From contig JAPKMS010000229.1 of NCBI GenBank assembly GCA_026645775.1, forward strand, positions 1-33,992: a DNA stretch of 33,992 nucleotides, given 5' to 3'. Shown one piece after another: positions 1 to 33,992 of this stretch. The translations under genes were made by a program, and so were the position numbers. The notes under the pieces were generated by a model. That model had not been told where the DNA came from. It did no database searches and saw only the letters and a list, made by a program, of their open reading frames with translations. The stretch's first letter is position 1. Each line of letters starts with the position of its first letter. Source of the stretch: Anaerolineae bacterium (GTDB taxonomy: Bacteria; Chloroflexota; Anaerolineae; CG2-30-64-16).

Positions 1-840
1 CTGGTCCAGGCACATCGCGATGTGCTGAGCGATGTACTGGCCGATGGCCTGTTGGGCGCCGATCAAAGCAGCGAGAAGGGCATCGCCGAGCAGCGTGAGC
101 GGGTTGCGGCGCTGAAGGCGAAGCTCGCCGGCGTGACCGAACCGTGGGCTGTCCAGCTCAACAGCATCGCCGACATGCTGGTCAAGCGCAGCGTGTGGAT
201 CATGGGTGGCGACGGCTGGGCTTACGATATCGGTTACGGCGGCCTGGATCACGTCCTGGCTTCCGGGCTGGACATCAATGTCCTGGTGCTCGATACCCAG
301 GTCTACTCCAACACTGGCGGCCAGGCTTCGAAGGCGACCCCGCGCGCAGCGGTGGCCCGTTTCGCGGCCGGTGGCAAGCCGATTGCCAAGAAGGATCTGG
401 GCGCGATCGCCGTGAGTCAGGGCACGATCTATGTGGCCCAGGTGGCCATGGGCGCGAGCGACAATCAGACGATCAAGGCGTTCCTGGAGGCCGAGGCGTA
501 CCCGGGCCCCAGCCTGATCATCGCCTACAGCCACTGTATCGCACATGGCATCAACATGACCCTGGGCATGGGCGAGCAAAAGCTGGCTGTGGACAGCGGC
601 GCCTGGCCGCTTTACCGCTACAACCCCGCTAACGCTGTCGAGGGGAAGAACCCGCTCTTGCTAGACTCCAAGGCGCCGAAGATCCCGCTGAAGGACTACA
701 TCTACAACGAGACCCGCTACAGCTCGCTGGCCAAGCGCGATGAAGAACGGGCTGAGATGCTGCTCAAGCTGGCTCAAGAGGATGTCCTGGCGCGCTGGCG
801 GCAGCTCGAACAGATGGCGGCGATGAGTTTCGCGAAGTAG
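1..840 (+). CDS. nifJ: Pyruvate:ferredoxin (flavodoxin) oxidoreductase, C-terminal part (5' end outside window)
   Basis: The frame is open from base 1, so the gene starts upstream of the window; only the last ~279 codons are here. They form the thiamine-diphosphate domain of single-chain PFOR, which oxidises pyruvate to acetyl-CoA and CO2 and passes electrons to ferredoxin or flavodoxin in the cytoplasm. Seen: the TPP/Mg motif GGDGWAYDIGYGGLDHVL, then DTQVYSNTGGQASKATP, then SHCIAHGI, whose Cys is the last 4Fe-4S ligand in this family. The end (LARWRQLEQMA) is normal for the family. The next gene is on the same strand 94 nt on and may be co-transcribed. The enzyme implies fermentative or low-potential electron metabolism. 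The family call is firm; the symbol is the usual one for the single-chain enzyme. Confidence 0.93.
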   Translation: MVQAHRDVLSDVLADGLLGADQSSEKGIAEQRERVAALKAKLAGVTEPWAVQLNSIADMLVKRSVWIMGGDGWAYDIGYGGLDHVLASGLDINVLVLDTQVYSNTGGQASKATPRAAVARFAAGGKPIAKKDLGAIAVSQGTIYVAQVAMGASDNQTIKAFLEAEAYPGPSLIIAYSHCIAHGINMTLGMGEQKLAVDSGAWPLYRYNPANAVEGKNPLLLDSKAPKIPLKDYIYNETRYSSLAKRDEERAEMLLKLAQEDVLARWRQLEQMAAMSFAK

Positions 841-848
841 ACGAGCAG

Positions 849-918
849 AAAGGAGTCAAGGAAACAAGGGCGCAAACGAGTCGCCTTGTTTCCTTGATTC
901 CTTGTTTCCTGGCTTCCG
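849..918. repeat. Octamer-phased intergenic inverted repeat, locus A
   Basis: Between the PFOR stop and the next gene. A 20-nt left arm (850-869) pairs with 884-903, with a single G-T wobble. Each arm reads as 8-nt units: AAGGAGTC, AAGGAAAC, AAGG on the left; CCTTGTTT, CCTTGATT, CCTTGTTT, CCTGGCTT on the right. No T-tract follows, so it is not a classical terminator. The same octamer design with different units recurs at 3483-3555, 7624-7668, 18102-18203 and 23226-23340. Confidence 0.75.
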
Positions 919-934
919 TTGAAAGGAATATACT

Positions 935-1927
935 ATGACCGACCTCACCACCACCTACATGGGTCTCACCCTGAAGAACCCCATCGTGCCGGCAGCTTCT
1001 CCGTTGTCAAGGCGGCTCAGCGGCATCCGGGCGATGGAAGATGCCGGCGCGGCCGCGGTCACGCTGTACTCGCTTTTTGAAGAGCAGATCGATATCGAGG
1101 CCCTGGCCCTTTACAACTTTGTCGAACAAACCACTTTCATGTCTTCCGAGGCCACGACATACTTCCCCAAGGCAGGTGATTACTATAGCGGCCCGGATGG
1201 CTACCTGGAGCTGATTCGCGCGGCCAAAGCCGCGGTTAACATCCCGATCATCGGCAGCCTGAACGGCGTTACACCGGGCGGCTGGACCCGCTACGCCAAG
1301 TTGATCGAACAGGCCGGCGCCGACGCGCTGGAACTGAACATCTACTTGATTCCAACCCGCGCGGAAACGACGCCTGAGAGTGTGGAGCAGGTTTACCTGG
1401 ATGTGCTGCGTGAGGTCAAGGCGCAGGTCAATATTCCGGTGGCCATGAAGCTGAACCCGTTCTTCAGCGCCATCCCGCACATGGCCAAGCGCCTGGATGC
1501 TGCCGGCGCCGATGCGCTGGTGCTCTTCAACCGCTTCTACCAGCCCGACTTCGATCTGGATGAACTGCGGGTTGTTCCGGATCTGGTGCTCAGCCGGTCA
1601 GCGGAGATGTTGCTCCCGCTGCGATGGATCGCAATTCTCTTCGGGCACGTCAAGGCCTCTATGGCACTGACTACTGGGGTTCACACGGCCGAGGATGTCG
1701 TGAAAGCCGTGATGGCCGGCGCCGATGTCGCCAATGTTGTCTCAGTGCTGTTGGAGCAAGGGCTGGGTTCGATCGGCAAGCTCCTGGACGGGGTAACTCA
1801 GTGGATGGCCGACAACGAATACGAGTCCCTGGCCCAGATGAAGGGTGCGTTGAGCCAGCGCAACGTCGCAGATCCGGCCGCATTTGAGCGGGCGAATTAC
1901 ATGAAAGTCCTGGGAAGCTGGAAGTAA
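935..1927 (+). CDS. Dihydroorotate dehydrogenase-like FMN protein (PFOR-associated)
   Basis: 330 residues forming a TIM-barrel flavoprotein of the class 1 dihydroorotate dehydrogenase superfamily. Seen: MTDLTTTYMGLTLKNPIVPA at the N-terminus, the strand IPIIGSLNGVTPGGW (about 100-114), LELNIYLIPT (about 135), IPVAMKLNPFF (about 170) and VLFNRFYQPDFDLD (about 200). The usual pyrD active-site segment SCPN is replaced by LELNIY, so this is probably not the pyrimidine-pathway enzyme. Related PyrD-like genes are often found next to PFOR genes, as here; the substrate is not known to me. The ATG is chosen because AAAGGA lies 8 nt upstream. A strong terminator follows the gene. Confidence 0.85.
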   Translation: MTDLTTTYMGLTLKNPIVPAASPLSRRLSGIRAMEDAGAAAVTLYSLFEEQIDIEALALYNFVEQTTFMSSEATTYFPKAGDYYSGPDGYLELIRAAKAAVNIPIIGSLNGVTPGGWTRYAKLIEQAGADALELNIYLIPTRAETTPESVEQVYLDVLREVKAQVNIPVAMKLNPFFSAIPHMAKRLDAAGADALVLFNRFYQPDFDLDELRVVPDLVLSRSAEMLLPLRWIAILFGHVKASMALTTGVHTAEDVVKAVMAGADVANVVSVLLEQGLGSIGKLLDGVTQWMADNEYESLAQMKGALSQRNVADPAAFERANYMKVLGSWK

Positions 1928-1978
1928 AGCCCCGGGGATGAGCGTATAGAAGTTCCCGGTCTCAGGCCACCCACAGCC

Positions 1979-2027
1979 GCACCGCCGAAGCCTCCTGCCA
2001 GCAGGCTTCGGCGGTGCTACTTTTTTT
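1979..2027 (+). terminator. Rho-independent terminator after the PFOR/DHOD-like pair
   Basis: A 15-bp perfect GC-rich stem (1979-1993 with 2003-2017) closes a 9-nt loop and is followed by TAC and seven T (2021-2027). It points along the + strand and separates this unit from the convergent radical SAM gene that ends at 2034. Confidence 0.92.
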
Positions 2028-2033
2028 CGGGGG

Positions 2034-3461
2034 CTATGCCGACTTCTTTGCGAGGGTCGGGTTCTTATCCGGGATGAAGAACCGGACGGCGTTGGATACC
2101 GTGCTGGGCAAGTCGGTCCAGAAGCTCTTCTTGGAGACTTTCTGCCAGACGCGCTTCGGGCGGTAGAGGTAGAAGCGCCGGTAAGCCTCTTTCCACTTCT
2201 TCACAACCAGTTCCGGGTCATAATCCGGCATGGTGAAACGTGCTTTGTCGGACTGGATGGCATAGTCTTCCCATTCGTTGGCGAAGATGTTGCCGTACTT
2301 GTTGATCACGTCGTACATTTCAGTTCCGGGGTAGGGCGTGGCCAGCATGAAGTTCGCTAGGTCGGGATCCAGCTCGAGCGCAAACTGGATGGTTTTCTCC
2401 ATGGTCTCTTCGGTTTCTTGCGGCATACCGAAGATGAAGAAGCCCATGGTTTGCAGCCCTGCCTCGCGCGCCCACTTGAACGCGTTGCGCACCTGATCCA
2501 GCGATTGGCTTTTCTTGATCACGTTACGCAGAATCGTCGGATCGCCGCTCTCCACGCCGAAGCCGACCCGCTTGCAGCCGGCCTGCTTCATTAACTGGAA
2601 CAACTCGGCGTCGGTGTGGTTGACTTTCATCCCGTGCACCGTCACCCACGGCACTGTGTTCAGCCCCTCAGCGATGATTCGGCGACACAACTCCTTGGCG
2701 CGGTCAAGCTTGAGGTTCCAGATGTCGTCGGTCATGCCGATTTCGGTCGCCTTCAGGTCTTGCACCAGCCAGCGCCACTCACCGATCACATTATCCACTG
2801 AGCGCGGCCGCCAGGTAGAGCCGGTGATCGGCTTGGAGCAGTAGGTGCACTTGTACGGGCACCCGCGGCTGGTCATGATGGTGTAGGCGCGGGCCTTGGT
2901 GTCCAGCCCATCAGTCAGCGGTTGGAGGTTGGTGTACCGGGTGATTTTGAACAGATCGTGAGCCGGGTAAGGGATGTCATCCAGGTTGGGCACCAGCCGT
3001 GCCGGCGCGTTGACGGTGATCTCGTCACCGTTGCGCCAATGGAGGCCGTGCACCAGCTCCATCGGATAGCGGCCCTCCAGGGCGTTCACGAACTCGATAA
3101 TGCTTTCCTCGGCTTCACCTTGGATGACATAATCGACTTCGGGATGCTCGGCGCTGAGCGATTCCTCAGGCATCAACGTCAGATGCGGGCCGCCCAAAAC
3201 TGTGGTCAGCCCAAGCGCCTTCGCTTTCCGGGCCATATTCCACGCGTCGACAATGAGCGGGGTAACAGCCGTGATCCCGATCAGCTCATAGCTGCCGCGG
3301 CGGATGATGGTCTCGACGGTCTCGTCCTCGATGGCCGCGTCGTAGATGCCCACCTGGTGCCCGTTTTCGCGCAGCACCGAGGCCAGGTAGCCCAGCCCCA
3401 GGGGAATATGCTTTCGAGAAGTCCAGACCTCGGATTCGGGACTTGCGAGTAGTACGCGCAT
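2034..3461 (-). CDS. B12-binding-domain radical SAM protein (third paralogue of the cluster)
   Basis: 475 residues. The N-terminal half is a cobalamin-binding Rossmann-like domain ([10 protein letters not shown] to about 125, with [14 protein letters not shown] and [13 protein letters not shown]). It lacks DxHxxG, so cobalamin would bind without a histidine ligand. The radical SAM core follows: [11 protein letters not shown] gives Cys201, Cys205 and Cys208 for the 4Fe-4S cluster, and GVESGD and FFIFGMPQE are later core strands. This is the BchE/HpnP-like class B layout, which includes methylases and cyclases; the substrate cannot be read. The ATG at 3461 is preferred over an in-frame start at 3500 because GAAAGGA lies about 7 nt upstream and the family N-terminus starts there. 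It is probably last in the minus-strand operon. An 8-nt-phased inverted repeat separates it from the SPASM gene. Confidence 0.88.
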
Positions 3462-3482
3462 AGCGTGTCCTTTCGGAAAACT

Positions 3483-3555
3483 GGGGGAACAGGTAAACAA
3501 GGAAACAAGTAGATAAGGCGCGTCCTCCTTGTTACCTTGTCTACCTGTCTATTCC
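3483..3555. repeat. Octamer-phased intergenic inverted repeat, locus B
   Basis: Arms 3489-3509 and 3528-3548 are 21 nt with two mismatches. Outer GGGGGAA (3483-3489) also matches TTCCCCC (about 3551-3557), across a 4-nt offset. Units read in octamers: ACAGGTAA, ACAAGGAA, ACAAGTAG on the left and CTCCTTGT, TACCTTGT, CTACCTGT on the right. The right end enters the last codons of the SPASM gene. Confidence 0.72.
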
Positions 3556-4622
3556 CCCTCCAACTTCGTTGCGTTATAGTTCCCGTGCGATTTGAACGGC
3601 GTCGGCTTCCACCAGGCCCATTCGGTGCATGTGTTGCACGGTGTCACGTTTTCCAGATCATTCTGCACGTGCAGCCGGCGCAACTCTTGCATCTTTGGCC
3701 CATTCCAGTTTTCCAGCACCCGGACGATGCCATCGGCGCTGCGGATGTTCCCCAGATCATAGGCCAGGTTGAAATCACGATCGCACATGGCGATACGCCC
3801 GTCCCAGTAGATGTGGGTGTGATACCACAAGTTAGGGCACGCGTAGCGCTTCGCCGGGATCGGGTCTTCTTGGCCTTCCAGGGCGTTGATGTCGCTGATC
3901 TGGCCGGCCCAGGAATCGAACGGTTTGACGTTGATGCGGTCGACGCCGGGCAGCTTCCATGCTGCAACGAACTCATCGATCTCGCCCACGGTTTTCTCCA
4001 TCTCGATGATCTGGAGATTGACGAAGGGATCGCGATAGCCGCCGGATTGCTTCAGATCGATGAAACGCCGGATGTTGGCGTTGGTTTGTTCGTAGTCGGC
4101 GTTCACCCGGATCTGCTCGTAGGTCTCAGGGCGCATGCCATCCAGGCACAAGTAGATCGCACCGAGCCCCGCATCCAGGATCTTCCGCGAGCGTTCCTCG
4201 TTCAACAGGGTGGCGTTGGTGCTGATCTCGCTGCGCAGACCGCGCTGGTGGGCGTAAGCGATCATGTCGAACATGCGCGGATGCAGCATCGGCTCGCCCC
4301 AGATGTGCAACGTGGTCGCCTGCACCCAGGGCGCCATTTGATCCACGATGCTCTTGAAGAGCTCGAAATCCATGTAACCCTTTTTGCGGAGCTGCTCTTT
4401 GCGCCCCGTGGGGCACATGATACAGCTCAGGTTGCAGATATTGGTGGACTCGATATACAACCGGTCCGGCGGCGGCACCAGGCGCGTCCGCCCGGTCTCA
4501 TAGGCCAGCCATTTCGCCGGGCGCAACAGACGGTTGCGCCGCCAACGCGTGGCCAATTCGACCCGCTCCATAAAGGTTGGCGGGGCGGTCACGGAGGTGT
4601 CTCCGTTGCCGTTTATTCCCAT
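3549..4622 (-). CDS. Radical SAM/SPASM-domain protein
   Basis: 357 residues. The radical SAM core begins at LYIESTNICNLSCIMCPTG (Cys63, Cys67, Cys70), followed by LHIWGEPMLHP and STNATLL. The C-terminal part carries cysteines arranged like a SPASM/twitch auxiliary cluster: CPNLWYH, DGRIAMCDRDF, and PCNTCTEW near the end. This family includes peptide- and sugar-modifying radical enzymes and many of unknown substrate. Unlike its three neighbours it has no B12 domain. The ATG at 4622 overlaps the end of the next upstream gene (stop at 4613-4615) by 10 nt, which points to translational coupling. Function within the cluster is unknown; it may act on the same product as the flanking B12 enzymes. 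Confidence 0.86.
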   Translation of the reverse strand: MGINGNGDTSVTAPPTFMERVELATRWRRNRLLRPAKWLAYETGRTRLVPPPDRLYIESTNICNLSCIMCPTGRKEQLRKKGYMDFELFKSIVDQMAPWVQATTLHIWGEPMLHPRMFDMIAYAHQRGLRSEISTNATLLNEERSRKILDAGLGAIYLCLDGMRPETYEQIRVNADYEQTNANIRRFIDLKQSGGYRDPFVNLQIIEMEKTVGEIDEFVAAWKLPGVDRINVKPFDSWAGQISDINALEGQEDPIPAKRYACPNLWYHTHIYWDGRIAMCDRDFNLAYDLGNIRSADGIVRVLENWNGPKMQELRRLHVQNDLENVTPCNTCTEWAWWKPTPFKSHGNYNATKLEGE

Positions 4623-6091
4623 GCTTGTCTCTCCCGTTTGGGCTGCAACTGCCGAAACCGTGGGAACAGGCCCAGGTTCAACGCTTTGCGGCCCACCGTG
4701 CGTATCGGCGCGAGCTGGGCGATCCGGTACAGCCGGTTCCCCAACCTGGGACCAAAATAGCGGACATATTTGCGCGTCTCTTTGCTTTCCAAAAAACGTT
4801 TGCGAGCGTGGATCGCCATCTTGCTCAATCTATCGTCGCTCACATCGGAGACGTTCATGAACGGCGCGATTTCGCTGGTGTAGGAGTTGTAGTAGTAACT
4901 CTTGGTGAAATCAGCGTTGTAGGCGGTCTCCGGGTTCCTGTGCACCAACTCTTCCCACAACTCGGTGCCGGGCATGGGTGTTGCGATGGAGAACATCGCC
5001 TCGCTGAGCCGCAAGCTGGCCGCGAATTCGATGGTCTCGTGCATGGTCTGTTCGTTGTCACCCGGCAGACCCAGGATGAAGTAGCCCTTGCTCATGATGC
5101 CGGCATCTTCAGTCCACTCGATGGCCTGGCGCACCTGGTCCAGGTTGATGTGCTTGGCGGTCTTCTTTAGGATTTCTTCGTTGCCCGACTCGATGCCGAA
5201 GTGAATCTGACGGCAGCCGGCCTGATACATCTTTTTGAGCAACTCCGGGTTCACGCGGTCCACGCGGGCCAGACAGCGCCAGCGCACGCCCAGATTTTGC
5301 TCGATGAAGTAATCCAAGATGACTTCCAGGCGCTTGACATTGATTGTGAACAGGTCATCCATAAAGTAGAAGTTGCGCACGCCGTACCGCTCGATCAGCT
5401 CGCGCAGCTCGGCGACGATGTTCTCCGGCGTGCGTTGGCGATAGGTGCGGCCGACAATGCCCTTGAAGCAGAAGGAGCATTTGTAGGGGCACCCACGGCT
5501 GGTGAGCACTGTTAACATCTGCTCGCCGGTGGGCGCGTATAACGGATACGCCTTAAGCTGGAACAGGTGGCGCGCCGGGAAGGGCAGTTCGTCCAGGTCG
5601 GGGATCAGCTCGCGCTCGCCGCCATTCACCACGTTGCCGTCGGTGTCCTTGTACCAGAGCCCGACATTCTTGTCCCACTGCGTGTCACCCGATGCGATCT
5701 GGCGCAGCCAATCGCGGAAGACGTACTCGCCTTCGCCGTACACAAGGAAGTCGATGTGCGGGTTTTGCAGGGTGAGCTCAGGCAGTGTGGTGGCATGCGG
5801 GCCGCCGATGATGATCGGGGTCTGGGCGCCCAACGCCTCTTTGAGCAGGGCCACCGATTCCTCGACGCTCTGGTACGAAGTTGTCATGGACGTGAACGCG
5901 ATGACGTCCGGCCGCCAGGCGACGATTTCTTTGATTTCGTCCAGGATCGATTTGTTGGGCTGCAAGCCCATGTCAAAGATCGCGGCCTCATGCCCCTCTT
6001 GCTCGGCGATGGCGGCCAGGTAGGCCAGGCCCAGGGACGGATAGGAATTGACCATCTCGTGCCACTTCGGGCCGACGAGAGCAACTTTCAC
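4613..6091 (-). CDS. B12-binding-domain radical SAM protein (second paralogue)
   Basis: 492 residues. The cobalamin-type domain has SLGLAYLAAIAEQEGHEAAIFD and IIIGGPHATTLPE. The radical SAM motif [11 protein letters not shown] gives Cys201, Cys205 and Cys208, the same positions as in the paralogue at 2034-3461, followed by FYFMDDLFTI, HFGIESGNEE and GYFILGLPGD. The GTG at 6091 is preferred because GGGAGGT ends 4-5 nt upstream. A longer in-frame GTG at 6103 would put that ribosome-binding site inside the gene. It starts 16 nt after the stop of the previous gene and overlaps the SPASM gene downstream, so all are very likely one transcript. The C-terminal helical tail (about 130 residues) is family-typical. 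The substrate is unknown. Confidence 0.88.
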   Translation of the reverse strand: MKVALVGPKWHEMVNSYPSLGLAYLAAIAEQEGHEAAIFDMGLQPNKSILDEIKEIVAWRPDVIAFTSMTTSYQSVEESVALLKEALGAQTPIIIGGPHATTLPELTLQNPHIDFLVYGEGEYVFRDWLRQIASGDTQWDKNVGLWYKDTDGNVVNGGERELIPDLDELPFPARHLFQLKAYPLYAPTGEQMLTVLTSRGCPYKCSFCFKGIVGRTYRQRTPENIVAELRELIERYGVRNFYFMDDLFTINVKRLEVILDYFIEQNLGVRWRCLARVDRVNPELLKKMYQAGCRQIHFGIESGNEEILKKTAKHINLDQVRQAIEWTEDAGIMSKGYFILGLPGDNEQTMHETIEFAASLRLSEAMFSIATPMPGTELWEELVHRNPETAYNADFTKSYYYNSYTSEIAPFMNVSDVSDDRLSKMAIHARKRFLESKETRKYVRYFGPRLGNRLYRIAQLAPIRTVGRKALNLGLFPRFRQLQPKRERQAWE

Positions 6092-6107
6092 AGTACCTCC
6101 CACAAAC

Positions 6108-7607
6108 CTACTGCACCGACTCTTCCATGGCGCGGCGCAGCTCGGTTTTTTCTTTGCGCGGCATGACGGTGCGCCAGGCCAGGCGCGCGTTGCGCCCGAA
6201 TTTCAGCCAGAAATCTTTACGCCCCATCGCCCGCAGCACGTATTTGGGGCGCCAGTAGAATTGCCGGTACGCGTTCCGATACATCTCTTCCATCAGCCCG
6301 GCGGTCAGATCGCCCATCTCGTAGCGCGCCTTCTGATCAAAGAAGACGTAGTCTTCCCAATCGGTCACCAGGAAACGGCCGTTGCGCTTGACCTGTTCGT
6401 AGACGATGGTGCCCGGGTAGGGCGTCATCATGCTGAAGTTGGCGATCATCGGGTCGAGCTCGATGGCGAAGCGGATGGTCTTCTGCATCGTCTCGCGGGT
6501 GTCACCAGGCAGGCCGATGATGAAGAAGCCGATCGTTTCGATGCCGGCGGCCTTGGCGTTCTTGAATGCCTGGCGGATGGTGTCATGGTCGACGTGCTTG
6601 TCGATCTTGACGATCATTTCCTCGTCGCCGGTTTCCACGCCGAACGCGGTGCGCTTGAGGCCGGCTTGCTTGAGCTTGGTTAGCAGTTCCAGGTCGGCCA
6701 GATTGGCGCGAATGCCGTTGACGAAGATCCAGGGCACGTGATTGAGTTTGTTGGCGATCAGGTCATCACTCAACTGGATGAGGCGGTTCCGGCGAATATT
6801 GGCGCTGTCATCCAGCACACCGATTTCCAGCGCGCCGAGGTCTTCCACCAGATGGCGCCATTCCGCAATCACGTTTTCGGGCGAGCGGGCCCGCCATTTG
6901 ATGGGCATGATGCTCTGCGAGCAGAACGTACACCGATAGGGGCAGCCGCGGCTGGTCATAATGGAGAAGCTGCGCTCGCCGGGAATGGCATCGGTGGCGG
7001 GCTGCAAATTGGTGTAGCGATCCATTTTGAACAGGTGGTACGCGGGCCAGGGCAGGCTATCCAGATCTGCAATCACGGGGCCGTCGACGTTGCGATGAAG
7101 CTGGCCGTCGCTGGTCTTGTAGCTGATGCTCTTGAGCTCGCGGAACAGGTCCTGCGCGGGGCTCATCAGGCCCGTCACGGTGAATTCGGGCTGGTCGCGC
7201 AGATAAGAATCGACGATTTCGCTGATCTCAATCCACGGGCCCTCGCCCTCGCCGCGCACGACCAGGTCAACCGGTGGCTGCCGCAGCGACTCGAAGTCAA
7301 GCTCTTCCGACACCACGCTGACGTGGGGGCCACCCAAAACAACGGGGATGTCCAGCTCTTGCTTGATCACGGCCGCGGTGCGCCAGGCCTGCTTAACCTG
7401 CGGGGTGTTCGTGGTGATGCCAACCAGGTGCGGGCGAAACTCGCGCAGAAAATCCGTCAGCGGCTGCTCTTCGACGTCCGCGTCGTAAACGCGCACCTCA
7501 TCCCCGCGGCGCTCAGAGACCGCGCCCAGATAGGCCAGCGCGAGGTGCGGTGAGGTGCGGGTGTCGATCGGAAGACGGAACTTCGGGTTAATTAATGCGA
7601 CTCGCAA
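6108..7607 (-). CDS. B12-binding-domain radical SAM protein (first paralogue)
   Basis: 499 residues, read from a TTG at 7607 giving LRVALINPKFRL. GGAGGT sits 5 nt upstream, and the two paralogues begin at the matching residue. The B12-type domain has HLALAYLGAVSERRGDEVRVYD and VVLGGPHVSVVSEE. An extra ~20-residue insert (about 135-160) is absent in the other two. The radical SAM motif SRGCPYRCTFC gives Cys222, Cys226 and Cys229; GVETGDEEM and GFFIIGLPGDTRET follow. An in-frame GTG at 7649 lies in an inverted repeat and has no good ribosome-binding site. The three paralogues share the layout of BchE, HpnP and other class B enzymes. Which reaction they perform is not evident. Confidence 0.87.
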   Translation of the reverse strand: MRVALINPKFRLPIDTRTSPHLALAYLGAVSERRGDEVRVYDADVEEQPLTDFLREFRPHLVGITTNTPQVKQAWRTAAVIKQELDIPVVLGGPHVSVVSEELDFESLRQPPVDLVVRGEGEGPWIEISEIVDSYLRDQPEFTVTGLMSPAQDLFRELKSISYKTSDGQLHRNVDGPVIADLDSLPWPAYHLFKMDRYTNLQPATDAIPGERSFSIMTSRGCPYRCTFCSQSIMPIKWRARSPENVIAEWRHLVEDLGALEIGVLDDSANIRRNRLIQLSDDLIANKLNHVPWIFVNGIRANLADLELLTKLKQAGLKRTAFGVETGDEEMIVKIDKHVDHDTIRQAFKNAKAAGIETIGFFIIGLPGDTRETMQKTIRFAIELDPMIANFSMMTPYPGTIVYEQVKRNGRFLVTDWEDYVFFDQKARYEMGDLTAGLMEEMYRNAYRQFYWRPKYVLRAMGRKDFWLKFGRNARLAWRTVMPRKEKTELRRAMEESVQ

Positions 7608-7623
7608 GTGAAACCTCCATGAG

Positions 7624-7668
7624 ATCAGCGAATCACGAATCAGAGGCACCTATTCGCCATTCGCTGAT
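7624..7668. repeat. Intergenic inverted repeat, locus C
   Basis: Arms 7624-7640 and 7652-7668 are 17 nt with two mismatches and an 11-nt loop. ATCAGCGA, ATCACGA, ATCAGAGG repeat at 8- and 7-nt steps. It fills most of the 66-nt gap between rtcB and the first radical SAM gene. It is the shortest and least regular member of the octamer-repeat family. Confidence 0.6.
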
Positions 7669-7673
7669 GTGTT

Positions 7674-9131
7674 CTATCCTTTGATCACTGCCAACGGCTC
7701 GAGCCGGGCAACCAGCCGCGCGATGCCAGCGGCTTCAACGACGCGCACCACCTGATCTACATCTTTGTATGCCTGCGGAGCCTCTTCGGCGAGGCCGGCC
7801 AGGCTGCCGGCCCGCACCACAATGCCATCATGCTCCAATTCGCCTCGCAGGATGTCGCCGCGCACCTGGCGTTTGGCTTCGGCGCGGCTCATCACGCGGC
7901 CGGCGCCGTGGCAGCAAGAGCCAAACGTGTGCCGGCCGGCTTGTGCCGTACCAACCAGCACGTAAGAAGCGGTTCCCATGCTGCCGGGCACCAGCACCGG
8001 CTGGCCGACGCTGCGATAATCCCCGGGAACATCCGGATGGCCCGGCCCGAAAGCGCGCGTGGCGCCCTTGCGATGTACGCACAACTGCGCCTCGCCGCCG
8101 CCCACGGGGTGCGTTTCGATCTTCGCCATGTTGTGCGCTACATCGTATACCAACGTGAGGCCCCAATCCGGGATTTTTCCGCCGAGTACACTCTCGAAAG
8201 CCTCGCGGATCCGGTAGGTGAGCACCTGGCGATTGACCCAGGCGTAGTTCGCGGCACAGTTCATGGCCGCGAGATAGGCCTGGCCTTCGGGTGAGTCCAG
8301 CGGCGCACACACCAGTTGCTGGTCGGGCAGGTCGTAGCCGAGACGCCGGCTGGCGGCTTGGAAGGTCTGGATGTAATCGGTGGCGACTTGATGGCCCAGG
8401 CCGCGACTGCCGCAGTGGATCTGCACCACGACCTGCCCCCGGCGCAAGCCAAAGGCGTCGGCTGCCTCCGGGTGATGAATCTGGGTGACCACATCGATCT
8501 CGGCAAAATGGTTGCCCGAGCCCAGCGTGCCCACCTGGTCCAGGCCGCGTTTTTTAGCCTCGTTGCTCACCTTGGCCGGATCGGCGCCCGGCATGCGGCC
8601 GCCTTGTTCAGTGTGGTCGACATCGTGGCGGGTGGCATAGCCCTCGCGCAGCGCCCACTGACTGCCTTCGGCGAGGATGTGATCGAGTTCTGCCCGGTTG
8701 GTGTGGAGATTGCCTTTGACGCCGACACCGCTGGGCACGTACCGATAGAGCGCATCGGCAAGCTGAGCGATGTACGGGCGCAGATCTTCCGCATCGATCG
8801 ACGAGGCCAGCAGGCGCACGCCACAGTTTATATCATACCCCACCCCGCCGGGCGAAATAACGCCGGTGGGCGCACGGGTGGCGACGACGCCCCCTATTGG
8901 AAAGCCGTAACCCTGATGGATATCCGGCATCGCCAGGGCGTGGCTCACAACCCCGGGCAAGGTCGCCGTGTTGACTAATTGCTCCAGCGAGCGGTCGGCC
9001 AGCGCTTTTTCCAAGATGTCAACGTCGGCGTAGAAGTGCGCCGGGACGCGCATGTCCTGTCGGAATGACTCCGGTACTTCGTACAGGTAGTCACCGATTT
9101 TTTTCAGGTCATGGCGCGTCACCGGTTTCAT
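7674..9131 (-). CDS. rtcB: RNA-splicing ligase RtcB
   Basis: 485 residues, the usual RtcB length. RtcB is a GTP- and Mn2+-dependent ligase that joins RNA 2',3'-cyclic phosphate (or 3'-phosphate) ends to 5'-OH ends, acting in RNA repair or tRNA healing. Seen: [15 protein letters not shown], then [17 protein letters not shown] with metal ligands Asp100 and Cys103, [25 protein letters not shown], and [12 protein letters not shown], in which His408 is the residue that becomes guanylylated. No archease gene is seen nearby. The stop lies 66 nt before the first B12-radical SAM gene. The start is 17 nt after the Fe-S carrier stop, with only a weak GAGA-type ribosome-binding site, so co-transcription is likely. 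Why an RNA ligase sits in an Fe-S gene run is unclear. Confidence 0.96.
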
Positions 9132-9148
9132 GTTTTCTCGGCTGCCCC

Positions 9149-9505
9149 TTAGTGGCAGCTACTGCATCCGCCGCTGCAATTCGACACGGCGTTCGGGTTT
9201 TCGATGTGGAATCCGCCACCGGTGGGGCCTTCGACGTAATCGATGCTGGCGCCTTCCATATATTGCAGGCTCTGGGGATCGACGATCACGCGCAACCCCT
9301 GCTGCTCGAATACCACATCGACAGGGCGCGGGTTGCTGTCGAAGGTCATGCCGTACTGCAGGCCGCTGCAGCCGCTGCCGCTGACGAACACGCGCAGGCC
9401 ATGCGTCTCGCGCACGCCCTTCTCATCCATGATTGCGGCCAGCTTCTCCGCCGCGGTTTCGGTCAGGGTGATGGTCGCGGTCTCTTCTAGGGTTGTAACA
9501 GACAT
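9149..9505 (-). CDS. A-type iron-sulfur cluster carrier (IscA/ErpA/HesB family)
   Basis: 118 residues. A-type carriers bind and hand on Fe-S clusters to apo-enzymes. Seen: [32 protein letters not shown] with the first ligand Cys46, and FHIENPNA before the cysteine-rich end. The usual C-terminal CGCG(x)SF is replaced by CSGGCSSCH, giving Cys110, Cys114 and Cys117, so the ligand spacing differs from IscA and ErpA. The ATG at 9505 has GGGAGA about 7 nt upstream. A longer in-frame start at 9634 overlaps moaA and is rejected. It lies between moaA and rtcB; both MoaA and the radical SAM proteins downstream would be clients for a carrier. Confidence 0.9.
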
Positions 9506-9567
9506 GAGATTTCTCCCGGAATGGTATTGGCTCGGCCACTGGGACCGAGTGCGATCGATTTGCGTAT

Positions 9568-10581
9568 CTACCCGCCGATCTGGCTCATTTCGCGCGAACG
9601 GGCGATATCGTCTTCTTCCAGCCGGTGCCCCCACGGTTTGTGGTAGGCGCCTTCGGCCATGATGTGTTGCAGCGAGGCAAAGTCAGCCCCGGCGCGCAGC
9701 GGGGTCAGCAGGTCGACCTCGGCGTCGCGCAGCAAACACAGGCGCAGCCTGCCGTCGGCCGTCAGGCGCAGGCGGTTGCAGCCTGCGCAAAACGGTTGGG
9801 TGACGCTGCTGATGAAACCCAACTGGCCGGCCGCCCCCGCCAATTGATAGGGCTGTGCGGGGTCGTGGCCGTTGTGGCCGGCCACGGGCAGCAGCGGGCC
9901 CAAGGCCGCCGCGATGCGGGCCTGGGTGACGCGGGACGGAACGACCTGGTCCTGTTGAAAATCAGCCACGCTGCCCAACGGCATCAACTCAATAAAACGA
10001 ACCTGCCATGGATTGGTCAGGGTCAGCCGCGCGAGCTCGACGACTTCGTCATCATTAAATCCGCGTGTGACGACGCAGTTGAGTTTGATGGGTGTCAGCC
10101 CGGCAGCTTCCGCGGCCGCGATCCCGCGCCAAACATGGTCCAGATCCCCCCGGCGCGTGATGCTCCGAAACTTGACCGGGTCCAGGGAGTCGATGCTGAT
10201 GTTGACTTGATCCAGGCCTGCTGCGGCCAGGGGTCGCGCCAGGCTCGCCAGTTTGATGCCATTGGTGGTCATCACGACCCGCTGGATGCCCGGAACTGCC
10301 CGGATCGCGCGCACTAACTCGACCAATCCACGGCGCATCGTCGGCTCGCCGCCGGTCAGGCGAATCTTGTCAACGCCCAGGCTGGCCGCGACCCGGATCA
10401 GCATCAGGATTTCCTCGTCCTGCAGCAGCGATGCGGCCGGCTGAAAAGTGATGTCTTCCGGCATGCAGTAAACACAGCGCAGGTTACAGGCGTCGGTCAA
10501 CGACACGCGCAGGTAATGCAGATGTCGACCAAAGGTATCGTGCATCGTGCTCGGTGTGTCGATGGTGGTGTGCTTTTCCAT
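9568..10581 (-). CDS. moaA: GTP 3',8-cyclase MoaA (molybdenum cofactor biosynthesis)
   Basis: 337 residues. MoaA is a radical SAM enzyme that converts GTP to 3',8-cyclo-7,8-dihydro-GTP, the first step of molybdopterin synthesis. It carries two 4Fe-4S clusters. N-terminal ligands are in SLTDACNLRCVYCMPE (Cys32, Cys36, Cys39) and the GTP-site cluster ligands are Cys265, Cys268 and Cys282 in CAGCNRLRLTADG and RLCL. The protein ends in the typical Gly-Gly. Start at 10581 is 24 nt past the regulator's stop and has a poor ribosome-binding site; Met13 is an alternative. No other moa or moe gene is visible, so its placement here is better explained by shared Fe-S dependence or regulation than by cofactor-pathway clustering. 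Confidence 0.95.
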   Translation of the reverse strand: MEKHTTIDTPSTMHDTFGRHLHYLRVSLTDACNLRCVYCMPEDITFQPAASLLQDEEILMLIRVAASLGVDKIRLTGGEPTMRRGLVELVRAIRAVPGIQRVVMTTNGIKLASLARPLAAAGLDQVNISIDSLDPVKFRSITRRGDLDHVWRGIAAAEAAGLTPIKLNCVVTRGFNDDEVVELARLTLTNPWQVRFIELMPLGSVADFQQDQVVPSRVTQARIAAALGPLLPVAGHNGHDPAQPYQLAGAAGQLGFISSVTQPFCAGCNRLRLTADGRLRLCLLRDAEVDLLTPLRAGADFASLQHIMAEGAYHKPWGHRLEEDDIARSREMSQIGG

Positions 10582-10605
10582 GAGCTTAACGACTTTGCCC
10601 CGGGC

Positions 10606-11238
10606 TTATTCGAGGACGATCGGAGTCGAATCGATGAGATACGTGCAATGCGTTTTGTTATCCATTGCGCGCGTCTGCAAGCGGACGGCGTCGGGGAGCA
10701 GCCGCCGCATCATGGTTTCATCCATCATGCATAGCTCGGGGTGATCGTCGGCGACACCCGCGTAAGGACAGTTGCATGTGTGCAGCTCGTAGTACCCACC
10801 GTGTTTTTCCCAGCGAGCGTTGTAGCCCTTCTCGGTGAGAAATTCTGTCACCTGTTCCAGCCGATCTTCAATCGGCTGAGCCGGCATTTCGGGCGGTGCT
10901 TCTCCGGCAGTTTTCTCTGCCACACGCTGCAAGACGCCGCGCACTGCGTCGCCGGGCAATGTGGCTTTCAGCTCGGCAAGGATATGGCTGGCGAGCGCGT
11001 CGTAGCGCTGCGGGAACAACTTGGCGGCGTTGGGGGTGAGCGCATAGACTTGACTTGGGCGGCCGGCGCCATTGTGGCGGAGCACGCCTGTCAGCTCGAT
11101 CAGATCTTCACCCACCAGGATGTCCAGGTGGTGACGCACCGACACCTGGGCCATCCCAAGCTGTTCTGCCAGTTGGGCTACGGTCGCGGTCCCTTGTTCC
11201 TTCAGGATCTCCGCGATGCGACGTCGAACCGGTTGCAC
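10606..11238 (-). CDS. SufR-like winged-helix Fe-S-sensing transcriptional regulator
   Basis: 210 residues from GTG 11238, with AAGGAG 7 nt upstream. An in-frame TTG at 11298 would add a tail that overlaps the promoter region. The N-terminal winged helix-turn-helix spans about 5-70 (TVAQLAEQLGMAQVSVRHHL, then GRPSQVYALT). The C-terminal sensor has Cys155, Cys157, Cys170 and Cys198. Spacings of 13 between Cys157 and Cys170 and 28 between Cys170 and Cys198 match the cluster-ligand pattern I recall for SufR repressors of Fe-S assembly genes. It heads a minus-strand run of moaA, an Fe-S carrier, rtcB and four radical SAM genes. Three AACCGGT boxes lie in its leader and first codons, suggesting autoregulation. 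A generic ArsR- or DeoR-like regulator is the alternative. Confidence 0.82.
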   Translation of the reverse strand: MQPVRRRIAEILKEQGTATVAQLAEQLGMAQVSVRHHLDILVGEDLIELTGVLRHNGAGRPSQVYALTPNAAKLFPQRYDALASHILAELKATLPGDAVRGVLQRVAEKTAGEAPPEMPAQPIEDRLEQVTEFLTEKGYNARWEKHGGYYELHTCNCPYAGVADDHPELCMMDETMMRRLLPDAVRLQTRAMDNKTHCTYLIDSTPIVLE

Positions 11239-11303
11239 TGCCACGCTCCTTGCGTATTGCCATTCACGGACAAAGAACCGGTGGCGTTTTATAGCCAACC
11301 GGT
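11227..11303 (-). promoter_or_regulatory. Three AACCGGT boxes, candidate operator for the SufR-like regulator
   Basis: AACCGGT occurs at 11297-11303, 11276-11282 and 11227-11233 (the last extended to the palindrome AACCGGTT). The first two are 21 bp apart, two helical turns, and begin at the predicted transcription start. The third overlaps codons 2-4 of the regulator. Position and spacing suit repression by a dimeric regulator. No binding data are implied. Confidence 0.5.
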
Positions 11304-11310
11304 AAATCTG

Positions 11311-11339
11311 ATCATAGCATAGGTGACTGGCCTTGTCAA
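11311..11339 (-). promoter_or_regulatory. Sigma70-type promoter of the Fe-S/radical SAM operon
   Basis: On the minus strand TTGACA (11339-11334), a 17-nt spacer and TATGAT (11316-11311) form a near-consensus promoter. Transcription should start near 11304, leaving a leader of about 65 nt before the GTG at 11238. No other equally good promoter was seen in front of the downstream genes as far as 2034, so it may drive the whole run. Confidence 0.8.
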
Positions 11340-11391
11340 TTACTATTATTTTACTGATAGATATTTTACGCAGGAGACCTTGTATCGCGCA

Positions 11392-11433
11392 CCGACGGCG
11401 GGAGGTTTCAATATTGAAACCTCCCGCCGTCGG
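11392..11433. repeat. 42-nt perfect palindrome between metG and the regulator gene
   Basis: Bases 11392-11433 equal their own reverse complement with no loop; the centre is CAATATTG. As RNA either strand could fold into a 19-20-bp hairpin. No U-tract follows on either strand, so a classical terminator is not supported, though it might still end metG transcription. It lies upstream of the operon promoter and could instead be a protein-binding dyad. Confidence 0.85.
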
Positions 11434-11588
11434 CGCATTGAGTGCTGGGTTATGGGCGGTTATTTGGTTGAGGTTGTGGATAACCTGGGCCCAATCCGTG
11501 GATAACTGTGTGCAAGCTTTATCGGGAGATCCCGTATCGCAATCCGAGCTAAGAAATCATTCGGCGCTCGCGAACTTGACCAGCCCTC

Positions 11589-13349
11589 TCAGGAATTGCC
11601 CGTCATCCGTTCGATTTCAAGCTCGCTCACGCTCGGTTCGAGTTTCAGGAACAAGGCGGCGGGCTGGCGGAGCGCCTGGCCCGCGGGCAGCGCGCTGGGG
11701 GCCCAACGGCCGGTGGCTGTAGCGCCATCGTAGCGCAGCACCAGATGGCTGCGCTGGCTTTCTGCGACTTCTGTTGTGTAAAGCTGCCCGAAAAGATCGC
11801 CCTCGTACCCCAGGTACGCGTGCAACTGCTGGCAGGTAAACGGCAGGAACGGCGCGAACAGGGTCTTCAGCGTATCGATCACCCGCAGCGCCACGTAGAT
11901 CGAGGTCGCCGCGCCCGCTGGATCGGTTTTGATCTGCTGCCACGGTTCCTTCAGGTTCAGGTAGCGGTTGGCCTCGTGCGCGAGCGACATCGTCTCAGTC
12001 AGTGCCGGCTTTAGTTTGACGGCGTCCAACAGGGCGGTTACCTGGTTGAAGGTGGGTTCGATCCGGTCCAGCAGCGCCTGGTCGGCGGCGTCGAACGCAC
12101 CGGGCTGCGGAACCCTGCCATCAAAGCGTTTGTAGGCAAACCCCAGCACGCGATTGGCCAGGTTGCCCCACGTCGCCACCAGTTCCTCGTTGTTGCGGCG
12201 CACAAACTCGTCCCACGTGAAGTTGACGTCCTGCGCTTCGGGGAAGCTGGCTGCGAGGGCATAGCGCCAGGGGTCTGGATCATAGCGATCCAGCGCATCG
12301 CCCATGCCGATACTCCACCGCCGGCTTTTGCTTAACTTTCGGCCTTCGACATTGAGGTATTCGTTGGCGGGCACGTCGTAGGGCAGGTTCAGGTCGCGGT
12401 CATAGGCGATCAGCATCGCGGGCCAGATGACCGAATGGAACTCGATATTGTCTTTGCCGATGAAGTAGTAGCTGGGCGTGTCGGCGCCATGCCACCACGC
12501 CTGCCACGCATCGGGTCGGCCGACCACCTGCGCCCATTCCTTGCTGGCCGCAAAGTAGCCGATGACCGCATCGTACCAGACGTAAATACGCTTATCTTCG
12601 TAACCGGGCACCGGGATCGTGATCCCCCATGCGATATCGCGCGTGATGGGACGTCCGCGCAGCTCCCGGCTTTCCAACCGGGCGCGAGTGGCGTTCATAA
12701 CGTTCGAGCGCCAGTGGGTCTTGCGTCCGTCATCGAGCCATGCGAGGAGCGGATCGTTCAGCTTGCCCAAATCCAGGAAGAAGTGCTCAGTCTCACGGAT
12801 TTCGATATTGCTGCCGCCGCAGTATTTGCAGCGCGGCTTGAGCAAGGCGGTCGCCTCGTATGTTCGTCCGCAGTTGTCACACTGGTCGCCGCGCGCGCCA
12901 TCATAGCCGCAAAAAGGGCAGACACCTTCAACGAAGCGATCGGCCAGCCATTTGTTGCTGTCAGTGCAGTACAACTGAGCTGTGCGGTCGCGGTAGAGAT
13001 ACCCGTTCGCCAGGTGCGTCTTGAAGAAATCTTGCGTCACCGCCCAGTGGTTTTCGGTATCGGTCTCTGTGAACAGATCGAAGCTGATGCCCAGGCGGCG
13101 CAGCGTCTCGGTGTTGCGCGGATGGTAGCGGTCCACCACCGCACGCGGGGTGATGCCTTCATCCTCAGCGGTGACTGTGATCGGCGTGCCGTGGGTGTCG
13201 GAGCCCGAGACCATCAGCACATCGTTGCCCTGCATGCGTTGATAGCGCGCAAAGATATCCGCGGGCAGATAGGCGCCGGCGCAGTGACCGATGTGCATGT
13301 CGCCGTTGCAATAGGGCCAGGCGACACAGACTAAAATTTTGCGGCTCAT
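11589..13349 (-). CDS. metG: Methionyl-tRNA synthetase
   Basis: 586 residues; class I synthetase that charges tRNA-Met. Seen: [18 protein letters not shown] with HIGH at 19-22, [11 protein letters not shown], a zinc-binding insert with [13 protein letters not shown] and CKYCG (two knuckles, so the four-cysteine-pair type), the tryptophan/methionine-site stretch [10 protein letters not shown], and [10 protein letters not shown] as the KMSKS loop. The C-terminal anticodon-binding helices are present, but the EMAP/Trbp111-like dimer domain found in some MetRS is absent. The ATG at 13349 has GAGGTG just upstream. A longer frame back to 13421 would not add family sequence. It is not obviously co-transcribed with its neighbours. 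Confidence 0.96.
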
Positions 13350-13411
13350 AAGACACCTCAAGTGTGCGGGATGCGCGAAACGCAGGATCGGGCGCGTTTC
13401 ACGTGGGGCGA

Positions 13412-13440
13412 ATTCTACCACAGGAGCGCGGAGCGGCTAA
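13412..13440 (-). promoter_or_regulatory. Candidate metG promoter (extended -10)
   Basis: On the minus strand TGGTAGAAT provides an extended -10 (hexamer TAGAAT, 13417-13412), with TTAGCC (13440-13435) 17 nt further upstream as a weak -35. Transcription would start near 13405, about 55 nt ahead of the metG ATG. Confidence 0.45.
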
Positions 13441-13493
13441 ATAGGCCGCGAATGGGGTGGTGTTGTAGGCGGGTCCTCGCGACGGGGACCCGG

Positions 13494-13540
13494 CCATCGC
13501 AGCGGTGCGGCACACAGGTCGCGCCGCACCGCTGCGATGG
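13494..13540. repeat. Strong hairpin downstream of the PspC gene
   Basis: An 18-bp perfect stem (13494-13511 with 13523-13540) with an 11-nt loop starts 6 nt after the end of the PspC gene. A second, 6-bp stem lies at 13471-13491. Neither is followed by T residues on the minus strand. It probably stops or stabilises the PspC transcript, but it is not a standard intrinsic terminator. Confidence 0.6.
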
Positions 13541-13546
13541 GTTCCG

Positions 13547-13780
13547 TTAGCTTGCGCTGGTCGGGTCATCCGGAGGGGTCGTTGGGCCTTCCGACTCCAG
13601 GGGGACCACAATCATCAGGATGACGTAGATCAACAGACCGGTGCCCACGCCGAACAACACGAGCAGGGCGAAGATCAAACGGATCAACGTCGGGTCGACA
13701 TTCAGATACTTGCCCAATCCACCACACACACCGGCGATCATTTTGTCGGTGCTGCTGCGATACAGCTTCTTTGACTCCAT
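13547..13780 (-). CDS. PspC-domain small membrane protein
   Basis: 77 residues. The PspC domain fills it: [31 protein letters not shown] followed by one hydrophobic helix ([23 protein letters not shown], about 37-59) and a short Pro/Thr-rich tail. PspC proteins are membrane-stress components; here the domain stands alone with no pspA or pspB next to it. The ATG at 13780 has AGGAGGT close upstream. An 18-bp hairpin follows the stop codon. The role in this organism cannot be read from context. Confidence 0.88.
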
Positions 13781-13903
13781 AGGACCTCCTCGTACGACTG
13801 CCTGAGCGATGTCTCAGGATGTTGAAGCGCCTTTGTTGCGCGCTCTCGTTTCTGACTTACACTTCTTATTACGCAAGGTCTCCGATTTGGTTGCACGCCA
13901 GGC

Positions 13904-14356
13904 TCAGGCTTCGGGCCGTGTGCGCCGGCTGACGTAGACGATATCGTGCCGGCGGAAGCCCAACGCATCGAACAGGGCCAGCGATTCGTCGTTCTCGCTC
14001 TCGATCAGCGCGGCCCAAATCTCCAGCCCCAGGTCGTGGGTGAACCAGCGCTCGGCCTCGGCGATCAGCAGGCGCGCGAGCCCGCGACGTCGGTGGTTCG
14101 AATCGACGGCCAGGCGGTTGATCCATCCCTTCCGCCCATCGTGAGTCAGCACGGCCACACCGATCAGCCGGCCATCCGCACGCAGGCCAATGGCCCGCTG
14201 CTGCCCGGAGGCTATCTGGCGCGCAAACGCGTCCGGTGCATCGCGGCCCGCGGGACGAACGGGCAAGCCGGCGCGCGTCCATAGCGCCAGCATTTCAGCA
14301 TAGTCGGTCGGACCCAACTCGCAGACTTCGGTGGGTGGGAGATCAGCAGGGTTCAT
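13904..14356 (-). CDS. GNAT-family N-acetyltransferase
   Basis: 150 residues. Acetyl-CoA-dependent transferase of the GNAT fold; the acceptor is unknown. Seen: strand LIGVAVLTHDGRKGWINRLAVD, then the acetyl-CoA pyrophosphate loop RRRGLARLLIAEAERW (the R/QxxGxA motif), and the C-terminal motif ESLALFDALGFRRHDIVYVSR. The ATG at 14356 has AGGAG 6 nt upstream. An in-frame start at 14458 lies in a hairpin region and is rejected. It is transcribed away from the HtrA gene and alone on its strand. Confidence 0.9.
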   Translation of the reverse strand: MNPADLPPTEVCELGPTDYAEMLALWTRAGLPVRPAGRDAPDAFARQIASGQQRAIGLRADGRLIGVAVLTHDGRKGWINRLAVDSNHRRRGLARLLIAEAERWFTHDLGLEIWAALIESENDESLALFDALGFRRHDIVYVSRRTRPEA

Positions 14357-14701
14357 ACTCGCTCCTATGAACGGGATGCGTAGGGTGAACGTATGGCAGC
14401 CGTCCAAACAGTGTAGCATTAACATGGGGCGCGCGTCGAGCATTTCGGGCCGCCCCATGTTACACTTACGCCGAGAGATGCAGAAGAAACAGAGTTCTCT
14501 CCTTCTCCTCCTTTTTGAGCGCCGGGGTAAGGGCAGCCCCGGCGCTCAGCGCGTTAACGCCCCGGCCGCTGTGATTGCCTCCAGTATAGGGCTGCCCGGC
14601 CGCGGTGGCAAGTCTTCGCTCATTTCCGGTGAATCGGTTATAATCTGCTCTTGTCGCATCTTTCATATCTGCCGCACCGTGTCTTGTCCAGGAGGCGTCT
14701 T
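14357..14701. other. Non-coding divergent region between the GNAT and HtrA-like genes
   Basis: No gene is seen. It contains two inverted repeats: 14420-14431 with 14451-14462 (12 bp, 19-nt loop), near a weak minus-strand promoter for the GNAT gene (TACACT at 14415-14410), and 14517-14527 with 14537-14547 (11 bp, 9-nt loop). The second is preceded, not followed, by T residues on the + strand, so it is not a terminator for either flank. The HtrA promoter lies at its right end. Confidence 0.6.
14639..14644 (+). promoter_or_regulatory. -10 box upstream of the HtrA-like gene
   Basis: TATAAT at 14639-14644, 58 nt before the GTG start. No good -35 hexamer lies 16-18 nt upstream (TCTTCG-like at best), so it may depend on an activator or an alternative sigma factor. 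Confidence 0.5.
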
Positions 14702-16378
14702 GTGAACCAGCGCAGCATTTGTACGGTATCGTTTCTAGTCATCATCGGTCTGACCTTCGGGGGACTTTTTCCGGCGGTGGTCTTTTCGGCGCAAGAGACG
14801 CCGCCGACACCAACCCCGACTGCCGTCCCGGCGCGTCCCACCGCGGTCATTTCGGAGGCGAAATCGACACTGCTGGCAATGGGCGATCTGCAAGGGGTAT
14901 TGGAGCAGGTTTACGAGAAGGTCAATCCCTCGGTTGTGACGGTGTGGGGCGCGGTCGAGTATCCGCTGGAAGACTCAGCGACTGTTGAGGATCAAAAAAC
15001 GGGCGGCCGCCGCACGGCAAACCATGAGTCCGACGTTAAGCCGCTCGCATTTGACCTGCCGGCGCCTGAGTATCCGCTGGGCTCCGGGTTTGTTTGGGAC
15101 AAGGCCGGTCACATCATCACGAATAATCACGTCGTAGAGGGCGGGAGCGCGTTCTCGATCGCGTTTGCCGATGGCCTACGTCTGCCGGTGGAATTGGTCG
15201 CGCAGGAGTCAGAGAGCGATCTAGCGGTGCTCAAAGTCGATTCGGACGGCCTGGATCTGCGCCCCATCACGCTGGGAGATTCGACCAAAGTGCGGGTGGG
15301 ACAGCCGGTGATCGTGATCGGAACCCCGCTGGGGTATTACGAGGGCTCCCTAACGTTTGGCGTGGTCAGCGCACTGGGCCGGAGCCTTGCGCCGGAGTTC
15401 ACCCTGGAGATGCTTTTTAAGCCCTCTTATCAAATTCCTGATATTATTCAGACCGACGCCGCGCTCAACCCCGGCAACTCGGGCGGTGTGATGGTGGACC
15501 TGGAAGGGCGGTTGCTTGGCGTGCCGGCGGCGGGTGTGGATGAGGCCGAGGGCCTGGGGTTTGTGATCCCATCGGTGATTGTGAAACGTGTTGTGCCCGC
15601 ATTGATCGAGAAGGGCGCCTATGAGTACCCGTGGCTCGGCCTCTTCAGCACCGCCTTGACACCGGATCTGGTGAAGGCAATGAAGTGGCCGAAGGCGCAG
15701 CGGGGCGCGCTGGTGATGGCCGTCGCCGCTGACGGCCCGGCCGATGTCGCTGATGTGCGCGGCAGCAGCAAACTGGTGGTCACTGAAAATGACACGCTGT
15801 CGGTGGGCGGCGATCTGATCACGGCCATCGACGGTCAGCCGGTACGCCGACCCGAAGACCTGGACATCTACCTGATCCGCAATGCCGACGTGGGTGAGGA
15901 TGTGACGTTGAGTTTCGTGCGGGGTACGGCAACGATGACCGCGACGCTCACAGTGGCGGCGCGGCCGGAAGAGGATCAGGATCAATCGGCCGATGAGCCG
16001 CACTCTGACATCGCGGGCGCACCGGTCTGGCTGGGCATTGATCCTTTCACGCTCACGCCCGAAGTCGCTGAGGCGATGGCGCTGGCGCGGGATCGCACCG
16101 GGGTGCTGATCCAGACGTTGGTGAGCGGCAGCCCCGCGGATAAGGCCAGGCTGCGCGGCGGCTATAAAACGATCACCTTGGAACGCGGCAATACAGTGAC
16201 CCTGGGCGGTGACGTGATCATCGCGGCTGACGATCGGCCCGTGAAGGATATCGACGGGCTAGTGGCGGCGCTGGGGGAAAAGACGCCCGGTGACACGGTG
16301 ACGTTGACCATCCTGCGCGATGGCGAACAGTTGGATATGCCCGTGATCCTCGGCGTTCCGCCGAGCGGCACGATGTGA
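14702..16378 (+). CDS. HtrA/DegP-like serine protease with two PDZ domains
   Basis: 558 residues from a GTG at 14702, with AGGAGG 6 nt upstream; a longer TTG frame from 14651 is rejected because it covers this site. The N-terminal hydrophobic segment (VSFLVIIGLTFGGLFPAVVFSA, about 8-29) is a signal peptide or anchor, so the protease acts outside the cytoplasmic membrane. A Pro/Thr linker follows. The trypsin-like catalytic triad is His143 (TNNHVVEGG), Asp173 (ESDLAVLKV) and Ser260 (NPGNSGGVM). PDZ1 lies at about 310-420 and PDZ2 at about 440-555, the latter with GDVIIAADDRPVKDIDGL. An insert of ~35 residues follows NPSVVTVWG. Typical role: quality control of damaged envelope proteins. No linked sensor genes are seen. 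Confidence 0.93.
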   Translation: MNQRSICTVSFLVIIGLTFGGLFPAVVFSAQETPPTPTPTAVPARPTAVISEAKSTLLAMGDLQGVLEQVYEKVNPSVVTVWGAVEYPLEDSATVEDQKTGGRRTANHESDVKPLAFDLPAPEYPLGSGFVWDKAGHIITNNHVVEGGSAFSIAFADGLRLPVELVAQESESDLAVLKVDSDGLDLRPITLGDSTKVRVGQPVIVIGTPLGYYEGSLTFGVVSALGRSLAPEFTLEMLFKPSYQIPDIIQTDAALNPGNSGGVMVDLEGRLLGVPAAGVDEAEGLGFVIPSVIVKRVVPALIEKGAYEYPWLGLFSTALTPDLVKAMKWPKAQRGALVMAVAADGPADVADVRGSSKLVVTENDTLSVGGDLITAIDGQPVRRPEDLDIYLIRNADVGEDVTLSFVRGTATMTATLTVAARPEEDQDQSADEPHSDIAGAPVWLGIDPFTLTPEVAEAMALARDRTGVLIQTLVSGSPADKARLRGGYKTITLERGNTVTLGGDVIIAADDRPVKDIDGLVAALGEKTPGDTVTLTILRDGEQLDMPVILGVPPSGTM

Positions 16379-16398
16379 GGTCAGTCGGCGCTGACACT

Positions 16399-16427
16399 TT
16401 GACATCCCGGCGGGGTCGTGGTATCCT
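16399..16427 (+). promoter_or_regulatory. Promoter of the T-box/aspS transcript
   Basis: TTGACA (16399-16404), a 17-nt spacer and TATCCT (16422-16427). The predicted start is near 16434, about 30 nt before Stem I of the T-box leader. It lies 21 nt past the HtrA stop, so aspS is separately controlled. Confidence 0.75.
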
Positions 16428-16461
16428 CGGCCCCACGTGTAAACCGCATACATTGAAAAGC

Positions 16462-16752
16462 TGTGATGGAGAGAGTACGGGAAGTGTACGCAGCTCAGAG
16501 AACGGCCGTCTGCTGTGAGTGCCGTCTGCGTTTCCCCGGAAAGACACTCCGGAGCTGCGGGGCCCAGATCGATTGAGGGCGTTATGCTCGGCAAGCGCCT
16601 AGTGAATCGGGGGTAGGCCCAGGCCGGCGCCCGCCGTTATCGGGCCAGGTCAGCGACGACCATTGAGGTCGGGTCCGTGAGGGTCCGGCAAACCAGGGTG
16701 GCACCGCGAGCGCGCTCCTCTCGTCCTTGGACGAGAGAGCGCGTATTTATTT
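16462..16752 (+). promoter_or_regulatory. T-box riboswitch, aspartate-specific (specifier GAC)
   Basis: A leader that reads uncharged tRNA and allows aspS transcription when charging falls. Seen: Stem I start with GGAG (16468-16471) and AGAGTAC, helix GGGAA/TTCCC, apical CAGAGA (16495-16500) and its partner loop. The specifier loop GGAAAGACA then places GAC (Asp) at 16543-16545, closed by CTCC pairing with GGAG. The antiterminator box AGGGTGGCACCGCG is at 16695-16708; its TGGC complements a tRNA end GCCA, matching G73 of tRNA-Asp. The competing terminator stem is 16711-16743, followed by TATTTATTT. The specifier agrees with the gene downstream. Confidence 0.93.
16711..16752 (+). terminator. 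T-box-controlled intrinsic terminator
   Basis: Left arm 16711-16726 and right arm 16729-16743 pair with one bulged C, followed by the T-rich TATTTATTT. Its 5' side lies directly after the antiterminator box, the standard mutually exclusive arrangement of a T-box leader. Confidence 0.85.
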
Positions 16753-16769
16753 CTCGAGGGGGTGCCAAA

Positions 16770-18074
16770 ATGCAACGGATTTATACAACTGAAACGGGTG
16801 CGCATGTGGGTGAGCGCGTGCGACTGAGCGGTTGGCTGCATGCGCTGCGCCGGATGGGCGGCATCAACTTCCTGGTGTTGCGCGATGTGCGCGGCACCAT
16901 GCAGGTGGTGGTGGACACAGCCCAGGCACTGGCAGGGTTGGAGGGGCTGCTGCCCGAAACGGTGTTGGCTGTTGAAGGCCTGGTCGCCGCCGAGCCGCAG
17001 GCGCCGGGCGGGATCGAGATCCATGCGCCGGTCTTCGAAGTGTTGTCGCCGGTCAGCGATGCGCTGCCGTTTCCGCTTAACAAGCCGGAGGTGAAGGCCG
17101 GCTTGCCCGTCTTCCTGGATCACGCGACCATCGGTTTGCGCCATCCGGCGAAGCGAGCACTGTTCCGCCTGTCGGCCGGGGTGATGGCGGGCTTTCGCGC
17201 CACGTTGAACGGGTTCGGGTTCACCGAAATCCAGACGCCTAAGCTGGTCGCCTCGGCCACCGAAAGCGGCGCCAATGTGTTCGGCGTGGATTACTTTGGG
17301 CAGCGCGCCTACCTGGCCCAGAGCCCGCAGTTCTACAAACAGATCATGGTGGGCGTGTTTGAGCGGGTGTTCGAGGTGGGGCCGGTCTTCCGCGCCGAGC
17401 CTCACGACACCATCCGCCACATCAACGAGTACGTCAGCCTGGATTTCGAAATGGGCTTCATCCGGGATCACCGCGATGTGATGGCCATGTTGACCGCGGT
17501 CATTCGGGGCATCCTGGGCCATCTCGAATCGGCCTATGCGCCGGAGCTGGGTTTGTTACGCGTGACACTGCCCAGCGCACCGCCTGAGTTTCCGATGATC
17601 TACTTCCCGGATGCGCAGCAGTTGATCCTGGACCGTTGGGGCGAGGACTGCCGCGGGGAGCCTGATCTGGCGCCGCAGCACGAGCGCTGGCTGGGCGCTT
17701 GGGCCAAGGAGCAGTACGGGAGCGATTTCCTATTTGTCGTGGGCTATCCCATGCCCAAGCGGCCCTTCTATACGCATCCGAACCCGGCCGACCCGCGCTA
17801 CTCCAACTCGTTCGACCTGCTTTTTCGCGGCACCGAGCTTGTGACGGGCGGACAACGGCTGCATCTATATCAGGACTATCTGGATGCGGCGGCCGCGCGC
17901 GGCTACACCGACCTGACACCGTTTGCCACCTATTTCGAGGCGTTCCAGCATGGCATGCCGCCCCATGGCGGCTGTGCCATCGGTCTGGAGCGCTTCATGA
18001 TGCAGTTGCTGGGGTTGGACAACATCCGCCTGGCCACACTTTTCCCGCGGGACCTGAACCGGCTCGCGCCGTGA
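16770..18074 (+). CDS. aspS: Aspartyl-tRNA synthetase, archaeal/eukaryal type (AspS2)
   Basis: 434 residues, far shorter than the ~590-residue bacterial AspRS and without its GAD insertion domain. The N-terminal OB-fold anticodon domain has VRLSGWLHALRRMGGINFLVLRD. The class II core follows: FRATLNGFGFTEIQTPKL (motif 1 region), VGPVFRAEPHDTIRHINEY (motif 2) and GCAIGLERFMMQLLGLDNI with FPRDLNRLAP (motif 3 and end). FPRD at the end favours AspRS over AsnRS. Such enzymes are often non-discriminating, also making Asp-tRNA-Asn for GatCAB; whether this one does is unknown. The ATG at 16770 has GAGGGGGTG upstream, after the T-box terminator. Control by an Asp T-box supports the aspartate call. Confidence 0.93.
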   Translation: MQRIYTTETGAHVGERVRLSGWLHALRRMGGINFLVLRDVRGTMQVVVDTAQALAGLEGLLPETVLAVEGLVAAEPQAPGGIEIHAPVFEVLSPVSDALPFPLNKPEVKAGLPVFLDHATIGLRHPAKRALFRLSAGVMAGFRATLNGFGFTEIQTPKLVASATESGANVFGVDYFGQRAYLAQSPQFYKQIMVGVFERVFEVGPVFRAEPHDTIRHINEYVSLDFEMGFIRDHRDVMAMLTAVIRGILGHLESAYAPELGLLRVTLPSAPPEFPMIYFPDAQQLILDRWGEDCRGEPDLAPQHERWLGAWAKEQYGSDFLFVVGYPMPKRPFYTHPNPADPRYSNSFDLLFRGTELVTGGQRLHLYQDYLDAAAARGYTDLTPFATYFEAFQHGMPPHGGCAIGLERFMMQLLGLDNIRLATLFPRDLNRLAP

Positions 18075-18101
18075 CGAAGGGTCCCGGCAAATCGGCGAAC
18101 C

Positions 18102-18203
18102 GGTAGATTGGTAGATTGGGATACGGGTGGACACTCCACCAGTCTACCAACCAACCAACTAACCAACTAACTAACCAACCAACCAACTAACCAACCAGCC
18201 AAC
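18102..18203. repeat. Octamer/tetramer repeat array, locus D
   Basis: Two exact GGTAGATT units (18102-18117) precede a run of 4-nt units ACCA/ACTA from about 18145 to 18203. The left part is partly complementary to TCTACCAACC at the start of the run, so the array is an imperfect inverted repeat whose right arm has expanded. The run ends one base before the ATG of the next gene at 18205, leaving no Shine-Dalgarno sequence. Confidence 0.8.
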
Positions 18204-18204
18204 C

Positions 18205-19968
18205 ATGCACATCCCGATTCTGTACCAGGACCCCGATCTCCTTGTCATCGACAAGCCCGCCGGCATCCCGACCCACGCGTCGGACCCGGCCGATCCGTAT
18301 CCCAGCGACGCGTTGCGCATTGTCCAGGCGCAGGCGGGGCTGGGATACCTGGGCATGCATCAACGGCTGGATGCCGACACGTCGGGCGTGCTGGCCTTTG
18401 CGGCCCGGCGCGAGGCGAACCGAGGTTTGGCCGCGGCCTTTGAAGCGCATGCGGCCCGCAAGGTTTACGTCGCGCTGGTGCACGGCACACCGCGCCAGGC
18501 CGAGGGGTTGATCGACGCGGCCATCGTCCGCGATCGGGGCGAGCGGTATCGGGTGACCTCACCGAACGACCCACACGGGCTGGCCGCGCAGACGCGCTAT
18601 CGGGTGCTCTCTACCGTGCGCAGCGAGGGTTTTGGCCGGGCGGAAGCCGGGGCGCCCCGGGTCGCGGCCGCAAGGACCATGCCAAGCGCCACCTACAGCC
18701 TGCTGGAGATCAGCCCGGAAACCGGCCGCAGCCATCAGATCCGGCTGCATCTGGCGCACATCGGCTGCCCGGTGGTGGGCGATCCGCTCTATGGCCCCGC
18801 TGATCGGCCGGCGCCCCGTCTCTGTCTGCACGCACAGCGGCTCACGCTGCCACACCCAACCACCCATGAGCCGATCACCTTCACTGCGCCGACCCCGGCC
18901 TTGTTCGAGCGGCTGACGACCGGCCTGCCCGAGCTGGCGTTGGCCGCATCGGGCGTCCATGTGCGGGGGCTGATGCGGTTCCCCGATGCGCTGCGGGCCC
19001 TGCTGCGCCTGGCCGTCGAGCGTCGCACCCCGCTGCGGGCCGATCCGGGCACGTCGATCTATCGGTTGGTGAATGGTGCGGCCGATGGCTTGTTGGGGCT
19101 CACCGTCGATCGCTTCGGTGAGGCGCTGGTCGTCAGCCTGTACGACGATGATGGCCGCCTGCCGCCCCAGCCGATCCCGCCCGCGTTGGTGGCGGCCCTG
19201 GCCGAGGTCACCGGTGCGCAGCGCATCTATGTGAAGTACCGTCCCAAACAAGCTAGCCGTCTCTCCGACGATCAGATGGCGCTGCTCACCCCGCCCCAGC
19301 CGGTTTACGGCCCGGATCAGGGGGAGTTTGTCGCGCACGAGGGTGGGCTGACGTATCTGATTCGCCCCGGCGATGGGCTGAGCAGCGGCCTCTTCAGCGA
19401 TATGCGGGAGAGCCGGGGCCGGGTGCGGGCCTGGGCCGAGGGCCGGCGCGTGCTGAACTGTTTCGCGTACACGTGCGGCTTTGGGGTGGCTGCCATGGCG
19501 GGAGGCGCGCAGCGCGTGCTGAACCTCGATCTCGCCAAGGTGGCGCTGGCGTGGGGCCAGGATAATTACCGGGCGAATGGATTCGAGCCGGATGCGCACG
19601 ACTTTGTCTTCGGCGACGTGTTCGATTGGCTGGTGCGCCTGGCCCGGCGGGATGACCGTTTCGATCTGGTGATCCTCGATCCGCCCGGCTTCTCCCGCAC
19701 CAAGAGCCGCAAATTCGCCGCCGCGCAGGATTACGGCGAGTTAGCCGTCCTGGCTGCGCGCTGCGTCGCACCGGGTGGCCGGCTGCTGGCCTGCTGCAAC
19801 GTGGCCGAGTTGCCGTGGCGCAGCTTCCGCGATCGGCTGCTGTCCAGTCTCGCTGATGCGGGCCGGCCGGCGAAGGTCGGTGGTGTTTACCACGAGCCAG
19901 CCATCGATTTTCCGGCGCCGCCAGCCCAGGAGCCGTATTTGAAGATGGTGCTGCTAGATCTTGCCTGA
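18205..19968 (+). CDS. Fusion of RluA-type pseudouridine synthase and RlmI-type RNA methyltransferase
   Basis: 587 residues, two enzymes in one chain. Residues 1 to about 240 are an RluA-family pseudouridine synthase: ILYQDPDLLVIDKPAGIPTH, then HQRLDADTSGVLAF with catalytic Asp56, and GRSHQIRLHLAHIGCPVVGDPLYG. Residues about 250-587 match the RlmI-like class I SAM methyltransferases: SIYRLVNGAADGLLGLTVDR, GLSSGLFSDMRESRGRV, VLNCFAYTCGFGVAAMAGGA (SAM motif I), NLDLAK and DPPGFSRTK (catalytic region). Such enzymes modify 23S rRNA; the exact bases are not predictable here. The RlmI PUA domain is absent, and the synthase may serve as RNA binder. The ATG fits the family start but has no ribosome-binding site; a repeat array abuts it. 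Confidence 0.9.
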   Translation: MHIPILYQDPDLLVIDKPAGIPTHASDPADPYPSDALRIVQAQAGLGYLGMHQRLDADTSGVLAFAARREANRGLAAAFEAHAARKVYVALVHGTPRQAEGLIDAAIVRDRGERYRVTSPNDPHGLAAQTRYRVLSTVRSEGFGRAEAGAPRVAAARTMPSATYSLLEISPETGRSHQIRLHLAHIGCPVVGDPLYGPADRPAPRLCLHAQRLTLPHPTTHEPITFTAPTPALFERLTTGLPELALAASGVHVRGLMRFPDALRALLRLAVERRTPLRADPGTSIYRLVNGAADGLLGLTVDRFGEALVVSLYDDDGRLPPQPIPPALVAALAEVTGAQRIYVKYRPKQASRLSDDQMALLTPPQPVYGPDQGEFVAHEGGLTYLIRPGDGLSSGLFSDMRESRGRVRAWAEGRRVLNCFAYTCGFGVAAMAGGAQRVLNLDLAKVALAWGQDNYRANGFEPDAHDFVFGDVFDWLVRLARRDDRFDLVILDPPGFSRTKSRKFAAAQDYGELAVLAARCVAPGGRLLACCNVAELPWRSFRDRLLSSLADAGRPAKVGGVYHEPAIDFPAPPAQEPYLKMVLLDLA

Positions 19969-20044
19969 CCTGACGTCGCCTCTGCGCGGGGACTCCAGGC
20001 TGTCACCATGGTTTCGACTTACAACCTCTATCAAAGGGAGTGTT

Positions 20045-20905
20045 ATGGCTATTCATATCGTGACCGATTCCAGTCATTATCTTGATCCCAGCGTCATTGA
20101 GCAGTTGAGGCTTCACGTTTTGCCGTTGAGCCTGATCCTGGATGGCAGCGCCTATCGAGAACGGATTGAGATGACTACCCCCTCCTTGTTTGAGAAGCTG
20201 ACCGACCGGCGGGCCGGTTGGCCTTCGACCGCGGCTGTGGCCCCCAGCGCGCTGCAGGCCGCCTTCGACCAGTTGACCGCCAACGGCGACGAGGTCGTCG
20301 GGGTCTTTATGTCGCGGGGCACCAGCGTTACGGTGGAGAACGCGCAAAACGTCGCAGCCGCACACCCGCGCCGCGACCGCATCCACGTGGTCGATTCTCA
20401 GGTGGTTTCCGGTGCGTTGGCTCTGATTTTGCTCACCGTCGGCCGGCTGGCGCAGACCGATGCACCCGCGGCCCACATCGCCGCAGTGGCGCAGCGCATG
20501 GGTGAGGCCATGCGGGTGATGTTCACCGTGGATACGCTGGACTATCTGCACCGCGGCGGCCGCATGAAGGGCAGCCAGGCGTTGATGGGCAGCTTGCTGG
20601 GCATCAAACCGGTGCTGTGGCTGGATCGGGGCCACATCATGTTGTGGAGCAAGGCCCGCGGCAAAAAGAAGGCGCTGGATGTGATGCTGGATGAGTGCGT
20701 CAAGGCCATGCCGGCCGGTGAGCCGGTGGTCGCCTTGATCTTCGACGCGGCCGCGCCCGAAGAGAATGCCGAACTGGGCGCCGCGCTCCGTCAACGCTTG
20801 CCCATCGAACAGCTTTACTCCGCGCAGATCGGCCCGGTGGTCGCCGCGCATGTGGGCCCAGGCTGTCTGGCGATGGCTGTGTGCCCGGCGAGCGCGACGC
20901 TGTGA
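20045..20905 (+). CDS. DegV-family fatty-acid-binding protein
   Basis: 286 residues. DegV proteins bind a fatty acid; in Firmicutes, FakB members present it to the kinase FakA. Seen: AIHIVTDSSHYLDPSVIEQ at the start, VFMSRGTSVTVENAQ, VVDSQVVSGALALI, FTVDTLDYLHRGGRM and LLGIKPVLWLDRG, all typical of the family in the usual order. The ATG at 20045 has GGGAG 6 nt upstream; an in-frame ATG at 19961 overlaps the previous gene and is rejected. The stop overlaps the next gene by 4 nt (GTGA). No FakA kinase gene is visible in the window, so participation in fatty-acid phosphorylation is uncertain. Confidence 0.93.
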   Translation: MAIHIVTDSSHYLDPSVIEQLRLHVLPLSLILDGSAYRERIEMTTPSLFEKLTDRRAGWPSTAAVAPSALQAAFDQLTANGDEVVGVFMSRGTSVTVENAQNVAAAHPRRDRIHVVDSQVVSGALALILLTVGRLAQTDAPAAHIAAVAQRMGEAMRVMFTVDTLDYLHRGGRMKGSQALMGSLLGIKPVLWLDRGHIMLWSKARGKKKALDVMLDECVKAMPAGEPVVALIFDAAAPEENAELGAALRQRLPIEQLYSAQIGPVVAAHVGPGCLAMAVCPASATL

Positions 20906-21897
20906 AGCCGGGAACTCCTGGCCTTCTTGTGTCCAGGTCTGCTCAATTTCCAGTTGCCGGCTCCACCTGGGAGTCGTCCTATCTCCGGCTTCACCGCTCG
21001 GGTGAGCTGGCCGCGCGGGCGCGGGCGGCGCAGGCTGCGCTGCAGAGCTGCGATGTTTGCCCGCACGCGTGCGGTGTCGACCGCACTGCCGGCCGCCAGG
21101 GGGTCTGTCGCGTTGGCGCCGAGCCGGTGATCGCGTCGTGGAACATCCACATGTGGGAGGAACCGCCCATCACCGGGGCGCGCGGCTCGGGCACGATCTT
21201 CTTCTCCGGATGCACCGGCAGGTGCCGTTTCTGTCAGAACTACCCCATCAGCCAGCTCGGCTACGGCAACACCGTCTCCATTGACCGGTTCGCCGAGATG
21301 ATGCTGGAACTCCAGGGTCGCGGGGCGCACAACATCAACTTCGTCACCCCCACCCACTTCGTACCGCAGATCCTGGCCGCGGTGGACCGGGCCGCTGGGC
21401 AAGGGCTTCACGTGCCGCTCGTTTACAATACCAGCGGCTATGATACCGTTGAGACGCTGCGCCTGCTTGAGGGTGTGATAGACATCTGGCTGCCGGATGC
21501 CAAATACGCCGACGACGCGGTGGCTCGCCGCATCTCTGGCTTCCCGCGCTATGTGGCGCACAACCGGGCCGCGCTGCGCGAGATTTACCGCCAGGTCGGC
21601 GCCGAGCTGGTGTTGGACGAGCAGGGGATCGCCCGCCGCGGGATGATCATCCGCCACCTGGTGCTGCCCGGTGGCCTGGCCGGCACCGCGGACGTCATGC
21701 GCTGGATCGCGGCCGAACTCTCGCCGCTGGTACACGTCAGCATAATGGATCAATATTTTCCCGCGTATAAGGTTCTGGATGATCCGATCCTGGGTCGCAA
21801 AATCACATCTGAGGAATACGAGGCCGCGCTTGAAGCGTTCGATGTGGCTGGCCTGGAGAACGGGTGGCTGCAAGAACACGAGGAATGCGATGACTGA
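20902..21897 (+). CDS. PflX-type radical SAM protein (COG1313-like)
   Basis: 331 residues from the GTG that overlaps the degV stop as GTGA. A GTG at 20881 is also in frame. The N-terminal segment has a cysteine set, CDVCPHACGVDR with GVCRVG (Cys50, Cys53, Cys57, Cys69), followed by the radical SAM motif SGCTGRCRFCQNYPIS (Cys104, Cys108, Cys111). VIDIWLPDAKYAD and LPGGLAGT match the PflX group, which resembles pyruvate formate-lyase activases but has no proven substrate as far as I know. The overlap suggests translational coupling with DegV, not necessarily a shared function. No glycyl-radical enzyme is seen nearby. Confidence 0.88.
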   Translation: MKPGTPGLLVSRSAQFPVAGSTWESSYLRLHRSGELAARARAAQAALQSCDVCPHACGVDRTAGRQGVCRVGAEPVIASWNIHMWEEPPITGARGSGTIFFSGCTGRCRFCQNYPISQLGYGNTVSIDRFAEMMLELQGRGAHNINFVTPTHFVPQILAAVDRAAGQGLHVPLVYNTSGYDTVETLRLLEGVIDIWLPDAKYADDAVARRISGFPRYVAHNRAALREIYRQVGAELVLDEQGIARRGMIIRHLVLPGGLAGTADVMRWIAAELSPLVHVSIMDQYFPAYKVLDDPILGRKITSEEYEAALEAFDVAGLENGWLQEHEECDD

Positions 21898-21937
21898 AAC
21901 GCGGCCGGTTTAGACATAAGTTTACTCAGCGTGCCGT

Positions 21938-21966
21938 TTGAACTTTAGGATAGAAGATGGTATACT
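21938..21966 (+). promoter_or_regulatory. dnaN promoter
   Basis: TTGAAC (21938-21943), a 17-nt spacer and TATACT (21961-21966). The predicted start is near 21973, giving a leader of about 65 nt before dnaN. No DnaA boxes were seen between 21898 and 22038. Confidence 0.78.
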
Positions 21967-22038
21967 GCCGTCCGCATCCCGGTTTTTGGTCTGCTGATCC
22001 CTTGATTTCTTATCTACTCATCTTCTGGAGGTTGCATC

Positions 22039-23223
22039 ATGCGCCTATCCGTCCTGCAGGAAAATCTTGCTAAGGGCTTGTCCATCGTGGGGCGTGCCGT
22101 CTCTTCCCGCAGCACGCTGCCTGTCCTGGGTAACATCTTGCTCAGCACCGATGAAAATCGGCTGAAGCTGGCGGCGACCAACCTGGAAGTGGGCGTGAGT
22201 TGCTGGCTGGGGGCGCAGGTCGAAGATGATGGCGCCATCACCCTGCCGGCGCGCCTGCTCACCGATTGGGTCAACTCGATGCAACCCGATAAGATCGAGA
22301 TGGAGCTGGTCGTCCGGCAGATGAGCATGAACCTCAAATGCGGACGTTCTGAATCCAACATCAAAGGCATCGACGCCAGTGAATTTCCGCTGATCCCCAC
22401 GGCCGACGGCGAAAATGCGCTGGGCCTGGCGCCCGCGACCTTGCGGCGGATCATCGATCAGGTCGTCTTTGCTGCGGCCGATGCCAAAGACACCAGCCGG
22501 CCCATGCTCACCGGCGTGCTGGCGAAGTTCGAGGGCGACCGCCTGACCCTGGCGGCCACCGATGGGTATCGTCTCTCGGTGCGCCGCACCGTGTTGCCTG
22601 TCCCGGTGCCGCACGATCTCAGTGTCATCGTGCCGGCCCGGTCGCTGGCCGAGGTCAGCCGGATCAGCGGTGAAGCTGACCCGGAGCGGCCGGTTGAACT
22701 TTCGGTGGCAACAGCCCGCAACCAGATCCTTTTCCGGCTTTTCGGCAAAGGCGAAGCGGACAAGGGCGCGTTCTACCAGGTGGACCTGGTGTCGCAGTTG
22801 ATCGACGCCAAGTTCCCGGATTTCACTGCGATCATGCCCAAGGGCTACACGACCCGCAGCGTGCTCGATACCGGCGCCTTCCTGCGCGCGCTGAAGGTTG
22901 CCTCGCTCTTTGCGCGGGATGCCTCGGATCGCGTCGTGTTCCAGATCACCCCCGGCACCGATTCGCAGCCTGGCCAGATCATGCTGCGCGCCACCTCGGC
23001 CGAGGCCGGCGATAATGTCAGCGAACTGGATGCGCTGGTGGAAGGCAACCCCTTGGAGATCGCCTTCAATGTGCGTTACATGATCGAGGTGCTCTCGGTA
23101 ATTGATACGCCCCAGGTGGTGCTGGAAACCACGCGGACCGATCGTCCCGGCGTGTTCCGCCCCGTCGGCGCCGGCCCCGAAGAGTTCACACACGTCATTA
23201 TGCCCATGCAGTTGCAGCGGTAG
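22039..23223 (+). CDS. dnaN: DNA polymerase III beta sliding clamp
   Basis: 394 residues. The clamp forms a ring of two subunits around DNA and tethers the replicative polymerase and repair factors. Seen: MRLSVLQENLAKGLSIVGRAVSS at the N-terminus, STLPVLGNILL, ALAPATLRRIIDQVVFAAA, LTGVLAKFEGDRLTLAATDGYRLSVRR and the C-terminal VIMPMQL (usual MPM[R/Q]L end that lines the partner pocket). Three clamp subdomains of about 125 residues fit the length, which is slightly above average. The ATG at 22039 has GGAGGT 7 nt upstream. recF follows on the same strand 119 nt later across an 8-nt repeat array. dnaA and gyrB are not adjacent. Confidence 0.97.
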   Translation: MRLSVLQENLAKGLSIVGRAVSSRSTLPVLGNILLSTDENRLKLAATNLEVGVSCWLGAQVEDDGAITLPARLLTDWVNSMQPDKIEMELVVRQMSMNLKCGRSESNIKGIDASEFPLIPTADGENALGLAPATLRRIIDQVVFAAADAKDTSRPMLTGVLAKFEGDRLTLAATDGYRLSVRRTVLPVPVPHDLSVIVPARSLAEVSRISGEADPERPVELSVATARNQILFRLFGKGEADKGAFYQVDLVSQLIDAKFPDFTAIMPKGYTTRSVLDTGAFLRALKVASLFARDASDRVVFQITPGTDSQPGQIMLRATSAEAGDNVSELDALVEGNPLEIAFNVRYMIEVLSVIDTPQVVLETTRTDRPGVFRPVGAGPEEFTHVIMPMQLQR

Positions 23224-23225
23224 GT

Positions 23226-23340
23226 GGTAGATTGGTAAATTGGTAAACCGGTATATGGGGGGCGTCAGAGGCGATCTGTCGATCTATAAACTTCCCAATC
23301 TACCATCTACCAATTTACCGATTTACCAGGTTACCAAACA
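23226..23340. repeat. Octamer-phased intergenic inverted repeat, locus E
   Basis: The clearest member. Left units in strict 8-nt phase are GGTAGATT, GGTAAATT, GGTAAACC, GGTATATG (23226-23257). Right units are ACCAATTT, ACCGATTT, ACCAGGTT, ACCAAACA (23309-23340), preceded by CCCAATCT and ACCATCT. The halves are complementary and flank about 35 nt of ordinary sequence. It begins 3 nt after the dnaN stop and ends 2 nt before the recF ATG. Confidence 0.88.
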
Positions 23341-23342
23341 CC

Positions 23343-24572
23343 ATGCGGCTTAACCATCTTTCCCTCACCAACTTCCGCAACTACGCCCGGCTTGAGCTTG
23401 GGTTATCTGATCGGCTGACCGTATTTCAGGGCGCCAATGCCCAGGGCAAGACCAACCTGCTGGAGGCCATCCATCTGCTGGCCACCGGGCGATCGCCGCG
23501 CGTCGGGGCCGAGCGTGAGCTGATCAACTGGCTGGCGCTGGAGAGCTCGTTGCCCTACGCCCGGTTGGTGGCCGAGATCGGCGCGGCGGGCGATGCCCCC
23601 ACGGAGCGGTTGGAAGTGGTGCTGGAGCTGGCGCGTACGCCAGCGCCGGGTGGGGGCGGCGGTAACGGGCCAGTGGTGCGCAAGCAGGTGCGGATCAACG
23701 GCGTGCCGAAACGTGGCTTGGATCTGATTGGGCGGTTGCGGGTCGTGTTGTTCCTGCCCGAGGATGTGAGCCTGGTGGCCGGCGCGCCGACGGAGCGCCG
23801 GCGCTACCTGGATATCGCGCTATGCCAGATTTCGGCCAGCTACTGCCGCGCCTTGGGAGAATACAACAAGGTGCTCTCCCAGCGTAACGCGCTATTGCGG
23901 CGCTTGCGCGACGAGGGCGGCGATTCGGGGCAGCTTGCTTTCTGGGATGATCAGGCAGCCGAGCATGGCAGCGTGCTGTTGCAGCGCCGGGCGCACGCGG
24001 TCTCAGAACTCAATCGCCTGGCAGCCGAGCGCCAGCGCGACCTGACCGGGGGTGCGGAACGGTTACAGTTGGGGTATCTGCCCAGTCCAGACCCGGCGAA
24101 AGTTATCGCGAGCCGGTCGGCCACGGGCGGCGACCGGTTTGCCTTTGAGACGGCCGCGCGGGAGCAGACTGCTGGGTGGCTGTTGGCGCATCTGCGGGCC
24201 ACGCGGGGCCGCGATGTGGCCGCGGGCAGCTCGCTGAGCGGGCCGCACCGGGATGACATGGCGTTCACGGTCGAGGGCCATGATCTGCGCACCTTTGGCT
24301 CGCGCGGGCAACAACGCACGGCTGCGCTGGCCTTGAAGCTTGCCGAAGTTCAGATGATGCGGGAGGCGACGGGGGACATGCCGCTGCTGCTGTTGGATGA
24401 CGTCATGTCCGAGTTGGACGCCATCCGGCGCCGCACGCTGCTGGACGCATTGGCCCAGGTGGATCAGGCGTTGGTCACGACGACGGATTGGGATGATTTC
24501 ACACCGGAGTTATTGGCGCAGGCCCGGCGCTGGCAGGTGGCGCAGGGGGCGCTGGAACGGGTGACGGCGTGA
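23343..24572 (+). CDS. recF: DNA replication and repair protein RecF
   Basis: 409 residues. RecF is an SMC-like ATPase that helps load RecA at single-strand gaps. Seen: MRLNHLSLTNFRNYARLEL, Walker A GANAQGKTNLLEAI (Lys36, Thr37), the signature region SLSGPHRDDMAF and Walker B LLLLDDVMSELD. A Gly-rich insert (PAPGGGGGNGP, about residue 100) is unusual but lies in a variable loop. The ATG is where the family starts, but only an AGGT about 11 nt upstream could serve as a ribosome-binding site, because the repeat array fills the gap. Its last codons and the following bases (24560-24599) themselves read in octamers. The gene probably depends on the dnaN promoter. Confidence 0.96.
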   Translation: MRLNHLSLTNFRNYARLELGLSDRLTVFQGANAQGKTNLLEAIHLLATGRSPRVGAERELINWLALESSLPYARLVAEIGAAGDAPTERLEVVLELARTPAPGGGGGNGPVVRKQVRINGVPKRGLDLIGRLRVVLFLPEDVSLVAGAPTERRRYLDIALCQISASYCRALGEYNKVLSQRNALLRRLRDEGGDSGQLAFWDDQAAEHGSVLLQRRAHAVSELNRLAAERQRDLTGGAERLQLGYLPSPDPAKVIASRSATGGDRFAFETAAREQTAGWLLAHLRATRGRDVAAGSSLSGPHRDDMAFTVEGHDLRTFGSRGQQRTAALALKLAEVQMMREATGDMPLLLLDDVMSELDAIRRRTLLDALAQVDQALVTTTDWDDFTPELLAQARRWQVAQGALERVTA

Positions 24573-24599
24573 ACCGGTGACACGGTGACGGGGTGCGGA
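24560..24599 (+). repeat. Possible octamer repeat at the recF end
   Basis: Five 8-nt units in phase: GGTGACGG, CGTGAACC, GGTGACAC, GGTGACGG, GGTGCGGA. The run begins inside the last recF codons and ends at the rsmG stop codon. No complementary half is seen, so membership of the intergenic family is uncertain. Confidence 0.45.
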
Positions 24600-25379
24600 T
24601 CAGCCGTCCAGGTCATCGGGGCCGTGTGGTTTTTCTTTGCACCCCAGGGGTTGTTTCTTCGGCAGGCCACGCCCGCGCGGATAGCCGTCGGGCGTTTGGG
24701 CCACTTTATCGATCACCACGAGGACGCGCGTCTCGGCCAGGCCAGGCACTTCCACTGGGATCAGCTTGGTGATCTGGCCGCCCAGCATCCGAATGGCCGG
24801 CTCGGCTGCCAATGCCTCTTCGTGCGCGGCCGAGCCTTTGTAGGCCACCACCCGCCCCCCGCGTTTTGTCAACGGCAACAGGTACTCCACCAGGGTCGGC
24901 AGCGCGGCGACGGCGCGCGCCAGCACCAGATCATACGTGGCACGATGCGCCTCTTTCAAGGCCAGCTCCTCAGCTCGTCCGTGGAAGAATTGGAGGTCGG
25001 TCAGGTTGAGGCGGGCCGCGACGTGCTCCATGAAACGGACCTTTTTGACGGTGGACTCGATGAGCGAAAGGCGCAGCCGCGGCCAGACGATCCGCAACGC
25101 CATGCCCGGCAACCCCGCGCCCGCGCCCACATCCACGGCCCGCACCGATCGGCCCAGCAGCGTCGCCAGCGGGACGCCCTCCAACGCGGCCAGGGCCGGC
25201 AGGAGTGCCAGTGAGTCCAGATAGTGGCGAATCTCCACCTGCTCGCGATCGATGATGGCGGTCAGGTTGAACTGCGCGTTCCAATCCAGCAGCTCATCGG
25301 TGTAGGTCTCGAAGGCTGTGACTTGGGCCGGGCTCAAGTTGATCCCGATCTGGGTTGCGCCGGTGGTGAGTCGTTGCAT
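24600..25379 (-). CDS. rsmG: 16S rRNA (guanine-527-N7)-methyltransferase RsmG (GidB)
   Basis: 259 residues. RsmG methylates N7 of G527 in 16S rRNA using S-adenosylmethionine. Seen: LTTGATQIGINLSPAQVTAFETY, LLDWNAQFNLTAI, HYLDSLALLP, the SAM site VDVGAGAGLPGMALRI, LIESTVKKVRFMEHV, ARAVAALPTLVEYLLPL and the C-terminal YPRGRGLPKKQPL. The ATG at 25379 begins the family N-terminus. No Shine-Dalgarno sequence precedes it; instead TGGTATAAT (an extended -10) ends 7 nt before the ATG, so the mRNA is probably leaderless. A longer in-frame start at 25430 would overlap the upstream gene. It is convergent with recF. Confidence 0.95.
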   Translation of the reverse strand: MQRLTTGATQIGINLSPAQVTAFETYTDELLDWNAQFNLTAIIDREQVEIRHYLDSLALLPALAALEGVPLATLLGRSVRAVDVGAGAGLPGMALRIVWPRLRLSLIESTVKKVRFMEHVAARLNLTDLQFFHGRAEELALKEAHRATYDLVLARAVAALPTLVEYLLPLTKRGGRVVAYKGSAAHEEALAAEPAIRMLGGQITKLIPVEVPGLAETRVLVVIDKVAQTPDGYPRGRGLPKKQPLGCKEKPHGPDDLDG

Positions 25380-25386
25380 GGGGAGA

Positions 25387-25395
25387 ATTATACCA
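25387..25395 (-). promoter_or_regulatory. Extended -10 promoter producing a leaderless rsmG mRNA
   Basis: TGGTATAAT on the minus strand, with TATAAT at 25392-25387. Seven nucleotides separate its end from the A of the rsmG ATG, so transcription should start at or within a base or so of the start codon. No clear -35 is present, as is common with extended -10 promoters. Confidence 0.65.
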
Positions 25396-25401
25396 TATCC
25401 T

Positions 25402-26862
25402 TCAGTCTTCGAGTTGGACGTGATCGGCATCGGCGTCGACCGCCACGCTACAGCCCTGAGCGGCCTGTGCGACAGATGTCGGCGCCCCGATGACCGCCGG
25501 GATCCCCAAGGCGCGGGCCGCGATCAGGCCCGGCGACCAGGCATCGGCCGCGGCCGTGGTCAGCGCGCCCGCGCTGAGCCAGAAGGGCGCGCACCCCGCA
25601 TCAGCGATCTCGCCCAGCCAGATGGCGCCCTGGGGCGGGAGCTGGTCGCCTGGCGCGGCCAGATAGGCCGGGCCCTGAGCCTGTCCCGGGCTGCCGGAGC
25701 GGGGGGCAGCGCCTGAGTCGGGGAGCGTGCGCGTGGCTGCTTGGGCCTGGCGGCGGGCCACCACAGCCTCCCGCACTTCATCGCCCCGTCCGGGGTGCCA
25801 TTCGCCCGTTGCAACCTGCTTCAACTCCTCCAGCTCCAGGTAGAGCACATCAGCGGACTGGGCGATCAGCGTCGCTGCGACAGCCTCTGACGCGATCGCC
25901 TGGACCCAACACTGTGCGGCCGCGATGACCATCACGAATGCATCCCAGGCGCGGTCGGCGGCCCGGCACAGGTCGCGGGCGTGAGCCAACAACGGTTCGA
26001 TCTGCCGGCTCTTGCCGCTATCCAGTTGGCCGAAGATCCATGCCTCGGCAGCCTGGCACTGCACACGCGCACTGTCGGGGTTGCGCAGGGGGCGGCGATC
26101 GGCCAGTCCTGCCAGCAGGGCCGGTGAGTCCAGCCAGCGCAGCGCATCCGGGCGCATCTCGTTGGGGCCGCGATGCCCGAAGCGCGCCAACGTATCCATC
26201 TGAGTGGCGCTGTCGCGGGCGGCAATGGCGACGGCGTAGGCGGCCTCAACGCTGGGCAGGCCCTCCAACCCGGCGTAGAGCGTCCAGATTACGCTGGTCG
26301 GATAGGGAGACAGCCAATCTGCCAGTCGGCCGGCGACCTGGGCGTGTGCCGCTGCCACCCCCGCCCGCAAGGTGAAGTAGGCTTGCAGGGTGTTCTGCGC
26401 CTGTGGCTCCAGCTCCTCCATCACCTGCAGGAGATCGGCCTGGGCCCACCGCAGCCCGCGCACCCAAGCCAGCCATTTGGCGGTGCGGGTTTGCAGCCCC
26501 GCGACACCTTCCTGCGTGGCCGCGATACGGGCCTGCGCGCGCCGGATCACGCCCCCGGCCTGCCAGCGCGCCATCAGCCCCTGCGACAGCTCGGCAGGCG
26601 GGGCGATGAGCCAGGCTGCGCCGTGCAATGCCCGCGCGGCCGAGGTCAGCGCGGCTGCGTCGACGTAGACGCGGCCATCATCCGCACGGCGCCACAGCGG
26701 CGCGTCTGCCGGCGCGGGCGCGCCCAGGTCTGCCCATGTGCGGCGCAGGGCGGTTTCTGCCGGGGCGCGCAGGGCGGTCCAAGCGAAGGGGGTGGTTGTG
26801 CCGGGGAACAGATCGGCGGCCAGCTCTCTGCTCCAGGCGCCGGTGTCAGTTTGGCTGGTCAA
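25402..26862 (-). CDS. PEP-utilising-enzyme-like protein lacking ATP-grasp domain and phospho-histidine
   Basis: 486 residues. By eye it follows the part of PEP synthase and rifampin phosphotransferase that comes after the ATP-grasp domain. Seen: LAADLFPGTTTPFAW (family: FPGxxTPLxW), FGHRGPNEMRPDALRW at about 230, DVLYLELEELKQVATG, and a swivelling-domain end WSPGLIAARALGIPAVIGAP. In active enzymes the last motif reads SHGAIVARE with a catalytic His; here Pro444 takes that place. The phosphotransfer chemistry is therefore almost certainly lost. The N-terminal nucleotide-binding domain is missing, not merely elsewhere in the window. The TTG start overlaps the TetR stop as TTGA, with AGGAG upstream. 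It may be a small-molecule-binding relic; the function is unknown. Confidence 0.7.
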   Translation of the reverse strand: MTSQTDTGAWSRELAADLFPGTTTPFAWTALRAPAETALRRTWADLGAPAPADAPLWRRADDGRVYVDAAALTSAARALHGAAWLIAPPAELSQGLMARWQAGGVIRRAQARIAATQEGVAGLQTRTAKWLAWVRGLRWAQADLLQVMEELEPQAQNTLQAYFTLRAGVAAAHAQVAGRLADWLSPYPTSVIWTLYAGLEGLPSVEAAYAVAIAARDSATQMDTLARFGHRGPNEMRPDALRWLDSPALLAGLADRRPLRNPDSARVQCQAAEAWIFGQLDSGKSRQIEPLLAHARDLCRAADRAWDAFVMVIAAAQCWVQAIASEAVAATLIAQSADVLYLELEELKQVATGEWHPGRGDEVREAVVARRQAQAATRTLPDSGAAPRSGSPGQAQGPAYLAAPGDQLPPQGAIWLGEIADAGCAPFWLSAGALTTAAADAWSPGLIAARALGIPAVIGAPTSVAQAAQGCSVAVDADADHVQLED

Positions 26863-27476
26863 GAGGCATCTCCTTGTTCGCGGGCCGCGATACCCATCAT
26901 CAGCAAATCCACGATACCCGTCAAGCGTTCGGCCAGCGGGTAATCCGCAGCGGATTCACACCAATAAACAAGCTGTTGCAGATAGAGCGCGTCCAACATC
27001 GCCGTCAAGACGTCGGGATCGAGCCGCGGGTCGATTTCGGCCAGGTGTTGTGCCCGGCGGATCAAGAGCGACACGGTTGGGCGGATGCTGAATCCGCCCG
27101 CATCCCCGGTCAGTAGCTCGGGCACGGTCAGGCCTTTACTGAAAATCAAGCCGACCAGCGCGCGGTCGCGCTCCATGCTGGCCGCAAGCGCGGCCATGAA
27201 GCGCTTGAGGTTGCCGACGGCCGCGGCGCTGCTGCCGGCCAGGCTGGCAGCCCCCAGCCGCCCGATCTCGCGTGCGCCCATGAAGCGCAGGACCGAGTCT
27301 TTGGTGGGGAAGTAGTTGAAGAACGTGCCTTTGGCCAGCCCTGCGCGCCGGGTGATCTGGTCCACCGTTGTGCGCTCATAGCCCTGTTCGCGGAACAGGC
27401 TGAGCGCCGCTTCGTAAAGGCGATCCCGCCGTTCGAGCTTGCCCGTTTCCCGCCGGCCGCCGGCTGGTTGCATCAT
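26859..27476 (-). CDS. TetR/AcrR-family transcriptional regulator
   Basis: 205 residues. The N-terminal helix-turn-helix at about 18-62 reads RLYEAALSLFREQGYERTTV followed by DQITRRAGLAKGTFFNYFPTKDS, as in TetR repressors. The C-terminal ~130 residues form a helical ligand-binding domain with no recognised specificity. Two ATGs stand in tandem at 27476 and 27473; AAGGA lies about 9 nt before the first. The stop codon overlaps the TTG start of the PEP-like gene by 4 nt, so the two are translationally coupled and the regulator probably controls this pair. Members of this layout often bind hydrophobic ligands, but that is not shown here. Confidence 0.92.
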   Translation of the reverse strand: MMQPAGGRRETGKLERRDRLYEAALSLFREQGYERTTVDQITRRAGLAKGTFFNYFPTKDSVLRFMGAREIGRLGAASLAGSSAAAVGNLKRFMAALAASMERDRALVGLIFSKGLTVPELLTGDAGGFSIRPTVSLLIRRAQHLAEIDPRLDPDVLTAMLDALYLQQLVYWCESAADYPLAERLTGIVDLLMMGIAAREQGDAS

Positions 27477-27578
27477 GGTTAGCTTCCTTCACCGTCAGAA
27501 TGACCCAAGTCAACTTCTCTATTGTACACGTAGGCACGGAGGGGGCCAAATGACCGGGAGCGCGCCCGCGCGCGGCGC

Positions 27579-27614
27579 AAAAAAGAGGATCGGGGCCTGC
27601 CCCCCGATCCTCTT
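27579..27614 (-). terminator. Rho-independent terminator of sodA
   Basis: On the minus strand a 13-bp perfect stem (27614-27602 with 27595-27583) closes a 6-nt loop and runs into six U residues (27584-27579). It lies 27 nt after the sodA stop. Confidence 0.93.
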
Positions 27615-27641
27615 GAGAATGCTGATGTCTGCCCGCTGGGC

Positions 27642-28253
27642 TTAGCCGAGTGCAGCGGTGAAGTTCTTAGCCACGGCGGCCCAGTTGACGACGTGGAAGA
27701 AGTTGGCCACGTAGTCAGCCCGGCGGTTCTGATACTTCAGATAGTACGCATGCTCCCAGACATCCAGGCCCAAGATCGGCTTATCACCGGCGGTCAGCGG
27801 GCTGTCCTGATTGGCTGTGCTGTAGACATCCAGGCGGCCATCGGGTTTCACAACGAGCCAGGCCCAGCCGCTGCCGAAGCGGCCCATGCCCGCGGCGCTC
27901 AGCTTTTCCTTGAAGGCGTCGAAGCTGCCGAAGGCCGCATCGATGGCCGCCGCCAACTTGCCGCTCGGCGCGCCCCCGGCATTGGGGCCCAGAACGGCCC
28001 AGAACAGGTTGTGATTAACGTAGCCGCCGCCGTTGTTCCGCACTGCGGTGCGGATACTTTCCGGCAGATGGTCCAGTTGGGTCAGCAGCTCCTCAGCCGG
28101 TAGATTCTCGAAATCAGTGCCCGCAACCGCCTTATTCAAGTTGGTGGTGTAAGCGGCGTGATGTTTGTCGTGGTGGATCTGCATCGTTTGGGTATCGATG
28201 TAGGGTTCCAGAGCGCTATAGTCATAGGGCAGGGGCGCCAGTTCGTAAGCCAT
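27642..28253 (-). CDS. sodA: Superoxide dismutase, manganese-type
   Basis: 203 residues. Converts superoxide to oxygen and hydrogen peroxide in the cytoplasm. Metal ligands are His27 ([11 protein letters not shown]), His81 (NHNLFW), Asp164 and His168 (DVWEHAYY). Manganese-type markers are Gly77 and Gln149 in STANQDSPL; iron enzymes carry their glutamine at the earlier position. GSGWAWLV is also typical. The ATG at 28253 has GGAGG 6 nt upstream, and a longer in-frame start at 28355 lies in the promoter region. Its leader carries a 9-bp inverted repeat (28268-28276 with 28318-28326). Its presence shows the organism meets oxygen despite its PFOR and radical SAM enzymes. Confidence 0.96.
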
Positions 28254-28267
28254 GATTTCCTCCGCTA

Positions 28268-28326
28268 CAGTGTGGTTTATCAGCTCACTACATGTAAGTG
28301 ATTTGTATGAAGAGTGTACCACACTG
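28268..28326 (-). promoter_or_regulatory. Inverted repeats in the sodA upstream region
   Basis: CAGTGTGGT (28268-28276) pairs with ACCACACTG (28318-28326). Between them lies a smaller imperfect dyad, TCACTACATGTAAGTGA (28285-28301). Minus-strand TACACT within the right arm could be a -10 with a poor -35. The arrangement suggests an operator or leader stem for sodA; no known regulator motif was recognised. Confidence 0.4.
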
Positions 28327-28357
28327 AGCGCCCCTGTCGGTAAGTAAACACCCAAGT

Positions 28358-29047
28358 TTATTGATTGGCAATCCCATTGGTTGCGGGCCGTGCAAACAAG
28401 GCAGCCAGGTCATCGACGGCATCCGGGCCCGCGATCGCCAGCACTTCGTCATCCGCCTCGAACACGGTGACGCCGCGTGGGACGATGACGGCGCCGTTGC
28501 GGATGATCGCCGCGATAACGCACTGCTCGGGCAGATTCAGGTCCTTGATGGCCAGGCCGATGGCTTTGGCGCCCCGGGGAATCTTCTCTTCGACGAGCGA
28601 ATACTGGCCCCGGCGCAACTTGAGCAGGGTCATCATGTCGCCCAGCGAAATTTCTTCTTCGATCAGGCCAGACATGATGGAGGCCTGGTTGACCGAGACA
28701 TCCACGTGGAACTTCTGGTCGAACAGCCATGCGGTGCGCGGGTTATTGACCCGAGCGACGGTGCGCGAAACGTTGTAGTGGGCGCGGGCCAGAAAACACA
28801 ACGCCAGATTATCGGCGTCGCTGGTCGTGACGGCGGCCAGGGCATGGGCCTCGCGGATGCCGGCTTGTTCCAGCACGGCGGGATCGGTCGCGTTGCCTTC
28901 ATAAATGGATTCTGTCGGCAGCTCGTGGTGAAGGCGCGCCAGGAGCTCGCGCCGGTGCTCGATCACGTGAATCTGGTGGTTTTGGGCCAACAAGGTAGCC
29001 GCCAGTTGGGTGCCGGTGCGACCGCCGCCCGCGATGATGACAAACAT
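28358..29047 (-). CDS. TrkA-type RCK protein, second of a pair
   Basis: About 229 residues. Cytoplasmic RCK (regulator of K+ conductance) subunit: Rossmann NAD/nucleotide site [23 protein letters not shown] (acidic end of strand 2), [15 protein letters not shown], then a TrkA-C-type domain from about 140 ([21 protein letters not shown]). The ATG at 29047 gives AGGAGG the best spacing (7 nt). The ATG at 29053, overlapping the upstream stop as ATGA, is the alternative and adds two residues. It follows a second RCK gene and a KimA-like K+ importer on the same strand, so it probably regulates K+ transport. E. coli TrkA carries two such halves in one chain; here they are separate. Confidence 0.9.
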
Positions 29048-29049
29048 GA

Positions 29050-29709
29050 TCATGCCTCCTTGGCTTGGCCGAGTTTATGGCGCAGCGTTTCGATGCCCTC
29101 GAAGGTCGCGCTGAAGTTCAGGACGTCACAGGCTTCGAGGATCGTATCCCCGGCGGGCAACGTGGCTTTGCCCGCGCGCGTCAGGGCGATCGGCAGGCAG
29201 CCGCCATGCGCCACCATCTCCGACAGGCGGCGTCCTTGCCACGCCGCGGGGATCTGAATTTCGTAGATTTCCACTTCGCCGTTGCCGGCCGAAAAGACGG
29301 TGCGCAGCGTCGTGTCGGCCAACAGCTCTTCGATGCGCTGGGCGCCCCAACTGCTGGGCGCCACCGCCTGGATGCCGAAGGCGTCGTAGAGCGACATCCG
29401 GCGGGGCTCATAATTGCGGGCCACCACATTTTTGACGTGATAGACAGTCAGGGCAACATGAGCGATCACCACGTTGAGCGTGTCCGAGCTGGTGACCGCG
29501 GCCAGGCCATCCGTCGTCTCGATGCCGGCGCGGCGCAACATGTCCTGGGCTAACACATCGCCTTCCAGGATGCGGCCTCGGAAGCTGGGTTCGAGGTTGT
29601 CGAAGGCCGAGGCCACGATATCGATCACCGTGACCTGGTGGCCCTGTTGGAACAGCCGGTTGGCTAACTCTGCGCCGACCCGACCACACCCCACAACAAG
29701 AGTCTTCAT
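29050..29709 (-). CDS. TrkA-type RCK protein, first of a pair
   Basis: 219 residues. The N-terminal Rossmann domain has LVVGCGRVGAELANRL (GxGxxG), VTVIDIV and LEGDVLAQDMLRRAG; a TrkA-C-type domain follows from about 135 (EVEIYEIQIPAAWQGRRLSEM). The family binds NAD(H), ATP or c-di-AMP and gates or regulates K+ transporters from the cytoplasm. The ATG at 29709 has GGAG 6 nt upstream and lies 11 nt after the KimA-like stop, so the three genes form a probable operon. The end overlaps the next RCK start region. No TrkH or KtrB channel is seen, so KimA is the likely partner, or a channel encoded elsewhere. Confidence 0.9.
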   Translation of the reverse strand: MKTLVVGCGRVGAELANRLFQQGHQVTVIDIVASAFDNLEPSFRGRILEGDVLAQDMLRRAGIETTDGLAAVTSSDTLNVVIAHVALTVYHVKNVVARNYEPRRMSLYDAFGIQAVAPSSWGAQRIEELLADTTLRTVFSAGNGEVEIYEIQIPAAWQGRRLSEMVAHGGCLPIALTRAGKATLPAGDTILEACDVLNFSATFEGIETLRHKLGQAKEA

Positions 29710-29720
29710 GCTTATCTCCG

Positions 29721-31673
29721 CTATTTCACTTGATAGGGCACATTGGTGATCATGATGCCCGGTTTGAAGAGCAGCGCCAGCCGCAGCCAGGTGGCCGTCT
29801 GGGCGTGTAACAGGTTATGCCACCAGTATTTCGGTACGAATTGGGGCACGACGATGGTGATAACCTCGTTGGGCTGGCGCTGGGCGATGATTTGCTCGAT
29901 GTAGCTGAGCAACGGCTCCAGCAGCAGCCGATAGGGCGAATCCAGCACTTGCAGCCGCACACCGCCGCCCCACATATCCCATTTCCGTTGGACCTTTTCG
30001 GTCTCCTCCGGGTCCAGCGAGATGTAGACCGCCGTCACATCAGCCGAGAGGACTTGGGCATAGGCCAGCGCGGCCAGCGAGCCGCGATGTACGCCGCTGA
30101 TCGGCAAGATCACGCGGTGGCGGAGCTTGCGCGGTGGTTCGCCGAACTGTTCCAACGATAGGTTGAGCGCCAGGTTTTTGTAGTGCCGACGAATACCGCT
30201 GAGGCCCAGGACAATCAGCGGAACCAGGATCAGAACAATCCAAGCGCCATCCCGGAATTTGGTGGTGGCGAAGACGAGCGCGATCACGGCCGTCAAGATG
30301 GCGCCAAAGCCGTTGATGAGCATCTTGAACTGCCAGCTGGACTCGAAGCGTAAGGTTGAGCCGCGCTCTTTGACCTCTTGGCCGGGTTCCAGGTGGCCGA
30401 TTTTCCACCAGCGTCGGGCCATGCCAGACTGCGAAAGCGTGAAAGAGAGGAACACGCCGATGGCATACAGCGGGATCAACGCGGTCACGCTGGCCTTGAA
30501 GACGATGACGAGCAGCGAGGCGATGAGCGCCAACGCGGCGATGCCTCGGGAGAAGACGAGCCGGCTGCCGCGATAGGCGAGCTGGCGCGGCAAGAAGCCG
30601 TCATTGGCCAGCAGCGCGCTGAGGCGCGGGAAGTCGGCGAACGAGGTATTTGCGGCCATGATCAGGATCAGCGTGGTCGCCGAGATCACGGCCAGGTAGA
30701 GCACGTTGCGGCCATCGTAGAGGGTGCGCGCCAACTGCGAGATCACCGTCTCCGCCTCAGAGGGGACTGCGCCGATCTTGACCGCCAGGAAAGTGATGCC
30801 CAGCAGCAGGCTGCCCAGGATGCTGGACATCCAAATCAGCGTGATGCCGGCATTGCGGCTGCGAGGCACGCGAAAAGCCGGGATGCCGTTGGAGATGGCC
30901 TCAACGCCGGTGAGTGCGGTCGTGCCACTGGAGAATGCGCGCAGGATCAGGAACAGCGAGAGGGCCTGCGCACCATGCAACATCTCCATGGGAGGCGGAT
31001 CAGACACCAGCCCCAGGCTGCCGGATAAATAACGTACCAGGCCCACGATCACGGTGATGAACATCATGGCGATGAAGAAGTAGGTCGGAATGGCGAAGAT
31101 CATGCCCGACTCTTTGACGCCACGCAGGTTGATCAGCATGACGAACGCAACCAGGACTACGGCGATCTCCACCCGCCAAGGGAAGAGCGCGGGAAATGCG
31201 GACGTGATTTGTGCGACGCCGGAGGAGATGGAGACGGCGACCGTCAGAATGTAATCGGTGAGCAGGGCCGCGCCTGCAGTTTGTGCAGGCAACTCGCCCA
31301 GGTTATCGCGCGCGACGATGTAGGCGCCACCCCCGCTCGGATAGGCATGGATGGTTTGCTCGTAGGAGATTGTCAGGATCACCAGCAGGATAGCGATGGC
31401 GAACGCCAGGGGCAGGGCGTTCACGAATGCGGCTGCGCCGGCGGCGGCCAGCACAACCAGCATTTCTTGGGTGGCGTACGCCACGGAAGACATCGCATCC
31501 GACGAGAAGACCGCCAGGCCGATGGCCTTGCCGATGGCCTGGTGGGGCGCATCTGCAGTGGCCAGGGGGCGGCCGATGAGCCAGGTGCGCAGCGAGCGGC
31601 CGGGCTGATAATCAGCGGTGCGGTGCAAGACGTCAGCGCCCTGTTTGAGTTCAGGTGGTTTCATGGGCTCCAT
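29721..31673 (-). CDS. kimA: KimA-like potassium importer (APC/KUP superfamily)
   Basis: 650 residues. About twelve hydrophobic segments between residues 50 and 500, then a cytosolic USP-like domain (HRVILPISGVHRGSLAALAYAQVL and VITIVVPQFVP). In B. subtilis KimA, a high-affinity K+ importer inhibited by c-di-AMP, residues I recall as important are D36, Y43, D117, Y118 and S125. Here D59 and Y66 (FSSDAMSSVAY), and D140, Y141 and S148 (LLTDYILTVAVS), keep exactly the same spacings. Two RCK genes follow directly, supporting K+ as substrate. The ATG at 31673 has no good ribosome-binding site; an in-frame ATG at 31664 is an alternative. A near-identical paralogue lies divergently at 31906. Confidence 0.85.
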   Translation of the reverse strand: MEPMKPPELKQGADVLHRTADYQPGRSLRTWLIGRPLATADAPHQAIGKAIGLAVFSSDAMSSVAYATQEMLVVLAAAGAAAFVNALPLAFAIAILLVILTISYEQTIHAYPSGGGAYIVARDNLGELPAQTAGAALLTDYILTVAVSISSGVAQITSAFPALFPWRVEIAVVLVAFVMLINLRGVKESGMIFAIPTYFFIAMMFITVIVGLVRYLSGSLGLVSDPPPMEMLHGAQALSLFLILRAFSSGTTALTGVEAISNGIPAFRVPRSRNAGITLIWMSSILGSLLLGITFLAVKIGAVPSEAETVISQLARTLYDGRNVLYLAVISATTLILIMAANTSFADFPRLSALLANDGFLPRQLAYRGSRLVFSRGIAALALIASLLVIVFKASVTALIPLYAIGVFLSFTLSQSGMARRWWKIGHLEPGQEVKERGSTLRFESSWQFKMLINGFGAILTAVIALVFATTKFRDGAWIVLILVPLIVLGLSGIRRHYKNLALNLSLEQFGEPPRKLRHRVILPISGVHRGSLAALAYAQVLSADVTAVYISLDPEETEKVQRKWDMWGGGVRLQVLDSPYRLLLEPLLSYIEQIIAQRQPNEVITIVVPQFVPKYWWHNLLHAQTATWLRLALLFKPGIMITNVPYQVK

Positions 31674-31728
31674 TAAGGTTTTCTGCGTGAAGTGTTTATG
31701 ATCGGAGTTTCAATCCGACGGCATCAAT

Positions 31729-31762
31729 AAAAAAAGGGACACAGACACAATGGTCTGCCCCC
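31729..31762 (-). terminator. Terminator-like hairpin in the leader of the first kimA gene
   Basis: On the minus strand GGGGCAGAC pairs with GTCTG and a displaced CCC (stem arms 31757-31753 and 31746-31742 plus the outer G-C pairs), followed by seven U (31735-31729). It lies about 45 nt after the predicted transcript start and 55 nt before the kimA ATG, where a terminator makes sense only as a regulated attenuator. Confidence 0.5.
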
Positions 31763-31787
31763 CCTGGCATCAACAAAGATGCTGCCG

Positions 31788-31816
31788 ATCATACTCCTGT
31801 TTACGCGGGGCGTCAA
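31788..31816 (-). promoter_or_regulatory. Promoter of the kimA-RCK operon
   Basis: On the minus strand TTGACG (31816-31811), a 17-nt spacer and TATGAT (31793-31788). The start is predicted near 31781, giving a leader of about 108 nt with several stems. Confidence 0.75.
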
Positions 31817-31845
31817 ATGTATCCGTTTCTGCCATTCAAGCCACT

Positions 31846-31873
31846 TTGAGATCACATCGGCTTAGGCTATAAT
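31846..31873 (+). promoter_or_regulatory. Promoter of the second kimA-like gene
   Basis: TTGAGA (31846-31851), a 16-nt spacer and TATAAT (31868-31873). The start is near 31880, leaving about 25 nt of leader, so this paralogue lacks the long structured leader of its partner. Confidence 0.72.
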
Positions 31874-31905
31874 GGAACCACCACCTCAATATCAGGATCA
31901 ATAGC

Positions 31906-33849
31906 GTGCCCAATATGGATCAAGACAATAATACCCCAGTCCAACATCGCACGGATGCGTTTCGGCCGCGTAATTCTTGGCAGACGTGGTTAATTGGGCG
32001 TCCCCTGCAAACGGCGGACGCGCCGTATGAGACGATCGGCAAGCTTGTCGGTCTGGCGGTTTTTGCCTCCGACGCACTCTCCTCGACGGCGTACGCGACG
32101 CAAGAAATCCTCTTTATTCTGGCCGCCGCCGGCGCAGGGGCGTTCGCCTATGCCTTCCCGATTTCTATCGTGATCGTGGGCTTGCTGGCGATCGTCACCC
32201 TGTCGTATGAGCAGATTATCCACGCCTATCCGGGCGGCGGCGGCGCGTATATCGTTGCGCGCGATAACCTGGGCGAATTGCCAGCTCAGGTCGCTGGCGC
32301 ATCGTTGCTCACCGACTACATCCTCACTGTGGCGGTGTCCATCTCGTCCGGCGTGGCGCAGGTGACGTCGGCCTTCCCTGCGCTTTACGAGTATCGCGTT
32401 GAGATTGCGGTCGGGCTGGTGTTGTTCATGATGCTGGTGAATCTGCGGGGGGTGCGGGAATCCGGGGCGGTTTTTGCGATCCCCAGTTACTTCTTCCTGC
32501 TGGTGATGTCGCTGACCGTGCTCGTGGGGATGTTCCGGTATGTGATGGGGTCATTGGGGCAGGTTGCGGGGCCCCCGCCGATCGAAACGCTCCACACGGG
32601 TCAGGCGATCTCGTTGTTCCTGATTTTGCATGCGTTCTCCAGCGGCACGACCGCACTCACCGGTGTTGAGGCCATCTCCAACGGCATCACAGCGTTCCGG
32701 GAGCCCCGCAGCCGCAATGCCGGCATCACGCTGATCTGGATGTCATCCATCCTGGCGGTTCTTTTCCTCGGAATTACCTTCTTGTCCGGGCAAATCAGTG
32801 CGGTCCCTTCGGAGATGGAGACGGTGATCTCACAATTGGCGCGCACGGTCTTCGGCGGACGAAACGTGATTTACCTGGCCATCATCGCGGGGACGATGGT
32901 GATCCTGGTGATGGCAGCCAATACGTCCTATGCGGGTTTCCCCCGGCTCAGTGCGCTCTTGGGACAGGATGGTTTCCTGCCGCGCCAACTGGCGTATCGC
33001 GGCAGCCGACTGGTCTACTCGCGCGGCATCGTGGCGCTGGCGCTTGTGGCCTGCGTGCTGATCATCGTCTTTCAGGCGAGTGTCACGGGGCTGATCCCGT
33101 TGTACGCCATCGGCGTTTTCCTCTCCTTCACCCTATCGCAAGCGGGCATGGCGCGGCGCTGGTGGAAGACGGGGCGGTTGGCGACGGGCCAAGCGATCGA
33201 GGAGCGCGGTTCGGTGCTGCGTTACGAGCGAGGCTGGCCGACCAAGATGATCATCAACGGCTTCGGCGCTCTCTGCACCACCCTCGTGACGTTGGTTTTT
33301 GCGGTCACTAAGTTCCGCGATGGTGCGTGGGTCGTGCTGATCCTGATCCCGGTGCTGGTGGTTGGGTTCTCGGCTATTCACCGGCATTACCGGCGTCTGG
33401 CCGGACGGCTCTCCCTGGATCAATTCGCTGAGCCGCCGCGGATCTCGCGCCACCGCGTGATCCTGCCGATCAGCAGCGTGCACCAGGGCACCCTGGCCGC
33501 GCTGCGTTATGCTGTGGCCCTCTCCGACGACGTGACGGCCGTGCATGTCTGTCTTGAGCCCGGGGATGCCCCGAAGATTCAGCAAAAGTGGGAGATGTGG
33601 GGCAAGGGTGTGCGGTTGGTGATCCTGGATTCGCCCTACCGCTTGATGATCGAACCCTTGCTGCGTTACATCGAGGAGATCGCGGCAAAGCGGCAGCCGA
33701 ATGAAATCATCACGATCGTCGTGCCGCAGTTCGTGCCCAAACGCCGGTGGCACAACCTGCTGCACGCCCAAACGGCCACCTGGTTGCGATTGGCCCTGTT
33801 GTTCAAACCCGGGATTGTCGTGACGGATGTGCCGTATCAGGTGGAATGA
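31906..33849 (+). CDS. kimA: KimA-like potassium importer, second paralogue
   Basis: 647 residues, alignable end to end with the divergent gene at 29721-31673; most positions look identical by eye, with differences mainly at the N-terminus and in some loops. D56, Y63, D137, Y138 and S145 hold the same spacing as the KimA K+-site residues. The C-terminal USP-like domain (HRVILPISSVHQGTLAALRYAVAL, IITIVVPQFVP) is kept. It starts at a GTG with AGGA 8 nt upstream; the ATG at 31915 is possible but too far from that site. It stands alone on its strand and ends at a strong terminator. Divergent duplicates may answer to different signals, since their leaders differ. K+ as substrate is inferred from family and neighbours. 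Confidence 0.85.
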   Translation: MPNMDQDNNTPVQHRTDAFRPRNSWQTWLIGRPLQTADAPYETIGKLVGLAVFASDALSSTAYATQEILFILAAAGAGAFAYAFPISIVIVGLLAIVTLSYEQIIHAYPGGGGAYIVARDNLGELPAQVAGASLLTDYILTVAVSISSGVAQVTSAFPALYEYRVEIAVGLVLFMMLVNLRGVRESGAVFAIPSYFFLLVMSLTVLVGMFRYVMGSLGQVAGPPPIETLHTGQAISLFLILHAFSSGTTALTGVEAISNGITAFREPRSRNAGITLIWMSSILAVLFLGITFLSGQISAVPSEMETVISQLARTVFGGRNVIYLAIIAGTMVILVMAANTSYAGFPRLSALLGQDGFLPRQLAYRGSRLVYSRGIVALALVACVLIIVFQASVTGLIPLYAIGVFLSFTLSQAGMARRWWKTGRLATGQAIEERGSVLRYERGWPTKMIINGFGALCTTLVTLVFAVTKFRDGAWVVLILIPVLVVGFSAIHRHYRRLAGRLSLDQFAEPPRISRHRVILPISSVHQGTLAALRYAVALSDDVTAVHVCLEPGDAPKIQQKWEMWGKGVRLVILDSPYRLMIEPLLRYIEEIAAKRQPNEIITIVVPQFVPKRRWHNLLHAQTATWLRLALLFKPGIVVTDVPYQVE

Positions 33850-33869
33850 GGCCACAGACCCGAAGATAA

Positions 33870-33911
33870 CCAGTGGCGGATCGGAACGTTCCGATCCGCC
33901 ACTGGCTTTTT
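33870..33911 (+). terminator. Terminator of the second kimA-like gene
   Basis: A 36-nt perfect palindrome (33870-33905) forms a stem of about 16-17 bp and is followed by C and five T (33907-33911), 21 nt after the stop codon. Confidence 0.92.
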
Positions 33912-33918
33912 AATGGAT

Positions 33919-33992
33919 TAGGACTTACGCAAGACAGCGAATTTGACGTGTAAGCGGTCAGCGGTTAAGGTAGCCGCATGAAAGCTAACACA
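33919..33992 (+). mobile_element. Possible insertion-sequence end (body beyond window)
   Basis: TAGGACTTACGCAA at 33919-33932 resembles a terminal inverted repeat I associate from memory with several transposon families. An ATG at 33978 with AAGG upstream opens a frame that runs off the window after five codons (MKANT). Without the other end or a transposase this is only a suggestion. Confidence 0.3.

Follow-up and report, generated by a model that had tools for sequence, protein, structure and literature searches.

Hundreds of the gaps between neighbouring genes in the genome of this Anaerolineae bacterium and in those of its relatives carry hairpins whose arms consist of a tandemly repeated word of 7 or 8 letters. 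The architecture is of the same kind as that of the heptamer arrays of Xanthomonas and Cyanobacteria; what is new corresponds to the octamers, the many words per genome and the replacement of one word by another at orthologous spacers. The explanation favoured here, to which we give an even chance of being correct, is that these intergenic hairpins are two inverted degenerate 7- or 8-nt arrays that arise in one founding event, change by slippage and probably have a REP-like role in RNA. No description of such arrays in Chloroflexota was found in the open-licence literature.

Array hairpins in the window

The window, i.e. the whole stretch of 33,992 nt that was analysed, belongs to a draft genome of 4.38 Mb in 478 contigs whose closest named relatives are Anaerolineae MAGs. 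Genes were called with a codon-bias model and each spacer was scored for its best inverted repeat and its best tandem period against dinucleotide shuffles; for the loci of the window, period 8 was compared with 1000 such shuffles and inverted-repeat scores with 300. These loci are as follows:

841-934, + strand: spacer between a pyruvate:ferredoxin oxidoreductase gene (1-840; NCBIfam TIGR02176, C-terminal part) and a dihydroorotate-dehydrogenase-like gene (935-1927)
3462-3548, - strand: spacer of two radical-SAM genes (both on the - strand), inverted repeat at 3489-3548 with units ACAAGGAA / GGTAAACA
7624-7668 (spacer 7608-7673), - strand: hairpin ATCAGCGAATCACGAATC...ATTCGCCATTCGCTGAT between a radical-SAM gene and rtcB
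18075-18204, + strand: spacer between the aspartate--tRNA(Asn) ligase gene and an RluA/methyltransferase fusion gene, inverted repeat at 18104-18161
23224-23342, + strand: dnaN-recF spacer, filled entirely, inverted repeat at 23225-23328
about 24569-24595, + strand: one-armed octamer array of GGTGACAC type at the recF stop codon, convergent junction with rsmG/gidB

The original prediction, that period 8 and an inverted repeat occur together at five junctions, holds beyond all shuffles at four of them. In 841-934, the arms (850-869 and 884-903) are made of octamers of the AAGGAAAC type and leave the Shine-Dalgarno sequence AAAGGA outside the hairpin; the period-8 score of 20 was reached in 0/1000 shuffles, the inverted repeat in 0/300, and the RNA fold has z values of -5.5/-4.4. 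The spacer 3462-3548 scores 12 for period 8 and 33 for the inverted repeat (0/1000 and 0/300 shuffles, respectively). In the dnaN-recF spacer, where units are GGTAGATT/GGTAAATT on the left and AATCTACC/AATTTACC on the right, the corresponding values are a period-8 score of 15 (0/1000), an inverted repeat found in 0/300 shuffles and RNA fold z values of -6.1/-4.9. The fourth spacer, 18075-18204, has the highest period-8 score (46, 0/1000 shuffles) together with an inverted repeat of 24 (0/300), its left arm being GGTAGATT twice and its right arm a long ACCAACTA array (4/8-nt); pairing is short and whole-spacer RNA folding reaches z values of just -1.7/-2.0, while folding is strong at the other four of the five loci. 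The junction that departs from the prediction is 7608-7673, a hairpin (inverted-repeat score 24, 0/300 shuffles as high) with no period 8, its score being matched by 232/1000 shuffles. A possible sixth site, proposed at 24560-24599, proved to be a period-8 run (24569-24595; score 11, reached by 0% or 2% of 200 shuffles depending on the stretch taken) with no inverted repeat significant against shuffles, and is thus one-armed.

Other features of the window include a canonical intrinsic terminator with a GC hairpin and a T-run between convergent genes (1928-2033), which contrasts with the array hairpins, a single gene (18205-19968) in which an RluA-type pseudouridine synthase is fused to an RlmI-like RNA methyltransferase domain, and two similar, divergently transcribed amino-acid-transporter-like genes (29721-31673 on the - strand and 31906-33849 on the + strand). 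No match above the gathering score was obtained in an Rfam scan of the window, and a tRNA scan detected none.

Abundance, words and orientation

The genome survey relied on an unbiased 205-kb sample of stretches with 86 spacers of 40-500 nt, of which 36 have a significant hairpin; a significant period was found in 17, both features in 10 and a 7/8-nt array in 13. Across spacers, period and pairing go together (OR 3.3, p=0.0005); nevertheless, 17 of 43 7/8-nt arrays (about 40%) are one-armed, and pairing is therefore not needed everywhere. The 8-nt step first taken to be common to all loci is seen at four of the five junctions but is not the rule outside the window: in six genomes of the family, with the window left out, period 7 is significant in 15 spacers, period 8 in 15, period 15 in 5 and period 14 in 4, besides a few others. 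The 15-nt higher-order repeats detected at two loci, L160 (genome G005, AAGGAGAGAGTAGAC) and L251 (G006, TTGGTAGATTGGTGG), combine an octamer and a heptamer and possibly bridge the two unit lengths. Arrays of 7 or 8 nt are scarcer in distant families of the class Anaerolineae (odds ratio 2.7, p=0.002).

Many words coexist within one genome, such as GGTAGATT, AAGGAAAC, GCGAATCA, AGGGACC, AGGAGTC, GAAGGTTC and GGAATGT. That a family of phased short units extends over the whole genome is borne out by GGTARATTGGTARATTGG, which occurs 70 times in the window genome, its reversed control giving 0 matches in any genome searched. A lack of the pattern in the rest of the genome, which would have refuted the original prediction, is thus not what is seen. 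Its counts among relatives are 465 in G006, 275 in G009, 56 in G005, 2 in G007 and 0 in both G001 and G003, and it is found again in distant families (251 in G133, 41 in G027), with 251 versus 0 between genomes of a single genus (g60). Within the class, the exact AGGAGTC pair is nearly limited to the family of the window genome. Another reversed control pattern, GGACTGAGGACTGAGGA, gave 20 matches in G013, a genome that seems to have GGACTGA as a word, and one in G033.

Some words are also found beyond the phylum. When arrays were compared with plasmid records, the AATTCGC array of locus L024 matched 19, of which 16 are from Nostoc, Trichormus or Calothrix, and the AGGAGTC array matched 14, of which 13 are cyanobacterial; plasmid A of Trichormus carries a paired AGGAGTC hairpin, again with the G-rich arm first. 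The sole non-cyanobacterial record matched by AGGAGTC, a plasmid of Pseudomonas silvicola (CP093281.1), has ten array matches. No plasmid record was matched by the octamer GGTAGATT, and a permuted octamer hairpin used as a BLAST control matched three E. coli records, so that a few chance matches are to be expected, yet without concentration in Cyanobacteria. As the comparison covered just four arrays and a single permuted control, and as plasmid collections sample bacteria in a non-random way, this sharing of words across phyla is to be taken as a lead rather than as a measured rate.

The fixed left/right polarity that had been predicted was confirmed: the G-rich arm is the 5' arm, on either strand, in 49 of 52 periodic hairpins as compared to 45:44 in non-periodic ones, and also by 20:3 for words other than GGTA. 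Because the G-first arrangement remains the same after reverse complementing, it belongs to the hairpin itself and does not reflect gene direction. At 48 co-directional periodic loci, the hairpin starts at a median of 7.5 nt past the upstream stop codon, and the Shine-Dalgarno sequence is left outside in 36.

Orthologous spacers and arm evolution

Spacers that are periodic and paired in the window genome are likewise so in 16/35 cases among relatives versus 22/181 for random spacers of the family (p=1.7e-5, an optimistic value because relatives share history and are not independent observations), and a hairpin of any type is found in 27/35 versus 61/181 (p=2.8e-6). When an orthologous spacer has an array hairpin, however, the word is usually another one. 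One series is that of the pyruvate:ferredoxin oxidoreductase / dihydroorotate-dehydrogenase-like spacer, with array hairpins in six of the seven relatives in which it measures at least 40 nt and a plain GC-rich hairpin in the seventh. The word there is AAGGAAAC in the window genome, and CGTGGTA, ACAAGGAGAGAGTAGA, CAAGTAGA, GCGAATCA, GGTAGATT and ACAAAGAC in the relatives; the ACAAG-like words may be related by descent, whereas the others are unrelated and of different unit length. The dnaN-recF spacer has arrays in G001 (GAGTAAC), G004 (TTGGATA) and G006 (GGTAGATT/GGTAAGTT), those of G001 and G004 differing in word from that of the window genome. That structure and position are kept, and not sequence, is what these comparisons suggest.

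Gains and losses were also found. The aspS-rluA spacer is periodic and paired in G004, G006 and G009, one-armed in G007 and has no array in the others, and the spacer that precedes dnaN, which has no array in the window genome, carries arrays in G006 and G009. At L012:7086-7207, the window genome has a 122-nt spacer with arrays of two heptamer words, AGGAGTC followed by CAGCTTC. Six relatives have no spacer there, their orthologous genes overlapping or adjoining each other, and in G008 the two genes are 38 nt apart, with a related word in between. The locus looks like an array gain in situ.

Considering all words, the arms of a locus pair far better with each other than with the arms of other loci (31.9 versus 14.2), which points to one founding event for both. 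At the 15 loci of the GGTA word family, left arms score no higher with the right arm of their own locus than with those of permuted loci (32.0 versus 34.4, p=0.97), and pairing thus follows from the one word that is common to both arms. What the arms have in common is the founding word and not the later changes. These values bear on the idea, put forward when the hairpins were first noticed, that pairing is maintained or that one arm continues to template the other by quasi-palindrome correction. The use of one word by both arms of a locus is what such templating would give, but the GGTA family contradicts its continuing action, as do the independent changes of the arms in the congeneric G006 and G009: their aspS-rluA spacers share an identical loop, with a difference of 40 nt (5 x 8) between the right arms and of 15 nt between the left ones, which fits with slippage in each arm separately. 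Continuing templating is therefore very improbable, although templating may act at the birth of a locus. Differences by whole units within each arm are thus what the comparison of orthologous junctions revealed between these two genomes, together with words that usually change from one species to another.

Known repeats and candidate explanations

The original prediction stated that no named element has this design, which has to be corrected in view of two systems. In Xanthomonas, intergenic heptamer arrays of (GGGAATC)n form 70-75 convergent pairs per genome, the majority being transcribed with both G- and C-rich strands among the transcripts (Rehm et al. 2015, PMC4692102). In Nostoc, the P6b stem of the trnL(UAA) intron is composed of 7-nt words of one of two unrelated types (TDNGATT or NNTGAGT), which have been swapped repeatedly while the fold was kept, with whole-unit indels on one or both sides (Kaasalainen et al. 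2015, PMC4476775). The arrays described here share with the former a short G-rich tandem unit in spacers and a convergent pairing with the G-rich arm first, and with the latter a stem of short words, the replacement of the word under a conserved fold and the whole-unit indels. They differ from those of Xanthomonas in having many words instead of one per genome, octamers besides heptamers (the window loci have period 8, and in the family the two unit lengths are equally frequent, whereas arrays of the Rehm or STRR type have a heptamer unit) and words that are themselves swapped at orthologous spacers. The words also depart from GGGAATC/GGGANTN with its G-quadruplex potential: GGTAGATT, AAGGAAAC, AGGAGTC and others have GG and not GGG runs, hence no obvious G-quadruplex. 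Unlike P6b, which is a single locus in a group I intron, hundreds of spacers are concerned.

Two further groups of heptamer arrays are comparable. The STRR of Nostocales are intergenic and have at least two words in common with those found here (AATTCGC, AGGAGTC) but belong to another phylum, and the octamer GGTAGATT has no plasmid match. The TAACTGA repeats of Beggiatoaceae, Cyanobacteria and Bacteroidetes, in which one word is likewise common to several phyla, are direct repeats with one inverted case in the genome (MacGregor 2015, PMC4679880), as opposed to the inverted pairs described here. REP elements have a conserved sequence of 20-40 nt with a GTAG/CGTC tag (PMC3733652). The array hairpins resemble REP/BIME in being extragenic, close behind stop codons and mostly between co-directional genes, and differ from them in that only the architecture is common, with words that vary between loci and unrelated loops and flanks.

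Transcription terminators, whether intrinsic or Rho-dependent via the C-rich arm, would account for strong RNA hairpins with a C-rich, G-poor 3' arm in a genome that encodes Rho. As predicted, U-tracts are scarce: four T directly follow the hairpin in only 4 of the 48 co-directional periodic loci. Moreover, non-periodic hairpins occupy 16/32 convergent junctions, as terminators should, as compared to 3/32 for periodic ones, and the periodic hairpins are found within gene pairs such as dnaN-recF. On the grounds of the scarcity of T-runs and of periodic hairpins at convergent junctions, this reading was rejected and we regard it as improbable. Dispersal by a transposase, as a mobile element of the MITE or REP/RAYT type, is in line with the occurrence of one word at many unlinked loci, with its patchiness in distant families and with two Y1-transposase (Y1_Tnp) domain matches in the genome. 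Yet there is no fixed length or shared body, orthologous sites differ in word, and the loops and flanks of the GGTA loci show no more similarity to one another than shuffled sequence does, which led to the rejection of a mobile element with a shared body and makes a mobile element of either type highly improbable.

A neutral product of mutation, in which 7-8-nt slippage and hairpin-mediated inverted duplication act wherever spacers tolerate them and no function is involved, is a possibility that we consider doubtful but real. Degenerate words, whole-unit indels, one-armed arrays and the very uneven copy number among close genomes (see the counts of GGTARATTGGTARATTGG above for G006, G007, G001 and g60) are all expected from it; against it are the polarity of 49:3, the reoccupation of the same spacers by another word or even another unit length, and the placement right behind stop codons with the Shine-Dalgarno sequence spared.

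In the explanation favoured here, one event would found a locus as an inverted pair of a word and the arms would then lengthen or shorten by replication slippage, the spacers of co-transcribed genes retaining the array because an RNA hairpin, irrespective of how it is spelled, may be of use there or at any rate do no harm. Whole-unit changes arm by arm, the conservation of position, the different words at the same spacer and the G-first polarity speak for it, as do the apparent array gain at L012, the strong RNA folding at four of the five window loci and the association of period with pairing. Against it, the occurrence of one word at dozens of unlinked loci goes beyond purely local slippage, and vertical persistence with a fast turnover of words would equally conserve position without function. 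Placement after the stop codon, a Shine-Dalgarno sequence outside the hairpin and the lack of both a T-run and enrichment at convergent junctions bring these structures nearer to REP than to terminators. The roles of REP in mRNA protection are established. The most likely role of the array hairpins would be REP-like, with an RNA hairpin between cistrons that stops 3'-to-5' exonucleases and determines how stable the upstream mRNA is relative to the downstream one, without being a terminator.

A more specific proposal, put forward tentatively and with well under an even chance, is that of a sequence-agnostic class of intercistronic hairpins, in which selection or a dedicated machinery would preserve, at particular operon junctions, a hairpin with the G-rich arm first, the word itself being exchanged between species out of a small lexicon partly common to Chloroflexota and Cyanobacteria. 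To our knowledge, no function has been assigned to intergenic heptamer arrays in the decades since they were recognised. With the word replaced at orthologous spacers, structure can be told apart from sequence, which opens the question to tests: should unrelated words prove interchangeable, it is the hairpin that counts. Such replacement also offers a comparative handle on the birth of arrays and on the G-rich-first order.
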